In this document: piece after piece, positions 1-64,000 of the stretch
How positions within the stretch are numbered: position 1 is the first letter of the stretch
Layout of the letters: each line of letters starts with the position of its first letter
Source of the DNA: Cryobacterium roopkundense
GTDB lineage: Bacteria > Actinomycetota > Actinomycetes > Actinomycetales > Microbacteriaceae
Assembly: GCF_014200405.1 (NCBI RefSeq)
Contig: NZ_JACHBQ010000001.1
Location: 62,001-126,000 of the forward strand
DNA: 64,000 nt
Direction of reading: 5' to 3'
Notes under the pieces: generated by a model
What the model saw: the letters and a program-made list of their open reading frames with translations, nothing else
Database searches by the model: none
Told to the model about the DNA's origin: nothing
Program-made: the position numbers and the translations under genes

Positions 1-22
1 TCAGCCAGAAAGAAGTAGCGCC

Positions 23-1252
23 ATGCCCGCCACTCTCGCCTACGCCTATAAGGGACGCAACGCCGCAGGAAAGGTCGTGAAGGGACGACTCGATGCCGCC
101 TCGGAGAGCGCCGCCATGACGCGCGTGCGCACGATGGGGCTCGCGCCGATCTCTGTTGACGAGGTGGCTGTCGGTACCGGGCTGAGTCGTGAGATCAGCA
201 TTCCGGGCTTCACGAAGCATCCGGGGCTCAAAGACCTTGCCGTGATGAGCCGTCAGATGGCCACCATGACCTCGGCCGGGCTCTCCCTGCTGCGTACCCT
301 CAACATCCTCTCGTCGCAGACAGAGAACAAGGAACTCGCCAAGATTCTCACGAGTGTGCGCAACGACGTGGAGACGGGCGTCTCCCTGTCCGAGGCCATG
401 GTGAAACACTCCAACGTGTTTCCGCCCATCATGATCAACCTCATCAAGGCCGGGGAGACGGGCGGTTTTCTCGAGAATTCGCTCAACTCGGTGGCCGGCA
501 ACTTCGAGTCGGAGGGAAAGCTGCGCGACACCATCAAGTCCGCCATGGCCTACCCCACCATCGTGCTCATCATGGCCGTGGTGGCGGTCATCGGCATGCT
601 CACCTTCATCGTGCCCGTCTTCGAGAAGATGTTCGCCGGCTTCGGCGGCCAGCTTCCCCTTCCCACCATGATCCTCGTCGTGCTCTCCAAGGTCATGGTG
701 TGGCTGCTGCCCGTGCTGGTCGTGCTGGGCATCGCCTTCTCGGTGTGGTGGCGCAAGAACAAGAACACCGAGGCCGTGCGCAAGATCATCGACCCGATCA
801 AGCTCAAGGTGCCCGTCTTCGGGCCGCTCATGACCAAGCTCGCGATCGCACGGTTCAGCCGAAACTTCTCCACCATGATCGGCGCCGGTGTGCCCATCCT
901 GCAGTCGCTCAACATCGTGGGGGAGACCTCCGGCAACTGGGTGGTGGAATCCGCGCTGCGCAAGGTGCAGGAGTCAGTGCGGCAGGGCATGTCCATCGCC
1001 GGGCCGCTGTCGCTCGAACCCGTGTTTCCGCCCATGGTCGTGCAGATGATCGCCGTCGGCGAAGACGCCGGAGCGCTGCAGACCATGCTCGGCAAGATCG
1101 CTGACTTCTACGACCAGGAGGTGCAATCCACGGCCGAACAGCTGACTGCCTTGATCGAGCCGCTCATGATCGCGTTCATCGGAGTCGTCATCGGCGGCAT
1201 GATCGTGGCGTTGTATATGCCCATGTTCTCGATCTTCGAGTACATCAAATAA
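23..1252 (+). CDS. pilC: Type IV pilus inner-membrane platform protein PilC
   Basis: This 409-residue protein has the GspF/PilC architecture: two related cytoplasmic T2SSF domains (about residues 75-198 and 278-400), each followed by hydrophobic helices near 178-200, 217-240 and 380-402. PilC is the membrane platform on which the PilB and PilT ATPases act to extrude and retract pilin. It is the only platform gene in the window, although two sets of pilins and alignment proteins follow. The ATPase genes are probably just upstream: bases 1-18 read as an open frame ending in SARKK and a stop, and AGAAAG before the ATG can act as ribosome binding site. Length and order are normal for an actinobacterial type IVa-like pilus locus. 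Confidence 0.93.
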   Translation: MPATLAYAYKGRNAAGKVVKGRLDAASESAAMTRVRTMGLAPISVDEVAVGTGLSREISIPGFTKHPGLKDLAVMSRQMATMTSAGLSLLRTLNILSSQTENKELAKILTSVRNDVETGVSLSEAMVKHSNVFPPIMINLIKAGETGGFLENSLNSVAGNFESEGKLRDTIKSAMAYPTIVLIMAVVAVIGMLTFIVPVFEKMFAGFGGQLPLPTMILVVLSKVMVWLLPVLVVLGIAFSVWWRKNKNTEAVRKIIDPIKLKVPVFGPLMTKLAIARFSRNFSTMIGAGVPILQSLNIVGETSGNWVVESALRKVQESVRQGMSIAGPLSLEPVFPPMVVQMIAVGEDAGALQTMLGKIADFYDQEVQSTAEQLTALIEPLMIAFIGVVIGGMIVALYMPMFSIFEYIK

Positions 1253-1311
1253 GAACATTCCCCAAACTGGGTCTTGAATAGTCAGGTTTTGTACATTTTG
1301 TGGTGATACAC

Positions 1312-1325
1312 CCCCTATGCTGGGG
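1312..1325 (+). promoter_or_regulatory. Candidate -10 region of first pilin promoter
   Basis: TATGCT (1316-1321) lies 52 nt before the first pilin ATG; an identical hexamer lies 52 nt before the second pilin ATG. Here it is flanked by CCCC and GGGG, forming a dyad over the -10 box. No convincing -35 box is visible. Confidence 0.4.
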
Positions 1326-1373
1326 CCATACGAGCGAATGTCCTGCTCACAGGCACCCACAGAAGGAACCCCC

Positions 1374-1781
1374 ATGATCAGCAGACTGACCGCTCCGCTC
1401 GCCCGCAAGCGCGCCGCCCTGAACAAAGAAGACAAGGGGTTCACGCTCATCGAGCTGCTAGTGGTGGTCATCATCATTGGCATCCTCGCGGCCATCGCCA
1501 TCCCGATCTTCCTCAGCCAGCAGAACCAGGCCAAGGATGCGGGAGCCCAATCAGACCTAGGAAATGCCAAGGTCGCCTACGTAAGTTACTTGGTGGACTC
1601 CCCGTCGGGTACGAGTGTTGAGACGGCGGTCGCCCTCACCCCCTTCGGCTTTGCAGCCAGCTCCGGCGTTACCATCGCTGTCAAGACCGGAGGCACGGCA
1701 TTTTGCATCGACGGCCAGAGCACGACCCTCAAGAAGTTCAAGGTCACCAATTCCGGCGGAGTTGTTCCGGGCAACTGCTAG
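1374..1781 (+). CDS. Major type IV pilin, module 1
   Basis: This 135-residue prepilin has a charged 22-residue leader ending in Gly22, then mature FTLIEL with Glu at +5 and a long hydrophobic alpha-1 segment. PilD would cut after Gly22 and methylate Phe23. Two C-terminal cysteines (FCIDG and the final GNC) can form the usual pilin disulfide. The ATG at 1374 is chosen because AGAAGGAA lies just upstream and the leader then matches the second pilin at 6924; an upstream ATG at 1317 lacks such a site. The N-terminal half is almost identical to the second pilin, while the C-terminal half differs, as expected for an exposed surface. It is the first gene of module 1. Confidence 0.93.
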   Translation: MISRLTAPLARKRAALNKEDKGFTLIELLVVVIIIGILAAIAIPIFLSQQNQAKDAGAQSDLGNAKVAYVSYLVDSPSGTSVETAVALTPFGFAASSGVTIAVKTGGTAFCIDGQSTTLKKFKVTNSGGVVPGNC

Positions 1782-1827
1782 GTAGCCGGGCCGGTCGCGC
1801 TGCTGGGCCCGTAGTGGAATCTGTTTT

Positions 1828-1857
1828 GGTGGGGTGTCGCTCTGGCGACACTCCACC
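1828..1857 (+). terminator. Intercistronic hairpin after pilin 1
   Basis: GGTGGGGTGTCGC and GCGACACTCCACC pair around a TCTG loop (13 bp with one G-T). There is no long U-tract, so it may be a partial terminator or an mRNA 3' stabiliser that raises pilin above the minor pilins. A homologous hairpin follows the second pilin. Confidence 0.6.
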
Positions 1858-1905
1858 GCTGAGTCTCCGATACGATAACGACTGGATCCCGAGGAAGACT
1901 GACTC

Positions 1906-2331
1906 ATGAACGTTCTTCCTGAGAACGCAGCGCGACGTGCAGAAGTCGGGTTCGGCCTCATCGAGGTTGCCGTTTCAATGTTTCTGCTCGGTCTCCTCGC
2001 CGTGGCATTCCTGCCATTCCTGGTGCAGGGAATTCAACAGTCGTCGGCCAACGGAACGCTCGCTACCGCGACCCAGCTGGTGAACCGGGAGATCGAGAAC
2101 GCGCGCGCACAGGCGACCTGCACGAACCTGTCCACGAGCCTGAGCCCCGCACTGGTCCCCGTGGGCGAGGCAGAGGGAGTAGACCTTCACGTCACCCGCA
2201 CAGGTGGCACCTGTCCGGCGGCGGCAGCGGCATACCCGACAACTGTACTCGTGGAGGTAAAGGTGGAGCGTGCAGACACCGGGGCCGAGTTGGCTCGCGC
2301 CACAACCCTGATTTTCGTTGAGGCGAAATAG
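1906..2331 (+). CDS. Minor pilin, PilV/GspI-like, module 1
   Basis: This 141-residue protein has a class III prepilin signal: a 15-residue leader ending in Gly15, then FGLIEV with Glu at +5, and a hydrophobic helix to about residue 40. Two cysteines (ATC and GTC) may pair in the globular part. Size, motif and position between the major pilin and a PilW-like gene fit the PilV/GspI group of minor pilins that prime fibre assembly. The ATG follows GAGGAAG. The paralogue at 7449 has the same leader length and matches along most of its length. Assignment to PilV rather than another minor pilin rests on order and similarity of the N-terminus only. Confidence 0.82.
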   Translation: MNVLPENAARRAEVGFGLIEVAVSMFLLGLLAVAFLPFLVQGIQQSSANGTLATATQLVNREIENARAQATCTNLSTSLSPALVPVGEAEGVDLHVTRTGGTCPAAAAAYPTTVLVEVKVERADTGAELARATTLIFVEAK

Positions 2332-2333
2332 AC

Positions 2334-2900
2334 ATGCTCACCCGGCGTCACAAGGAATCTGAACACGGCTACACGCTCGTGGAACTCATCGTGTACAGCA
2401 GCCTGCTAATAGTCGTCGTGTCTGTCGTCGCGGGGTTATTCATCAGCGGCCTCACCACGACGAACCGTGTTCAGGCCATGACGGCTGCAACAACGTCGGG
2501 ACAAGTCGTGGTGGACTCCGTCGAAACGAACGTGCGCAACGCTAGCGGATTCCGCTTGACGACTCCATCGGGTTCGGATCAACTCCTGGTTGCCCGCACC
2601 GCGAAACGGGATGAAGCCCTGTCCTGGCAGTGCGTGGCCTGGTACTACTCGGCCGCCGGCAACGGCAGCATCCGTTTCAAACAGTCCCCGTGGGAAATTC
2701 TGACGCCGACGCCTGCAGAACTCCTCACCTGGACTCTGGTTCAGCGGGGAATCAAGCCCGTGCCGGGAACACCCATCTTTTCCTCAACTGGACAACAGGT
2801 GACCATGAAATTCAACAGCCTCGTCGGTGTGCACCCGCCTGTCATGATCTCAAGTTCTGCCACCAGTCGGGCCGGAGCACCGGGCAGCCCCATATGTTAG
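2334..2900 (+). CDS. Minor pilin, PilW/GspJ-like, module 1
   Basis: The 188-residue product has a 12-residue leader ending in Gly12, then YTLVEL with Glu at +5 and a hydrophobic helix. The body is larger than the PilV-like protein, as in PilW and GspJ. It starts 2 nt after the preceding stop and its own stop overlaps the next ATG, so the three minor pilins are probably translationally coupled. The paralogue at 7867 has the same leader length and matches closely. The likely role is in the minor-pilin priming or tip complex. Confidence 0.82.
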   Translation: MLTRRHKESEHGYTLVELIVYSSLLIVVVSVVAGLFISGLTTTNRVQAMTAATTSGQVVVDSVETNVRNASGFRLTTPSGSDQLLVARTAKRDEALSWQCVAWYYSAAGNGSIRFKQSPWEILTPTPAELLTWTLVQRGIKPVPGTPIFSSTGQQVTMKFNSLVGVHPPVMISSSATSRAGAPGSPIC

Positions 2901-4378
2901 CGCGCAGTATCGCCGCGCTGCGTTCACGCCCGGACCGCGGGGCCGCCCTCGCCTCCGTGCTCGGCCTGATGGTTCTGGGGCTGATCTTTGCCTCGCTGAT
3001 CACGGCATCCGTCGTGGGAGCCTACGGAGTAACTTCCGCAACCCGGTCGGGGGTGCAGTCCGGAGCCGCAGCTGATGCCGGCATTGCCGCCGTCCGCGCG
3101 TCGTTGTACCAAATCGAAGGATGCAAATCTCCGGAGGACACAGGTGCTTACTCTGCGGCGGGATCGCAGACATCGCCGAAGTACGACGCACAAGTCTGGT
3201 TCACATTAGGTGAGTTGAGCGCCGTCGGAAACGAGTGGTTTGAGGGGTGCCCGCTAGCCCTGGCGACCTACGTGAAAATCGTTTCGACGGGATACGCGCA
3301 ACAGACGGGAGTCAACGGTGCCGCTGTGGGCGATCAAACCACAATCGAAGCCGTCTTGAAGTACGGGAATGACGCGGCGGGAGTGGCTCTCTATCTCTAT
3401 AAGGGCGGCACCGTTGAGGCGAACTCTGAGTTCATCATGACGGGTTCCCCCGGTGCCGGGATCATGGTGAAAGACGGCGATTTCACGTGCGCCAAGAACA
3501 ATTCCGAGATCATCGGGAACGTCGTTGTTACGGGAAATTTGACACTAGCGTCCACTGGACAAGCCTGCTCCATCAAGGGGGACGTGTGGGTATCCCAACT
3601 GGCCACTCTTGGTCAGGGGAAGGTCGAGGGCAACCTGAGCTCGGGTGCTGTGAGCCCCACACTGACATCCGGCATGGTCGGTCCCAATCCGCCCGGAACG
3701 ACGGTGGGTGGCACTTACACGCAGCCCGCCGTTATGCCCGCCGTGCCGCCGTGGACTGAGATAGGCCCGCTGTTCACGCGCTGGAAGAACAAAAACGGTA
3801 CACCCTATGAGGTGAAGACGCAGTGCAACCTGACTGACCGCACACCGGGCGGTAGTACCTCCCTGGGCGGGACTGCCGTGGGCATGCCGGTCATCATCAA
3901 CGCATTGGGCTGCGTCTCGGGTCCAACCGTGTCCAGCAACACCACGGTCAGGCTCACGAGTGATGTCGTCATCTATGCGAACACATTTGATTTCTCGGCG
4001 GTGAACCAGCTGAATTTCTCGTCGTCGTCGACTGCGTCACACAGGATCTGGTTCATCACACCTGACCTCAACCCCAGCGATCTGAGACCGAGCTGCAACA
4101 GGGCTTTGCAGGGAGATTTCGCAGTGAAGGTTGGCTTTACCATCGCAGATCGCATCGAGGCTCTGCTCTACACGCCGTGCGCCTTCATTTCGACCAATAA
4201 TTTCAGCTGGCGCGGGCAAATCATTGCTGGAGAGCCGAGTGCTGTCAAGAACAACCCCGTCTTTGCCTTCGCGCCGGTGGGAATCCCGGGCGTAAACCTG
4301 ACAACGGGCAGCGCGACATCCGTTCTCCCGATTCCCCAGCCGGGCTCGGTCGTATCTAACCGCGAAGTTTCCTACTGA
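2894..4378 (+). CDS. Large PilX/GspK-like pilus protein with solenoid-like domain, module 1
   Basis: The 494-residue product starts at an ATG overlapping the preceding stop. Its N-terminus (RGAALASVLGLMVLG) resembles PilX/GspK, which also lack Glu at +5; cleavage after Gly16 is plausible. The ectodomain is very large for a minor pilin. Around residues 165-270 are short repeated strands such as NVVVTGNLTL and IKGDVWVS, resembling beta-solenoid or bactofilin-like polymer-forming repeats. A later segment contains VVIYANTFDFS and IWFITPDL, with several cysteines throughout. In GspK the fifth residue is absent because the protein caps the fibre, so I infer a tip-located protein, possibly an adhesin. 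Its paralogue is at 8427. Function beyond the pilus link is unknown. Confidence 0.75.
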   Translation: MLARSIAALRSRPDRGAALASVLGLMVLGLIFASLITASVVGAYGVTSATRSGVQSGAAADAGIAAVRASLYQIEGCKSPEDTGAYSAAGSQTSPKYDAQVWFTLGELSAVGNEWFEGCPLALATYVKIVSTGYAQQTGVNGAAVGDQTTIEAVLKYGNDAAGVALYLYKGGTVEANSEFIMTGSPGAGIMVKDGDFTCAKNNSEIIGNVVVTGNLTLASTGQACSIKGDVWVSQLATLGQGKVEGNLSSGAVSPTLTSGMVGPNPPGTTVGGTYTQPAVMPAVPPWTEIGPLFTRWKNKNGTPYEVKTQCNLTDRTPGGSTSLGGTAVGMPVIINALGCVSGPTVSSNTTVRLTSDVVIYANTFDFSAVNQLNFSSSSTASHRIWFITPDLNPSDLRPSCNRALQGDFAVKVGFTIADRIEALLYTPCAFISTNNFSWRGQIIAGEPSAVKNNPVFAFAPVGIPGVNLTTGSATSVLPIPQPGSVVSNREVSY

Positions 4379-4397
4379 TGACTACAGGAGTACAGCA

Positions 4398-5441
4398 ATG
4401 ACGGATAGCGTCGTCGGGATCGACATCGGCACGTCGGGTCTGCGCGGCGTGGAGGTGCGGGATGCCGGCAAGGCCCGTCCCACGGTAGTTCGCTATCACG
4501 AGATTCCGCTGCCGGAGGGAGCCGTCAATCGTGGAGAGGTGGCCGAACCCAACACGGTTGCGGCCGCGCTCAAAGCGCTCTGGTCGGCGGGCGGGTTCAA
4601 GAGCAAGAACGTGGTGCTCGGCGTCGGTAACCATCGCGCCCTCGCCCGGGACCTGGCCGTACCCAAGATGCCGATGAAACGCATCCGTGAAACCCTGCCT
4701 TTTCTCGTCGCCGACATGCTGCCCGTGCCCGTCGCGGAGGCACTGCTCGATTTCTATCCAATCAACGAGAGCGACGGGGAGAACGGGCCGGAGATCAACG
4801 GCTTGCTGGTCGTGGCCGTGAAAGAGGCCGTGCAGGGCAATATTGCCGCTGTGCAGTTGGCTGGCCTCACGGCCGTCGAGGTCGATCTCATTCCCTTCGC
4901 CGTGAGCCGGGCGGTGTGCCGCGGCACGAGTTTTGAGGGGGCGGTCGCCCTCATTGATGTGGGTCAGGCCACGACGAGCGTAGTGATTACCCTCGCTGGT
5001 GTTCCGCAGTTTGTGCGTCTCATCCCGGCCGGTGGGGGAGACCTCACCCAGGCGCTCATGCTGGGACTGTCCATCGACGCTCCCACGGCCGAGGCCCTGA
5101 AACTCGACAACGTTCTGACAGAACCCGCGATCGGCCAGACGGCCGAGGCTGCCATCATCATCGAGGCCACGGGCGACCTGCTCAACAGTCTGCGCAATAC
5201 GGTCAACTACTTTTCGAACACTCGGCAACATATCCCGGTGACCGGCATCGTGCTCTCGGGTGGCGGAGCCAAACTGACCGGCTTTGCTGAGGCGCTGGGT
5301 GCGCTCACTCGACTGCCCATTCTGACGGCCGATCCCTTCGCCTCGGTCGCCCCCGGTAAGGGCGTTGATGGTGCCGCCCTACGCGCCACAGACGGCGCAT
5401 TCACCGTGGCGCTCGGCCTCGCGCTGGGGAGTGTGGCATGA
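4398..5441 (+). CDS. pilM: Type IV pilus actin-like ATPase PilM, module 1
   Basis: This 347-residue protein begins VVGIDIGTSGLRGVEV, the phosphate-1 loop of the actin/FtsA fold. It also has LIDVGQATTSVVI (phosphate 2) and IVLSGGGAKLTGF (adenosine motif). PilM is cytoplasmic, binds the N-terminus of PilN and links the alignment subcomplex to the platform. AGGAG precedes the ATG, and the stop overlaps the pilN start (ATGA). The paralogue at 9874 has exactly the same length. The two proteins agree nearly throughout except around residues 230-255, while their codons differ at many third positions. Confidence 0.93.
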   Translation: MTDSVVGIDIGTSGLRGVEVRDAGKARPTVVRYHEIPLPEGAVNRGEVAEPNTVAAALKALWSAGGFKSKNVVLGVGNHRALARDLAVPKMPMKRIRETLPFLVADMLPVPVAEALLDFYPINESDGENGPEINGLLVVAVKEAVQGNIAAVQLAGLTAVEVDLIPFAVSRAVCRGTSFEGAVALIDVGQATTSVVITLAGVPQFVRLIPAGGGDLTQALMLGLSIDAPTAEALKLDNVLTEPAIGQTAEAAIIIEATGDLLNSLRNTVNYFSNTRQHIPVTGIVLSGGGAKLTGFAEALGALTRLPILTADPFASVAPGKGVDGAALRATDGAFTVALGLALGSVA

Positions 5442-6103
5442 GCACCAGGAACACACCAGACGTCCTCATGCTGGGTGCAGAACCCCGCATGGACCTGCTG
5501 CCGCCCGAGGTGCGTTCGGCTAAAAGAGTCAGGGCGACCAGACGACGTCTTGGCGGAGCACTGGTGGCTGTTCTGGTTCTTGTCGGGGCGGGGGTCGGCG
5601 CCTCTACCTGGTACGCCATTCAGGGTCAGGCTGAACTGACCGCCGCGCAGGATCTCACGACTGAGTTGCTCACGAGTCAGTCGAAGTATTCCGAGGTGCA
5701 GCGGGTGCAGGCGGCCCTGGACACGACGGTGGCCGCCCGGCAGTTTGGTGCGTCGACCGAGATCGACTGGAAGGCGTATATCGCCCAGGTGCGGGCGTTG
5801 GTGCCGAGCACGGTGACCGTGGACACCCTGTCGGTCGATTCCGCGTCGCCTTTGGTGCCGTACGAGCAGGCGACGACGCCGTTACTGAACCCCCGGGTGG
5901 CGACGATCAGAATTGTGTTCACGAGTCCGGATGCGACGAGTGTGCCGGAGTGGCTTGACAGCATGTCGACCTTGCCCGGTTACGCGGATTCCCGGCCGGC
6001 GGCTATCACCCGAACTGACCTCGGCACCTACACGGTGGATTTCGTGCTGCACGTGAATGAGGGCGCGTTCTCGGAGCGCTTCGCCACCCCGGAAGGACAG
6101 TAA
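5438..6103 (+). CDS. pilN: Type IV pilus alignment protein PilN, module 1
   Basis: The 221-residue product has a short cytoplasmic N-terminus containing LGAEPRMDLLPPEVR, equivalent to the conserved PilM-binding motif. One transmembrane helix follows (about residues 37-60), then a coiled-coil-prone stretch and a ferredoxin-like C-terminal domain. PilN pairs with PilO in the membrane. The start overlaps pilM by 4 nt. The paralogue at 10914 is also 221 residues and is closely similar. Confidence 0.9.
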   Translation: MSTRNTPDVLMLGAEPRMDLLPPEVRSAKRVRATRRRLGGALVAVLVLVGAGVGASTWYAIQGQAELTAAQDLTTELLTSQSKYSEVQRVQAALDTTVAARQFGASTEIDWKAYIAQVRALVPSTVTVDTLSVDSASPLVPYEQATTPLLNPRVATIRIVFTSPDATSVPEWLDSMSTLPGYADSRPAAITRTDLGTYTVDFVLHVNEGAFSERFATPEGQ

Positions 6104-6105
6104 TC

Positions 6106-6792
6106 GTGGACAAGAACAGGCTCTGGGTGATTGGCGCGGTGCTGGTTATCGGCGCGGTAGTGGTGCTCGGGTGGGGGCTGGGGATTTCGCCGAAGCTGAC
6201 CGAGCTGCGCGCGTATGAGGCGGAGCGGGACACCACGATGGCCCAGAATGCGGTGTATGAGGCACAGATCGTGGCCCTGAAGGCGCAGTTCGAAGACATA
6301 GACGCGCTCAGAGATGACCTCTCCGACGTTCAGCTGGCCGTGCCGGGCGCCGCAGAGATTCCGGGATTGGTTACGCAGCTCACTGCGATTGCGGCGACCA
6401 GTCAGGTGGTGGTATCGGCCTTCACCCCGAACGACGCGCAGGCCTACGACCCGGCACTTCTCGCCGTCACCGCGCCCGTGGAACCGTCCACAACAGTTCC
6501 CGCGCCGACCACGGGTGCCGGTGCGGTTGCGGTTGCGGATGCGGTTGCGGTTGCGGAGCCAACCGTGGACCCCCGCATTACCGCGACCAACTTCGTTGCC
6601 ATCCCGATCTCGATCACTGTTGACGGGCCGTACGACAATGTGCTGGACTTTGTGTCAGGCCTTCAGTACGGCCAACGGCTCGTCATGGTCACCGCCGTCT
6701 CCACAACGGTGCCCACTCCGGAGGGCACGGTATCCGGCACCATTACGGCACTGGTCTACGTGCTTCTGGATCCCGATGAGGTGGCCCCGTAA
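6106..6792 (+). CDS. pilO: Type IV pilus alignment protein PilO, module 1
   Basis: The 228-residue protein starts with GTG two bases after the pilN stop. It has one N-terminal transmembrane helix (about residues 5-25), a coiled-coil region (about 35-75), an Ala/Pro/Val-rich linker (about 125-155) and a C-terminal PilO fold ending LVYVLLDPD. It is expected to form a heterodimer with PilN. The linker is encoded partly by hexanucleotide repeats (6523-6558). The paralogue at 11582 is 241 residues, with most of the extra length in this linker. Confidence 0.9.
   Translation: MDKNRLWVIGAVLVIGAVVVLGWGLGISPKLTELRAYEAERDTTMAQNAVYEAQIVALKAQFEDIDALRDDLSDVQLAVPGAAEIPGLVTQLTAIAATSQVVVSAFTPNDAQAYDPALLAVTAPVEPSTTVPAPTTGAGAVAVADAVAVAEPTVDPRITATNFVAIPISITVDGPYDNVLDFVSGLQYGQRLVMVTAVSTTVPTPEGTVSGTITALVYVLLDPDEVAP
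6523..6558 (+). repeat. Hexanucleotide repeats in pilO linker
   Basis: Six consecutive 6-nt units, four GCGGTT plus GCGGAT and GCGGAG, encode alternating Val-Ala/Asp-Ala residues. Copy-number changes would stay in frame and alter the length of the PilO linker. Confidence 0.8.
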
Positions 6793-6808
6793 CCCCGAAA
6801 TGAAATTG

Positions 6809-6824
6809 CCCCCTGAACTGGGGG
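6809..6824 (+). other. Small inverted repeat between modules 1 and 2
   Basis: CCCCC and GGGGG are separated by 6 nt just after pilO of module 1. Related but shorter or longer C/G dyads follow pilC (1261-1271) and the second pilO (12354-12370), so the module boundaries share this feature. It may be a weak terminator. Confidence 0.4.
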
Positions 6825-6855
6825 TCGAAATTGGAACTTCTTAACTTAATTGTGT

Positions 6856-6887
6856 GCTAGCGACGTATGCTCAGATCAAGCTAGCGA
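6856..6887 (+). promoter_or_regulatory. Candidate promoter and flanking direct repeats of second pilin
   Basis: TATGCT (6866-6871) lies 52 nt before the second pilin ATG, as in module 1. It sits between two copies of GCTAGCGA (6856-6863 and 6880-6887), each containing the palindrome GCTAGC. These copies are absent from the module 1 promoter and could bind a regulator specific to module 2. Confidence 0.4.
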
Positions 6888-6923
6888 AGGCCCTCCTCGC
6901 AAGCACCCAGAGAAGGACCCATC

Positions 6924-7340
6924 ATGATCAAGAGCCTCACCGGACCGCTTGCCCGCAAGCGCGCGGCCCTGAACAAAGAAGACACAGGGTTCACCCTCAT
7001 CGAGCTCCTCGTTGTCGTCATCATCATCGGAATTCTGGCAGCAATCGCCATTCCGATCTTCCTCAGCCAGCAGAACCAGGCCAAGAATTCCGCCGCGCAA
7101 TCCGACCTCGGAAACGCCAAGGTCGCCTACGTGAGTTACCTCGTGGACACGCCGGCCGGCGCGAGCGTCGCCGTGGCGACGGCCCTCACGCCTTACGGTT
7201 TCGCAGCGACCACCGGAGTTACTGTCACCATTAAGACCGGCGGCACTTCCTTCTGCATCGACGCCGTGAGCTCCGCTCCCGCGCCAAATGCGTTCAGCAT
7301 CACTAACGCAGGTGGGGTCGTCAAGGCTGCTTGCCCGTAG
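6924..7340 (+). CDS. Major type IV pilin, module 2
   Basis: The 138-residue prepilin has the same leader layout as the first pilin (cleavage after Gly22, then FTLIEL). The first 75 or so residues are almost the same, while the C-terminal half differs, including VSSAPAPNAFSIT before the final cysteine. AGAAGGACC precedes the ATG. It opens module 2 and is followed by its own hairpin. Having two intact pilins, each with a private set of minor pilins and PilMNO, argues against simple pilin redundancy. Confidence 0.93.
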   Translation: MIKSLTGPLARKRAALNKEDTGFTLIELLVVVIIIGILAAIAIPIFLSQQNQAKNSAAQSDLGNAKVAYVSYLVDTPAGASVAVATALTPYGFAATTGVTVTIKTGGTSFCIDAVSSAPAPNAFSITNAGGVVKAACP

Positions 7341-7366
7341 GCCGTAGGCCGCAGGAAGTCATCGTC

Positions 7367-7394
7367 GTGGGGTGTCGCCGAGGCGGCACCCCAC
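7367..7394 (+). terminator. Intercistronic hairpin after pilin 2
   Basis: GTGGGGTGTCGCC pairs with GGCGGCACCCCAC through a tiny loop. The stem core GTGGGGTGTCGC resembles the hairpin after pilin 1, at the same relative place. Confidence 0.6.
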
Positions 7395-7448
7395 AGGTGA
7401 CTGCAACCGCAAAAAGCTCGCCTGAAGCGGCTCGAGAAAGTGGGTGCC

Positions 7449-7865
7449 ATGACCGTCTCACCTAGTTCGTCGGCCAGGCTGGCAGACGCAGGCTTCGGCC
7501 TCATTGAGATTGCCGTGTCCATGTTTCTGCTTGCCCTCCTCGCCGTGGCGTTCCTGCCATTCCTTGTGCAGGGGGTTAGGCAATCCTCCGCCAACGGAAC
7601 CCTGGCAACCGGTACCCAGCTTGTGAACAAGGAGATGGAGAACGCCCGTGCCCAGACCACGTGCACGGGCCTCACGGCGTCGACGTTCACGGTGCTTGAC
7701 CCGCGTGGCGTCACGCTTCAGGTGGCTCGCACTGTCGGCGGTGCCTGCCCCGCAGCTGCGCTGTCCTATCCGATCACTGTGCCCGTTGCTGTCACGGTGA
7801 CGCGCACCGATACCGGCGCCGTTCTGGCTTCGGCCAAGAGCCTGATTTTCGTGGCGGTGAAATGA
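7449..7865 (+). CDS. Minor pilin, PilV/GspI-like, module 2
   Basis: This 138-residue prepilin-like protein starts at the ATG at 7449, which gives cleavage after Gly15 before FGLIEI, the same spacing as its module 1 paralogue; an in-frame GTG 9 nt upstream is the alternative. The hydrophobic helix SMFLLALLAVAFLPFLVQG is nearly the same as in module 1. Two cysteines are conserved. It sits between the pilin hairpin and the PilW-like gene and probably acts in fibre priming or at the tip. Confidence 0.82.
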   Translation: MTVSPSSSARLADAGFGLIEIAVSMFLLALLAVAFLPFLVQGVRQSSANGTLATGTQLVNKEMENARAQTTCTGLTASTFTVLDPRGVTLQVARTVGGACPAAALSYPITVPVAVTVTRTDTGAVLASAKSLIFVAVK

Positions 7866-7866
7866 G

Positions 7867-8436
7867 ATGCCATTTCCTCAGCGCGACGATCCAGAACGGG
7901 GATACACGCTCGTTGAACTGATCGTGTACAGCGGCCTTCTTCTCCTCGTCGTGACAGTCGTCGCTTCTCTGTTCGTCAGCGGCCTCACTACGACCGAACG
8001 TGTGCGTGCAATGACGGCCGCGACCACGTCGGCCCAGGTAGTGGCAGATTCAATCGAGACCAACGTACGCAATTCCACAGACTTCCTGCTGACGAATCCG
8101 TCCGGCACCGACCAGTTCCTCGTCGCCCGCACGACGCGACGCGACGCGACGCTGTCCTGGCAGTGCGTGGCCTGGTACTACTCGGCGAGCGGCCAAGGAA
8201 GCATCCGCTTCAAGCAGTCCAGCGTGGCGATACTCGCACCCACGCCGACGGAACTTCAGGACTGGACCCTCGTGCAGCAAGGGATCACGCCTCTATCGGG
8301 AGCAGCGGTGTTTACGACCAGCGGCCAGAGTCTGACCGTGAACTTCAACAGTCTTGTCGGTGATCACCCGCCCGTCGTGATCTCCAGCTCCGCAACGAGT
8401 CGGGCCGGAGCATCGGGGAACCTGACATGTTTCTGA
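7867..8436 (+). CDS. Minor pilin, PilW/GspJ-like, module 2
   Basis: The 189-residue product has a 12-residue leader ending in Gly12, followed by YTLVEL. It begins 1 nt after the preceding stop and overlaps the next gene by 10 nt. It matches the module 1 copy closely, including the segment LSWQCVAWYYSA. The likely role is as a minor-pilin tip component. Confidence 0.82.
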   Translation: MPFPQRDDPERGYTLVELIVYSGLLLLVVTVVASLFVSGLTTTERVRAMTAATTSAQVVADSIETNVRNSTDFLLTNPSGTDQFLVARTTRRDATLSWQCVAWYYSASGQGSIRFKQSSVAILAPTPTELQDWTLVQQGITPLSGAAVFTTSGQSLTVNFNSLVGDHPPVVISSSATSRAGASGNLTCF

Positions 8437-9854
8437 TTGGCACACTTGCCTCCCTGCGCGACAAGCCGGAGCGCGGCGCCGCCCTGGCGTCTGTTCTCGG
8501 TGTCATGGCCGTTGGGCTGATCTTCGCATCGCTCATCACCGCATCGATCGTGGGAGCCTACGGAGTAAGTTCTGCCACACGCTCCGGTGTTCAATCGGGC
8601 GCGGCCGCGGACGCCGGGATTGCGGCGGCCCGCAGGGGCCTGTACGTTCTGGGGGATTGCGCTGCACAACCTACGCCAGGGACCTATTCTTCGGCGGTCC
8701 CGCCCAAGTACAGTGCAACGATCGAGTACTACACGGGGAGTGCTTGGTTTGCCGGATGTCCCGCGCTGACCGCCAGTCAGGTACGCATTACCTCGAACGG
8801 CACTGCTGAGGCCGCGGGAATTAACGGTGCCACCGTAGGCAACGCCACAAAGGTTGAAGCGGTGTTCAAATACATTATTCCCGGGGTACAACCGAGCGGA
8901 GTGGCCCTCTATCTCTACAAAGGTGGGGTAGTCGAGGCAAATTCCAGCTTCGACATGACGGAGTCACCCGGTGCGGGTCTCATGGTCAAGAGCGGCAACT
9001 TCGATTGTGCCAAGAACAACGCGGTGGTCAACGGCAGTGTGATCGTGAACGGCAATCTCACCTTCACGAGCACATGTACCGTGAACGGGAGCGCGTGGGT
9101 CTCGGGCACGGCAAGCCTCGGATCGGGCCTCATTAGGGACGATCTAACCGCTGGCGCAGTGAGTCCGAACCCCCCGGGCGCACGCGTGGGTGGAACTTAC
9201 ACGAACTCGGCGGTGATCCCCACGATCCCCACGTGGACCGAGCTGGGCTACAGCCCCACCTCATGGGTCGACTCCACCGGCACACCCTATGAGATCAAGA
9301 CTGTTCTCACACCGTCGGCTTGCGTGCTGCCCAATGGCAGCTTGGGGGGAACCGTGGCCGGCAAGCCCCTGATTTTGAATGCCCTCGGGTGTCTGGGCGG
9401 GCCCACGGCGGCGAACAACACGACAGTCAGCCTCACCAGCGACGTGGTGATTTACGCCAACAAGTTTGACTTCTCCGAGGTCAACTCGTTGCAGTTCTCG
9501 TCGTCGACGAGTGCGCTACACAAGATCTGGTTTATCACACCGGACCTTCTCGCAAATTCCCAGCCCACCTGCACAGCCCTCACACAAGGAGACTTCTCAG
9601 TCAAGAACGGGTTTGCGATCAATGACCCGATCGACGCTTTGCTTTACACGCCGTGTGCGTTCTCGGGGGCGAATGGATTCACCTGGAGCGGGCAGATCAT
9701 CGCCGGCAATTACAGCTCCGTGAAGAACAACCCCACGTTCACGTTTACTCAGATCGGCGTGCCCGGGGTGAACCTTGACACGGGCAGCGTGCTGTCAACC
9801 ATCGCCATTCCGCAGCCGGGCGCCGTCGTGTCGATTCGGGAGATCTCTGGCTGA
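8427..9854 (+). CDS. Large PilX/GspK-like pilus protein with solenoid-like domain, module 2
   Basis: The 475-residue paralogue of the protein at 2894 has the N-terminal RGAALASVLGVMAVG, with cleavage plausible after Gly17 and no Glu at +5. The central region again shows repeated strands (SVIVNGNLTF, VNGSAWVSG). The later segments VVIYANKFDFS and IWFITPDL and many cysteines are conserved. Divergence from the module 1 copy is concentrated in the first part of the ectodomain (about residues 60-130). I infer a pilus-tip protein with a binding surface that differs between modules; no known adhesin motif is visible. Confidence 0.75.
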   Translation: MFLIGTLASLRDKPERGAALASVLGVMAVGLIFASLITASIVGAYGVSSATRSGVQSGAAADAGIAAARRGLYVLGDCAAQPTPGTYSSAVPPKYSATIEYYTGSAWFAGCPALTASQVRITSNGTAEAAGINGATVGNATKVEAVFKYIIPGVQPSGVALYLYKGGVVEANSSFDMTESPGAGLMVKSGNFDCAKNNAVVNGSVIVNGNLTFTSTCTVNGSAWVSGTASLGSGLIRDDLTAGAVSPNPPGARVGGTYTNSAVIPTIPTWTELGYSPTSWVDSTGTPYEIKTVLTPSACVLPNGSLGGTVAGKPLILNALGCLGGPTAANNTTVSLTSDVVIYANKFDFSEVNSLQFSSSTSALHKIWFITPDLLANSQPTCTALTQGDFSVKNGFAINDPIDALLYTPCAFSGANGFTWSGQIIAGNYSSVKNNPTFTFTQIGVPGVNLDTGSVLSTIAIPQPGAVVSIREISG

Positions 9855-9873
9855 TGAACGAAAGATGGAGCAC

Positions 9874-10917
9874 ATGACGAAGGACGTTGTGGGAATCGAC
9901 ATCGGTACAACCGGGCTTCGCGCCGTCGAGGTGCGCGATGCCGGCAAGGCCCACCCGAAGCTGGTGCGTTACCACCAAGTGTCTCTTCCTGAGGGCGCGG
10001 TTAACCGTGGCGAGGTCGCCGAGCCCAATACTGTTGCCGCAGCGCTCAAGACACTGTGGTCGACCGGCGGGTTCAAGAGCAAGAATGTGGTGCTGGGGAT
10101 CGGAAACCATCGCGCGCTAGCCCGCGATCTCGCGGTTCCGAAGATGCCGATGAAGCGCATCCGTGAGACCTTGCCCTTTCTGGTCGCTGACATGCTCCCG
10201 GTCCCCGTCGCAGAGGCCTTGCTTGATTTTTACCCGATCAACGAGAGTGAGGGTGAGAACGGGCCGGAGATCAATGGCTTGCTGATCGTGGCTGTGAAGG
10301 AGGCTGTGCAGGGCAATATCGCCGCTGTGCAGCTGGCTGGCCTCACGGCCCTCGAGGTTGATCTGATCCCGTTCGCCGTGAGCCGGGCGGTGTGCCGCGG
10401 CACGAGTTTTGACGGGGCGGTCGCCCTTATCGATGTGGGGCAGGCCACCACGAGCGTCGTGATCACCCTCGCCGGCGTGCCGCAGTTCGTGCGACTGATC
10501 CCGGCCGGCGGAGGAGACCTCACGCAGGCGCTCGTGCTCGGCCTATCCGTCGATGCTCCCACTGCAGAGTCGGTAAAGCGCGAGCACGGGCTCGCCGGGG
10601 CATCCACCAGTCAGGCCCCCGAGACGTCCATTATCACCGAGGCGACGAGCGACCTGCTTAACAGCCTGCGCAACACCGTCAACTACTTCTCCAATACCAG
10701 GCCGCACATTCCGGTGACCGGAATAGTGCTTTCCGGCGGCGGCGCTCAGCTCGGCGGTTTCACGGCGGCACTCGGCGCGCTGACCCGGCTGCCCATTCTG
10801 CCAGCAGATCCGTTCGCCTCGGTTGCGCTCGGGCGCGGAGTTGATGCCGCCGCCCTCCATGCCACGAACGGTGCGTTCAACGTGGCCCTCGGCCTCGCAC
10901 TTGGGAGCGGAGCATGA
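9874..10917 (+). CDS. pilM: Type IV pilus actin-like ATPase PilM, module 2
   Basis: Starting at the ATG at 9874 gives 347 residues, equal to module 1; an in-frame ATG at 9865 would add MEH. GATGGAG lies upstream. The actin-fold motifs VVGIDIGTTGLR, LIDVGQATTSVVI and IVLSGGGAQLGGF are present. The segment about 230-255 (SVKREHGLAGASTSQ) differs from module 1, while the rest is close to identical. The pilN start overlaps the stop by 4 nt. Confidence 0.92.
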   Translation: MTKDVVGIDIGTTGLRAVEVRDAGKAHPKLVRYHQVSLPEGAVNRGEVAEPNTVAAALKTLWSTGGFKSKNVVLGIGNHRALARDLAVPKMPMKRIRETLPFLVADMLPVPVAEALLDFYPINESEGENGPEINGLLIVAVKEAVQGNIAAVQLAGLTALEVDLIPFAVSRAVCRGTSFDGAVALIDVGQATTSVVITLAGVPQFVRLIPAGGGDLTQALVLGLSVDAPTAESVKREHGLAGASTSQAPETSIITEATSDLLNSLRNTVNYFSNTRPHIPVTGIVLSGGGAQLGGFTAALGALTRLPILPADPFASVALGRGVDAAALHATNGAFNVALGLALGSGA

Positions 10918-11579
10918 CCGGCAAGAAGGCAACAACAGTCGATCTTGTTCTCGGCGCGGAACCCCGTATGGACCTGCTCCCGCCAGAGGTGCGCACACTC
11001 AAGAAAGTCAAGGCTACGAGGCGACGCCTCGGCGGTCTGCTGGTGGCAGTCTTGGTGCTCGTCGGGTCAGGAATCGGGGCCTCTACGTGGTACTCCATGC
11101 AGAGCCAGGCGGAACTTGACGCCGCGCGGGAGCGCACCACTGAGTTGCTCACGAGTCAGACGAAATATTCCGAGGTGCAGAGGGTGCAGGTGGCCTTGGA
11201 CACCACCCTGGCAGCGCGACAGTTCGGCGCATCCACTGAGATCGATTGGAAGGCGTACCTTGCCGAAGTGCGGGCTCTTGTTCCGAGCACCGTCACCGTT
11301 GACACCCTGTCCGTCGATTCGGCATCACCGCTTGTTCCGTATGAGCAGGCGACTGCACCTTTGCAGAATTCCCGGGTGGCCACTATCAGGATCCTGTTCA
11401 CCAGCCCCGATGTCACGAGTGTGCCGGAGTGGCTCGGCAGCATGTCGACGCTGCCCGGCTACGCGGATTCCCAGCCAGCCGTGATCACGAGAACTGCCGA
11501 GGGTCCCTACACTGTGGACTTCGTGCTGCACGTGAACGAGGGCGCGTTCTCGGGCCGCTTCGCCCCGGAGGGACAGTAA
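10914..11579 (+). CDS. pilN: Type IV pilus alignment protein PilN, module 2
   Basis: The 221-residue product has the conserved N-terminal LGAEPRMDLLPPEVR, one transmembrane helix (about 37-60) and a C-terminal domain ending HVNEGAFSGRF. Length and most residues equal the module 1 copy; differences cluster in the first 35 residues and in the helix-proximal coiled coil (residues 65-80). This is where partner specificity for a cognate PilM and PilO could lie. Confidence 0.9.
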   Translation: MTGKKATTVDLVLGAEPRMDLLPPEVRTLKKVKATRRRLGGLLVAVLVLVGSGIGASTWYSMQSQAELDAARERTTELLTSQTKYSEVQRVQVALDTTLAARQFGASTEIDWKAYLAEVRALVPSTVTVDTLSVDSASPLVPYEQATAPLQNSRVATIRILFTSPDVTSVPEWLGSMSTLPGYADSQPAVITRTAEGPYTVDFVLHVNEGAFSGRFAPEGQ

Positions 11580-11581
11580 TC

Positions 11582-12307
11582 GTGGACAAGAACAGGCTCT
11601 GGGTAATCGGTGCCGTGCTGGTGATCGGCGCGGTCGTGGTGCTCGGGTGGGTGCTCGGCATCTCGCCGAAGCTGAGCGAGGTGCGCGCCCATTCTGCGGA
11701 GCGGGAAACCACACTGGCTCAGAATGCCGCATACGAGGCACAAATCGTGTCGCTGAAGAAGCAGTTCGAAGACATCGACTCGCTCAAAGCGGATCTGTCC
11801 GACATTGTGCAGGCTGTGCCCGCTTCCGCCCAGATGCCCGCACTTCTTGGCGAGCTCAACCAGGTTGCCGCGAGCAGCCAGGTGGTGATTTCGGCGTTTA
11901 CGGCGAACGATGCGCAGGCCTACGACCCGGCGCTGCTGGCCGTCGTTGACACCGCAGTCGTGGCGCCGGAGGCCACGCCCACACCGGCGCCCAGCGCTGC
12001 GACCGACGCCGATGCGGTCGCTGCGAACGCTGTCACCGCCGGCGTGGCCGGGGTGGGTTCGGTCGGGGGAGTCGACCCCCGCATCACTCCCTCCAACTTC
12101 ATCGCCATCCCGATTTCGATCACCGTCGACGCTCCATACGACAACGTGCTGGATTTCGTCTCGGGCGTTCAGAGTCGACAACGGTTGGTGCTGGTCACCG
12201 CGGTGTCCACGACCGTTCCCACGGTGGAGGGTTCGGTGACTGGAACCATCACGGCCTTTGTCTACGTTCTTCTTGACTCGAACGCGGAGGCCGCGGAGGT
12301 TCAATGA
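11582..12307 (+). CDS. pilO: Type IV pilus alignment protein PilO, module 2
   Basis: The 241-residue product starts with GTG two bases after pilN, as in module 1. It has an N-terminal transmembrane helix, a coiled coil, an Ala/Thr/Val/Gly-rich linker (about residues 125-165) and a C-terminal PilO fold. The linker is longer than in module 1 and lacks the regular hexamer repeat. It closes module 2. Confidence 0.9.
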   Translation: MDKNRLWVIGAVLVIGAVVVLGWVLGISPKLSEVRAHSAERETTLAQNAAYEAQIVSLKKQFEDIDSLKADLSDIVQAVPASAQMPALLGELNQVAASSQVVISAFTANDAQAYDPALLAVVDTAVVAPEATPTPAPSAATDADAVAANAVTAGVAGVGSVGGVDPRITPSNFIAIPISITVDAPYDNVLDFVSGVQSRQRLVLVTAVSTTVPTVEGSVTGTITAFVYVLLDSNAEAAEVQ

Positions 12308-12353
12308 CCCGAACGCTGCACACAAAGCTGCATTTCAGCCGAATTCTCAGCAA

Positions 12354-12385
12354 ACCCCCCGTTTGGGGGTAGATGTCGCTACGCT
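12354..12385 (+). promoter_or_regulatory. Hairpin and possible -10 box after module 2
   Basis: ACCCCC and GGGGGT form a short G/C stem (12354-12370), probably ending module 2. TACGCT (12380-12385) lies 48 nt before the next ATG and may be a -10 box, but no -35 is clear. Confidence 0.3.
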
Positions 12386-12433
12386 TGACGAAGACTTTAC
12401 CCATATCCAGCGGTCCCGAGAGGAGGCCCGAGC

Positions 12434-12721
12434 ATGCATCGGACTCTGTCCCGCGCTGACTCCCGCCCCGTCATGCCGCCCGTTGACCCTGTCGCACGCG
12501 TTATCGTTCGAGCCCAGAGACGGCAAGTGTCGGAGCAGTCACCCGTTTCGGCGCATGCGCCGAGATCACGCACTCGCCTGGCCATAATCTGGCTGCTTGT
12601 TGTCGTGCTGGTCGTCGCGGCCATCGTGACGACATTAGCGATCGCCGATATCGATCTGAGTCTCGCCGCCCCAGCGCAGGGCTTCTTTTTAGCGCTCGTG
12701 ACGGCGTCGCCGCGAGCCTGA
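12434..12721 (+). CDS. Small single-pass membrane protein, unknown
   Basis: A 95-residue open frame has a strong ribosome binding site (GAGGAGG, 7-8 nt before the ATG). The N-terminal half is basic and one hydrophobic segment lies at about residues 50-74 (LAIIWLLVVVLVVAAIV). I do not recognise a family. It sits between pilO of module 2 and pilD, a place where accessory pilus proteins are common, but nothing in the sequence shows such a role. It could also be a chance open frame; the binding site and the transmembrane helix favour a real gene. Confidence 0.5.
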   Translation: MHRTLSRADSRPVMPPVDPVARVIVRAQRRQVSEQSPVSAHAPRSRTRLAIIWLLVVVLVVAAIVTTLAIADIDLSLAAPAQGFFLALVTASPRA

Positions 12722-12784
12722 TCGTCGGGTGACGATAGCGTTGGTTCGGGGTCGGTATGAGTCGACCACGACAGGAAGGCGGGG

Positions 12785-13639
12785 GTGAGCGTGTCCGAAC
12801 TGAGCAGCGTGATGGTGGGCGTTGTCGTCACGCTTGCGGTGGTCTACGGCCTCATGATCGGTTCCTTCCTCAACGTCGTGATCTACCGGGTGCCGCTGGG
12901 CAAGTCGGTGGTGTCTCCGCCGAGCGCGTGCCCGCAGTGCGGCGTGGCTATCCGTCGGCGGGACAACGTGCCGGTGCTGTCCTGGCTTCTGCTCCGTGGG
13001 CGCTGCCACAATTGTGGGGCTCCCGTTTCTCCGCGCTACCTGTTCGTGGAGTTGGGCACCGCGATCTTCTTCGGCGTGGTGGCCTGGTGGGTGGTCGGGA
13101 GGCAGCCCGTCCCTTCCGATGGCACCGGCCTGCTTCTGCTGATCATCACTCTATTGGCGTTCCTGTACCTGGCAGCCATCAGTATCGCCCTGGCCCTCAT
13201 CGACATCGATACGCATCGGCTCCCCAATCGGATCCTGCTGCCGGCGTACTGGGTGGCCGTCGTACTGCTGACCGCCGCTGCGCTGCTCGGTGGCGAACCC
13301 GAGCGCCTCCTCGGCGCCGCCGTGGGTGGTGCGGGGCTCTTCGGCCTTTACCTCGCGCTCGCCCTGATCCGGCCCGGCGGCATGGGTTTCGGAGACGTCA
13401 AGCTTGCGGGCGTACTGGGGCTCTACCTGGGCTGGCTCGGCTGGGGCCAACTCGCCGTGGGCGCCTTCGGCGCTTTCCTCCTCGGCGGTCTGTTCGGCGT
13501 CGCCCTGCTGTTGGCCAAGCGAGCCGGACGCAAGAGCAGCATCCCCTTCGGGCCCTGGATGCTCGCGGGTGCCTGGCTCGGAATCCTCTTCGGCGTGCCG
13601 CTCGCAGCCGGGTATCTGTCACTCTACGGTTTGGCGTGA
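12785..13639 (+). CDS. pilD: Type IV prepilin peptidase / N-methyltransferase PilD
   Basis: The 284-residue polytopic membrane protein starts with GTG after GAAGGCGGGG. It has the N-terminal [10 protein letters not shown] motif, two zinc-binding CxxC pairs (49-52 and 74-77), and both catalytic aspartate motifs ([11 protein letters not shown] and [11 protein letters not shown]). PilD removes the prepilin leaders and methylates the new N-terminus. As the only such enzyme in the window, it probably processes all eight prepilin-like proteins here. Confidence 0.94.
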
Positions 13640-13677
13640 CGCGCCGGGCCCTCCCGGGTTCCGGGCCTGTGCCTTGG

Positions 13678-13694
13678 TACTATGACAGCTGTCA
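13678..13694 (+). promoter_or_regulatory. Possible -10 box with adjoining palindrome
   Basis: TACTAT (13678-13683) is directly followed by the perfect 12-bp palindrome TGACAGCTGTCA (13683-13694), 30 nt before the ATG at 13724. The arrangement fits a promoter with an operator at its start site. Confidence 0.35.
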
Positions 13695-13723
13695 GTCACC
13701 ATTCAGGCTACGAGGAGTGCAGC

Positions 13724-14647
13724 ATGAGCGACACAACACCCAACAACGCACGCAACGAACCCCACGGCGGCACGAACCCTGAAACGGATGCGACGACGCC
13801 CGCCCCGCACACCGAGATCGACTACGACTCGGCTGCCCCGCAGGAGCCCGAAAACTTCACCGGCACGGGATCCCACTCGGCGGTTCCGGCACTCGCCGAC
13901 GACTATGCGGCGCCCCGCGACGAGATCGCAACGGAGCCGGCGAAACCGGAGTCGACCGTTGCTCAGCCGACGGTTGCCGAACCCGTCATTGTGCCCGCTG
14001 CAGTGGTCGTTCCTGCCGCGCCCGTGACCCCGCCGGTCAACGAGCCCGTCTATGAGCCGGTCACGCCCGCCGCAACCGCGGCTCAGTCGCCGATCTACGT
14101 TCAGGCGCCTCAGCGCCCGGTCGACCGCAGTAACCGCGGCGTTGGCGTGCTTATCGCCCTGCTGGCCACTGGAGTCTTCGCCGTGATCTACGCGATAGCG
14201 ATCTTCATCATCGCGGGAGTCACCAGCACCACGCTCGCCGTGGCCGCCACGACGTTCACGGAATTCGCCGTTCGCCCGGTCTTCTACATTCCCGTGCTGT
14301 TCTTCTTCCTGGCTTTCGCCTTGCTCGTGGTTGTGATCAACCGCAGCGGTTGGTGGGCCTACGTGCTCTTCGGCTTCCTCGTGGGCGTCGTGGTGTATTT
14401 CTCCTACATCGGCGGTGCGCTGCTCACCGTGCAGGCCTGGAACCTGAGTCCCGCCGAGGTCTCCCGTTTCCTCTCCACCCAGTGGCTGAACCCCGGCGCA
14501 CTCGCGGCCGGGATCATCGCGCGGGAGGTGCCCATCTGGGCCGGAGCCTGGATCGCTCGCCGTGGCAAGCGCGTCACCACTCGTAACATCGAGGCTCGTC
14601 ACGAGTACGAGCACCTGCTGGCCGAGGGGCCGCAGCTCTCCAAGTAG
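13724..14647 (+). CDS. Membrane protein with long disordered N-terminus, unknown
   Basis: The 307-residue product has a strong GAGGAG site before the ATG at 13724. Residues 1-140 are rich in Pro, Ala, Thr and Glu and look disordered. Four hydrophobic segments follow between about 145 and 275 (one is FYIPVLFFFLAFALLVVVI), with a short basic and acidic tail. No enzyme motif is visible. This layout is common in actinobacterial hypothetical membrane proteins. It is monocistronic by spacing. Confidence 0.75.
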   Translation: MSDTTPNNARNEPHGGTNPETDATTPAPHTEIDYDSAAPQEPENFTGTGSHSAVPALADDYAAPRDEIATEPAKPESTVAQPTVAEPVIVPAAVVVPAAPVTPPVNEPVYEPVTPAATAAQSPIYVQAPQRPVDRSNRGVGVLIALLATGVFAVIYAIAIFIIAGVTSTTLAVAATTFTEFAVRPVFYIPVLFFFLAFALLVVVINRSGWWAYVLFGFLVGVVVYFSYIGGALLTVQAWNLSPAEVSRFLSTQWLNPGALAAGIIAREVPIWAGAWIARRGKRVTTRNIEARHEYEHLLAEGPQLSK

Positions 14648-14658
14648 GAGCTCTTCCC

Positions 14659-14693
14659 GTTGATCGAGGCGCGACGAAGGAGCGATCGAGACC
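14659..14693. repeat. Palindromic intergenic repeat (copy 1)
   Basis: GTTGATCGAG opens and CGATCGAGACC closes a 35-bp imperfect palindrome. It belongs to the family with conserved CTGGTCGAG and CTCGAGACC arms described at 33688. Confidence 0.55.
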
Positions 14694-14780
14694 GCGCAGG
14701 CTGGTCCTCAGGCCTCGTTATCTGGTCCTGATCGCACGTGCCTCGACCGGCGGTTCGTCACCCACAGGGAGGGGGGGGTC

Positions 14781-15269
14781 GTGCGCGACTACCAAAAGTA
14801 CGCGATCACTCTGGCAATCTTTGCTGCCGTCCTCTACCTGGCGTTGGTCGTGGCGGGGCTGGGTGTCGTGAGCCTTGTCACCAACCGCGACGTCATCGTA
14901 GACCCCGACGCCGGGCCGCTCCTCGGCCCGACCATGGTCGCTGTTTCCGTGGTGTTCGTGACAGGGCGAATGGTGTGGGTCGGCATTCGAACCCGGCCCG
15001 AACATCAGCGCGTCATGCTGGGCTATTCGCTCGTCACCGGCGTCGTTGCCGCCGCGGTGTTCGTGGCGGCGGGAGCGCTCGTGTACCTCTTCGGAAACGG
15101 CGACCTGCGCGCGACCACATCGTTCGCGCTCGGAATCGTTCTCGGTCCGTTTACAGCTCTCACGGCCCTATTCGCGTTTGCAGTCACGTTGGCTTACTCC
15201 TGGCTGCTCGCCGCACACGTGGGCTCCCAGGGACGGCCGCTGTGGCCGTGGGAACGCCGCGGCGAATAG
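14781..15269 (+). CDS. Small polytopic membrane protein, unknown
   Basis: This 162-residue protein starts at a GTG after a G-rich stretch (GGGAGGGGGGG). Four hydrophobic segments are visible (about residues 8-33, 52-70, 84-105 and 115-150). There are no conserved catalytic motifs. It ends 26 nt before the next gene. I do not recognise a family. Confidence 0.7.
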   Translation: MRDYQKYAITLAIFAAVLYLALVVAGLGVVSLVTNRDVIVDPDAGPLLGPTMVAVSVVFVTGRMVWVGIRTRPEHQRVMLGYSLVTGVVAAAVFVAAGALVYLFGNGDLRATTSFALGIVLGPFTALTALFAFAVTLAYSWLLAAHVGSQGRPLWPWERRGE

Positions 15270-15295
15270 CGCGCATTTCGCGTATCCTTGGTGTC

Positions 15296-15946
15296 ATGGA
15301 GGGGTCCATCGAGTCGCGCACCAGCCATGAGGTTGACAACTGGCTGCGCTGGTTGCCGCGCTGGCACCCTGGTACGCATCGAACGCGGGCCCGACTGTGT
15401 CATCAGTGCTTCGGCTCACCGGTCATTGCCGCTGCAGGCCTGAGCGAAGACGTGCCGCACGCGGTGCAGCATGCCCTCGCTATGCGCATGAAGATCGTCG
15501 TGGATGCCTCCGTCGACGAATACACCGAGCAGCACCTGCCCCGCCTGTCGCATGAGCTGCGTCTCGATGACCTGCGTCGCGCTCGACGTGCGTATCGTCC
15601 GACCGAAGGCCTCGATCCGGAGCACCGCGGCCTCGACCTCGATCCCCCTGCCGCGCCGGACGCGCCCTACCTCTTTACCCTCGGCGATCTCGCCGGCCTG
15701 CCAGAGTCCGACGAAGCGGATGAGCCGCGGCCGCTGAGCGCCGATGAGAAGGCGGCGGTGCTGCGCGAGGTGGCGGTATCGGACGCCTATGCCGCCGAGG
15801 CCGGACGGCGCCTCTGCGTCGAACTCGCGAAGCACCGCGCGCGCATGCGGGCGGCCGTTGCGGAATTCGTGGAACCGCAGGTGCAGGCGCTGCTGGCGGA
15901 CCTCGGCAGCACCCTCGACTCTCCCCTCTGGCCGCGCGGTTCCTGA
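15296..15946 (+). CDS. Soluble protein with N-terminal CxxC, unknown
   Basis: The 216-residue protein starts at the ATG at 15296, preceded by TATCCT nine bases upstream that could be a -10 box of a nearly leaderless transcript. A CHQC pair lies at about residues 37-40; the rest is helix-rich and charged, with a long C-terminal helix (VELAKHRARMRAAVAEF). There are no signal peptide or transmembrane segments. I do not recognise the family. It is the last gene before the rpsL operon leader. Confidence 0.68.
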   Translation: MEGSIESRTSHEVDNWLRWLPRWHPGTHRTRARLCHQCFGSPVIAAAGLSEDVPHAVQHALAMRMKIVVDASVDEYTEQHLPRLSHELRLDDLRRARRAYRPTEGLDPEHRGLDLDPPAAPDAPYLFTLGDLAGLPESDEADEPRPLSADEKAAVLREVAVSDAYAAEAGRRLCVELAKHRARMRAAVAEFVEPQVQALLADLGSTLDSPLWPRGS

Positions 15947-16254
15947 GCGTTGCGGCGCGGGTCGGTTTCCATTTGACCAAGGGCCCACGGGCAGGTTATT
16001 GTTGCAAGGTGTGCGCTTTGTCGTGCGCCTGAAGTGTGCCCCCGGATTTCGTTCGAGAGCGCGTAGAAAGTCGCGGCGGTCACACTGCAGGGTTTGCTCA
16101 CCGAGCAGCCCCCACGGCATACCCACCGAACCGAAACGAAAGCAATTTCGTGCGGAACGGCGGGTCCAGATGAACTCGATTGGCCCGGAGACGGACGAAT
16201 CGAATGCTAACCATCACAAAGCTGTCACCGTGCAGCAATAACAAGGAGTAATTA
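15947..16254 (+). promoter_or_regulatory. rpsL operon promoter and leader
   Basis: This 308-bp gap has no credible gene. TTGACC (15973-15978) and TATTGT (15997-16002), 18 nt apart, form a plausible sigma-70-type promoter, leaving a leader of about 245 nt before rpsL. AAGGAG precedes the GTG start. I see no strong terminator in it. Confidence 0.45.
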
Positions 16255-16629
16255 GTGCCCACCATTCAGCAGTTGGTCAGAAAGGGCCGCAGCCCCAAGG
16301 TCACCAAGACCAAGGCTCCCGCCCTGAAGTCCAACCCGCAGCAGCGCGGCGTATGCACTCGTGTATACACGACCACCCCGAAGAAGCCGAACTCGGCTCT
16401 GCGTAAGGTCGCCCGTGTCAAGCTGTCCAACGGCACCGAGGTCACCGCCTACATTCCCGGCGAGGGCCACAACCTGCAGGAGCACTCGATGGTGCTCGTG
16501 CGCGGAGGCCGTGTTAAGGACCTCCCCGGTGTGCGTTACAAGATCATTCGCGGCGCACTGGACACCCAGGCCGTCAAGAACCGCAAGCAGGCTCGTAGCC
16601 GCTACGGCGCAAAGATGGAGAAGAAGTAA
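16255..16629 (+). CDS. rpsL: 30S ribosomal protein uS12
   Basis: The 124-residue protein starts with GTG after AAGGAG. It is the decoding-centre protein, with [16 protein letters not shown] and [12 protein letters not shown] intact. Lys43 and the Lys of GRVKDLPG are the residues altered in classical streptomycin resistance; both are the sensitive form. Length is usual. Its stop overlaps the rpsG start, so the two are co-translated. Confidence 0.98.
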
Positions 16630-17099
16630 TGCCTCGTAAAGGTCCCGCTCCCAAGCGCCCCGTGGTTGCAGACCCGGTTTACGGTGCACCCATCGTCAGC
16701 CAGCTTGTCAACAAGATCCTTCTCGATGGCAAAAAGGGCCTGGCCGAGCGCATCGTTTACGATGCACTCGCCGGCGTTTCAGCCAAGAACGAGCTGGATG
16801 CAGTTGTCACGCTGAAGAAGGCACTCGACAACGTGCGCCCGACCCTCGAGGTGCGTTCGCGCCGCGTCGGTGGCTCCACGTACCAGGTGCCTGTTGAGGT
16901 CAAGCCGCACCGTGCCAACACCCTGGCGCTTCGTTGGTTGACCAGCTACGCGAAGGCTCGTCGCGAGAAGACGATGACCGAGCGTCTCACCAACGAGATT
17001 CTCGACGCGAGCAACGGCCTTGGTGCCGCTGTGAAGCGTCGTGAAGACACTCACAAGATGGCCGAGGCGAACAAGGCTTTCGCTCACTACCGCTGGTAG
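16629..17099 (+). CDS. rpsG: 30S ribosomal protein uS7
   Basis: The 156-residue protein begins [11 protein letters not shown] and has the family core [11 protein letters not shown] followed by ALRWL. uS7 nucleates assembly of the 30S head and contacts the E-site tRNA. The ATG overlaps the rpsL stop by one base. A strong hairpin after the stop separates it from fusA. Confidence 0.98.
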
Positions 17100-17110
17100 T
17101 CAGGTCTCGA

Positions 17111-17139
17111 CCGGGCTCGCCGCTGTGCGGCGAGCCCGG
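17111..17139 (+). terminator. Hairpin between rpsG and fusA
   Basis: A perfect 12-bp stem (CCGGGCTCGCCG and CGGCGAGCCCGG) encloses CTGTG. A T-rich stretch follows about 10 nt later. It may be a terminator or attenuator lowering rpsLG read-through into fusA. Confidence 0.65.
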
Positions 17140-17189
17140 GTATCGGCTTTGTTCCACTTTTTCCACCCCTACCCTTCCGGAGGACCCCC

Positions 17190-19304
17190 GTGGCACTTGA
17201 CGTGCTCACCGACCTGAGTAAGGTCCGCAATATCGGCATCATGGCTCACATTGATGCTGGCAAGACCACCACGACTGAGCGCATCCTGTTCTACACGGGT
17301 GTCAACCACAAGATCGGTGAGACCCACGACGGCGCCTCCACGATGGACTGGATGGCACAGGAGCAGGAACGTGGCATCACGATCACCTCCGCGGCGACGA
17401 CGTGTTTCTGGGACAACAACCAGATCAACATCATCGACACCCCCGGACACGTTGACTTCACCGTGGAGGTGGAGCGTTCGCTCCGCGTCCTCGACGGTGC
17501 CGTTGCCGTGTTCGACGGCAAGGAGGGCGTTGAGCCCCAGTCCGAAACCGTGTGGCGTCAGGCCGACAAGTACGACGTTCCCCGCATTTGCTTCGTCAAC
17601 AAGATGGACAAGCTCGGTGCGGACTTCTACTTCACGGTCGACACCATCATCAAGCGCCTCGGCGCGAAGCCGCTGGTCATCCAGCTGCCGATCGGTGAAG
17701 AGTCCAGCTTCGAGGGTGTTGTAGACCTCGTTCAGATGCGCGCACTCACCTGGCGTGGAGACTCCAAGGGTGACGTGGAGATGGGCTCGAAGTACGCCAT
17801 CGAAGAGATCCCCGCGGACCTCGTGGAGAAGGCCGCCGAGTACCGCAAGCTTCTTCTCGAGACCGTCGCCGAGACTGACGACGAGCTCATGGAGCGTTAC
17901 TTCGCCGGCGAAGAGCTGACTGTCGCCGAGATCAAGGCTGCGATCCGCAAGCTCACCATCAACAGCGAGATCTACCCGGTTCTCTGTGGTTCTGCGTTTA
18001 AGAACCGCGGCGTCCAGCCGATGCTCGATGCTGTCGTTGACTACCTCCCCACCCCGCTCGACGTGGCCGCCATTGAGGCGCACGACGTTCGCGACGAGGA
18101 GAAGGTCATCATGCGTCACCCGGATGCCGACGAGCCGTTCACGGCTCTGGCGTTCAAGGTTGCGGTGCACCCGTTCTTCGGTCGCCTCACCTACGTGCGC
18201 GTGTACTCCGGCCGCCTCGACTCCGGAGCCCAGGTCATCAACTCGACCAAGGGCAAGAAGGAGCGCATCGGCAAGATCTTCCAGATGCACGCCAACAAGG
18301 AGAACCCGGTCGGTTTCGTTACCGCCGGTCACATCTACGCGGTCATCGGCCTCAAGGACACCACCACGGGCGACACCCTGTGCGACCCGAACAACCAGGT
18401 CGTACTCGAGTCCATGACGTTCCCTGACCCGGTCATCGAGGTCGCGATCGAGCCGAAGACGAAGCAGGACCAGGAAAAGCTGGGCCTCGCTATCCAGAAG
18501 CTCGCCGAAGAAGACCCCACGTTCCGTACCGAGCAGAACCAGGAAACTGGCCAGACGGTAATCAAGGGAATGGGTGAACTTCACCTGGACATCCTCGTCG
18601 ACCGTATGAAGCGTGAATTCAACGTGGAAGCGAACGTTGGCAAGCCCCAGGTCGCCTACCGCGAGACGATCCGCAAGGCCGTTGAGCGTCACGACTACAC
18701 GCACAAGAAGCAGACCGGTGGATCCGGCCAGTTCGCGAAGATTCAGATCGCGATCGAGCCGATGGAAATCACTGCGGACAAGTCGTACGAGTTCGTGAAC
18801 AAGGTCACCGGTGGTCGTATCCCGCGTGAATACATCCCTTCCGTGGACGCTGGAATCCAGGACGCCCTGCACGTCGGCATCCTGGCCGGTTACCCCATGG
18901 TCGGCGTTCGGGCAAGCCTGCTCGACGGTGCCGCACACGACGTCGACTCCTCGGAGATGGCGTTCAAGATTGCCGGCTCGATGGGCTTCAAGGAAGCTGT
19001 TCGCAAGGCAAACCCCGTACTGCTCGAGCCGCTGATGAGCGTCGAAGTTCGCACCCCTGAGGAATACATGGGTGACGTAATCGGAGACCTCAACTCGCGT
19101 CGTGGGCAGATCCAGACCATGGAGGACGCGCAGGGCGTGAAGGTAATTCGCGCCCACGTGCCCCTCTCGGAAATGTTCGGTTACATCGGTGACCTGCGGT
19201 CGAAGACCTCAGGCCGTGCCGTGTACTCGATGACGTTCGAGAGCTACGCGGAGGTCCCGAAGGCTGTTGCCGACGAGATCATCAACAAGAACAAGGGCGA
19301 ATAG
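17190..19304 (+). CDS. fusA: Elongation factor G
   Basis: The 704-residue translational GTPase has a GTG start after CGGAGG. It carries the P-loop [13 protein letters not shown], the switch II motif DTPGHVDF, the NKMD specificity motif and all five domains of EF-G in normal length. It drives translocation and, with RRF, ribosome recycling. It is a single gene between two hairpins, between rpsG and tuf, the standard str operon order. Confidence 0.98.
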
Positions 19305-19440
19305 CCTCTTGGGGTGGCCTTCGGGCCGAATCGCTTTGGCCACCCGGCCTGAGTAACATAAGTAGACACATCCAGCGCATCCTGCGATTGTTCACAAAAA
19401 CAATCGAGTATTTGCACGCGAGTCCTGAGGAGGACCCACA
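19305..19440 (+). other. fusA-tuf spacer
   Basis: The spacer contains a GGGTGGCC/GGCCACCC inverted repeat shortly after fusA and a perfect 8-bp hairpin CGATTGTT/AACAATCG (19385-19406). Both could shape tuf mRNA or allow partial termination with an internal tuf promoter. GAGGAGG precedes the tuf start. Confidence 0.4.
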
Positions 19441-20634
<1,194 letters not shown>

Positions 20635-20648
20635 CACAGCTTCACCAG

Positions 20649-20681
20649 AAGGGCCGATCCTCCGGGATCGGCCCTTTTTTG
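20649..20681 (+). terminator. Rho-independent terminator after tuf
   Basis: GGGCCGATCC and GGATCGGCCC pair around TCCG, followed by six T residues. This is the clearest intrinsic terminator in the window. Confidence 0.92.
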
Positions 20682-21107
20682 TGCCCATTTCACACGACAC
20701 GCCGGTCGCGACACGCCCGGGTTGCACAATGGCCCACCCGTGTGGCAGACTCTTCTAGTTCAACACTTTCGGGTGCGTGTAAGCGCGTTTCGGAATCACT
20801 ACCAGGCAGTGCATAGCCGTGTCTCACTCGCTTTCCCCTCGGGGAGAGCCGGGTCGGGGACCCAGGTTAGGCCGTGGGTAGCAGAACAGCGTAAATCAAC
20901 TTCTGACTGACATGGATTTTTCATGCCAGCCCCCAGGTTCTGCTCTGGGAACCGAACGTTGATCGACTCGGGCCGGTTTTTTCGGCGTGGGTCGAAATTG
21001 ACATATGAACAGTGGTGCGGCAGCAGCAGTGCTACTACGGCGTCCAATGCAACCTGAGACTAATGCGCTCTTGTATGTAAGACGCCTCAACAGAGAGAGA
21101 GTTCGAC
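20682..21107 (+). promoter_or_regulatory. S10 operon promoter and long leader
   Basis: No convincing gene lies in this gap. TTGCAC (20722-20727) and CAGACT (20746-20751), 18 nt apart, are a candidate promoter, giving a leader of about 350 nt. Small stems are visible: GGGTC/GACCC (20851-20863) and GGTTC/GAACC (20936-20953). TTGACA at 20998 is a second possible -35 without a good -10. Long leaders here can carry ribosomal-protein autoregulation, but no known S10/L4 leader structure is recognised. Confidence 0.4.
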
Positions 21108-21416
21108 ATGGCGGGACAGAAGATCCGCATTCGACTTAAGTCGTATGACCACGAGGTCATCGACATTTCGGCGCGCAAGATCGTCGACACAGTGACCCGC
21201 GCGGGCGCTACTGTCGTCGGCCCGGTGCCGCTTCCGACCGAGAAGAACGTGGTGTGTGTCATCCGTTCCCCTCACAAGTACAAGGACAGCCGGGAGCACT
21301 TTGAAATGCGCACCCACAAGCGTCTGATCGACATCATTGACCCGACCCCGAAGGCCGTTGACTCGCTTATGCGCCTCGACCTCCCGGCCGACGTCAACAT
21401 CGAGATCAAGCTCTAG
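21108..21416 (+). CDS. rpsJ: 30S ribosomal protein uS10
   Basis: The 102-residue protein contains [15 protein letters not shown] and the family core [13 protein letters not shown]. It belongs to the 30S head and, as NusE, joins antitermination complexes. It is the first gene of the S10 operon after the long leader, with AGAGAGAG as a weak binding site before the ATG. Confidence 0.98.
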
Positions 21417-21424
21417 GGCCCGCG

Positions 21425-22084
21425 ATGTCTTACTCCGATACCAAGACCACCAAGGGCCTCCTCGGCAAGAAGCTCGGCATGACTCAGGTGTGGGACGAGA
21501 ACAACAAGCTTGTTCCCGTTACCGTCATCGAGATCGCGCCGAACGTTGTCACGCAGATCCGCACCAAGGCTGTCGACGGCTACAACGGCGTTCAGATCGC
21601 CGCCGGTGCCATCGACCCGCGCAAGGTCAACAAGCCCCTTGCCGGTCACTTCGACAAGGCCGGCGTCACGCCTCGCCGCCACATCACCGAGCTCCGCACC
21701 GCGGATGCCGCTGACTACTCCCTGGGCCAGGAGCTCACCGTTGACGGTGTCTTCGCTGCCGGAACCAAGGTTGATGTCATGGGCACCAGCAAGGGTAAGG
21801 GTTTCGCCGGTGTTATGAAGCGTCACAACTTCAAGGGTGTCTCCGCTTCCCACGGTTCGCACCGTAACCACCGTAAGCCCGGTTCCATCGGTGCTTCCTC
21901 GACCCCGAGCCGTGTCTTCAAGGGCATGCGCATGGCCGGTCGTATGGGTGGCGAGCGCGTTACCGTGCTGAACCTCAAGGTGTACTCGGTTGACGCCGAC
22001 AAGGGCGTCATGCTCGTCAAGGGCGCCGTTCCCGGTGCTCGTGGCCGCCTCGTATTCGTCCGCAACGCAGTGAAGGGAGCGTAG
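21425..22084 (+). CDS. rplC: 50S ribosomal protein uL3
   Basis: The 219-residue protein contains [13 protein letters not shown] at the N-terminus and the conserved loop [21 protein letters not shown] region that reaches toward the peptidyl transferase centre. It starts 8 nt after rpsJ. Length is usual for actinobacteria. Confidence 0.97.
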
Positions 22085-22089
22085 TCACT

Positions 22090-22740
22090 ATGACTAGTGC
22101 ACTCGACATCCTCGACGCCAAGGGCGCGAAGGCCGGCTCAGCAGAGCTGCCCGCCGAACTCTTTGACGTCGCAGCAAACGTACCGCTCATCCACCAGGTC
22201 GTTGTCGCGCAGCTCGCTGCCGCACGCCAGGGAACCTCCAAGGTCAAACGCCGTGGAGAAGTTTCCGGTGCAGGTCGCAAGCCGTTCAAGCAGAAAGGAA
22301 CCGGTCGCGCTCGTCAGGGCTCGATCCGCGCTCCCCAGATGACCGGTGGTGGCATCGTCCACGGACCGACGCCTCGCAGCTACGACCAGCGCACCCCGAA
22401 AAAGATGATCGCCGCAGCCCTCAAGGGTGCTCTGTCGGACCGCGCACGTGGCGGCCGCCTGCACATCGTTGAGTCGCTCTTCACGGGCGAGACTCCCCAC
22501 ACGAAGACCGCCCAGGCCCTGCTCACGCAGATCGCCAGCAGCAAGCACGTGCTGGTCATCCTGGAGCGTACCGACGAGATGACGCTGCGAAGCATTCGCA
22601 ACCTCCCGACGGTTCACATCCTTTCGTGGGACCAGCTCAACGCCTATGACGTGCTCGTCAGCGACGACATCGTCTTCACCAAGGGTGCCTTCGACGCATT
22701 TGTGGCGAGCAAGACCAAGAAGGAAGAGGTGTCCGCATAA
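22090..22740 (+). CDS. rplD: 50S ribosomal protein uL4
   Basis: The 216-residue protein has the extended tunnel loop [20 protein letters not shown] and the downstream [15 protein letters not shown]. It is an early assembly protein that lines the exit tunnel. In many bacteria it also represses its own operon. It lies 5 nt after rplC and its stop overlaps rplW. Confidence 0.97.
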
Positions 22741-23042
22741 TGGCTACCGCGATCAACAAGGACCCCCGCGACATCATCATCGCTCCGGTCGTCTCTGAGA
22801 AGAGCTACGGCCTGATCGACGAGGGTAAGTACACCTTCATCGTTGACCCCCGTTCGAACAAGACGGAGATCAAGCTCGCGATCGAGTCCATCTTCAAGGT
22901 GCAGGTCGCTTCGATCAACACCCTGAACCGCGTGGGCAAGACCCGTCGCACCAAGTTCGGAATGGGCAAGCGCAAGGACACCAAGCGTGCCATTGTCACG
23001 CTCAAGTCCGGCTCCATCGACATCTTCACGGCCGTCGGCTAA
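22740..23042 (+). CDS. rplW: 50S ribosomal protein uL23
   Basis: The 100-residue protein has the family motif [16 protein letters not shown] and the loop region [13 protein letters not shown]. uL23 sits at the tunnel exit and docks trigger factor and SRP. The ATG overlaps the rplD stop by one base. Confidence 0.97.
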
Positions 23043-23066
23043 GCGGCGCGGACAAGAGGAACAGAA

Positions 23067-23906
23067 ATGGCTATTCGTAAGTACAAGCCCACGACCCCGG
23101 GTCGTCGCGGTTCATCCGTCGCCGACTTCGCGGAAATCACTCGCTCCACCCCGGAAAAGTCGCTTCTGCGGCCGCTCTCGAAGACCGGTGGACGTAACAA
23201 CCAGGGTCGCATCACGACTCGCCACATCGGTGGTGGCCACAAGCGCCAGTACCGTGTGATCGACTTCAAGCGCAACGACAAGGACGGCGTCAACGCCCGC
23301 GTTGCCGAAATCGAGTACGACCCGAACCGCACGGCTCGCATTGCGCTGCTGCACTTCGTGGACGGCACCAAGCGTTACATCATCGCCCCGAACAAGCTCA
23401 ACCAGGGCGACATCATCGAGTCGGGAGCCGGGGCTGACATCAAGCCCGGCAACAACCTGCCGTTGAAGAACATCCCCACCGGTACCATCATTCACGCGAT
23501 CGAGCTTCGTCCGGGTGGTGGCGCCAAGATGGCCCGCTCCGCCGGTGCGTCTGTTCGTCTCGTGGCGAAGGAAGGTGTCTACGCCCAGCTGCGTCTGCCC
23601 TCCGGCGAAATCCGCAACGTGGATGCTCGCTGCCGTGCAACGATCGGCGAGGTCGGCAACGCCGAGCAGTCGAACATCAACTGGGGCAAGGCCGGCCGTA
23701 TGCGCTGGAAAGGCGTTCGCCCGACAGTTCGTGGTGTAGCCATGAACCCGGTCGACCACCCGCACGGTGGTGGTGAGGGTAAGACGTCCGGTGGACGTCA
23801 CCCCGTTACCCCGTGGGGCCAGAAGGAAGGGCGCACCCGCCACCCGAATAAGGAAAGCGACAAGCTCATCGTTCGTCGCCGCACCGTCGGCAAGAAGCGT
23901 AAGTAG
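23067..23906 (+). CDS. rplB: 50S ribosomal protein uL2
   Basis: The 279-residue protein has [19 protein letters not shown] and the C-terminal [16 protein letters not shown] with the histidine near the peptidyl transferase centre. Domain layout and length are standard. It is spaced 24 nt after rplW with AGAGGAAC before the ATG. Confidence 0.98.
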
Positions 23907-23915
23907 GAGTAGACG

Positions 23916-24197
23916 ATGCCACGCAGTCTTAAGAAAGGCCCCTTCGTTGACGACCACCTGCTTCGCAAGGTAGTCACGGCGAACGAAGCCAAGAGCAAGA
24001 ACGTTATCAAGACCTGGTCGCGCCGCTCGATGATCATCCCCGACATGCTCGGGCACACCATCGCAGTGCACGACGGTCGCAAGCACATCCCGGTGTTCGT
24101 CACCGAGAGCATGGTTGGGCACAAACTCGGTGAGTTCGCCCCCACGCGCACCTTCCGTGGACACGTGAAGGACGACAAGAAGGGCCGTCGCCGCTAA
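23916..24197 (+). CDS. rpsS: 30S ribosomal protein uS19
   Basis: The 93-residue protein starts [15 protein letters not shown] and contains the core [17 protein letters not shown]. It partners uS13 in the 30S head. GGAGTAG precedes the ATG. Spacing to rplB is 9 nt. Confidence 0.98.
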
Positions 24198-24223
24198 CGC
24201 GGGGACGTGAAGGAGGAGAAGAA

Positions 24224-24589
24224 ATGGTGGAGTCGATCGCACGCGTGCGTCACATCCGCGTTACCCCCCAGAAGGCTCGTCGCGTTGTCAACTTGATTCG
24301 CGGCAAGCAGGCGCACGAAGCGCTGGGCATTCTGAAGTTCGCACCCCAGGGCGCGAGCGATCCCGTGTACAAGCTGGTGGCCTCGGCCATCGCGAACGCA
24401 CGGGTCAAGGCAGATGCTGCGAACACGTATCTGGACGAGCAGGACCTGTTCATCAGCCGGGCATTCGTTGACGAGGGTACGACCCTCAAGCGTTTCCAGG
24501 CTCGTGCACAGGGTCGCGCTTTCGAAATCAAGAAGCGCACCAGCCACATCACGGTTGTGCTCACCACTCCTGAGGAGGGTACGAAGTAA
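24224..24589 (+). CDS. rplV: 50S ribosomal protein uL22
   Basis: The 121-residue protein has [19 protein letters not shown] and the tunnel hairpin region [16 protein letters not shown]. It lines the exit tunnel constriction with uL4, where macrolide resistance changes occur. GGAGGAG precedes the start; the stop overlaps the rpsC ATG. Confidence 0.98.
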
Positions 24590-25371
24590 TGGGTCAGAAA
24601 GTAAACCCCTATGGCTTCCGTCTGGGAATCACCACCGATCACGTGTCGCGTTGGTTCTCTGACTCAACGAAGCCGGGTCAGCGTTACGCTGACTTCGTTG
24701 CAGAAGACGTCAAGATCCGCAGCCTGTTGAGCACCAGCCTCGACCGCGCCGGCGTGTCCCGTATCGAGATCGAGCGCACTCGCGACCGTGTCCGTGTTGA
24801 CATTCACACTGCCCGTCCGGGCATTGTGATTGGTCGCCGCGGTGCGGAGGCCGAGCGCATCCGCTCCGATCTCGAGAAGCTCACCGCCAAGCAGATCCAG
24901 CTGAACATCCTCGAGGTCAAGAACCCCGAGCAGGATGCACAGCTTGTCGCCCAGGGCATTGCCGAGCAGCTCTCCGCTCGTGTGGCTTTCCGCCGCGCGA
25001 TGCGTAAGGGCCTGCAGGGCGCCCAGCGCGCCGGCGCCAAGGGTGTTCGCATCCAGGTGTCCGGTCGCCTCGGCGGCGCCGAGATGAGCCGTTCGGAGTT
25101 CTACCGCGAAGGCCGTGTGCCCCTGCACACGCTCCGTGCGAACATCGACTACGGCTTCTACGAAGCCAAGACCACCTTCGGCCGTATCGGCGTGAAGGTC
25201 TGGATCTACAAGGGCGACATCACCAACAAGGAACTCGCTCGCGAGCAGGCCAACGCTAAGTCGTCCCGCCCCGAGCGTCGTGACGACCGACCGCGCCGCG
25301 CGCCCCGCGTAGATGCTCCGGCAACTACGCCGGCTGCAGCTCCGGTCGCAGCAGGAGTTGAGGCTAAATAA
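24589..25371 (+). CDS. rpsC: 30S ribosomal protein uS3
   Basis: The 260-residue protein starts [13 protein letters not shown] and has the KH domain motif [13 protein letters not shown]. The C-terminal 40 residues are a basic then Ala/Pro-rich tail, longer than in E. coli and usual in actinobacteria. uS3 helps form the mRNA entry channel and helicase. It overlaps both neighbours by one base. Confidence 0.98.
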
Positions 25372-25790
25372 TGTTGATTCCCCGCAAGGTCAAGCACCGC
25401 AAGCAGCACCACCCGGGCCGTACCGGCCACGCAACCGGTGGCACCACGGTGTCGTTCGGTGAGTACGGTATTCAGGCGTTGACCCCCGCATATGTGACCA
25501 ACCGTCAGATCGAGTCCGCTCGTATCGCCATGACGCGTCACATCAAGCGTGGCGGAAAGGTGTGGATCAACATCTACCCCGACCGTCCGCTCACGAAGAA
25601 GCCGGCCGAAACCCGCATGGGTTCCGGTAAGGGTTCTGTCGAGTGGTGGGTTGCCAACGTCAAGCCGGGTCGCGTTCTTTTCGAGCTCTCTGGTGTCACT
25701 GACGCCGTTGCTCGCGAAGCACTGACCCGTGCTATTCACAAGCTGCCCCTCAAGGCACGCATCATCAAGCGCGAGGAGGGCGACGCATAA
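25371..25790 (+). CDS. rplP: 50S ribosomal protein uL16
   Basis: The 139-residue protein has [32 protein letters not shown] and [14 protein letters not shown]. It contacts the A-site tRNA elbow and is needed for late 50S maturation. It overlaps rpsC and rpmC by one base each. Confidence 0.98.
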
Positions 25791-26137
25791 TGGCGATCGG
25801 AACCAAGGAGCTCGCCCCAGTCGAGCTCGATACTTTTGAAAATGAGCGACTGTTCGAAGAGCTGAAGAAGGCCAAGGAAGAGCTGTTCAACCTGCGCTTC
25901 CAGTCGGCTACCGGCCAGCTCGAAAGCCACGGCCGCCTGCGCGCCGTGAAGCGCGACATCGCTCGCATTTACACAGTTCTGCGCGAACGCGAGCTGGGCA
26001 TTCGTGCCACGCCCGTTGCAGTCGAGCCTCCGGCCAAGGCTGAGAAGGCAGAAAAGAAGACCAAGAAGGCCAAGGCCGCGCCGGAGTCCACCACGGATGA
26101 CGCCGCAGCCGAGGCCGTCGAGACGAAGGAGGCCTAG
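25790..26137 (+). CDS. rpmC: 50S ribosomal protein uL29 with acidic/lysine-rich tail
   Basis: The first 70 residues hold the coiled-coil L29 fold ([20 protein letters not shown] and [16 protein letters not shown]). A C-terminal extension of about 45 residues rich in Lys, Ala and Glu brings it to 115 residues, nearly double the E. coli length. Such tails occur in Micrococcales. uL29 neighbours uL23 at the tunnel exit, so the tail may be solvent exposed. Start overlaps rplP. Confidence 0.96.
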
Positions 26138-26139
26138 TC

Positions 26140-26439
26140 ATGGCGAAGACTGACGAAACGGTCGTCGCAGGCGAAGCTACCGAGCTCGTACGCGGATACC
26201 GCAAGACGCTGCGTGGCTACGTAACCAGCGACAAGATGAACAAAACCATCATTGTCGTGGTTGAAGACCGCGTGAAGCACCCGCTGTACGGCAAGGTCAT
26301 CCGCCGTACATCCAAGCTGAAGGCGCACGATGAGGCGAACTCCGCCGGCATCGGTGACCTGGTCCTGATCAGTGAGACCCGTCCGCTCAGCGCTTCCAAG
26401 CGCTGGCGCCTGGTCGAAATTCTCGAGAAGGCCAAGTAA
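26140..26439 (+). CDS. rpsQ: 30S ribosomal protein uS17
   Basis: The 99-residue protein contains the OB-fold motifs [22 protein letters not shown], truncated here to its key part [16 protein letters not shown], and [13 protein letters not shown]. It binds 16S rRNA helix 11 early in assembly. It starts 2 nt after rpmC. The N-terminal 20 residues are an acidic extension. Confidence 0.97.
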
Positions 26440-26472
26440 GCCTCGCGCTTACTTGACAGAAGGAGATAAAAA

Positions 26473-26841
26473 GTGCTTCAGCAAGAATCACGCGTCAAGG
26501 TTGCCGACAACACCGGCGCCAAGGAACTCTTGACCATCCGTGTTCTCGGTGGCTCCGGCCGTCGTTACGCGGGCCTCGGTGACGTTATCGTCGCCACGGT
26601 CAAGGATGCAATCCCCGGCGGCAACGTCAAGAAGGGTGACATCGTCAAAGCTGTCATCGTTCGCACCAAGAAGGAGACCCGTCGTCCAGACGGCTCCTAC
26701 ATCAAGTTCGATGAGAACGCTGCAGTGATCTTGAAGGCAGACGGTGACCCCCGCGGCACCCGAATCTTCGGACCGGTCGGTCGCGAGCTTCGCGACAAGA
26801 AGTTCATGAAGATCATCTCGCTGGCACCGGAGGTTATTTAA
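26473..26841 (+). CDS. rplN: 50S ribosomal protein uL14
   Basis: The 122-residue protein starts with GTG after AAGGAG and contains [17 protein letters not shown] and the motif [15 protein letters not shown]. It lies at the subunit interface and binds the RsfS silencing factor. Length is usual. Confidence 0.98.
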
Positions 26842-26843
26842 TC

Positions 26844-27203
26844 ATGGCCAGAATCAAAAAGGGCGACCTCGTTGAGGTCATCACCGGCCGCAGCCAGGCT
26901 CGCGGCGGAGACCGTGGCAAGCAGGGCAAGATCATCTCTGTTGACGTCGAGAAGAACCGTGTCCTCGTTGAGGGCATCAACTTCGTGACCAAGCACGTTC
27001 GCGTCGGCCAGACCCAGCGCGGCACCAAGACCGGCGGCATCGAGACCTTCGAGGCACCGATTCACGTGTCCAACGTTGCGATCGTCGACCCGGAGACCAA
27101 GAAGCCGACACGCGTCGGTTTCCGTACCGAAGAGGTAACGAAGGACGGCGTCACCAAGACGGTCCGCGTTCGTTACGCAAAGAAGTCGGGTAAGGACCTC
27201 TAA
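26844..27203 (+). CDS. rplX: 50S ribosomal protein uL24
   Basis: The 119-residue protein has the KOW motif ([20 protein letters not shown]) and a family core [11 protein letters not shown]. It initiates 50S assembly near the tunnel exit. It starts 2 nt after rplN; the stop overlaps rplE by one base. Confidence 0.97.
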
Positions 27204-27805
27204 TGACTGACTCCGCAGTAGCAACAGAAGCTGCGGCTCCGGCTGGCAAAATCCAGCCGCGGCTCAAGCAGAAGTACCAGGACGAGATTCGCGCGAAGCT
27301 TTCCGCCGAACTCGGCTTCTCGAACGTGCACCGTATCCCCAACCTGACGAAGATTGTCGTCAACATGGGTGTCGGAGAAGCAGCTCGCGACGGCAAGGTG
27401 ATGGACGGTGCGGTTTCTGACCTCACCAAGATCACCGGCCAGAAGCCGCAGGTCACCAAGGCTCGCAAGTCAATCGCGCAGTTCAAACTGCGTGAAGGAC
27501 AGCCCATCGGCGCGCACGTCACACTTCGTGGCGACCGCATGTGGGAGTTCCTCGACCGTCTGCTCAGCCTCGCGCTTCCCCGTATCCGCGACTTCCGCGG
27601 CCTGTCGGACAAGCAGTTCGACGGTGCCGGCAACTACACCTTCGGTCTCACGGAGCAGGTTATGTTCCACGAGATCGACCAGGACCGCATCGACCGCGTT
27701 CGCGGCATGGACATCACAGTTGTGACGACAGCCCAGAACAACGACGAGGGCCGTGCGCTGCTCAAGGCGCTTGGCTTCCCGTTCAAGACGGCCGACGCAA
27801 AGTAG
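27203..27805 (+). CDS. rplE: 50S ribosomal protein uL5
   Basis: The 200-residue protein has [30 protein letters not shown] and the terminal [10 protein letters not shown]. It binds 5S rRNA and contacts the P-site tRNA and uS13. A hairpin follows, then rpsH; the S14 gene that often sits here is missing. Confidence 0.98.
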
Positions 27806-27845
27806 CGAGTAAAGTAGCCCAAGCGGTTCTTTAGTTTTTCACCCC

Positions 27846-27905
27846 GGGGGCCGGTCATCCGACCGGCCCCCTCACCACCACAGGTCGTCATCCGTGTAAC
27901 GGATG
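27846..27905 (+). terminator. Terminator-like hairpin and second stem between rplE and rpsH
   Basis: GGGGGCCGGTC and GACCGGCCCCC pair around ATCC (27846-27871). A second perfect stem CATCCGT/ACGGATG follows (27889-27905). No U-tract lies after the first. It marks a likely operon subdivision where rpsN would be expected; no S14-like frame exists in 27806-27935. Confidence 0.55.
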
Positions 27906-27935
27906 GGCGAAACCAGGCGAGAAAGGCACCACAAA

Positions 27936-28334
27936 ATGACAATGACAGATCCGGTCGCAGACATGCTGACCAGACTGCGCAACGCTAACTCGGCGTACCA
28001 CGACACAGTGTCGATGCCGCATAGCAAATTGAAAGCGCACATCGCCGACATCCTCAAGGCACAGGGCTACATTTCAGCCTGGACCGTCACGGATGCCCGC
28101 GTTGGCCACACCCTCACGCTCGACCTGAAGTTCGGTCCGAACCGTGAGCGTTCCATCGTCGGCATCAAGCGGGTTTCCAAGCCCGGGCTGCGCGTGTACG
28201 CAAAGTCGACCGAGATCCCCACGGTTCTCGGCGGCCTCGGCGTTGCCATCCTGTCCACCTCCAGCGGTCTGCTCACGGACCGCCAGGCTGAGAAGAAGGG
28301 CGTAGGCGGAGAAGTTCTCGCCTACGTGTGGTAA
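27936..28334 (+). CDS. rpsH: 30S ribosomal protein uS8
   Basis: The 132-residue protein starts at ATG 27936 ([17 protein letters not shown]) after GAGAAAGG; an upstream in-frame ATG at 27903 would add 11 unlikely residues. The C-terminal [20 protein letters not shown] is the 16S-binding motif. In E. coli uS8 represses the spc operon. Length is usual. Confidence 0.98.
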
Positions 28335-28340
28335 CCGACA

Positions 28341-28877
28341 ATGTCACGTATTGGAAGACTGCCCATCCCGATCCCCGCTGGGGTTACGGTTGTGGCCGAC
28401 GGCCAGGCCGTCTCCGTCAAGGGCCCGAAGGGCGAGCTCGCGCTTGTCGTCGCCAAGCCCATTGAGGTCAAGATCGAGGACGGTCACGTTCTCGTCACCC
28501 GCCCGAACGATGAGCGCAACTCGCGTTCGCTGCACGGGTTGACCCGCACCCTGATCAACAACCAGATCATCGGTGTCACCGTTGGTTACACCAAGGGCCT
28601 CGAAATCGTTGGTACCGGTTACCGCGCAGCGCAGAAGGGCACCTCCGTTGAGTTCGCCCTCGGCTTCTCGCACCCGGTCATCGTAGAGCCGCCGGTTGGA
28701 ATCGTTTTGACTGTCGAGAGCGTCAACAAGCTCACGGTCAGCGGTATCGACAAGCAGGCTGTCGGCGAGGTCGCCGCCAACATTCGTAAGATTCGCAAGC
28801 CAGAGCCCTACAAGGGCAAGGGTGTGCGTTACGCCGGCGAGATTGTTCGCCGCAAGGCCGGAAAGAGTGGTAAGTAG
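28341..28877 (+). CDS. rplF: 50S ribosomal protein uL6
   Basis: The 178-residue protein has [14 protein letters not shown] at the N-terminus and the signature [14 protein letters not shown] near the C-terminus, with two similar RNA-binding domains between. It lies near the sarcin-ricin loop. It starts 6 nt after rpsH. Confidence 0.98.
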
Positions 28878-28879
28878 CC

Positions 28880-29251
28880 ATGGGACTCGGAACTAGAGGC
28901 AAGAGCAAGTCTGCTGCCCGTGGACGCAGGCACACACGTCTTCGCAAAAAGGTCGTAGGTACGGAGCTTCGCCCCCGCCTCGTCGTCACGCGATCGGCAC
29001 GTCACGTATTCGTCCAGGTCGTCGACGACAGCAAGGGCTTCACCCTTGCGTCGGCATCCACGCTGGAGACTGACATGCGCACCTTCGATGGTGACAAGAC
29101 CGCCAAGGCCCGCAAGGTCGGCGAACTTGTTGCTGAGCGCGCGAAAGCCGCCGGGATCGAATCTGTTGTATTTGACCGTGGTGGCAGCAAGTACGCGGGA
29201 CGCGTCGCTGCCATTGCCGAGGGAGCTCGAGAGGGTGGATTGAACCTGTGA
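28880..29251 (+). CDS. rplR: 50S ribosomal protein uL18
   Basis: The 123-residue protein contains [19 protein letters not shown] and ends [19 protein letters not shown], the 5S rRNA-binding fold. It starts 2 nt after rplF and overlaps rpsE by 4 nt (GTGA). Confidence 0.98.
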
Positions 29252-29961
29252 GCACTGAAACCAGCAAGACCGAAACCACAGCACCAGCTGCTGCCGTTGC
29301 AGAAGCGCCGGTTGAAACCGCCGCTTCGACGGCGCCTGCCCAGAACGAGCCTCGTGAGGCTCGTCGTGGCGGCCGTGAGCGCAACCCGAACAAGGACCGC
29401 GGAAGCCGCGATGCCGACAAGAGCCAGTTCCTGGAGCGCGTCGTCACCATCAACCGCGTGTCCAAGGTCGTCAAGGGTGGTCGTCGCTTCAGCTTCACCG
29501 CCCTCGTCGTGGTCGGAGACGGCAACGGACTGGTCGGCGTTGGATATGGCAAGGCCCGCGAGGTGCCGACCGCTATCTCCAAGGGCGTCGAGGAAGCGAA
29601 GAAGAACTTCTTCCGCGTTCCCCGCGTCGGCCTGACCATCCCGCACCCCGTACAGGGTGAGGCCGCAGCCGGCGTTGTCCTGCTCCGTCCGGCAGCAGCA
29701 GGTACCGGCGTTATCGCCGGTGGCCCGGTGCGCGCCGTACTCGAGTGTGCAGGCATCCACGACGTGCTGAGCAAGTCGCTCGGTTCGTCGAACACCATCA
29801 ACATCGTGCACGCCACGGTGGCAGCACTGCACCAGCTCGAAGAGCCGCGTGCGGTTGCGGCTCGCCGTGGACTTGCATATGAAGACGTGGCTCCGGCCCG
29901 TTTCCTCCGTGCCGATGCCGCCGCAGCAGCCGCTGCAGCAACAGCAAAGGCAGGTGCGTGA
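29248..29961 (+). CDS. rpsE: 30S ribosomal protein uS5
   Basis: The 237-residue protein starts with GTG. About 50 residues of Ala/Glu/Arg-rich N-terminal extension precede the dsRBD-like core ([18 protein letters not shown]) and the S5 C-terminal domain ([16 protein letters not shown]). The extension makes it much longer than E. coli uS5 and is a usual actinobacterial trait. It contributes to decoding accuracy. Confidence 0.98.
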
Positions 29962-30143
29962 TGGCTCAGCTGAGGATCACACAGATCAAGTCCAAAATTA
30001 GTGAGAAGCAGAACCAGCGCGACACGCTTCGCAGCCTGGGTCTCCGACGCATTGGCGCCGTCACGATCCGCGAGGACAACTCGCAGAACCGTGGCTACGT
30101 CAACACCGTCGCTCACCTCGTGAAGGTCGAGGAGATTGACTAA
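29961..30143 (+). CDS. rpmD: 50S ribosomal protein uL30
   Basis: The 60-residue protein starts [19 protein letters not shown] and contains [11 protein letters not shown]. The ATG overlaps the rpsE stop by one base; a GTG three bases earlier is less likely. The stop overlaps rplO. Length is normal. Confidence 0.97.
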
Positions 30144-30715
30144 TGGCTGACGAGAAGGAAGCTACCAAGACGGTAGCCGACAAGCCCGCCACGAAGAAGG
30201 CTGCAGCTCCCAAGGCTGCCGCCAAGAAGGCGCCGAAGGCTGCAGCAGCAGTCAAGGCCGAACCGACTGAGCCCCGCGAGCACGTGCTGAAGGTACACCA
30301 CCTTCGCCCGGCTCCCGGAGCCAAGAAGGCCCGCCAGCGCGTGGGCCGTGGTGAAGGATCCAAGGGTAAGACCGCGGGTCGTGGAACCAAGGGTACGAAG
30401 GCACGCTACAACGTGCGTATCGGCTTCGAGGGTGGGCAGATGCCTCTGCACATGCGCACCCCGAAACTGCGCGGATTCAAGAACCCGTTCCGGGTCGAGT
30501 ACCAGGTTGTAAACCTGGAGCGTCTGGAAGAGCTGTACCCGACCGGAGGAGATGTCACCATCGCCGACCTGGTTGCCAAGGGCGCAGTTCGGGACAACGA
30601 GAAGGTCAAGGTTCTCGGAACCGGCGAAATTACTGTCAAGCTGACCGTTTCGGTCGACAAGGTCTCTGGCTCAGCACTGCAGAAGATTGTCGCCGCAGGC
30701 GGATCTGTAAAGTAA
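30143..30715 (+). CDS. rplO: 50S ribosomal protein uL15 with histone-H1-like N-terminal extension
   Basis: The 190-residue protein has the standard uL15 body from about residue 48 ([18 protein letters not shown], then [10 protein letters not shown]). Before it lies an extension of about 45 residues rich in Lys, Ala and Pro ([19 protein letters not shown]), resembling histone-H1-like tails. Most uL15 are about 145-150 residues. uL15 is a late assembly protein at the 50S core. The extension could bind rRNA or stay disordered. Confidence 0.96.
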
Positions 30716-30733
30716 TTCCGTAGTAGCACCTAG

Positions 30734-30791
30734 TCGAGCTTGTCGGGTTGCACCAATCGAATGATTCATTGGTGGAACTCGACAGGCTCGA
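30734..30791 (+). promoter_or_regulatory. Two-part hairpin between rplO and secY
   Basis: An outer stem TCGAGCTTGTCG/CGACAGGCTCGA (11 of 12 paired) encloses an inner stem CACCAAT/ATTGGTG. The outer arms match the GTCTCGACA(A/G)GCTCGAC type intergenic repeat. The structure ends about 40 nt before the secY start and may attenuate transcription into secY. Confidence 0.55.
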
Positions 30792-30833
30792 TCTGCGTTA
30801 AGCTCGATTTACGTTACAAACTGGAGGCCTTTT

Positions 30834-32156
30834 TTGTTTAGCGCCATTGCGCGGATTTTCCGCACGCCGGACCTTCGTAAGAAGATCGGCTTCACCCTGG
30901 GCATTATTGCCTTATTCCGTCTGGGCTCGTTCATCCCTGCCCCCTTCGTGGACTTCGGTAACGTGCAGGCTTGTCTTGCAGCCAACCAGGGCACCAGCGG
31001 CCTCTATGAGCTGGTCAACCTGTTCAGCGGTGGCGCGCTGCTCCAACTCTCCGTGTTTGCGCTGGGCATCATGCCCTACATCACGGCGTCGATCATCGTG
31101 CAGTTGCTGCGCGTGGTCATCCCTCACTTCGACACCCTCTACAAGGAGGGTGCGTCGGGCCAGAGCACTCTGACCCAGTACACGCGATACCTCACGATCG
31201 CCCTCGGTATCCTGCAGTCGACGACGCTGATCACGGTGGCGCGCAGTGGCGCCCTGTTCGGCACCTCGGCAAGTACCGAGTGCACGCAGCTCATCACGAA
31301 TGACGCGTGGTACGCCATCATGCTCATGGTCATCACCATGACCGCCGGCACCGGCGTGATCATGTGGATGGGTGAGCTCGTCACCGAGCGCGGTATCGGC
31401 AACGGCATGTCGCTGATGATCTTCGTGTCGATCGCGGCGCTCTTCCCCACGTCCCTGTCGGCCATCGGCACGTCGCAGGGCCTCGACGTTCTGCTCATCG
31501 TGATCGCGGTCGGACTCCTGGTCGTCGCGGCGGTCGTCTTCGTCGAACAATCGCAGAGACGCATCCCGGTTCAGTACGCCAAGCGCATGGTGGGTCGTCG
31601 CACGTACGGTGGCAACAACACCTACATCCCGATCAAGGTCAACATGGCCGGTGTCATCCCGGTAATCTTCGCGTCCTCCCTGTTGTACCTGCCGGCCCTG
31701 ATCGCGCAGTTCAACCAGCCGGCGGCCGGCCAGGAACCCATCCCGTGGGTCGTCTGGATCTCCAACAACCTCACCGGTGGCGACCAGCCGCTGTACATGG
31801 CCATGTACTTCCTGCTCATTATCGGCTTCACCTACTTCTACGTGGCGATCACGTTCAACCCCGAAGAGGTCGCCGACAACATGAAGAAGTACGGCGGGTT
31901 CATCCCGGGCATTCGCGCCGGGCGCCCGACGGCCGAGTACCTCGACTTCGTGCTCACGCGCATCACCCTCCCCGGGTCCATCTACCTCGGACTCATCGCC
32001 CTCCTCCCGCTGATCGCCTTCTCGGTGATCGGGGCGGACCAGAACTTCCCGTTCGGTGGCGCGAGCATTCTGATCGTCGTCGGCGTCGGGCTCGAGACGG
32101 TCAAGCAGATCGACTCGCAACTGCAACAGCGACATTATGAGGGGCTCCTTAAATGA
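30834..32156 (+). CDS. secY: Preprotein translocase channel SecY
   Basis: The 440-residue protein has ten hydrophobic segments and the SecY signatures [15 protein letters not shown] near the N-terminus and [18 protein letters not shown]. It forms the membrane channel with SecE and SecG. The start is a TTG at 30834 after CTGGAGG; no better ATG or GTG lies nearby, and this start places FSAIARIF correctly. The stop overlaps adk by 4 nt. Confidence 0.97.
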
Positions 32157-32746
32157 CCCGACTGCTACTGATCGGCCCGCCTGGCGCGGGCAAGGGCACG
32201 CAGGCTTCCCGCCTGGCCGAAGCCTTTGCCGTGCCGGCCGTGTCCACCGGAGACATCTTCCGGTTCAACGTGAAAAACGAAACAGCCCTCGGGCTCGAGG
32301 TCAAGGCGTTCATCGATGCCGGCGCCTACGTTCCCGATTCCCTCACGAACGCCATCGTGAAGGACCGCCTCGGAGAAGCGGATGCCGCAGCGGGCTTCCT
32401 TCTCGACGGCTACCCGCGCACCACCGACCAGGTGGCCGAGCTTGAGCGTCTGCTCGAGTCCGCCGGCACGAAGCTCGACGCCGTAGTACTCATCACGGCA
32501 GACACCGACGAGGTCGTCGCCCGCTTGCTCAAACGCGCCGAGGAGCAGGGTCGTGCAGACGATACCGCAGACGTCATTCGGCACCGGATGGACGTCTACG
32601 CCGAGCAGACGGCTCCGCTGATCGACGTCTACACATCACGCGGGCTCGTCGTCACGATCGATGGCCTGGGCGCCGTCGACGCGGTGACCGATCGTATCCT
32701 CGAGGCACTTGCCGAACGAGGATTGCACGCAACCGTCACCATCTAA
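32153..32746 (+). CDS. adk: Adenylate kinase
   Basis: The 197-residue protein has the P-loop [10 protein letters not shown], the AMP-binding region [10 protein letters not shown] and [11 protein letters not shown]. It lacks the long zinc-type LID, so it is the short form common in actinobacteria. It interconverts ATP, ADP and AMP. It overlaps secY, the normal secY-adk-map order. Confidence 0.97.
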
Positions 32747-32786
32747 AGGCTGCGACACGATTCGCAGCTAGTTTGTAGGCACCTCC

Positions 32787-33617
32787 ATGAGCTTTCGACG
32801 CTCAATTTACAAAAACCCTGCCCAGCTGCGATTGATGATCGCGCCCGGTCTGGCCACGGCGGCTTCGCTCGCCGCGGCCAGGGCGGCCGCCGTCGCGGGA
32901 GCCACCACACTCGATGTGGACGCTGCGGCCGAGGCCGCGATTGTGGCACTCGGGGGCAAACCAAACTTCAAGCTCGAAGAGGGCTACCACCACACTGTGT
33001 GTGCATCGGTCAACGACGAGGTCGTGCACGGTATCCCGACAGCACGCGTGCTCATGCCTGGCGACGTCGTGTCGATTGATAGCGGCGCCATCATCGAGGG
33101 TTGGAACGGCGACGCCGCCTTCACGATCGTGATCCCGGATCCGGCACGACCGGAACTCGTGGCCGAGCGTCAGAAGCTGTCCGACGTGACGGAGCAATCG
33201 CTCTGGCACGGGATCGCCCGCCTATCGACCGCCCGCCACCTCAACGAGGTGGGCGAGGCCATAGAAGACTATGTGGAGAGCCAGGGCACCTACGGAATCC
33301 TGACGGACTATGTGGGGCACGGCATCGGACGTTCTATGCACGAGGCGCCGCCCGTGTTCAACTACCGTGTGCGAGCAAAGGGGCCAGAGATCAAGCCCGG
33401 ACTCGTCGTGGCCATCGAGCCCATGGTGGTAATGGGCTCGATCGAGACCGACGTACGCTCGGATGACTGGACAGTCGCCACGAGCGACGGCCTCGCCGCG
33501 GCGCACTGGGAGCACAGCATCGCCGTGCACAAGGATGGCATCTGGGTTCTGACCGCGGAAGACGGCGGAGCGGCCGGCCTCGCCCAGTTCGGAATAATCC
33601 CCGTCCCCATCCCCTAG
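32787..33617 (+). CDS. map: Methionine aminopeptidase, type I
   Basis: The 276-residue protein has the pita-bread metalloprotease residues: Asp in SIDSGAI, Asp in WNGDAAF, His in VGHGIGR, Glu in AIEPM and Glu in HWEHS. It removes N-terminal methionine from nascent proteins. The N-terminal part lacks the SH3-binding extension. It is the last gene before the region that separates it from infA. Confidence 0.97.
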   Translation: MSFRRSIYKNPAQLRLMIAPGLATAASLAAARAAAVAGATTLDVDAAAEAAIVALGGKPNFKLEEGYHHTVCASVNDEVVHGIPTARVLMPGDVVSIDSGAIIEGWNGDAAFTIVIPDPARPELVAERQKLSDVTEQSLWHGIARLSTARHLNEVGEAIEDYVESQGTYGILTDYVGHGIGRSMHEAPPVFNYRVRAKGPEIKPGLVVAIEPMVVMGSIETDVRSDDWTVATSDGLAAAHWEHSIAVHKDGIWVLTAEDGGAAGLAQFGIIPVPIP

Positions 33618-33937
33618 CGCGTCGCACCGGGTCTGAGGTTCGGCTCACGAGCGTCTACTAGGGAAACGCATCGTGTTCCCCATCCCGCTGGTCGAGGAGC
33701 GAGGCACGAGCGTCTCGAGACCGCGCGAGCCGACTCTCCGACTCGGCTCACCCGGTCTCGAGACACGCCGTAGACGGCGTTCCTCGACCAGCGGAGGGGG
33801 CGGAAAACCGCGACGCATTCCGCATCCCCCGATGGCGCGAAGCACCAGAACGGCTCGAGACGCGCGCCAGCGCGCACTCCTCGACCAGCGGAGGGGGAAA
33901 GACCGGATGGGCGCGAGGCGAGGTCGGCTCGTGGGGC
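33618..33937. repeat. Cluster of palindromic intergenic repeats (copies 2-4)
   Basis: This 320-bp gap between convergent map and mtlR has no gene. Three units are visible at 33688-33722, 33754-33791 and 33852-33888. Each has arms CTGGTCGAG and (T)CTCGAGAC(C), in either orientation, around a self-complementary core that differs between copies (ACGCCG/CGGCGT, GCGCGC/GCGCGC, GAGCGAGGCACGAGCGTC). Two units are followed by GCGGAGGGGG. GAGCCGA/TCGGCTC lies between the first two. It may act as a bidirectional terminator. Confidence 0.7.
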
Positions 33938-35848
33938 CTACTGGTCTATGAGGTGCACGAGCTCGTCGATGAATGACGGAAAGTCCACCGAGCGCTTGAT
34001 CAGGCGCTGCACGTCGGCGCGTTCGGTGAAGACCTCGACGAACTGGTCGAACACCGACTGGAATGACGCCCGCCCGGCCGCGCTGAACGCGATCAGGGCC
34101 ACCACGTTCACCCGGCTGTCACCCCAGGCCATCGCGGAGTCGTTCACGGCGATGGCGATGGACGTCTGCTGCGCCGTCATGGCCATGGCGTGCGGTACGG
34201 CGAGGTGGTCCGTGAAAGCGGTGGAGGACATCCGCTCGCGTTCGATGGCGCCGTCGACGTAACTCGGGTCAATCAATCCGCGCGCGACCATGCGCCCGCC
34301 GAGTTCGCGAATCATCGCCTCTTCGGTCGGCGCAGAAAAATTGCGCAGATACAGCGACTCGTCAAAGAACTGCAGCAGGTCGCCCTTGATCTGCGCCCGG
34401 CGGCGGGACCTGCGCACTCTGATGGCGGCTTCACGGATGCGGTGAACGTCACCTTCCGTGAGGAACGGCTGGATAACGATCACGCCGTCTGTGGGCACTG
34501 GAGGCTCGATTGTGGTGAGCACGAGGTCGGCGCGCAACTCGTCCCACTGTACGTCGCTGCGCGTGATCTGGGCCACGACGATGAGATCGTCACTCAGGAG
34601 GCGTTCGATGCGCTGCCTCAGCTGAACGTGCATCGTGTAGTAATTGGGGCAGACGATGACGCACGTGACGAGTTCCTCTGTGCGCGATCGCTGTTCGAGG
34701 TGCGACCCCACGTGCATGGCGATGTAGGCGATCTCGTCGTCGTTGATGCGGATCTGCTCTTCGCGCTGGAGCTCGCTCGCGATGTACACGGCAAGCTCGT
34801 AGATCATCGGGTACGAGGTTTTAATCGACCGGGTGAGTGGGTTGCGCGAGTAATCCTGCACCTGGGCGCGGTCGATGAGATTGCGAACATGGAGCGTCAG
34901 GCGCGCGATGAAATCGTCGTCGGCCAGGTCCACGAGGTATTCCTCGCTCGCCTGAGCCACGATGCGCCGCACGACGGAGAGGTCGTCGGCACGGGCGACG
35001 GTATCCCCGACGGCGTCGGCCTGGTCGTGGCCGGGCGTGACGACCCTGGTCTGCAGCAAGAGCACGAGATAGGCGAGGTCGACAGGGTCGAGCGCGACGC
35101 CGAAGTGCGTCTCGATCAGGGCGGCCACCGCGATCCCAAGATCGTCGGCGACCGGGGCGCCTGCTGCCGTTCCGGTGACGGCACGCTTGCTCACCCGGTC
35201 CACGGCGATCGCCACGTGCAGCAGCACATTGTTGGTGCCGTACTCATTGACGAAGTAGCCGCGGGCATCGAGCATGGCGATCAGGTCGGTCTTGAACGCG
35301 CCGAGGCTGTCGGAGGCGAACTCCTTCTGGATGGCCGCGAGTTCGAGGAATCCACGGGTGCTTTCCTCGCGGAACATGCGGCTCAGGAGCCGGCGACGGT
35401 CCGTTTCGGACCCCACCAGGGTCACGAGGCTCCCGTGCCGGCTGAGGGACAGGCCGGTATCCGGCAGCAGCGCACGCACACGCGACAGGTCGGCCTCGAC
35501 CGTGGAGTCGCTCACGAAGACGTCGGCGGCGAGCTCGTAGACATCGAGGCCGTCTGTGGAGTCGGTCAGGCGCCGAACCAGCTGGTACAGCCGGTTCTGC
35601 GGGGTGTCAGCGCCAGTCTGCCGTCGCGGCCGTGCCGTTCGGAAGGCCGCATAGGCCTCGCGGTTCAGGCGGTAACCGGCGGGGCCCGACTCGACCACCT
35701 CGAGCGGATCCGCAGCGGTCTTCACGCTCGTGACATAGCTGCGCACACTCCGAGGGGTCACGCCGAGGTAGTCGGCGAGTTCGCCTGCGGTGACCCAGGA
35801 GGGGGAGCGGAGGAGGTAATCGAGCATCCTCGCTTGTTTGTCGCTCAT
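33938..35848 (-). CDS. mtlR: PRD-containing PTS regulator of mannitol genes
   Basis: Starting at ATG 35848 gives 636 residues. In order there are an N-terminal DeoR/HTH-type domain (TAGELADYLGVTPRSVRSY), a second helical HTH region, two PRDs (about 190-400) with conserved histidines, a IIB-like domain (about 405-490, CVIVCPNYY) and a C-terminal IIA domain whose phosphorylation histidine is His553 (AVPHAM). This is the MtlR/BglG-family activator layout, where HPr and EII domains set activity by phosphorylation. It is divergent from the mannitol operon and most likely controls it. The open frame extends upstream, but that part reads into the operon and lacks homology. Confidence 0.9.
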   Translation of the reverse strand: MSDKQARMLDYLLRSPSWVTAGELADYLGVTPRSVRSYVTSVKTAADPLEVVESGPAGYRLNREAYAAFRTARPRRQTGADTPQNRLYQLVRRLTDSTDGLDVYELAADVFVSDSTVEADLSRVRALLPDTGLSLSRHGSLVTLVGSETDRRRLLSRMFREESTRGFLELAAIQKEFASDSLGAFKTDLIAMLDARGYFVNEYGTNNVLLHVAIAVDRVSKRAVTGTAAGAPVADDLGIAVAALIETHFGVALDPVDLAYLVLLLQTRVVTPGHDQADAVGDTVARADDLSVVRRIVAQASEEYLVDLADDDFIARLTLHVRNLIDRAQVQDYSRNPLTRSIKTSYPMIYELAVYIASELQREEQIRINDDEIAYIAMHVGSHLEQRSRTEELVTCVIVCPNYYTMHVQLRQRIERLLSDDLIVVAQITRSDVQWDELRADLVLTTIEPPVPTDGVIVIQPFLTEGDVHRIREAAIRVRRSRRRAQIKGDLLQFFDESLYLRNFSAPTEEAMIRELGGRMVARGLIDPSYVDGAIERERMSSTAFTDHLAVPHAMAMTAQQTSIAIAVNDSAMAWGDSRVNVVALIAFSAAGRASFQSVFDQFVEVFTERADVQRLIKRSVDFPSFIDELVHLIDQ

Positions 35849-35899
35849 AGTGCCCTGTGGTTGTCGTTCGCGGTCCCGGTTCTTTACGATCCTAGCCCC

Positions 35900-35927
35900 C
35901 GCACCCGGGCGTTTCCGGGGGTGCGGA
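35900..35927. promoter_or_regulatory. Dyad in the mtlR-PTS divergent promoter region
   Basis: CCGCACCC and GGGTGCGG form a perfect 8-bp inverted repeat with 12-nt spacing, between divergent mtlR and the PTS operon. It is a candidate MtlR site, though a hairpin in the mtlR leader is also possible. Confidence 0.4.
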
Positions 35928-36006
35928 AACGTGTCTGGTGGCCCCCGGAAGAGCCGCGCCGCAGACTGTAATGAGCCTAAAGAGCCGAAGAAGAAGGGGC
36001 GAATCA

Positions 36007-36318
36007 ATGAGGATTCATGTCGTATGTGGTGCCGGTGCCTCGAGCACCTTCGTGGCACTGCGTCTGCGCAAGAGCGCGGCGGCCCGCGGGCTCTCGGTGC
36101 ACGTGACGGCCGGGAGCGAGTCAGACCTGGACAGCGTTCTGCCGAACGTCGATGTGCTCCTCGTCGGTCCGCACTTGGCTTCACGCTTCGCCGCGATTCG
36201 TCTGAACGCCGACGCGGCCGGTGTCGAGGCGCGCCTGCTGCCCGATACAGTCTTCGCCGCTCGCGATGGCGAGGAAGCTCTCGCCCTCGCGCTCGATGCT
36301 GCAGGCACTCACTCGTGA
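36007..36318 (+). CDS. PTS IIB-like protein, lactose/cellobiose type
   Basis: The 103-residue protein begins MRIHVVCGAGASSTFVALRL, where Cys8 and the following P-loop-like residues match the phosphorylation site of lactose/cellobiose-type IIB domains. GAAGGGGCG precedes the ATG. No partner IIA or IIC of that family is nearby, and the operon already has a mannitol IIB domain. It may carry phosphate to an unlinked permease, or act as a sensor for MtlR. It is first in the operon, 38 nt before ptsH. Confidence 0.75.
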   Translation: MRIHVVCGAGASSTFVALRLRKSAAARGLSVHVTAGSESDLDSVLPNVDVLLVGPHLASRFAAIRLNADAAGVEARLLPDTVFAARDGEEALALALDAAGTHS

Positions 36319-36356
36319 TTCTCTCCACACACCAGCACGCAACGAAAGGCACCGCA

Positions 36357-36623
36357 ATGCTTGAACGAACCGTTCTCGTGGGCTCGACCCACGGCCTGCA
36401 CGCTCGCCCCGCCAAACTCTTCTGCCAGGCAGCCGCGGCGGCCGGTGTGCCCATCACTCTCACCAAGAACGGTGGCAAGACCGTCAACGCGGCAAGCATC
36501 CTCGGCGTGATCTCCCTCGGCATCAGCCACGGCGACGAGGTCACCCTCGCGGCCGACGGCGACACCGCGGAAGTCGTGCTCGACGAGCTCGCCCAGTTGC
36601 TGCTCACCGACCACGACGCCTAG
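36357..36623 (+). CDS. ptsH: PTS phosphocarrier HPr
   Basis: The 88-residue protein has the active-site His15 in THGLHARPA and the conserved region NAASILGVISLGI with Ser47 at the position of the regulatory serine. HPr carries phosphate from Enzyme I to the EIIA domains. The ATG at 36357 follows CGAAAGG. It sits directly before ptsI inside the mannitol operon. Confidence 0.95.
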   Translation: MLERTVLVGSTHGLHARPAKLFCQAAAAAGVPITLTKNGGKTVNAASILGVISLGISHGDEVTLAADGDTAEVVLDELAQLLLTDHDA

Positions 36624-36632
36624 GGAACGCGC

Positions 36633-38333
36633 ATGGAACTGCAGGGAATCGGAATCGGCCGGGGCGTGGCCGTGGGCCGCATCGTGCGTATGCCCGAGCC
36701 GCTGCCCGACCCCGCGGCCGAGCCCAGCGCTCTCACGCCGGCGGCCGAGGGTGACCGCGTCGCCGAGGCTCTCGGCGCCGTGGCGGCCGACCTGCTCGTG
36801 CGCGCGGCGAGGGCCGGCGGAGTGGCAGCCGAGGTGCTTGAGGCGCAATCGATGATGGCGGAGGACCCGAGCCTCGTCGACGACGTCACCCTGCGGCTCT
36901 CCACCGGCGTCACCGCCGAGCGCGCGGTCTTCGAGGCCTTCGCTGCCTTCCGCGACATGCTCACCGAGCTCGGCGGCTACATGGCCGAACGGGCGGGCGA
37001 CCTCGACGACGTGTCGCAGCGGGTTGTCGCGCGGCTCTCCGGAGTGGCGGCGCCCGGGGTACCCGACCCTGGGCATCCGTTCATCCTCGTGGCCCGCGAC
37101 CTGGCTCCGGCCGACACGGCGACCCTCGACCTGAGCCAGGTGCTCGGGCTGGTTACCCTCGACGGTGGTCCCACCTCGCACACCGCTATCCTGGCGCGCG
37201 AGAAGTCCATCGTTGCCCTGGTGGGCGTGTCCGGGGCTCGCGGTCTCTCCGACGGCGACGAGGTCATCCTGGACGCCGCCAACGGCGTCGTCGTCACATC
37301 GCCGAGCGCCCAACAGCTCGCCGAAGCGCATGCACGTGAGGCAGCCCGCGCTGCCAGAGCGCTGTTGCCGGTGACGCCGGGTCGGCTCGCCGACGGCACT
37401 CCCATCCCGCTGCTGGCCAACCTCGGCTCTGCCGACGGCGCTGACGCGGCCGCCGCGCTCGGCGCCGAAGGGGTTGGCCTATTTCGCACCGAATTCCTGT
37501 TTCTCGACGCAGCGACCGCTCCGACCGTGGAACAGCAACGCGTGGAATACGAGCGGATGCTGCGCGCCTTCCCCGGCAAGAAGGTCGTGGTGCGGGCACT
37601 GGACGCCGGAGCGGACAAGCCCCTGGCCTTTCTCAACGACGCCCGCGAAGAAAACCCGGCCCTCGGCCTGCGAGGACTGCGTGCGCTGCGTGCGAGCGAG
37701 CAGATACTCCGCGACCAGCTCGACGCGCTCGCCCAGGCGAACGCCGCCACCGACGCGGAGCTGTGGGTGATGGCGCCGATGGTCGCCACTGTCGAGGAGA
37801 CCCGGTACTTCGTGGCACTCGCGCGTGAACGCGGACTCAAGACCGCCGGCGTGATGGTGGAGATCCCCTCCGCCGCGCTGCTTGCAGACCGTCTTCTGCG
37901 GCACGCCGACTTCGCCTCTATCGGCACGAACGACCTGACCCAGTACACGCTCGCCGCCGACCGAATGCTCGGCTCCGTGGCCGCGTTCCAAGACCCTTGG
38001 AACCCAGCGGTTCTGCGACTGGTGGCCGAGGTCGGCGCGGCCGGTGCCGCGCTCGGCAAACCCGTTGGCGTGTGCGGCGAGGCCGCGGCCGATCCGCTGC
38101 TCGCCGTGGTGCTCGTGGGCCTCGGCGCGACGAGCCTGTCGATGTCCGCCTCGGCCCTGGCCGACGTGCGCGCCACTCTCGGCGACTTCACGAGTGACCA
38201 GGCCCGGCGGCTCGCCGCGCTCGCGCTCGCGGCGGACGATGCGGCATCCGCTCGTGAAGCCGTGGCGGCCGAGGTCCCCGTGCTCCTGACACTACCCACC
38301 CCCACCCTGCAGCACTCCTCAGAAAGGTACTGA
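36633..38333 (+). CDS. ptsI: PTS Enzyme I (phosphoenolpyruvate-protein phosphotransferase)
   Basis: The 566-residue protein has an N-terminal HPr-binding domain, the phosphohistidine loop DGGPTSHTAILAR (His183) and a C-terminal PEP-binding TIM barrel with GLFRTEFLF and FASIGTNDLTQYTLA. It transfers phosphate from PEP to HPr. It starts 9 nt after ptsH and ends 1 nt before mtlA. Length is normal. Confidence 0.96.
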   Translation: MELQGIGIGRGVAVGRIVRMPEPLPDPAAEPSALTPAAEGDRVAEALGAVAADLLVRAARAGGVAAEVLEAQSMMAEDPSLVDDVTLRLSTGVTAERAVFEAFAAFRDMLTELGGYMAERAGDLDDVSQRVVARLSGVAAPGVPDPGHPFILVARDLAPADTATLDLSQVLGLVTLDGGPTSHTAILAREKSIVALVGVSGARGLSDGDEVILDAANGVVVTSPSAQQLAEAHAREAARAARALLPVTPGRLADGTPIPLLANLGSADGADAAAALGAEGVGLFRTEFLFLDAATAPTVEQQRVEYERMLRAFPGKKVVVRALDAGADKPLAFLNDAREENPALGLRGLRALRASEQILRDQLDALAQANAATDAELWVMAPMVATVEETRYFVALARERGLKTAGVMVEIPSAALLADRLLRHADFASIGTNDLTQYTLAADRMLGSVAAFQDPWNPAVLRLVAEVGAAGAALGKPVGVCGEAAADPLLAVVLVGLGATSLSMSASALADVRATLGDFTSDQARRLAALALAADDAASAREAVAAEVPVLLTLPTPTLQHSSERY

Positions 38334-38334
38334 A

Positions 38335-39825
38335 ATGACGACGACGTCAGCCGACACCAAACGAACGGGCACTCGTGTGCACGTTCAGCGCTTCGGCACA
38401 TTCCTCAGCGGAATGGTCATGCCCAACATTCCCGCATTCATCGCGTGGGGCCTCATCACCGCGCTGTTCATCCCCACGGGGTGGACCCCCAACGAAACCT
38501 TCGCCACGCTCGTCGACCCGATGATCATTTACATGCTGCCGTTGCTGATTGCCAACACCGGTGGCCGCATGATCTACGACACGCGCGGCGGCGTGGTCGC
38601 CACGATCGCCACGATGGGTGTGATCGTCGGCAGCGAGATCCCGATGTTCATCGGTGCCATGATCGTGGGTCCTCTCGCCGCCTACCTTCTGAAGAAGGTT
38701 GACAGTATCTGGGAGGGCAAGATCAAGGCCGGCTTCGAGATGCTCGTGAACAACTTCACGGCAGGAATCCTCGGCGCCATCCTCGCCCTCGGCGCGTTCG
38801 TGGGCATCGCCCCGCTCGTGACAGGGCTGAGCAACCTGCTCGAGGCGGGCGTGGACTTCCTGATCGCCAACGGACTGCTGCCCCTCGCGAGCATCCTGAT
38901 CGAGCCGGGCAAGATTCTCTTCCTCAACAACGCCATCAACCACGGCGTGCTCACCCCGCTTGGCGTGCAGCAGGTTGCCGACACCGGCAAGTCGATCCTG
39001 TTCCTGCTCGAGGCCAACCCCGGCCCCGGGCTCGGCATCCTGCTCGCGTTCACGTTCTTCGGTGTGGGCATCGCCCGGGCCAGCGCCCCCGGCGCGATCG
39101 TCATCCAGTTTCTCGGCGGTATCCACGAGATCTACTTCCCGTACGTGCTCATGAAGCCGATGCTCGTTCTCGCTGCCATCGGTGGCGGCATGACCGGTGT
39201 GGCCATCAACGTGGCGTTCGCCACGGGACTGCGTGCCCCGGCATCTCCCGGCAGCATCTTCGCCGTGCTCTTCCAGACGTCGCCCGACAGCTACGTGGGC
39301 GTCATCCTTTCGGTGATCGGTGCGGCGACGGTATCGTTCCTCATCGCCTCCGTCATCCTGCGGGCCAGTCGCCGGCGCGACCTCGCCGCAGGTGACGGCC
39401 TCGACCTGATCGCGGCCGTGGCGAAGACCGAAGCGAACAAGGGCAAGTCCAGCTCGGTGCTCGGCGGACTCGTGGGTTCCAGCGCAACGGATGCCGAGGC
39501 AGGCGACGCCGCGCCGGCTCGCGAACTCCGCAACATCGTGTTCGCCTGCGACGCCGGGATGGGCTCGAGCGCCATGGGTGCATCGGTGCTGCGGAACAAG
39601 ATCAAGAAGGCCGGAATCGAGGGCGTCACGGTGACCAACAAGGCCATCGCCAACCTCGACGGGAGCGCCGACCTGGTGATCACGCACCAGGACCTCACTG
39701 ACCGCGCCCGGGCCAAGTCGCCGGCCTCGGTGCACGTGTCCGTGGACAATTTCATGAACAGCCCGAAATACGACGAGGTCGTGGGCATGCTCGAGCACCA
39801 GACGAACGAAGGAGCCACAAAATGA
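38335..39825 (+). CDS. mtlA: Mannitol PTS permease, IICB components
   Basis: The 496-residue protein has an N-terminal IIC with eight or so hydrophobic segments (first: FGTFLSGMVMPNIPAFIAWG) and a C-terminal IIB whose site is FACDAGMGSSAMG (Cys405). The fused IIA found in E. coli MtlA is absent; a separate IIA follows. It imports mannitol as mannitol-1-phosphate. It overlaps mtlF by 4 nt. Confidence 0.95.
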   Translation: MTTTSADTKRTGTRVHVQRFGTFLSGMVMPNIPAFIAWGLITALFIPTGWTPNETFATLVDPMIIYMLPLLIANTGGRMIYDTRGGVVATIATMGVIVGSEIPMFIGAMIVGPLAAYLLKKVDSIWEGKIKAGFEMLVNNFTAGILGAILALGAFVGIAPLVTGLSNLLEAGVDFLIANGLLPLASILIEPGKILFLNNAINHGVLTPLGVQQVADTGKSILFLLEANPGPGLGILLAFTFFGVGIARASAPGAIVIQFLGGIHEIYFPYVLMKPMLVLAAIGGGMTGVAINVAFATGLRAPASPGSIFAVLFQTSPDSYVGVILSVIGAATVSFLIASVILRASRRRDLAAGDGLDLIAAVAKTEANKGKSSSVLGGLVGSSATDAEAGDAAPARELRNIVFACDAGMGSSAMGASVLRNKIKKAGIEGVTVTNKAIANLDGSADLVITHQDLTDRARAKSPASVHVSVDNFMNSPKYDEVVGMLEHQTNEGATK

Positions 39826-40259
39826 CCGACATTCTCGAACCCCGCAACCTCGTAGCAGAGGGAACGGCCCGCACGTGGGACGAGGCGATCCGTGAGGCTG
39901 GGGGCCTGCTCGTGGCCTCCGGCGCCGTGAACGAAGACTATGTGGCGTCTATGTTCGAGCGCGAAGCATCCGTTTCGACGTACATGGGCAACTTCCTGGC
40001 CATCCCGCACGGCACGAATGACGCCAAGGAGTCCATTCTGCGCTCGGCGCTGTCGCTTGTGCGCTACGCCGAACCGATCGATTGGAACGGCAATCCGGTG
40101 CGCTTCGCGGTGGGCATCGCGGGGCTCAACAACGAGCACCTCGAGATTCTCTCCAAGATCGCGATCGTGTTCTCCGACGAAGACGAGGTCGCGAAACTCA
40201 TCGACGCCGGCTCTGCCGAGGAGATCTTCGCCCTTCTCGAGGAGGTCAACGCAGAATGA
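39822..40259 (+). CDS. mtlF: Mannitol PTS IIA component
   Basis: The 145-residue protein has the mannitol/fructose IIA site [10 protein letters not shown] with His63. It takes phosphate from HPr and passes it to MtlA Cys405. It overlaps mtlA and mtlD by 4 nt each, so the three are coupled. Confidence 0.94.
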
Positions 40260-41404
40260 AGGCCATTCACTTCGGCGCGGGCAATATCGGGCGCGGCTTC
40301 GTCGGACTCCTGCTGCACGAAGCCGGGTACGAGGTTGTCTTCGCCGATGTGAATTCCGCCCTCATTGACGCGCTGCATGCCGCGCCGAGCTACGAGGTGC
40401 ACGAGATGGGGGAGGGGGCCCGTCAGCACACAGTGCGGGGCTTCAGGGCCATCAACAGCGCCACTGATACCGAGGCGCTGATTGACGAGATCGCCACGGC
40501 CGACGTCGTGACGACGGCCGTGGGTCCGAACATTCTCACGTTCGTGGCCCCGGTGATCGCGGCCGGGCTGGCTCGCAGGTCTGCGTCGCTCCCGCCGCTC
40601 GCCGTGATGGCGTGCGAGAACGCGATCAACGCCACCGACCTGCTCGCCGAGCACGTGCACAGCCATGTGACGGTCGCCGACTGGCCCAGCATCTCGGCTC
40701 GCGCCGCCTTCGCCAACACGGCAGTCGACCGCATCGTGCCGAACCAGGCAGCGGATGCCGGCCTCACGGTGACGGTGGAGGCCTTCCACGAATGGGTCAT
40801 CGAGCGCGGCGCATTCGGCGATGCCGTTCCGACGATCCCCGGAGCCACGTTCGTCGACAACCTCGAACCCTACATTGAGCGCAAGCTGTTCACCGTAAAC
40901 ACCGGGCACGCCACCATCGCCTACCTCGGCAGCCGGGCCGGCGTGACCACGATCGCCGAGGCCCTCGACGTTCCGGAGGTCGTGGCGTCGGCACGCAGCG
41001 TGCTTGAGGAGACCTCTGCACTGCTCGTGACCAAGCACGGGCTCGACGAGGCCGCCCAACGCGACTACCGCGAGAAGATCCTCGTACGCTTCAGCAACCC
41101 CGCTCTGCTCGACACCGTCGAGCGGGTGGGCCGGCAGCCGCTGCGCAAGCTCAGCCGCCACGAACGTTTCATCGGTCCGGCGGCGGAAATCGCCGAATCG
41201 GGCATCACGCCCGTGGCCCTCCTGGGCGCGATCGGTGCGGCGCTGCGCTTCAGCGTCGTGGCCGATGAGCAGAGCGTCGAGCTTCAGCGGATGCTGCGCG
41301 CCGAGAGCGCGGAGCACCTGGTCGAGCAGGTCTGCGGGCTCGACCAGGCGCATCCGCTCTTCGCGGCAGTCGTGCTCGAAGTACGACGCGCGCAGGGATT
41401 ATAG
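40256..41404 (+). CDS. mtlD: Mannitol-1-phosphate 5-dehydrogenase
   Basis: The 382-residue protein begins [17 protein letters not shown], the NAD-binding motif of the family, and contains [11 protein letters not shown] and the family core ENAINATD. It oxidises mannitol-1-phosphate to fructose-6-phosphate with NAD, feeding glycolysis. It is last in the operon. A small hairpin follows. Confidence 0.96.
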
Positions 41405-41409
41405 GACTG

Positions 41410-41427
41410 AATTGCCAAAAGGCAATT
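41410..41427 (+). terminator. Small hairpin after mtlD
   Basis: AATTGCC and GGCAATT pair around AAAA, six bases after the mtlD stop. There is only a short T run, so this would be a weak terminator. Confidence 0.45.
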
Positions 41428-41440
41428 TCATACCATAAGA

Positions 41441-41487
41441 TTGACCCTTGGTGTCCGGCATCGCCTTTTGTGGCGTGTCCGAACACC
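41441..41487 (+). promoter_or_regulatory. Candidate infA promoter with overlapping dyad
   Basis: TTGACCCTTGGTGTC (41441-41455) matches 14 of 15 bases upstream of rplM (58788-58802). A nested dyad starts in it: outer GGTGT/ACACC (41450-41487) and inner CGCC/GGCG around TTTTGT. TTGACC could be a -35 box with the dyad across -10 and start. Confidence 0.45.
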
Positions 41488-41534
41488 ACATCCACGCATG
41501 ACCAGCAATCAATACAAAGAGCGACAGTGAGGCT

Positions 41535-41756
41535 ATGGCCAAAAAAGACGGTGTCATCGAAATCGAGGGCGCGGTAGTCGAAGCTCTGCCCAACGCGATG
41601 TTTCGCGTTGAGCTGTCCAACGGCCACAGAGTTCTTGCCCACATCTCGGGCAAGATGCGTCAGCACTACATCCGCATCCTCCCGGAGGACCGCGTGATCG
41701 TTGAGTTGAGCCCTTACGATCTGACCCGAGGCCGGATCGTCTACCGCTACAAGTAA
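41535..41756 (+). CDS. infA: Translation initiation factor IF-1
   Basis: The 73-residue protein has the S1/OB-fold sequence [17 protein letters not shown] and [19 protein letters not shown]-1 binds the A site during initiation. It normally follows adk-map in this kind of genome; here the mannitol PTS lies between. GACAGTGAGG precedes the ATG. Confidence 0.98.
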
Positions 41757-41822
41757 CGGATGCTGTAAGTAACGGCTTGGGGCATTCCCCAGGTACGAAG
41801 ACAGCGAGAACAAGGAATCACC

Positions 41823-41936
41823 ATGAAGGTCAAGCCCAGCGTCAAAAAGATCTGTGACAAGTGCAAGGTCATCCGCCGTAACGGCAACGTGATGGTCATT
41901 TGCGAGAACCCGCGTCACAAGCAGCGCCAGGGTTAG
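41823..41936 (+). CDS. rpmJ: 50S ribosomal protein bL36
   Basis: The 37-residue protein [19 protein letters not shown] contains the zinc-ribbon ligands CDKC, then a further Cys (VICENPRH) and His. It is the cysteine-rich zinc form. Too short for most gene finders, it is confirmed by position between infA and rpsM and by AAGGAAT upstream. Confidence 0.97.
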
Positions 41937-41962
41937 GGCCTTGGCAGGTTTGACCGCCTCAC

Positions 41963-41984
41963 GGTTGTCGAGCTTGTCGAGACA
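41963..41984. repeat. Intergenic repeat fragment
   Basis: GGTTGTCGAGCTTGTCGAGAC is the GTCGAGCTTGTCGAGAC form of the repeat family, here between rpmJ and rpsM. Confidence 0.5.
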
Positions 41985-42013
41985 CGGCTCTACCTCAGTA
42001 GTACATAACTAAA

Positions 42014-42077
42014 TAGCAGTTCCGGGAGCCCCGCGGGGTGACACCATCGGTTGGAGGCCGGTGTACAGGAACTGCTA
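42014..42077 (+). promoter_or_regulatory. Structured RNA leader upstream of rpsM
   Basis: TAGCAGTTCC (42014-42023) and GGAACTGCTA (42068-42077) form a perfect 10-bp stem. Between them two smaller stems are possible: CCCCGCGGGG (42029-42038) and ACACC/GGTGT (42041-42064), giving a three-way junction that ends 29 nt before the rpsM ATG. This looks like a cis-regulatory ribosomal-protein leader. I do not recognise it as a known class. Confidence 0.55.
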
Positions 42078-42106
42078 CAGACCTCCATCCAGTAACAGGA
42101 GACACA

Positions 42107-42481
42107 ATGGCACGTCTAGCCGGCGTCGACATCCCGCGCGACAAGCGCGTGGAAGTTGCATTGACTTACATTTACGGCGTGGGCCGCACGAGGGCACTCA
42201 AGACCCTCGTCGACACCGCGATCGACGGCAACATCCGAGTCAAGGATTTGAGCGACGACCAGCTCGTCCTGCTCCGCGACTACATCGAAGGAACCTTCAA
42301 GGTTGAGGGTGACCTCCGCCGTGAGGTTGCCGCCGACATCCGCCGCAAGGTGGAAATTGGCAGCTACGAGGGTATTCGCCACCGCAAGGGCCTGCCCGTT
42401 CGCGGTCAGCGCACCAAAACCAACGCTCGCACCCGCAAGGGCCCGAAGCGCACCGTAGCCGGCAAGAAGAAGGCGCGCTAG
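42107..42481 (+). CDS. rpsM: 30S ribosomal protein uS13
   Basis: The 124-residue protein begins [20 protein letters not shown] and has the GVGRTRAL helix-turn region and the basic C-terminal tail [17 protein letters not shown]. It contacts both subunits and tRNA from the 30S head. ACAGGAGA precedes the ATG. An upstream GTG-initiated extension reads through the leader and is rejected. Confidence 0.98.
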
Positions 42482-42525
42482 GCCTCGGCCTAGCCCGTCT
42501 CGCCTTTAGGATTCAGGAGAAATTC

Positions 42526-42924
42526 ATGGCACAACCCAAGTCGGCCGTACGGAAGCCGCGTAAAAAAGAGAAGAAGAACATTGCTGTGGGCCAGGCCCAC
42601 ATCAAGAGCACCTTCAACAACACGATCGTGTCGATCACGGACACCACCGGTGCCGTCATCAGCTGGGCCTCGTCGGGCCAGGTTGGCTTCAAGGGTTCAC
42701 GTAAGTCGACCCCGTTCGCCGCACAGCTCGCAGCCGAGTCGGCTGCTCGCCAGGCGCAGGAGCACGGCATGAAGAAGGTTGACGTCTTCGTCAAGGGCCC
42801 CGGATCGGGACGCGAAACCGCGATCCGTTCGCTTCAGGCCGCTGGCCTCGAGGTCGGTTCGATCAACGATGTCACTCCGCAGGCGCACAACGGTTGCCGC
42901 CCGCCGAAGCGTCGTCGCGTTTAA
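42526..42924 (+). CDS. rpsK: 30S ribosomal protein uS11
   Basis: The 132-residue protein contains [18 protein letters not shown] and ends [18 protein letters not shown], the family signature. uS11 lies on the 30S platform. The rpsD gene that often follows is absent; a terminator and rpoA follow. Confidence 0.98.
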
Positions 42925-42941
42925 CGCACTGTTGTAGGTCT

Positions 42942-42967
42942 CGGCCGGCCGGGCAACCGGCCGGCCG
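42942..42967 (+). terminator. Terminator after rpsK
   Basis: CGGCCGGCCGG and CCGGCCGGCCG form an 11-bp stem around a short loop, followed after a few bases by CTTTCTCTTTTCTT. It separates rpsMK from rpoA. Confidence 0.75.
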
Positions 42968-43003
42968 GGACACCTTTCTCTTTTCTTAACACCTCGTAAT
43001 TGC

Positions 43004-43025
43004 AAGTGTCATATAGCGGACACTT
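43004..43025. promoter_or_regulatory. Dyad in the rpoA upstream region
   Basis: AAGTGTC and GACACTT flank ATATAGCG. The AT-rich centre may be a -10 region, which would place the dyad as an operator over the rpoA promoter; TTAACA at 42986 is a possible -35. Confidence 0.4.
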
Positions 43026-43043
43026 AGCCGAAAGGAATTAACA

Positions 43044-44033
43044 GTGCTTATTGCACAGCGTCCCACGCTCACCGAAGAGAACATCTCGGAGTTCCGGTCC
43101 CGGTTCATCATCGAGCCGCTCGAACCTGGCTTCGGTTACACCCTCGGGAACTCACTTCGCCGCACCCTGCTCTCGTCGATCCCGGGCGCTGCTGTAACCA
43201 GCATCCGCATCGATGGCGTGCTGCACGAGTTCAGCACCGTTCCCGGTGTCAAAGAAGATGTCACCGAAATCATCCTCAACATCAAGGGCCTCGTTGTCTC
43301 CAGCGAGCACGACGAGCCCATCACCGCGTACCTGCGCAAGCAGGGTGCCGGTCAGGTAACCGCCGCTGACATCTCGGCTCCGGCCGGCGTCGAGGTGCAC
43401 AACCCTGAACTGGTCATCGCAACCCTCAACGACAATGCGAAGTTCGAACTCGAACTCACCATTGAGCGTGGCCGTGGTTACGTGTCCAGCGCGCAGAACC
43501 GCAACGAGTTCTCCGAGGCCGGCCAGATTCCGGTCGACTCGATCTACTCGCCCGTTCTCAAGGTCACTTACCGCGTCGAGGCAACTCGTGCCGGTGAGCG
43601 CACCGACTTCGACCGCCTCGTCGTTGACGTGGAGACCAAGTCGGCGATCACGCCTCGCGACGCGATCGCATCCTCTGGGCGCACGCTGACCGAGCTGTTC
43701 GGTCTGGCCCGCGAGCTCAACACCGCGGCCGAAGGCATCGAGATCGGCCCCGCGCCGGTTGACGCTGTGCTTTCGACCGAGTTGTCGATCCCGATCGAGG
43801 ACCTGGACCTGTCGGTTCGTTCGTACAACTGCCTCAAGCGCGAAGGCATCAACAACGTCAGCGAACTGGTCGCCCTCTCGGAGACCCAGCTGATGAACAT
43901 CCGCAACTTCGGACAGAAGTCGGTTGATGAGGTGAAGGACAAGCTCGTTGAGCTCGGCCTGTCCCTGAAGGATTCGGTTCCCGGATTCGACGGAGCGCAC
44001 TTCTACAGCGGCTACGAAGAAGAGACCAACTAA
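43044..44033 (+). CDS. rpoA: RNA polymerase alpha subunit
   Basis: The 329-residue protein starts with GTG after GAAAGGAA. It has the N-terminal dimerisation domain ([20 protein letters not shown]) and the C-terminal domain that binds UP elements and activators ([16 protein letters not shown], then [10 protein letters not shown]). Length is normal. Confidence 0.98.
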
Positions 44034-44082
44034 GGCTCGTCTTCGCGACTGCCTTTCGATTTTTTGATACTGGAGATTACCA

Positions 44083-44604
44083 ATGCCTAAGCCCACAAAG
44101 GGGCCCCGTCTCGGTGGCGGCCCGGCGCACGAGCGCCTCATGCTTGCGAACCTGGCTGCTGCCCTGTTCACCCACAAGTCGATCAAGACGACCGAGACCC
44201 GTGCCAAGCGCCTGCGTCCGCTCGCCGAGCGCATGGTGCAGTTCGCCAAGCGCGGCGACCTGCACGCCCGTCGTCGCGTTCTCGCGACGATCACGGACAA
44301 GTCCGTCGTGCACGAGCTCTTCACGGTTATCGCCCCGCAGGTCAACGAGCGTCAGGGTGGCTACACGCGCATCACGAAGCTCGGTTTCCGTAAGGGTGAC
44401 AACGCTTCGATGGTTCAGATGGAACTCGTTCTCGAGCCGCTGACCCCGAAGGTCAAGCACTCGAAGACCTCCACGGTAACGGCTGAGAAGCCTGTTGTCG
44501 AAGAGGTTGTCGTTGCTGACGCCGAGGTGGCTGACGAAGCTGCCGCCGAGGTCGTCGTGGAGGAGCCCACCGAGGCTGCCGTCGACACCAAGGACGCCAA
44601 GTAA
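44083..44604 (+). CDS. rplQ: 50S ribosomal protein bL17 with acidic tail
   Basis: The first 120 residues are a complete bL17 ([30 protein letters not shown]). A tail of about 50 residues rich in Val, Glu and Ala follows, ending DTKDAK. Such tails occur in related actinobacteria. It is the last gene of the ribosomal block; a strong hairpin follows. Confidence 0.97.
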
Positions 44605-44619
44605 CACCACGCTTCACTA

Positions 44620-44649
44620 GGAAGGGCCCGACTTCGGTCGGGCCCTTCC
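44620..44649 (+). terminator. Terminator after rplQ
   Basis: GGAAGGGCCCGAC and GTCGGGCCCTTCC form a perfect 13-bp stem closed by a TTCG tetraloop. It has no U-tract but is the likely end of the rpoA-rplQ transcript. Confidence 0.75.
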
Positions 44650-44689
44650 GCCGTTAACCCGCCCCGCCCCCGCCCGCTCCCCAAATCCG

Positions 44690-44727
44690 CTGGTCGAGCA
44701 GTGCCCGCCAGGGCGCGTGTCGAGACC
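44690..44727. repeat. Palindromic intergenic repeat (copy 5)
   Basis: CTGGTCGAG and GTCGAGACC arms flank the core GTGCCCGCCAGGGCGC, which can pair with itself. It lies just inside the island edge after rplQ. Confidence 0.6.
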
Positions 44728-44804
44728 CCGTGAGCCGATCGCGCGGGCGCGCCCACCCCCACACCGTTGGGTGTTGCTCGACAGACCCGACAACCGGCGC
44801 CGGT

Positions 44805-44810
44805 TAGGGT
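44805..44810 (+). promoter_or_regulatory. Candidate leaderless -10 box (double-GNAT 1)
   Basis: TAGGGT lies 6 nt before the ATG at 44817. This spacing fits a leaderless transcript beginning at or near the ATG. Confidence 0.45.
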
Positions 44811-44816
44811 TGGAGC

Positions 44817-45845
44817 ATGACTAACGAGCTGCGCCCTCTGAGCGAACGCGTGACCGCACCTCATGACCTGAGCGTTCCGGTTCACCAGGAGATCGCCCGG
44901 TGGCGTCCCGCCAAAGAGGACGACATCGACGGCATCTGGCAGCTGCGCGAAGCGATGGGTCGCCTCGACCACCCGAATTACCTCACCACGCGCGGCGCGA
45001 TCGCCGCCGACTTCGGCTACTCGCACGTGAACGCCGCGCTCGACTCGCTCGTGGGTCTCGACGCCGCAGGGCGCATTGTCGCCAACGGAATGGTGCTCTT
45101 TCCCCCTCGCCAGGAGACCCTCGTTCGCTCCATCCTGATCGGCGGGGTGCACCCCGACCTTCGCGGCCGGGGGATCGGGCGTGAGCTGCTCGCCTGGCAG
45201 GTCGGGCGCGCGAAACAGCAGCTCGCGTCATCGACGAAGACTCTCCCCGGCTGGATCTTCGCTTACGCCGACGAGCGCGCGCCGCAGAGCGCGCACCTGT
45301 TCGAGCGCGGCGGACTCGACCTCACCCGCTACTTCCTGGCGTTGGAGCGGGCCCTCGACGAGCCGGTGCCTGCGGTCGAGCCGGCCGACGGCATCCGTAT
45401 TGCGGTGTACACGCCCGCCGATTCTGCGCAGGTGCATGTGGCCCGCGACGACGCCTTCATGGACCACTGGGCGAGCCAGCCGATGAGCGACGAGAACTGG
45501 GCGGCGTTCGTGAACGGCCGTTGGTTTCGGCCGGACCTCTCGTTCGTGGCGTGGGCTGGCGACGAGGTCGTGGGCTTTGTGCTCTCGACCGCCAACGAGA
45601 ACGTCTGGAAGACCCAGGGCTTCACGGGCAGCTACATCGACCTCGTGGGTGTGACAAGCGGATGGCGCGGTCGGCACATTGCCCAGTCCCTGCTCGCCGC
45701 CCAACTCGAGGCCGGGCGCGCGCTCGGCCACGACCGGGCCACCCTCGCCGTGGACTCCGACAGCCCCACCGGTGCCCTCGGGCTCTACACCGGCATGGGT
45801 TTCCACGCCGTGCACCGCAAGATGGCGTACACCCTGCAGTTCTAG
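44817..45845 (+). CDS. Double-GNAT N-acetyltransferase, unknown substrate (paralogue 1)
   Basis: The 342-residue protein has two GNAT domains. The N-terminal one has the acetyl-CoA loop VHPDLRGRGIGREL; the C-terminal one has VTSGWRGRHIAQSL and ends in GALGLYTGMGFHAV. The layout is like mycothiol synthase MshD, but the substrate cannot be read from sequence. A very similar gene follows. TAGGGT six bases upstream suggests a leaderless mRNA. Confidence 0.85.
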   Translation: MTNELRPLSERVTAPHDLSVPVHQEIARWRPAKEDDIDGIWQLREAMGRLDHPNYLTTRGAIAADFGYSHVNAALDSLVGLDAAGRIVANGMVLFPPRQETLVRSILIGGVHPDLRGRGIGRELLAWQVGRAKQQLASSTKTLPGWIFAYADERAPQSAHLFERGGLDLTRYFLALERALDEPVPAVEPADGIRIAVYTPADSAQVHVARDDAFMDHWASQPMSDENWAAFVNGRWFRPDLSFVAWAGDEVVGFVLSTANENVWKTQGFTGSYIDLVGVTSGWRGRHIAQSLLAAQLEAGRALGHDRATLAVDSDSPTGALGLYTGMGFHAVHRKMAYTLQF

Positions 45846-45967
45846 AAGCCCCGGCGTCGATCGGGTCGAGCGTGCACCCGAAAGCGGCTCGGGCGGGCGC
45901 TATACCGCGAGCCCCAGCTGCTTTCGGGCGCAGGACCTCGGGCCGAGCCTGGAGAACTGGCACCGCC

Positions 45968-45973
45968 TAGGCT
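45968..45973 (+). promoter_or_regulatory. Candidate leaderless -10 box (double-GNAT 2)
   Basis: TAGGCT lies 6 nt before the ATG at 45980, the same spacing as at the upstream paralogue. Confidence 0.4.
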
Positions 45974-45979
45974 GGAGGC

Positions 45980-47023
45980 ATGGTTGAAAGTGTGCGTCCA
46001 CTGAGCGAGCGGGTGTCTGCCCCGTTCGAGCTCGTCCTGCCCGAGCACTCCGATGTCGCCCTCTGGCGCGCGGCCACGCTCCAAGACATCGACCAGATCT
46101 GGCACCTCATGCAGGCCATGGGCCGTGTCGACCATCCGAATTACCTTGCCACCCGCGAAGAGGTCGCCGACGACTTCGGTTTTACCTTCTTCGACCCGGC
46201 AGTCGACTCCCTGCTCGGATTTTCCGCCGATGGCCTCCTCCTGGCCGTCGGCTTCGTCACCCTGTCTCCCGGCCAGCGCACCCTCGTGAAGTCCACGGTG
46301 GCCGGCGGTGTGCATCCCGAGTGGCGTGCTCGCGGAATCGGGCGAGTGCTGCTTGAGTGGCAGCTCGGTCGTGCGCGGCAGCAGCTCGCCTCTTCGCAGG
46401 CGACGCTGCCCGGGTGGATTCAGTCCTATGCCGACGAGCGTGCGCCCCAGTGTCACCGACTTCTCGAGCGGGCCGGGCTCACGGTGGCGCGGTACTTCGT
46501 GGAGTTGGAACGGGTGCTCGCCGATCCGATTCGGGACTTCGAGCTGGCCGGGGGCATCCGCTTGGCGCCGTATGCGCCCGACATGTCTGCGGCCGTGCAC
46601 ACCGCGCACGACGAGGCCTTCGCCGACCACTGGTCGAGCCAGCCGCTCAGCGACGAGACCTGGAATTCGTTCATCGCTGCGGAGACGTTTCGGCCCGACC
46701 TCTCGTTCGTCGTTTACGGAACTGATGCCGATGGTCACGAACACGTGGCCGGCTACCTGCTCAGCACGGTGAGTGAGGACGACTGGGAGGGTGCCGGATT
46801 CAGCAGCAGCTACATCGCGCTCGTGGGAGTGCTGCGGGAGTGGCGCGGACGCCACATTGCGCAGGCTCTTCTCGCCGCGCACCTCGAGGCGAGTCGGGCG
46901 GCCGGGCACCAGCGGGCGACCCTCGACGTGGACACGGACAGCCCCACCGGTGCCGTCGGTCTCTACACGGGCATGGGATTCGCTGCCGCGCACCGCGAGC
47001 TGGTCTTCACCGTCGAGTTCTAG
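45980..47023 (+). CDS. Double-GNAT N-acetyltransferase, unknown substrate (paralogue 2)
   Basis: The 347-residue protein has the same layout as its neighbour: RPLSERVSAP at the N-terminus, VHPEWRARGIGRVLL in the first GNAT domain and LREWRGRHIAQALLAAHLE in the second. Catalytic-loop residues are intact in both. It is probably a tandem duplicate that has diverged. Its stop abuts the next gene, so it may share a transcript with the epimerase-like protein. Confidence 0.85.
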   Translation: MVESVRPLSERVSAPFELVLPEHSDVALWRAATLQDIDQIWHLMQAMGRVDHPNYLATREEVADDFGFTFFDPAVDSLLGFSADGLLLAVGFVTLSPGQRTLVKSTVAGGVHPEWRARGIGRVLLEWQLGRARQQLASSQATLPGWIQSYADERAPQCHRLLERAGLTVARYFVELERVLADPIRDFELAGGIRLAPYAPDMSAAVHTAHDEAFADHWSSQPLSDETWNSFIAAETFRPDLSFVVYGTDADGHEHVAGYLLSTVSEDDWEGAGFSSSYIALVGVLREWRGRHIAQALLAAHLEASRAAGHQRATLDVDTDSPTGAVGLYTGMGFAAAHRELVFTVEF

Positions 47024-48046
47024 GTGGTTCAGGCAAACGAGCGGATGCCTCTGCGGGGTTCCCCGAGGCGCGTGCTCGTTCTCGGGGGCACGGCCTGGCT
47101 CGGCCACGAGATCGCGCGCCAGTTGGTGTCCCGCGGCGACGAGGTGACCTGCCTGGCGCGAGGCACGAGCGGTGGCGTGCCCGCCGGGGCGAATTTCGTG
47201 GCCGCGGATCGTATGTCGCCGACGGCATACGAGGCAGTGCGGTTTCGGGACTGGGATGAGGTGATCGAGTTGTCGTACGACCTGTCGTCCGTGGGGCCGG
47301 CCATCCACGCTCTCGCCGAACGCACCACGCACTGGACGCTGGTGTCGAGCGTCTCCGTATATGCCTCCAATGCTGAACCCGGCGCTGATGAGACGTCTGA
47401 GCTGGTCGCACCCGTGGACCTCAGCGATTATGCGCAGGCCAAAGTGGCGGCCGAACGCCGAACACTCGGGGCACTAGGTGACCGGTTGCTCGTTGTACGG
47501 CCGGGGCTCATCGCGGGCCCGGGCGACGGCAGCGACCGGTTCGGATACTGGGTGGCTCGACTCGCCCTCGCAGGGTCGGGCACGGTGCTCACGCCCGAAT
47601 GCGCAGATCGGTCCGTTCAGGTCATCGACGTACGGGACCTGGCGAGCTGGCTGATCTCGGCCGGGGCTGAGGGCGTGGTGGGTGTCGTCAACGCGGTGGG
47701 CGACGTGCATGGCCTGTCGGAGACGCTCACCCTGGCGGCGGAGGTCGCCCAGTTCGAGGGGCGACTCGTGGCGGCGGCCGACGACTGGCTCAGAACTCAG
47801 GGCGTGAACTATTGGGCTGGCCCGCACTCCCTGCCGCTGTGGCTGCCGCACTCCGATGCCGCCTTCTCGCAGCGGAGCAACTCGGCGTTCGTGGCCGCCG
47901 GCGGCACACTGCGTGGTCTCAGGGAAACGCTGGTCGATGTCTGGGAAGACGAGACTGCGCGTGGGCTCGACCGCGGCCGTCGCGCCGGCCTCACTCGATC
48001 CGAGGAACTCGAGCTGTTGAATCAGCTTGCCGCTTCTGCCCCGTAG
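47024..48046 (+). CDS. NAD-dependent epimerase/reductase-like protein
   Basis: The 340-residue protein starts with GTG directly after the preceding stop. VLVLGGTAWLGHEIA is a nucleotide-binding motif of extended SDR type; YAQAK is the active-site Tyr-x-x-x-Lys and VSSVSVYA the preceding strand. The C-terminal half has no diagnostic motif. The substrate is unknown. Coupling to the acetyltransferases suggests a shared small-molecule pathway, but that is only inference. Confidence 0.82.
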   Translation: MVQANERMPLRGSPRRVLVLGGTAWLGHEIARQLVSRGDEVTCLARGTSGGVPAGANFVAADRMSPTAYEAVRFRDWDEVIELSYDLSSVGPAIHALAERTTHWTLVSSVSVYASNAEPGADETSELVAPVDLSDYAQAKVAAERRTLGALGDRLLVVRPGLIAGPGDGSDRFGYWVARLALAGSGTVLTPECADRSVQVIDVRDLASWLISAGAEGVVGVVNAVGDVHGLSETLTLAAEVAQFEGRLVAAADDWLRTQGVNYWAGPHSLPLWLPHSDAAFSQRSNSAFVAAGGTLRGLRETLVDVWEDETARGLDRGRRAGLTRSEELELLNQLAASAP

Positions 48047-48086
48047 CGACGACGGCCGCGACAGGTTATCCAACGTATTTTGGAAG

Positions 48087-48121
48087 GAAAGCTTTCGAAA
48101 GGATTTTTTTGAGGCTAGAGT
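48087..48121 (+). promoter_or_regulatory. ArsR-type promoter with palindrome
   Basis: GAAAGCTTTC (48087-48096) is a perfect palindrome near the expected -35, and TAGAGT (48116-48121) lies 6 nt before the ATG at 48128. The palindrome is a candidate autoregulatory operator. Confidence 0.4.
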
Positions 48122-48127
48122 GAGCGC

Positions 48128-48787
48128 ATGAACAGCGCTGACGAGAGTCCGGAACGACGTCAACCCGACGCGGATGTCGTGACTGAGGCATCCGCTTTGG
48201 CGGCCCTTGCGCACCCGCTGCGCCTTCGGGTGCTGGGGCTCCTCCGCATCTATGGCCCGTCAACGGCAACCCGGCTCGCAGCGAAGTGCGACACATCGCC
48301 GGCCCTAATTAGTTACCATCTCAGGACACTCGCGGAGGCGTCCTTCATCGTGGCCGCGACTCCGGACGACCTGGCGGGGTTGAGCACGCATGGGCGCGAT
48401 CGATGGTGGAAGGCGGCGGCCCGCACCACATTCACCAAGACCCCGCCGGAGCACGACCCAGCCGCCTTGGCCGCACACGACGACTTCGCCGCGGCAGTGT
48501 TGGCGCTTTACACGGACCGGGCCCGCTCCTGGCTCGGCGCACAGCATAAATGGTCGCGTGATTGGCAGGAGGCAAGCACTTTCAGTGACGCCTCACTGCT
48601 CCTGACCGCCGACGAGACGCGTGAGCTCAAGAGCGAGATGGCCGAGCTCCTCGGCCGCTACCGCCGGCAGAAACCCAGTGCCCGCCCGGGCGCTGGCTCT
48701 GCGCCCGTGGGGGCCGCGCTGGTTGCCGCCCAATTCCTGATCTTTCCCGACCCGGAGCAGGACCCGCCCCACGACACCGTGGCATGA
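48128..48787 (+). CDS. ArsR-family transcriptional regulator
   Basis: The 219-residue protein has a winged HTH at about residues 22-85 (ALAHPLRLRVLGLL, then TSPALISYHLRTLAEA). The C-terminal part is longer than in metal-sensing ArsR proteins and no clustered Cys or His is visible, so it probably senses something other than metal. It overlaps the MFS gene by 4 nt and very likely controls it. Confidence 0.88.
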   Translation: MNSADESPERRQPDADVVTEASALAALAHPLRLRVLGLLRIYGPSTATRLAAKCDTSPALISYHLRTLAEASFIVAATPDDLAGLSTHGRDRWWKAAARTTFTKTPPEHDPAALAAHDDFAAAVLALYTDRARSWLGAQHKWSRDWQEASTFSDASLLLTADETRELKSEMAELLGRYRRQKPSARPGAGSAPVGAALVAAQFLIFPDPEQDPPHDTVA

Positions 48788-49776
48788 GCGAACATCCTCG
48801 CCTCGCCCTGTCGGCCGTGCTCACGGCACATGCTCTCTCGCAAACCGGTAACGCGATCACTGTGCTCGCCACACCCTTCTATGTCTTGGCTCAGGGCGGC
48901 ACGGGCGTTGAGGTCGGGATCGCCGCCACGTTCGCCACGGTCCCTATTGTTCTCGGTGGCCCTCTGGGCGGGGCCTTGGTCGATCGCGTCGGGCACAGGC
49001 TTTCGAGCGTCATAGCGGATGCAGCGAGCGGCGCGACCCTGGCGGCCATCGCCATTCTGGCCGCGACCGATAATTTGCCGTTCTGGGGATTCCTGCTGCT
49101 GATCTTTCTCAGCGGGCTGCTGGATACCCCGGGCAACACCGCGCGCCACGTTCTGCTGCCCACTCTCGCGATGGCGAACCGAATACCTCTGGAACGCGCC
49201 GTCGGGTTTGCGACGGGGGTCGAACGGGCCGCGATGCTCATTGGAGCGCCACTGGGAGGGGTTCTGGTGAGCGTTCTTGGACCTGCAGTGGCCTTCGGCA
49301 CTACTGCCCTCAACTTCGTCGCAGCCGCGGCCTTGGTCCTGCTGTGTGTGCCGCGGCCAGACAGGAGCAGCTTTGACGACCTCGGCGCGGGGGAGGGCGT
49401 CGTTCATCGGACCTCCTATTGGCAGGATCTCGGAGAAGGATTCAGGTTCGTATACAGCAATCCGTTGTTGCGGCTGATTATTCTCGTCGTCTTTCTCACG
49501 AACCTTCTGGATGCCGCTCGGTTCTCGGTTCTCCTGCCGATTCACTCGACGGCTTACCTTCAGGGAGCTGTTGCGGTGGGCCTTCTTACGGGAGCGCTTG
49601 GCGGAGGAGCCCTCATCGGTTCGCTCCTGTACGGATTCTTCGGCCAGAGGTGGCGGCGGAGGCCCCTGTTCATTGCGGCGTTCGCGATCACGGGAGGCCC
49701 GCTTTCAGCCGCTCTCGCGTTGCAGGCGCCTCTGGTGAATATTGGCTTCCGAGGGAGCCGGGGGTGGTGCCTGTGA
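48784..49776 (+). pseudogene. MFS transporter, 5' part, interrupted by IS21
   Basis: The frame encodes about 320 residues of an MFS transporter, including the TM2-3 loop motif GGPLGGALVDRVGHR. It then runs into unrelated sequence after LQAPLVNI and stops at 49776. The C-terminal two or three helices resume in a different place at 52303. The full gene would be about 430 residues. It is coupled to the ArsR gene. Export of drugs or metabolites is typical, but the substrate is unknown and the gene is probably inactive. Confidence 0.85.
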
Positions 49777-49850
49777 AGGCCGCTGTACCAAACCATGAAT
49801 CGTGTCGTTCAGAGCCACAGTTGGTGTTGTTGAGAGCCACCTGAAAAGCT

Positions 49851-49883
49851 CCTTCCATCACGTGAGGGCCACGTGGTGGAAGG
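49851..49883 (+). promoter_or_regulatory. Hairpin covering istA ribosome binding region
   Basis: CCTTCCATCACGTG and CACGTGGTGGAAGG pair (one G-T) around AGGGC. The downstream arm contains GGAAGG of the istA ribosome binding site (AAGGAG), so transcripts entering from outside would hide it. Confidence 0.55.
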
Positions 49884-49893
49884 AGTACCGGTA

Positions 49894-51447
49894 ATGGTAC
49901 GGAAGATCAAGGCGAAACTCGTCTTGCAGTTACGCAACCAAGGCTTGTCGGGCAGAGCGATCGCGTCGGCGCAGGGCATCGCCCGCAATAGCGTCCAGAC
50001 CGTGCTCGAGACGGCGGACAGGCTCGGCCTCGGCTGGGACGACGTCGAGGAGATGCCGGAGGCCGAGGTCTATACGGTGTTGTTTCCCGGCCGTGGAGTG
50101 CACGAGTCCGTGTTCGCGCAGCCGGATTGGGGGCGGGTGCACACCGAACTAGCCCGGGTCGGGGTGACGTTGAAGCTGCTGCACCAAGAGTACGTCGACA
50201 CATCGGGTCAGGCGCAGGCGGTGATGAGCTATGACCGGTTCTGTCGGCTCTATGGCGACTTCGCTGCCGTCTCGGGCGCGACGTCGCGCGTGGGTCACAA
50301 GGCCGGCCGCAGCATCGAGGTTGACTGGTCTGGGCCCACGATGCAGCTGCTGGACCCGACGACGGGCGAGATCTCAAAGGTGTATTTGTTCGTCGCGTGC
50401 CTGCCGTTCAGCCGATACGCCTTCGTGGAGGCCACGTTGGATATGCGGCAGGAGTCGTGGCTGCGCGCCCACGTGGCGATGTTTTCCTTCTTCGGCGGCA
50501 GCGTCCCGCGCCTGGTCCCCGACAACCTGAAGACTGGGGTGATCTCTCACCCTCGAGAGGGAGAGGTCGTTCTCAACGACGCCTACCGTGAGATGGCTGC
50601 GCACTACTCTGCCGCGGTGCTGCCGGGCCGCGTCCGGGCACCTAAGGACAAGGCGAGCGTTGAGAACACAGTTTCGCATGTCGCGACCTGGGTCATCGCT
50701 AGCCTCAGGCAGGAGCAGTTCACATCCCTGCCCGAGCTGCGGGTCCGGATCTACGAGCAAATCGATGCTTACAACCGCCAGCCGTTCCAGAAACGGGACG
50801 GGTCCCGGTTGAGTGTCTTCACCGCCGAGGAGAAGCCGTTGATGCAACCGTTACCGGCGGCCCCGTTCGAGATCAGCACGTGGACCTACAAGCGCAAAGT
50901 GAACAAGAACGCTCACGTGGTCTGGGCGAGGAACTTCTACTCCGTTCCGTTCCGCCACATCGGCGCTCAGGTCGACCTTCGCGTCACGGACACGATGCTG
51001 GAGGTCTATCGCAACGACGAACGCTTGACCAGTCACCTGCTGCTGCCAGCAAGCACGACGAACCAGCATCAGACAAACGACGCGGACCTGCCCGAGGGCC
51101 GCAGCTTTCAGGCCTGGGATCGGACCCGGATCGACGAGTGGGCGGCCCGGATGGGACCTGCCACGGTCACAGTGATCGGGAAGATCTTTGAAGCTGCGTC
51201 GATCGAGGAGGCCGGTTACGACCCGGCGTTGGCAGTGTTGCGGCTGTCACGCCGGTTCTCGCCGACTCGGGTCGAGGCCGCCTGCGCACTGGCCTTGCGA
51301 GGTCCGATCCGCTCGCCGAGGTATGCGCACCTTCGGCCGATCCTCGACACCGGACAAGACAAAACTGGCCACGTCCCTGACAAGCCGGAACCCGATGACG
51401 GTGGCTACGTCCGCGGCAGCGCCTACTACGCCGGAGGCACCCGATGA
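49894..51447 (+). CDS. istA: IS21-family transposase IstA
   Basis: The 517-residue protein starts at ATG 49894, 7 nt after AAGGAG. An N-terminal HTH (LSGRAIASAQGIARNSVQTVLE) precedes an RNase-H-like catalytic core with Asp144 (EVDWSG), Asp210 (VPDNLK) and Glu257 (KASVENTV). A C-terminal beta-barrel region follows. It cuts and joins the IS ends with help from IstB. The frame is intact. The stop overlaps istB by 4 nt. Confidence 0.94.
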   Translation: MVRKIKAKLVLQLRNQGLSGRAIASAQGIARNSVQTVLETADRLGLGWDDVEEMPEAEVYTVLFPGRGVHESVFAQPDWGRVHTELARVGVTLKLLHQEYVDTSGQAQAVMSYDRFCRLYGDFAAVSGATSRVGHKAGRSIEVDWSGPTMQLLDPTTGEISKVYLFVACLPFSRYAFVEATLDMRQESWLRAHVAMFSFFGGSVPRLVPDNLKTGVISHPREGEVVLNDAYREMAAHYSAAVLPGRVRAPKDKASVENTVSHVATWVIASLRQEQFTSLPELRVRIYEQIDAYNRQPFQKRDGSRLSVFTAEEKPLMQPLPAAPFEISTWTYKRKVNKNAHVVWARNFYSVPFRHIGAQVDLRVTDTMLEVYRNDERLTSHLLLPASTTNQHQTNDADLPEGRSFQAWDRTRIDEWAARMGPATVTVIGKIFEAASIEEAGYDPALAVLRLSRRFSPTRVEAACALALRGPIRSPRYAHLRPILDTGQDKTGHVPDKPEPDDGGYVRGSAYYAGGTR

Positions 51448-52193
51448 GTCCGCTGGACACAGAGACCAAGCGCAAGCTGCGGGAGATGAATGCTGGCGAG
51501 TTGCTCGCGGCGATCGACACCCAAGACGAGACGCTGAGCATCAGTTTGTCGTTTGAAGAGCGGGTCCGGTTGGTCGTCGATGACGCCTACTCCGCCTTCA
51601 CGCACTCGAAGGTCGCCGGGCTGATCCGGCGGGCGGGGTTGCGTTATCCCAACGCGGATCTCCGCCGCATCGACCTGCTCGACGAGCGGGGCTTGAACCG
51701 GCAGCTGCTGGCCCAGCTCGGGACGTGTTCGTTCGTTGCCCGGCAGCAGAACGTTGTGTTTCAGGGGTTCACCGGATCGGGGAAGTCGTATTTGGGCTGC
51801 GCGATCGCCAAACGCGCTTGCGAGCATCGCATCCGCGCTCATTACGTCCGCATGCCCGACCTCGAGGAAGCCTGGGTGGCCGCCCAAGACACCACCGGCG
51901 GCAGCGGGAAGTTCTTGCGCAAATATGCTTCCTTCACCCTGCTCGTCATTGATGAATGGTTGCTTGACCGCCCGACGGAATCGATGCGCGGCATGCTGCT
52001 TGAGCTGATGGAACGTCGCTATGGCGAGAGCTCGACGGTGTTCTGCACCCAGTATCAGCAGAAGGACTGGCACCAGCGACTCGGCTCCGGGGTTCACGCC
52101 GACGCGATCATGGACCGCATCATCCACAACACTGTCTGGGTCGAGACCGGCACCTACAACATGAGAGAGCAAGCGGCCCTCACCAGCGCCTAA
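51444..52193 (+). CDS. istB: IS21-family ATP-binding helper IstB
   Basis: The 249-residue AAA+ protein has Walker A FTGSGKSYLGC and Walker B LLVIDEWLLD. IstB is the ATP-dependent regulator that remodels target DNA for IstA. It is full length. A 13-bp inverted repeat (52205-52245) follows the stop. Confidence 0.94.
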   Translation: MSPLDTETKRKLREMNAGELLAAIDTQDETLSISLSFEERVRLVVDDAYSAFTHSKVAGLIRRAGLRYPNADLRRIDLLDERGLNRQLLAQLGTCSFVARQQNVVFQGFTGSGKSYLGCAIAKRACEHRIRAHYVRMPDLEEAWVAAQDTTGGSGKFLRKYASFTLLVIDEWLLDRPTESMRGMLLELMERRYGESSTVFCTQYQQKDWHQRLGSGVHADAIMDRIIHNTVWVETGTYNMREQAALTSA

Positions 52194-52204
52194 CGAACCG
52201 GCGA

Positions 52205-52245
52205 AGAGAGCCAGTGGCTCCCAGCCGGACCACCACTGGCTCTCT
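52205..52245 (+). terminator. Hairpin after istB
   Basis: AGAGAGCCAGTGG and CCACTGGCTCTCT are perfect 13-bp arms with a 15-nt loop. It overlaps the innermost IS terminal repeat and may end the IS transcript. Confidence 0.6.
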
Positions 52246-52302
52246 TCCGCACGAACGGTGGCTCTGAACCGCACGATCGGGTGGCTCTCAAGGCATCAAA
52301 TA

Positions 52303-52614
52303 CTCACTCTGGTCGTGCTCGTCGTGCTCGCAGCTTTCGTGGGGCTGGCTGCAGGGATTATCAACCCGATCATTGGGGTGCTCCAACTCCAGCTGGCCCC
52401 GCCTGCGATGCGGGCGCGTGTGCACAGTCTGATGGTCGCGGGATGCTGGGCGGGCATCCCCATTGGCGCGCTTCTCGGGGGCATTGCGGTCGAAACTCTC
52501 GGCCTGACAGCCTCCTTCGTGATCGTCGGAGTCGTCTACGTGCTGGTATCCCTCGCCCCGCTCACTGGCGGCGCATGGAAGGGCATGGGGCCGTTTCGGC
52601 CTGATGCTCGGTAG
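52303..52614 (+). pseudogene. MFS transporter, 3' part
   Basis: About 104 codons encode the last membrane segments (LTLVVLVVLAAFVGLAAGI, then IPIGALLGGIAVETLG) and the end of the MFS gene that begins at 48784. There is no start site; the frame is open back into the IS end. It completes the missing C-terminus of the 5' fragment. Confidence 0.85.
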
Positions 52615-52628
52615 AAGTGACCAGCGGC

Positions 52629-53051
52629 TTAGCGGCCGGGTGTCGTCCAAGGGTCGATGAGGTCGATACCGAGCCCCTGAAAGTCCTTGATGTTTCTCAT
52701 TGCCAGGGTGGCCCCTCGAGTCTGGCAGATAGCGGCGATCATGCCGTCCTCGACGCTCAGCGGGTGCCCGGCTGCCCGGCGAGACTCCTGCAATGCAGCG
52801 TAGGTGCGGGCCGCGTGTTCATCGTAGGGGAGCACCTGTTCACGGTAAAGAGCGAGGGTTTGTTCGATGGCCGACATCAAGCCATCGCGACGGTGACCGG
52901 GGGGCAGGAGGCGAACGCCGGTCAAGATCTCGCCGACGGTGATCGACGTGAGGGCAAGATCCTCGTTCACGTGGCCCAGCCAGAAAAGTACAGCGGTGTC
53001 CGGGCGAGATCTCAGCGGCTCAGATAGGACGTTCGTGTCCAGAATGATCAC
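52629..53051 (-). CDS. vapC: PIN-domain toxin, VapC/FitB type
   Basis: The 140-residue protein begins MIILDTNVLSE with Asp5, has a second acidic site at GEILTG, and carries the third in VEDGMIAA. These are the Mg-binding residues of PIN RNases. It is encoded just after its antitoxin with a 4-nt overlap. The likely role is as an RNA-cleaving toxin of a type II pair; VapC and FitB are alternative names. Confidence 0.9.
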   Translation of the reverse strand: MIILDTNVLSEPLRSRPDTAVLFWLGHVNEDLALTSITVGEILTGVRLLPPGHRRDGLMSAIEQTLALYREQVLPYDEHAARTYAALQESRRAAGHPLSVEDGMIAAICQTRGATLAMRNIKDFQGLGIDLIDPWTTPGR

Positions 53052-53275
53052 GTCAAGTCCACGTCCTGTGGGACAGATCGGGCCGGCACCGGAAGTTCGT
53101 CCACTGCGTGTTCAGCTGCCATCGTGAGCCACGCAGCGGCGAAGTCGCCGCCAACGACTGCGGCACTGAGAATCGCCCGGGCCTCGGCCTCCATCGATTG
53201 GTTGTGGGCAGCGGCCCGAAGCTTGAGTCGGCGTTGTACTTCGTCATCGAGGTTGCGCACTGTTATGACCGCCAT
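53048..53275 (-). CDS. vapB: FitA/VapB-type antitoxin
   Basis: The 75-residue protein begins MAVITVRNLDDEVQRRLKLR, the ribbon-helix-helix fold of FitA-type antitoxins, followed by SMEAEARAIL. The C-terminal part would wrap the toxin. It overlaps the toxin gene by 4 nt. GAGAAGC precedes the ATG. Confidence 0.9.
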   Translation of the reverse strand: MAVITVRNLDDEVQRRLKLRAAAHNQSMEAEARAILSAAVVGGDFAAAWLTMAAEHAVDELPVPARSVPQDVDLT

Positions 53276-53294
53276 CTGCTTCTCCTTGCTCCAG

Positions 53295-53311
53295 TGCTGT
53301 CAATGCTGTCA
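53295..53311 (-). promoter_or_regulatory. Candidate antitoxin operator
   Basis: Two direct copies of TGCTGTCA (TGACAGCA on the coding strand), one base apart, lie 19-36 nt upstream of the antitoxin ATG. RHH antitoxins commonly bind such repeats to repress their operon. Confidence 0.4.
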
Positions 53312-53440
53312 TTTCACGAATTCCTGAACAGGGGCCTTCTGCACTGGGACCTGTGTCGGGCAGGCGCGAGGCGTGCGATTACGGCGGCAGTACATTCGTC
53401 AGCGGCGAGCACTTAGCAGGCTTGAAGGCCCAAATTCGCT

Positions 53441-53947
53441 CTAGAGTGCCTTGACCATCTCGAGTTCGTTGGTGCTGGGATCGAGATTGTAGGGAATGGT
53501 CTCGCCGGTGGCGGAGAATCCCCGGTGCTCGTATGCCGCGATCGCGCGGGCGTTGTGTTCGTGAACGTGGAGGGTGAGACGACGGCCCTCGGTGGCCGCC
53601 CACGTCTCGACGGCGGTCAGGAGAGCATCCGTTACTCCGGCATCGCGGCCCCGGGAGTCCGGCGTCACGTAAACGCCCACGAGGAGGGCGCCGACGGTCG
53701 GGTCAACGTAACCGGCCATCGTTCCGATCCAGTGCCCGGAGGCGTTGATTGCCACAACAGCGGTGCCGTGCTCGGCGCTGCCGCGTCGGCCACGCATGCG
53801 CCACTCGGCCTCGTCGCAACCGAGAGCCTCGTCGAGACTCTCCATGTAGGCGGTGGGCGTGTCCCGAATCATCTCCAGGCGCAGGTCGCGAACCTCGCGC
53901 CAGTCGGCGTCAACGGTGGGTCGGAGGGAAAACGTCTGAGTGGTCAC
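53441..53947 (-). CDS. GNAT-family N-acetyltransferase
   Basis: The 168-residue protein has the GNAT fold: LRPTVDADWREVRDLRLEMI at the N-terminus, VYVTPDSRGRDAGVTDALL as the acetyl-CoA loop region, and NARAIAAYEHRGF as motif B. The loop has RGRDAGV where RGRGIG is more common. The substrate is unknown. It is unrelated in detail to the double-GNAT pair. Confidence 0.88.
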   Translation of the reverse strand: MTTQTFSLRPTVDADWREVRDLRLEMIRDTPTAYMESLDEALGCDEAEWRMRGRRGSAEHGTAVVAINASGHWIGTMAGYVDPTVGALLVGVYVTPDSRGRDAGVTDALLTAVETWAATEGRRLTLHVHEHNARAIAAYEHRGFSATGETIPYNLDPSTNELEMVKAL

Positions 53948-54247
53948 CCATTCGAGCCTAGCTCTCGAGTGTGAATGGTGGGTCCGAAGTTACGCTCTGG
54001 GGCCGGGAAGGCAGTGTCTGGCTACGCAACGAGCCCCATTTTCTTCCCGCGGCGCGGCGTACCGGATCGCGCAAATGAATCCCCTTTACGATTTCAGTGA
54101 GATAGCGATTGCTCCATTGCAGACGGTCATGCGCCACTTAGATATGGGCATCTCACTGAAATCGTAAGGGGGAAATGAATTCGATTTTCTGCCAGACTTT
54201 CATGACATTTCCTCGTCTTATTGTTCTATTGGTGGGAGAATGGGGGC
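53948..54247. other. Intergenic region holding a MITE-like element
   Basis: This 300-bp gap between divergent GNAT and DUF222 genes has no convincing gene. Its main content is the 92-bp element at 54081-54172. GGGAGAATGGGGGC before 54248 serves as the ribosome binding region of the DUF222 gene. Confidence 0.6.
54073..54180. mobile_element. MITE-like element (54081-54172) with 8-bp target duplications
   Basis: Terminal inverted repeats of 23 bp begin CCCCTTTACGATTTCAGTGA on the left and CCCCCTTACGATTTCAGTGA on the right (minus strand); they differ at one position. They enclose 46 bp without coding capacity. AAATGAAT flanks both sides directly (54073-54080 and 54173-54180), the mark of transposition with an 8-bp duplication. 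No transposase with these ends is in the window. I do not recognise the family. Confidence 0.85.
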
Positions 54248-55733
54248 ATGTTAACGACGCAGAAGTCAGGTTCCGAGGTGGTCGCCCTACTGGAGAGGGC
54301 AGACGCCTCGGCAGCTGCTGCGTTGGCGGAGGTGAACTTCCAGCAGTTCACCGGGGATGAGGCCCTGGCCGTGATGGCGGCGGTGGAAAAGCTTGGGCGC
54401 CGGGCGGATGGGGCTCGGGTGGCGTCGGCGACAGACGTGGCCAGCCGGGCGGATTCGGCCCTGGGTCATGAGTCCCTGGCGTATAAGAACGGATGCCGGG
54501 GTAAGTACGAGCTGATCACCGCCGTGACACGCATCTCGGGTTCGGAGGCGAAGCGGCGGATGCGGCTCGGCGGCCTGGTCACCGGGGCCGCGACCGCCGC
54601 CAGCGGGCTGCTGGGGCAGGAGGTGCCGGTGCAGCATCCGGCGGTCGCCGAGGGGCTCGCGTCGGGTGAGTTGGGGGTGGATGCGGCGGAGGTGATCGTG
54701 ACCGCCCTCGAACCTCTGTCGCGGCGGGTCGCTCCGGCGGACCTGGATCGGGCGGAGCGGGCGCTGGTGGCGTCGGCGACGGGAGCGATCACGCCCGAGA
54801 CCGAGGGACTGCCGGGGGCGGGGATCGCATTCTCCGCCGACCTCATCCGGGCGCAGGCCCACGAATGGGAAGCCCGCCTCGACCCCGACGGCGCCGCCCC
54901 CAGTGACGATACGACGGCGGCCAAAAGCACCGTCGGGTTCGGCCGGCTCAAGGCTGGCCTCTATCCCTTGCGGGGCGGGGTGACGCCGGAGCTCAAGGGC
55001 ATCATGGACGGCATCTTCAACACGTTCCTCTCCGCCCACGCCGCTCCCGCTTTCCCCAGTGCTGAGCAGCAGGCGTTGATCGAAGCGGGAGAGCTGATTC
55101 CCGGGGCGGAGGAGTTCGACGACCCGCGCACTGGCGGTGAGAAGCGAGCGGATATTCTCCGGGGCGTGTTCGAGTCGAAGGCGCGGGACGCGAAGACACC
55201 GAGCATGGGCGGGGCGGCGCCGGTGGTGATGGTGCACGTGAATGCTGCGGACCTGAAGAGCGGCACGGGTGTCGGGTGGGTCGACGGGGTGGAGGCACCC
55301 ATCTCACTGCGAAACGTGCGGCAGAAGATGTGCGCCGGCGGGTATCAGGAGGTGTTCCTCGGCGAAAACGGCGAGGTGCTGCGGCTGGGTGAGAAGAAGC
55401 GGTTCTTCACCCCCGCCCAGCGGAGGGCGATCGCCGCTCGCGATGGAGGATGCGTCATGGTCTCGACAGGCTCGACCCGAGCCAGTCTAAGGAGCGGCGG
55501 CGTGGGCGGAAGTTCACCACATTATCCCGTGGCAACACAAGGGAAAGACCGACATAGACAACGGATGCTTGCTCTGTTGGTACCACCATGCCACCATCGA
55601 CACCTCCGGGTGGCAGATCCGCATGGTGCGCGGCCGCCCGGAGGTACGCGGTCCGGTGCTGTTCGACCCGACTCGCACCTGGCGACCCGCCGCCACCCAC
55701 CGCGCCAATACGGCCAGCTCCGCATCGGGCTAG
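54248..55733 (+). pseudogene. DUF222/HNH endonuclease gene broken by a repeat insertion
   Basis: From ATG 54248 the frame encodes a DUF222 domain (KNGCRGKYELITAVTRISGS and onward) up to RDGGCVM, where the HNH nuclease begins. The frame then reads MVSTGSTRASL from an inserted stretch that begins GGTCTCGACAGGCTCGACC (55459-55477), and native coding resumes in another frame at 55509 (EVHHIIPW, then DNGCLLCWYHHATID), ending at 55733. The expected cysteine pair after GGCV is gone. Such genes are multicopy in Microbacteriaceae and often decay. The nuclease is almost certainly inactive. Confidence 0.88.
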
Positions 55734-55740
55734 AACTCTG

Positions 55741-55770
55741 CCCAAGCCCAAGCCCAAGCCCAAGCCCAAG
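55741..55770. repeat. CCCAAG hexanucleotide tandem repeat
   Basis: Five perfect copies of CCCAAG lie between the broken DUF222 gene and the stop of the acyltransferase gene on the other strand. It is a slippage-prone microsatellite. Confidence 0.85.
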
Positions 55771-55788
55771 CGTCCGGCAGGCTACGTG

Positions 55789-57732
55789 CTACACGGCGGC
55801 CGGCTGCAGACGGTTCTCGCCGGGGAGGCGCTGGGGAGGCAACTCAGCGAGGCGCTGCAGGGCCGTGGTGACGGCATCCGCGTAGATCTGGCTGCCCGTG
55901 GGCCCCGGGTGCACGCCGTCGCCGGCCAGCAGATCGGTGTGCGGCGCGATGGCGTCGTGCCAGTTCGCGAGCTCGACCAGCCGATTGCGCGCCGAGAAGT
56001 CGGCGAGGGAGGCGTTCACGCCCTCGGTCCAGTCCCGGTCGGCATACGCGTTCACCAGGATGAGTTTGCGGTCGGGGCCGATCACGCGTTCGATCTCGAT
56101 CAGCTCATCGGCCTTGATGGGGCCGTTGGTGCCGAGCCCGACAACGACGATCGGGCGCAACGTACCCGCGCGAGCCAGCTCTTCTAATATGCCAGCTGCG
56201 GAATACATGCCACGGGATACCGCAGCATCAATTGAGATGCCCGGGAAAGTCGTCTGCAGCTCGGCCGCGGAGGCGAGCATCACCGAGTCGCCCACCGCGG
56301 TGATGAGGTCACCGCCAGGCAGTGGCGCGGGAGTCGAGGCTGCCTGCTGCGCCGCCTCGGCCGCTGCCTTCGCGGCCTCGTCGAGTGCCTGCTGTCCCCG
56401 CTCAATTTCGACCTCTGCCGTGGCGGTGGCCGGCGCGGTCGCGAGGGCCGCAGCGGTCCCGCCCGACACGAGCAGCACCGTCACGGCGAGTACCGCCACC
56501 AGAACCCGGCCTTTCGCATGCAGGCCCCACAGCGTGCGCAACCGACCGACGACACCACGAATGCCGTCCCGTCGTACCGGCTGTTCCAGCCAGCGGTACG
56601 AGGCACCCGCCGCAGCGAGCGTCAGCACCGTCGCGAGCACCGCAATGAGAGCGACCCGGAGCGGTGTCGACGGCCCAGGCAAGCCCACTTGTAGTAGAAC
56701 GAGCACCGGCCAGTGCCAGAGATAGATGCCGTAGGACCGCTCCCCGATGTAGCGCAACGGTGCCACGTCGAGGGCCCGCCCGAAACCACCACCACGAACG
56801 CCGGCCCAGATGGCCACGGCCGTGAGCACGCTGACGGCAGCGAGACCGCCACGGTAGGTCTCCGTTCCGCCCTCGGGCAGCACGGCCGCGGCGATGCCGA
56901 TCCCGACCAGGGCGGCCCCGCCGAGCCACGGGCGCAGCCGCGGCAGCTCGTTGCGGAGCCCTGCGGGTCGGCGCAGCAGTAGCGCCAGCGCGGCACCGGT
57001 GAACAAGCCGAAACTGTGGGTGTCCGAACCGTAATAGACGCGGGTCGGGTCAGCGCCCGGCTGGTACAACACCCCCATCCACAGCATCGACGCGACGGCC
57101 AGAAGGGCCACGACGGCAAGTCGAAGGCGGGCGCTTCGGATGAGCAGAATCGCGAGTAGCAGCAGTGGCCAGATCACGTAGAACTGTTCCTCGACGGCCA
57201 ACGACCAGAGGTTGCGAAACAGCTCGGGCTGATCGGCGGCGAAGTAGCTTGCGTCGCCGGCGATCGAAATCCAGTTGTAACCAAAGGTCACGGCGCCGAG
57301 CAGTTGAGCGCCGAGCCCAACGAGGACGTCACCGCCGATGAGCCAGGCCGCCGTGCAGCTCAGGAGAATGAGCGGAACGAGGGGCGGAACCAGGCGCCGT
57401 GCGCGGCGCTGCCAGAAGTTTCGAAGCGATACGCGGCCGGTGCGGGTGCGCTCGGAGACCAGCAGCCCGGTGATCAGGAACCCGCTGATCACAAAGAAGA
57501 CATCCACACCGATGAATCCACCCGGCAGGGCGCTCGGGAAGAAGTGGTAGATGACCACCGCGATGACGGCAATGGCTCGCAGGCCGTCCAGCCCCGCAAG
57601 CCGGCCAGAACGCTTCTCGAACGTGGGGACAAGTGCCGACGTACCGGCCGCTTCGCGGGCAGAATTACTGGGGGAAGTAGCGCTGGGAGGAGTGTCGACC
57701 AGACCGGTCTCAGATGTTTGTGGGGGATTCAT
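55789..57732 (-). CDS. Acyltransferase-3 membrane protein with C-terminal SGNH domain
   Basis: Starting at ATG 57732 gives 647 residues; the frame extends upstream but without homology. The N-terminal acyltransferase-3 domain has about ten membrane segments and LDGLRAIAVIAVVIYHFFP with its conserved His, then GFIGVDVFFVISGFLI. The C-terminal SGNH/GDSL domain lies outside the membrane, with GDSVM, the GTNG block and DGVHP. This OafA/OatA-like pairing O-acylates cell-surface glycans or peptidoglycan; the exact substrate is unknown. It stands alone, divergent from truA. Confidence 0.9.
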   Translation of the reverse strand: MNPPQTSETGLVDTPPSATSPSNSAREAAGTSALVPTFEKRSGRLAGLDGLRAIAVIAVVIYHFFPSALPGGFIGVDVFFVISGFLITGLLVSERTRTGRVSLRNFWQRRARRLVPPLVPLILLSCTAAWLIGGDVLVGLGAQLLGAVTFGYNWISIAGDASYFAADQPELFRNLWSLAVEEQFYVIWPLLLLAILLIRSARLRLAVVALLAVASMLWMGVLYQPGADPTRVYYGSDTHSFGLFTGAALALLLRRPAGLRNELPRLRPWLGGAALVGIGIAAAVLPEGGTETYRGGLAAVSVLTAVAIWAGVRGGGFGRALDVAPLRYIGERSYGIYLWHWPVLVLLQVGLPGPSTPLRVALIAVLATVLTLAAAGASYRWLEQPVRRDGIRGVVGRLRTLWGLHAKGRVLVAVLAVTVLLVSGGTAAALATAPATATAEVEIERGQQALDEAAKAAAEAAQQAASTPAPLPGGDLITAVGDSVMLASAAELQTTFPGISIDAAVSRGMYSAAGILEELARAGTLRPIVVVGLGTNGPIKADELIEIERVIGPDRKLILVNAYADRDWTEGVNASLADFSARNRLVELANWHDAIAPHTDLLAGDGVHPGPTGSQIYADAVTTALQRLAELPPQRLPGENRLQPAAV

Positions 57733-57810
57733 AAGCAAGCGCCTGTCGGGGCGGACCGAAATTCGGGACGGGCTGAACTTCGGCTTCAACGATAACCCGG
57801 GTGAGTCACC

Positions 57811-57816
57811 TAGTCT
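57811..57816 (+). promoter_or_regulatory. Candidate leaderless -10 box (truA)
   Basis: TAGTCT lies 7 nt before the GTG start of truA, without a Shine-Dalgarno sequence between them. Confidence 0.4.
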
Positions 57817-57823
57817 TGTTCCT

Positions 57824-58738
57824 GTGAATCTTTCTGTGCCCATTGTCGGCCCGCCGTGGTCGCCGACCACGCGCATCCGCTTGGACGTGGCCTACGACGG
57901 CACCGACTTCGCCGGCTGGGCGCGTCAGCCGGGCTTTCGCACTGTGCAGGGCGAGATCGAAGACGGCCTCGCCACCATCCTGCAGAAATATCCACCACAC
58001 CCCACCCTCATCGTGGCCGGGCGAACGGATGCCGGGGTGCACGCCAGAGGACAGGTCGCCCACTTCGACCTCACGCCGGAACAGGCCGATTCGCTCATTC
58101 GCGTGAAGCGCGGCACCGGCGACCGCCCGCCCGTGGCCCTCGCCACGGCTGTACAACGGCGGCTGAGCGGCATCCTCGTGACCCAGCCGGACATCGTGCT
58201 GCGCACGGCAACCGTCGTGCCGGTGAGCTTCGACGCCCGGTTTTCGGCACTGTGGCGCCGCTATGAGTACCGCATCTCCGACCTGCACGCCCTGCGAGAC
58301 CCGCAGCAGCGCCTGCGCACCACCTGGCATCCCGGCAAGCTTGACGTGGCCCTGATGGACGCCGGGGCCGCCAACCTGGTGGGCCTGCACGACTTCGCCG
58401 CGTACTGCAAGCCGCGGCCCGGCGCCACGACCATTCGCACCCTGCAGGACTTTCGCTGGCGCCGCGATGACGACGGCGTGCTCATCGCCACCCTCACAGC
58501 GGATGCCTTTTGCCACAGCATGGTGCGCGCCCTCGTGGGGGCTTGCGTGGCCGTGGGGGAGGGGCGGCTGGAAGCGGACCGCCTCGTGAACCTGCACATT
58601 GAGCGATCGCGAATTGTGGAGTTCAAGGTGATGCCTGCTGAAGGTCTCACCCTGATCGATGTGGGCTACCCACACGACGCAGAGCTGGCCATTCGCGCCG
58701 TCGAAACCCGCAACCGCCGCTCGATGCCGGTCGTCTGA
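57824..58738 (+). CDS. truA: tRNA pseudouridine(38-40) synthase TruA
   Basis: The 304-residue protein starts at GTG 57824; an in-frame GTG 12 nt later is the alternative. The frame is open further upstream into acyltransferase DNA, which is not part of it. It has LDVAYDGTDFAGWARQ and the catalytic Asp in GRTDAGVHARGQV. TruA makes pseudouridine in the anticodon arm of tRNAs. It commonly follows rplQ; here the accessory island lies between. Confidence 0.95.
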   Translation: MNLSVPIVGPPWSPTTRIRLDVAYDGTDFAGWARQPGFRTVQGEIEDGLATILQKYPPHPTLIVAGRTDAGVHARGQVAHFDLTPEQADSLIRVKRGTGDRPPVALATAVQRRLSGILVTQPDIVLRTATVVPVSFDARFSALWRRYEYRISDLHALRDPQQRLRTTWHPGKLDVALMDAGAANLVGLHDFAAYCKPRPGATTIRTLQDFRWRRDDDGVLIATLTADAFCHSMVRALVGACVAVGEGRLEADRLVNLHIERSRIVEFKVMPAEGLTLIDVGYPHDAELAIRAVETRNRRSMPVV

Positions 58739-58787
58739 ACAGTCGGAGCCGCACCGGAGTTGCGACGGGGGTGAACAGAGACTAGTG

Positions 58788-58867
58788 TTGACCCTTGATG
58801 TCTGCGCGTTGCAGCGCGACATACGAACGTGAGCCCTCCATCGACAGTGTTTGCATCACGCAAACAC
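58788..58867 (+). promoter_or_regulatory. rplM upstream element and leader hairpin
   Basis: TTGACCCTTGATGTC (58788-58802) matches the infA element. A dyad starts in it: ATGTC, bulge, GCGC pairs with GCGC, GACAT (to about 58822). A perfect hairpin GTGTTTGC/GCAAACAC (58847-58867) lies 55 nt before the rplM start and could be an L13-type leader. Confidence 0.45.
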
Positions 58868-58922
58868 GCCCGGAGCGGGATTCACGAACACCTCCGTTCG
58901 AAAAGAAGAAAGCAGCACAATA

Positions 58923-59369
58923 GTGACGCGCACTTATACCCCCAAGGCAAGCGAACTCCAGCACGACTGGGTTGTCATCGATGCCACCGATATCGTTCTC
59001 GGACGTCTGGCCAGCCACGCGGCAGTTCTGCTTCGCGGCAAGCACAAGGCAACCTTTTCCCCGCACATGGATGGTGGCGACTTCGTCATCATTGTGAACG
59101 CGGACAAGATCGCTTTGACCGGCAAGAAGCTCGACCTGAAGATTGCTTACCGCCACTCCGGTTACCCGGGCGGCCTCACGGCAACCAACTACTCCGAGAT
59201 GCTCGAGAAGCACCCCACGCGTGCGGTTGAGAAGGCGATTCGCGGCATGCTGCCGAAGAACTCGCTCGGCCGTGCACAGCTGACGAAGCTCAAGGTCTAC
59301 GCCGGCCCCGAGCACCCGCACTCGGCTCAGCAGCCCAAGCCGTACACCCTCGGCCAGGTCGCGCAGTAG
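58923..59369 (+). CDS. rplM: 50S ribosomal protein uL13
   Basis: The 148-residue protein starts with GTG at 58923 ([20 protein letters not shown]). It has [17 protein letters not shown] and the motif [19 protein letters not shown]. uL13 is an early 50S assembly protein. An upstream ATG at 58851 would add an unlikely 24 residues. It is followed by rpsI as usual. Confidence 0.97.
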
Positions 59370-59417
59370 CGCTGACCCACCAGACTTTTCGACTCTAGAA
59401 AAAGGATTCAACCCATC

Positions 59418-59903
59418 GTGGCGCAGATCGCAGACCAGATTGACGCAACTCCCGAGAGCTACTCGACCGAGACTCCCGCGGAGACCGTAACCAAGGCGCC
59501 TCGCGCCGTCCTCAACGTTCCCGGCGCAGCCGTGGGCCGTCGCAAGCAGGCCATCGCCCGCGTGCGCATCGTCCCCGGTTCCGGAACCATCGTTGTGAAC
59601 GGCCGCGAGTTCGCCGATTACTTCCCCAACAAGCTGCACCAGCAGCTCATCAACGACCCGTTCAAGGTTCTTGACCTTCTCGGCTCGTACGATGTCATCG
59701 CTCGTATCACCGGTGGCGGCCCCTCGGGCCAGGCCGGCGCGCTTCGCCTCGGCATCGCACGCTCGCTCAACCTGATCGACGAAGAGAACAACCGCGCCAT
59801 CCTGAAGAAGAACGGCTTCCTGAGCCGCGACGCTCGCGTCAAGGAGCGCAAGAAGGCCGGACTCAAGAAGGCCCGTAAGGCGCCTCAGTTCTCTAAGCGC
59901 TAA
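59418..59903 (+). CDS. rpsI: 30S ribosomal protein uS9
   Basis: The 161-residue protein starts with GTG and has a 38-residue N-terminal extension before [18 protein letters not shown]. The C-terminal tail [11 protein letters not shown] reaches the P-site tRNA. It lies 48 nt after rplM. Confidence 0.97.
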
Positions 59904-59928
59904 CCCCCACGTCGGATACCCAGACTCT

Positions 59929-61290
59929 ATGTCTCGACTATTCGGCACGGACGGCGTTCGGGGCCTGGCCAACCGTGATCTCACGGCTGGCCTGGCCCTG
60001 AGCCTTGCCCAGGCCAGCGCATCTGTATTGACCTCCGGTCGTCGTGCCCAGGCACGTCTCGCCGAGGGACGCCGCCCGGTAGCAGTGGTCGCTCGCGACC
60101 CCCGCATCTCCGGTGAATTCCTGACGGCCGCAGTATCGGCCGGACTCGCCAGCAGTGGCGTCGACGTTCTCGACGCCGGGGTCATCCCCACTCCTGCTGC
60201 CGCCTTCCTGATCGCCGACATCGGCGCCGACTTCGGTGTGATGATTTCCGCCTCACACAACGCGGCCCCCGACAACGGCATCAAAATCTTCGCCTTCGGC
60301 GGAACCAAACTTCCCGACACCGTCGAGGACCGCATCGAGTCCTACATCGGTCGCGACACCCTCATGCCCATCGGCGGCGACGTTGGACGTGTGCGGCGCT
60401 TCGCCGATGCCGAAGATCGCTACGTGGTGCACCTTCTCGGCACGTTGCCCCACCGCCTCGACGGCATCCACGTGGTGCTCGATTGCGCACACGGTGCGGC
60501 AGCTGGCGTGTCCCCGCAGGTCTTCACGGATGCCGGTGCTCGCCTCACGGTGATCGGCGCCGACCCCGACGGCCTCAACATCAACGACGGAGTGGGCTCC
60601 ACCCACCTCGACAACCTCGCCAAGGCAGTTCTCGAACACGGCGCCGATGTGGGCATCGCCCACGACGGAGACGCAGACCGCTGTCTGGCCGTAGACCGCG
60701 AGGGAAACATCGTGGACGGCGACCAGATCATGGCCATCCTCGCCGTGTCGATGGCCGAACGCGGAGTGTTGAAGGATCGCACGCTCGTGGCCACCGTGAT
60801 GAGCAACCTCGGCCTCCGCAAGGCGATGGCCGCGAACGACATCACCATGGTGCAGACCAAGGTGGGCGACCGTTACGTGCTCGAGGAGCTCAACGAGCAC
60901 GGGTACTCGCTCGGCGGCGAGCAATCCGGCCACGTGATCATGACCAAGTACGCCACGACGGGTGACGGCATCCTCACGGGGCTTCACCTCGTGGCCGAAA
61001 TGGCCCGCACCGGCAAGACGCTCGCCGAGCTCGCATCCGTCATGACGGTCTTCCCGCAGATTCTCGTGAACGTTCGGGGCGTCGACCACCGGGCCCTCGG
61101 CTCCGACGATGTCATAGCCGAAGCCGTTCGCGCGGCGGAAGCTGAACTCGGTGACACGGGACGGGTGCTGTTGCGTCCCTCAGGCACCGAACCCATGGTT
61201 CGCGTCATGGTGGAAGCGGCCGATCAGCCCACAGCTGACCGCCTCGCCCACCAGCTCGCCGCGATCGTGCTCGAGCGCCTCGCCAACTAG
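59929..61290 (+). CDS. glmM: Phosphoglucosamine mutase
   Basis: The 453-residue protein begins [20 protein letters not shown], has the phosphoserine loop [12 protein letters not shown], the metal loop DGDADRC, the sugar loop GGEQSGH and the phosphate loop [11 protein letters not shown]. It converts glucosamine-6-phosphate to glucosamine-1-phosphate for cell-wall UDP-GlcNAc. The next gene but one, glmS, makes its substrate. It lies 25 nt after rpsI. Confidence 0.97.
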
Positions 61291-61311
61291 CAGCGCCGGC
61301 CGGGCGCCCCG

Positions 61312-61406
61312 CTGGTCGAGGAGCGAGGCACGAGCGTCTCGACGCTTCTATGGGAGTTGTCAAGCAGTTTGAGGTCTCGATCGCTCCTTCGTCGCGCCTC
61401 GACCAG
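61312..61406. repeat. Two palindromic intergenic repeats between glmM and coaA
   Basis: CTGGTCGAGGAGCGAGGCAC (from 61312 to 61343) is the same sequence as the first 32-nt part of the copy at 33688. A second unit in opposite orientation runs from GGTCTCGATCG (61373) to CTCGACCAG (61406); a partial CTCGACCGG follows. The genes are convergent, so the units may act as terminators for both. Confidence 0.65.
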
Positions 61407-61442
61407 CGCGGGCACGTCGCGCCTCGACCGGCGCCAGCCGGG

Positions 61443-62399
61443 TCAGACCTTGCGCAGCAGAACCGACGAGACGGCGTGCGTGGAGTCCTTGCGCAGCACG
61501 AGAGTGGCCCGCGAGCGCGTGGGACGGATGTTCTGCAACAGGTTCGGCTCGTTGATGGTGTTCCAGATGCTGCGTGCCTTGGAACGCGCCTCGTCTTCGG
61601 TGAGCGTGGCGTAGCGGTGAAAGTACGACTTGGGGTTGGCGAAGGCCCCGCGCTGCAGCTTGAGAAAACGATCCTCGTACCAGCGGGCGATGTCCTGGGT
61701 GCGAGCGTCGACGTAGATCGTGAAGTCGAACAGGTCGCTGACTGCGAGCCCGTGCCCGGCCCCGGGAGGCTGCAGCACGTTGAGGCCCTCGACAATCAGG
61801 ATGTCGGGCTGACGCACCACAATTTGGGCATCGGGCACGATGTCGTAGCTCAGGTGTGAATAGAAGGGCGCCCGAACCTCGGTGGCGCCGCTCTTGATCG
61901 CGCTCACGAAACGCAGCAACGCCCGGCGGTCGTACGCCTCCGGAAAGCCCTTGCGTTCCATCAGCCCCCGACGCAGCAGCTCGGCGTTCGGAAAGAGAAA
62001 GCCGTCGGTCGTGACGAGTTCGACGCGGGGGGTGTCGTCCCAGCGGGCGAGCATCTCCCGAAGCAGCCGGGCCACCGTGGACTTGCCCACCGCCACCGAG
62101 CCGGCGACGCCGATCACGAACGGGGTGCGTTGGGCGCGTTCGCCGAGAAAGTCACTCGTGGCGCGGTGCAGTTGCCGGGCGCCCGCGGCGTAGAGGTTGA
62201 GCAGCCTGCTGAGCGGGAGGTAGACATCCGTCACCTCGTTGAGGTCGAGGGGCTCCCCGAGACCGCGGAGCTGAACGAGCTCGGTCTCTTTCAGGGGGAG
62301 GCGGGTGGTTGGCGCGAGGGCCGCCCAGTCTGCCCTGTCGAGCTCCACAAATGGGGTGCCGTGGCCGTTGTTGCGCGCACTGAACATCGGATCGGACAT
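61443..62399 (-). CDS. coaA: Pantothenate kinase, type I
   Basis: Starting at ATG 62399 gives 318 residues. It has the P-loop [17 protein letters not shown], the family motif [22 protein letters not shown] and [10 protein letters not shown]. It phosphorylates pantothenate in the first step of coenzyme A synthesis. The open frame continues upstream over glmS but those residues are not part of it. It is divergent from glmS with 33 nt between the starts. Confidence 0.96.
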
Positions 62400-62432
62400 T
62401 CCCCCAAGCTTAGTCCGACTAAAATCAAGGCC
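62400..62432. promoter_or_regulatory. Divergent coaA-glmS promoter region
   Basis: TAAAAT (62420-62425) lies 7 nt before the glmS ATG, and TAAGCT on the minus strand lies 7 nt before the coaA ATG. Both transcripts could be leaderless, and their -10 boxes nearly touch. Confidence 0.45.
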
Positions 62433-64000
62433 ATGTGCGGAATCGTAGGTTATGTCGGTAACAGCAAAAGCGTTGAGGTCCTGATGGGCGGACTCCGCAG
62501 ACTCGAGTATCGGGGGTATGACTCGGCCGGGATCGCGGTCATTGATGACGAGGGCACGCTCACCACGGTGAAGCGTGCCGGCAAGCTCAAGGTGCTCGCC
62601 GACGAACTCGCGGCCCACCCGATCGCCAACGGCGGAACCGGCATCGGGCACACCCGCTGGGCCACCCACGGCGGCCCCACCGACGAGAACGCGCACCCTC
62701 ACCTCGGCGACAACGGCAAACTCGCCCTCATTCACAACGGCATCATCGAAAATTTCGCGCCGCTGCGCGACGAGCTCCTCGCCGAGGGCTACACGTTCCT
62801 GAGCGAGACCGACACCGAGGTCGCCGCCGTGCTCCTCGGCCGCGAGTACCAGCGCGTGGGCGACCTGGGCGAGGCCTTCCGCGCCATCGTCAACCGTCTC
62901 GACGGCGCCTTCACCCTTCTGGCAGTGCACGAAGACCAGCCCGGCGTGGTCGTCGGCGCCCGCCGCAACTCCCCGCTCGTGATCGGCCTGGGCGACGGCG
63001 AGAACTTCCTCGGCTCCGACGTGGCGGCCTTCGTCGAGTACACCCGCCGCGCCGTGGCCATCGGCCAGGACCAGATCGTGACCATCACAGCGGATGCCGT
63101 GACCGTGACCGACTTCGACGGCGTGAGCGTCGAGACCGAGGAGTTCGACATCGCCTGGGACGCGTCCGCGTCAGAAAAAGGCGGTTGGTCCAGCTTCATG
63201 GCCAAAGAAGTTTCCGAGCAGCCCGACGCCGTCGCCAACACCCTGCGCGGCCGCATCCACGAGGGCCACGTGGAGGTTCCCGAGCTCACGGCTTTCGGTG
63301 ACGACGTGCTCGCCGGCATCCGTCGTATCGTCATCATCGCCTGCGGCACGGCGGCCTACGCCGGCCAGACGGCCAAGTACGCCATCGAGAAGTGGGCCCA
63401 GGTTCCCGTCGACGTGGAACTCAGCCACGAGTTCCGTTACCGCGACCCGGTGCTGAGCGACGACACCCTCGTTATCTCGATCAGCCAGTCCGGCGAGACG
63501 ATGGACACTCTCATGGCCGTGAAATACGCCATGTCCCTCGGCGCCAAGGCCATCTCGATCTGCAACACGCAGGGCGCGACCATCCCGCGCGAATCTGACG
63601 CCGTGATCTACACTCACGCCGGCCCCGAGGTGGCCGTGGCCTCCACGAAGGCGTTCGTCGCGCAGATCTCCGCGCTCTACCTCTTCGCGCTGCACCTCGC
63701 TCGCGTGCGCGGCACGTTGAGCGCGACCGAGCAGCTCGAGCAGGTCGAGGAGCTTCAGGCCATTCCCGCGAAGCTCGCGACCACGCTCCTCGCCGAGGAT
63801 TCGGTGCGTCAGCTTGCGCGCTACATGTCGGACACTCGCGCGGTGCTGTTCCTGGGCCGCCACGTGGGCTTCCCGATCGCGCTTGAGGGCGCGCTCAAGC
63901 TCAAGGAGCTCGCCTACATCCACGCTGAGGGGTTTGCCGCCGGCGAGCTCAAGCACGGACCGATCGCGCTGATCGAACCGGGCCAGCCCGTGTTCGTCGT
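62433..64000 (+). CDS. glmS: Glutamine-fructose-6-phosphate aminotransferase (3' end outside window)
   Basis: About 522 codons are present before the window ends. The N-terminal [20 protein letters not shown] has the catalytic Cys2. HTRWATHG, then the SIS domains ([34 protein letters not shown]) and [15 protein letters not shown] follow. It makes glucosamine-6-phosphate from fructose-6-phosphate and glutamine, the entry to cell-wall amino sugars, and supplies GlmM. No glmS riboswitch-ribozyme is visible, and the 33-nt upstream region has no room for one. Confidence 0.97.

Follow-up and report, generated by a model that had tools for sequence, protein, structure and literature searches.

The type IVa pilus locus of Cryobacterium roopkundense carries two complete sets of fibre and alignment-complex genes beside a single motor, platform and processing set, an arrangement that suggests one machine which may be fitted with two different pili. 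We put at about even the chance that the two sets are dedicated fibre-plus-alignment cartridges driven by one motor, a reading that draws on gene content, on the divergence of the two copies and on their relationships to other loci in the genus.

Architecture of the Locus

Two seven-gene modules lie head to tail (1374-6792 and 6924-12307), each in the order pilin, V, W, X, PilM, PilN, PilO (Table 1), as an earlier note had described from the window, the 64,000-nucleotide stretch of DNA analyzed here. All 14 of the 14 open reading frames were found intact, on the plus strand and in the order claimed. The junctions correspond as well, with a pilM-pilN overlap of 4 bases and a pilN-pilO gap of 2 bases in both modules. 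The start codons adopted include 2894 for X1, 9874 for pilM2 and a GTG at 11582 for pilO2, the counterpart of the GTG at 6106 in pilO1.

Table 1. Genes and upstream or intergenic elements of the doubled pilus locus (positions are those of the window).
Feature	Position	Strand	Evidence
pilC, platform protein, only one of its kind found	23..1252	+	T2SSF in two stretches, 206.7 bits
C-rich/G-rich inverted element upstream of pilA1	1260..1271	.	
TATGCT, promoter-like box, 58 bases before pilA1	1316..1321	+	
pilA1, module 1 major pilin	1374..1781	+	N_methyl, E 1.1e-9
Hairpin between pilA1 and pilV1	1827..1858	+	0/300 mononucleotide shuffles as good
pilV1-like minor pilin	1906..2331	+	prepilin-like G-FGLIE; 69% to copy 2
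pilW1-like minor pilin	2334..2900	+	prepilin-like G-YTLVE; 68% to copy 2; N_methyl below cut-off, E 0.012
pilX1, large tip-like pilin without Glu5	2894..4378	+	62% to copy 2
pilM1	4398..5441	+	PilM_2 127.5 bits
pilN1	5438..6103	+	lies after pilM and before pilO; DLLPPE tail conserved; weak match to a solved PilN (E 0.18)
pilO1	6106..6792	+	PilO 41.4 bits
C-rich/G-rich inverted element upstream of pilA2	6809..6824	.	
TATGCT, promoter-like box, 58 bases before pilA2	6866..6871	+	
pilA2, module 2 major pilin	6924..7340	+	N_methyl, E 1.6e-8
Hairpin between pilA2 and pilV2	7367..7394	+	0/300 mononucleotide shuffles as good
pilV2-like minor pilin	7440..7865	+	comparison with copy 1; N_methyl just under cut-off
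pilW2-like minor pilin	7867..8436	+	comparison with copy 1
pilX2, large tip-like pilin without Glu5	8427..9854	+	comparison with copy 1
pilM2	9874..10917	+	PilM_2 130.2 bits
pilN2	10914..11579	+	82% to copy 1
pilO2	11582..12307	+	PilO 45 bits
pilD, prepilin peptidase, sole A24 peptidase found in genome	12785..13639	+	both A24 domains (Pfam)

Pfam models recognize both major pilins by a prepilin N-terminus, both PilMs by PilM_2 and both PilOs by PilO, with PilM and PilO over the curated cut-offs in both modules, and the PilM profile matches that of a solved PilM at 2e-41. A class III signal peptide with Glu5 is present in both major pilins (GFTLIE; N_methyl over cut-off). The names PilV, PilW, PilX and PilN are based mainly on gene position and N-terminal features; the X proteins of the window and PilN gave no confident match among Pfam or NCBIfam models, PilN matches the solved PilN 3jc8 weakly (E 0.18), and X bears a weak resemblance to bactofilin (E 0.029). 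Glu5 is absent in GspK-type tip proteins, as it is in X. The genes of the locus are those of a type IVa pilus (Tfpa) system of a monoderm bacterium.

The Single Motor, Platform and Peptidase

The start of the cluster lies upstream of the window and comprises a PAS-GGDEF-EAL gene, pilB, whose product has an MshEN domain, and pilT, both pilB and pilT being single. The PilB-type (extension) and PilT-type (retraction) ATPases match T2SSE at 466 and 164.5 bits, PilT being named from gene order and similarity, without a PilT model. PilC consists of two T2SSF halves, and PilD is an A24 peptidase with its N-terminal domain. The earlier reading of one PilC and one PilD as common to both modules, drawn from the window, agrees with a search of the whole genome, as far as gene content can tell. 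One A24 peptidase is present in the genome, as are one PilB and one PilT of the type IVa kind; the remaining T2SSF matches all lie within three loci read as Tad-type, and the remaining T2SSE matches, all but one weak match, fall in the same three loci. These were read as CpaE-CpaF-TadB-TadC (L138), TadA with TadB/C pieces (L139) and TadA with a two-half 350-aa TadB/C-like protein and TadE-like proteins (L140), names that are our own sequence reading rather than matches to Tad models. A second pilC/pilD locus dedicated to one module, which would have spoken against sharing, was sought in the genome and none was found, nor was a third PilM found genome-wide.

Elsewhere in the genome, a single ComEC match adjoins a single helix-hairpin-helix (ComEA-type) match, so that a role in DNA uptake is possible for one pilus.

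Age and Divergence of the Two Modules

Between the copies, amino-acid identity is 76% for A, 69% for V, 68% for W, 62% for X, 86% for M, 82% for N and 71% for O, far beyond chance, while dS is 0.85-1.9 and dN/dS 0.07-0.22. Since silent change is heavy and protein change restrained, the duplication is old and has been kept by selection. An assembly artefact or a recent duplication is ruled out by the dS values and by protein identities of 62-86%, and recent gene conversion was rejected in that no long near-identical third-position tract is found between the copies. Codons 121-200 of pilM are closer between the copies (77 and 70%), which might reflect an old conversion.

The divergence is distributed unevenly. 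Private residues in A, V, W and X number 144 in module 1 versus 49 in module 2, about threefold by hand sum, and those in M, N and O number 39 versus 29 (also a hand sum); pilX1 has the highest private-change count among module 1 genes. The machine-facing parts are conserved between copies, including the PilO N-terminus (28/29) and PilM residues 61-120 (58/60), and the packing helix of the major pilins, residues 1-30 of the mature proteins, is the same at 30/30 positions. The globular parts diverge (34/60 identical in PilA and 235/397 in X), and the PilN cytoplasmic tail and the PilO coil differ as well, with 27/39 and 49/77 positions identical.

These figures bear on two alternatives. Plain redundancy, in which the copies are retained for dosage or by accident and without division of labour, would be consistent with the same gene order and the many residues conserved across copies; a dS of about 1 or higher across intact frames, and a threefold surplus of private changes in the pilins of module 1 where PilMNO is near-even, both fit pure dosage poorly, and we regard this explanation as improbable. 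Alternatively, a single mixed pilus could contain both major pilins and both tip sets in the same fibres, with the PilM, PilN and PilO paralogues hetero-oligomerizing in one machine. Such mixing is allowed, because the pilin helix is identical and the PilM copies are 86% identical, and in Streptococcus sanguinis two pilins with identical N-termini, present in comparable amounts, are argued to form hetero-polymers (PMC4832360). However, two pilins alone would be enough for a mixed fibre, which leaves second copies of V, W, X, M, N and O without an explanation; we consider the mixed pilus rather unlikely, more credible than redundancy though it is.

Upstream Elements and Hairpins

Each pilA is preceded by its own inverted element and promoter-like box and followed by a hairpin (Table 1). 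The motif CCC-N4-9-GGG is found in 33/46 pilA upstream regions in the genus sample versus 6.9 in mononucleotide shuffles. The sequence TANGCT occurs at -58 to -61 in 8/8 pilA of the clade, regardless of the preceding gene, a count made in the very 8 sequences in which the box was first noticed; at -45 to -75 it occurs in 15/46 of the genus sample versus 1.2 in shuffles, and in 7/38 outside the original 8. In a sigma-70 scan, promoter-like sites were no commoner than in shuffles (2 vs 1.9), and it is therefore conservation alone that argues for a promoter. In the hairpin stem, two-sided changes occur at 8/14 pairs across 7 hairpins from the window and its relatives.

The retention of its own promoter-like element at each pilA counts against a mixed pilus. 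Separate elements would also be expected if only one module were expressed at a time, according to surface, temperature or growth phase, with the shared motor refitted, and Thermus thermophilus makes wide and narrow pili in different proportions on plates and in liquid (PMC7203116). Both upstream regions, however, have the box and the inverted element in common, which argues for similar and against opposite regulation, and a switch of this kind appears quite unlikely.

Origin of the Doubling

The view that doubling of PilMNO alongside the pilins is unusual was supported, on the basis of PilM positions, in family and order samples, and most other loci read have one PilMNO per BTC. A second Cryobacterium species (G046) has its own full doubling, in the order AVWXMNO-BTC-AVWXMNO-D, in a genome of 2 contigs that has a single strong two-half PilC and a single A24 peptidase, following the same logic as the locus of the window; partial doublings occur in two further species.

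One-to-one orthology of the copies, which the earlier note had proposed for examination, did not hold against G046. In MNO trees all four one-to-one pairings were rejected (lnL 124-134 worse, p <=0.00064), and in AVWX trees both pairings tested were rejected (88.5 worse). The seven-gene tree places the two modules of the window genome (G000) together at 98/98 and both G046 modules together at 100/100. Because the trees reject one-to-one orthology, the doubling probably arose twice in the genus, the two cases being probably independent in origin, although concerted evolution could mimic two independent doublings. That full-module doubling probably happened twice is a further point against a mixed pilus.

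With seven genes, the rejection of a grouping of module 2 with strain Y11 instead of module 1 was weak (AU p 0.03); this grouping was not rejected with AVWX alone (p 0.097) or with MNO alone, where it forms the better-supported but unstarred fork (72/91). A fair count of shared derived residues gives, for the pilins, 13 for module 2 with Y11, 15 for module 1 with module 2 and 9 for module 1 with Y11, and for MNO 4, 9 and 3, respectively. The two modules are thus joined, since this count and the seven-gene tree agree. A simpler shared-derived count, which had seemed to join module 2 with Y11, was skewed by module 1's long branch.

Proposed Mechanism and Significance

In the dedicated-cartridge reading, the specificity half of the system (the major pilin, the V-W-X minor or tip pilins and PilM-PilN-PilO) has been duplicated as one unit, and the power half (PilB, PilT, PilC and PilD) has been kept single. 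Each module would form its own transcription unit, the pilins of both would be processed by the single PilD, and the single PilB-PilC motor would assemble each pilin set once the PilMNO of that module docks, yielding two pili that differ in surface and tip. Module 2 may be closer to the ancestral fibre, and module 1 would have acquired a new one. The MshEN domain of PilB and the adjoining GGDEF-EAL gene suggest that the motor may be set for both pili by c-di-GMP. More generally, we tentatively propose, at somewhat less than even odds, that PilMNO couples particular pilins and tip proteins to one common motor, so that exchangeable cartridges, doubled twice independently in Cryobacterium, allow one PilB-PilT-PilC-PilD set to drive two dedicated pili.

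A 2019 review of monoderm pili states that in monoderms PilM, PilN and PilO take part in assembly, and that those pili of actinobacteria which had been studied until then belong to the Tad type (PMC6916266). A literature search covering titles and the starts of abstracts, with subscription papers mostly outside its scope, returned nothing on Cryobacterium type IV pili or doubled pilMNO modules, and both search words were mentioned together only for other organisms. The locus combines one motor with two pilin sets and two PilMNO sets that have diverged in nature, and the genus holds a second, apparently independent case; by loss or exchange of single genes, such a double-module system could show whether pilin specificity resides in PilN/PilO, the minor pilins or the major pilin.

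Comparison with Known Systems

The S. sanguinis system, also type IVa and Gram-positive, has one motor and two major pilins with identical N-termini, and the presence of PilE1 and PilE2 in one fibre is called likely; the accessible part of that paper names PilM, PilN, PilD, PilF, PilG and PilT once each and describes no doubled PilMNO or minor-pilin set (PMC4832360). Myxococcales resemble the window in having duplicated pilins (additional clusters of pilA and of minor pilins) next to a single machine-gene set, but there pilA alone is in tandem, and the portion of the source available mentions no duplicated pilMNO (PMC6060248). The distant Actinomycetota genome G980 shares a tandem pair of M-N-O(-orf) sets beside one C; in the 20-kb stretch read, however, its doubling is limited to the alignment complex and the following orf, two pilins adjoin each other ahead of both M-N-O sets, and V, W and X are not seen a second time. 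The commonest type IVa locus in Cryobacterium and Microbacteriaceae, B-T-C-A-V-W-X-D-M-N-O, has the same genes in the same order within parts, but carries one module per BTC with pilD between X and M, whereas in the window pilD follows the last module.

A further parallel is T. thermophilus, in which one machine builds two structurally distinct type IV pili (PMC7203116, PMC13039148), a wide one (PilA4) and a narrow one (PilA5), with a single PilMNO and with PilA4 needed for both (PMC7203116). A second fibre therefore does not require a second PilMNO. In Thermus two major pilins are served by one motor, and the gene content of Cryobacterium points to the same arrangement. Thermus, unlike Cryobacterium, has a secretin in an outer membrane, and in Cryobacterium, unlike Thermus, PilMNO and the V-W-X set are doubled along with the pilin.

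Organization of the Locus and Its Putatively Shared Parts

The double pilus module described in the earlier note is confirmed, both seven-gene sets being found together with pilC and pilD. In each set, A denotes the major pilin, V, W and X minor or tip-like pilins, and MNO the PilM-PilN-PilO alignment complex.

Pilus genes in the window, with the basis of each name (profile, firm profile support; place, mainly place and N-terminal features)
Gene	Module	Position	Strand	Basis
pilC		23-1252	+	profile
pilA1	1	1374-1781	+	profile
pilV1	1	1906-2331	+	place
pilW1	1	2334-2900	+	place
pilX1	1	2894-4378	+	place
pilM1	1	4398-5441	+	profile
pilN1	1	5438-6103	+	place
pilO1	1	6106-6792	+	profile
pilA2	2	6924-7340	+	profile
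pilV2	2	7440-7865	+	place
pilW2	2	7867-8436	+	place
pilX2	2	8427-9854	+	place
pilM2	2	9874-10917	+	profile
pilN2	2	10914-11579	+	place
pilO2	2	11582-12307	+	profile
pilD		12785-13639	+	profile

Directly 5' of the window, and outside it, lie a PAS-GGDEF-EAL gene (L018:956-3880, contig C1 of the same genome), immediately followed by pilB, which carries an MshEN domain, and pilT, an arrangement from which the shared motor is probably controlled by c-di-GMP. In the genome as a whole, the two PilM matches are both at this locus and one A24 prepilin peptidase is present; the T2SSF matches comprise PilC here and others confined to three loci read as Tad-type, while the T2SSE matches comprise PilB and PilT here, three strong ones in Tad-type loci and one weak one elsewhere. 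With pilB, pilT, pilC and pilD thus single copies of their kinds, gene content indicates that both modules share them, and at that level the proposed sharing of pilC and pilD is borne out. One ComEC-family match adjoins one ComEA-type helix-hairpin-helix match away from the pilus locus.

Divergence of the Two Copies

Between modules, protein identity is 62-86% across the seven genes, with dS of 0.85-1.9 and dN/dS of 0.07-0.22 (NG86); third codon positions are 40-59% identical, and no long near-identical third-position tract was found between the copies. That 14/14 frames remain open despite such heavy silent change means that selection has acted on both copies. The branch of module 1 is longer than that of module 2 (0.33 vs 0.12; pilins alone, 0.59 vs 0.13). 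With module 1 of G046, the second doubled Cryobacterium species, as outgroup, private residues in A, V, W and X number 144 in module 1 vs 49 in module 2 (hand-computed chi-square 46.8), those in M, N and O 39 vs 29 (hand-computed chi-square 1.5), and those in tip-like X 89 vs 20. Change is concentrated in the fibre, chiefly in X, rather than in the alignment complex.

The PilA helix (30/30), the PilO N-terminus (28/29) and PilM residues 61-120 (58/60) are nearly or fully identical between copies, whereas exposed parts diverge more (PilA globular part, 34/60; X, 235/397); the PilN ectodomain is 86% alike and its cytoplasmic tail 69%. Such conservation of packing and machine-facing parts, combined with divergence of exposed parts, fits two cartridges, each a pilin set with its alignment complex, that would plug into a single PilB-PilT-PilC motor after one PilD had processed the pilins. 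The identity of the packing helix leaves room for one mixed fibre built from both modules. Two fibres on a shared platform, as originally proposed, are the best, though unproven, reading.

Upstream and Intergenic Elements

A TANGCT box lies 58-61 bases 5' of pilA in 8/8 upstream regions of the clade (the window's genome and its close relatives), whether after pilC, pilO or other DNA. Across the genus it occurs at -45 to -75 in 15/46 pilA upstream regions vs 1.2 expected from mononucleotide shuffles, a count including the eight clade regions in which it was first spotted. A C-rich/G-rich inverted element is found in 33/46 genus regions vs 6.9 in shuffles, and a sigma-70 consensus scan gave no sites above chance. 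Both modules carry a strong hairpin between pilA and pilV (1827-1858 and 7367-7394). At 8/10 junctions, both window modules included, the stem was unmatched by any of 300 shuffles; it was equalled by 1/300 in G056 and 9/300 in G046 module 2. Two-sided changes occur at 8/14 stem pairs in seven hairpins chosen by eye, and stems scoring at least 11 are present at 14/24 genus junctions; a hairpin with such changes follows the major pilin gene in many relatives too.

Distribution within Cryobacterium

A PilM match is present in 50/57 genus genomes, the window's own counted. At least one PilM locus was read in 36 of these 50 (31 + 5); the other 14 genomes, and the unread PilM places in G006, G012, G015, G020, G028, G033, G036 and G050, were judged from match coordinates, by which none has two full PilM genes 11 kb or less apart. 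In G020 and G050 some 12 kb separate one PilM from a second, and that stretch contains its own B, T and C. A full double module on one B-T-C set was seen in two genomes, the window's and the two-contig G046, where the order is A-V-W-X-M-N-O, B-T-C, A-V-W-X-M-N-O, D, with one A24 peptidase, one strong two-half PilC and three weaker, unannotated T2SSF matches. Partial doubling on one B-T-C (W-X-M-N-O, then A-V-W-X-D-M-N-O) is seen in C. frigoriphilum (G012) and C. melibiosiphilum (G022), and doubling is possible in strain MLB-32, whose locus is truncated by a contig end.

Neighbouring second MNO sets in other species come with separate T and C, a second B often not being detected. Second clusters in several species (L101, L104, L133, L136, L146-L150) adjoin the first and have their own T, C, A and M-N(-O); the lack of a tblastn-detectable B suggests that they borrow the neighbouring PilB. 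C. melibiosiphilum carries a 44-kb run (contig C90, L021-L023) with three B-T-C sets and four PilM genes, one A24 peptidase being found in the genome. In strain Y11, the locus closest to the window's (L029) is without pilD and has unlike flanks; the sole A24 peptidase found sits in the other pilus cluster.

History of the Doubling

Synteny downstream of pilD is common to the window, G046, MLB-32 and G023, a further Cryobacterium genome, and the upstream GGDEF-EAL gene to the window's genome and G023. In the MNO tree, the window's modules group with Y11 and MLB-32 (100/99) and those of G046 with G023 (100/99). One-to-one orthology of each copy, a check proposed in the earlier note, fails against G046, all four pairings being rejected (MNO, AU test, p 0.00064 or less). 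In the seven-gene tree the modules are sisters within the window's genome (98/98) and within G046 (100/100), an alternative grouping of module 2 with Y11 being rejected at p 0.03 only. From the failed pairings and the within-genome sister modules, the doubling probably had two separate origins, unless concerted evolution masks an older one. G023 has a motor and PilMNO of clade type, with V, W and X at 30-57% to other clade members and W and X closest to their G029 counterparts, which suggests exchange of pilin sets among species.

Distribution beyond the Genus

Among 79 named loci, drawn from the best 80 of 193, the commonest order of tblastn-detectable parts is B-T-C-A-V-W-X-D-M-N-O. The family, order and phylum samples, which partly overlap, take one genome per species and are based on PilM positions; PilM of one genus in the family (g85) scores weakly, and some may be missed. 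In the family sample, PilM occurs in 145/299 genomes, including the window's and five others of Cryobacterium; seven non-Cryobacterium genomes have two, on separate contigs in four and with at least one place not listed in three. The order sample has PilM in 130/396 genomes, with two matches in six outside Cryobacterium, close together in G695 only, where T and C follow each of two A-V-W-X-D-M-N sets, a single reversed B lies between them and O is detected in the first. In the phylum sample (240/396), multiple matches per genome are frequent among the places listed; the single close pair followed, in G980 of a distant actinobacterial family (L141:5927-13693), is a tandemly doubled pilM-pilN-pilO-orf beside one pilC. 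Doubled MNO on a single C thus occurs outside Cryobacterium too; among the loci and PilM positions sampled, the full cartridge doubled on one B-T-C is seen only in Cryobacterium.

Comparison with Known Systems

The doubling gains interest from its apparent recurrence within one genus and from the division into a conserved motor and a cartridge that is duplicated and diverging. T. thermophilus makes two pili with a single PilMNO, PilA4 being required for both (PMC7203116; PMC13039148). In S. sanguinis, two pilins whose N-termini are identical occur at comparable levels, and hetero-polymers are argued for them (PMC4832360). Unlike both systems as described in those papers, the Cryobacterium locus doubles PilMNO and the minor pilins as well.
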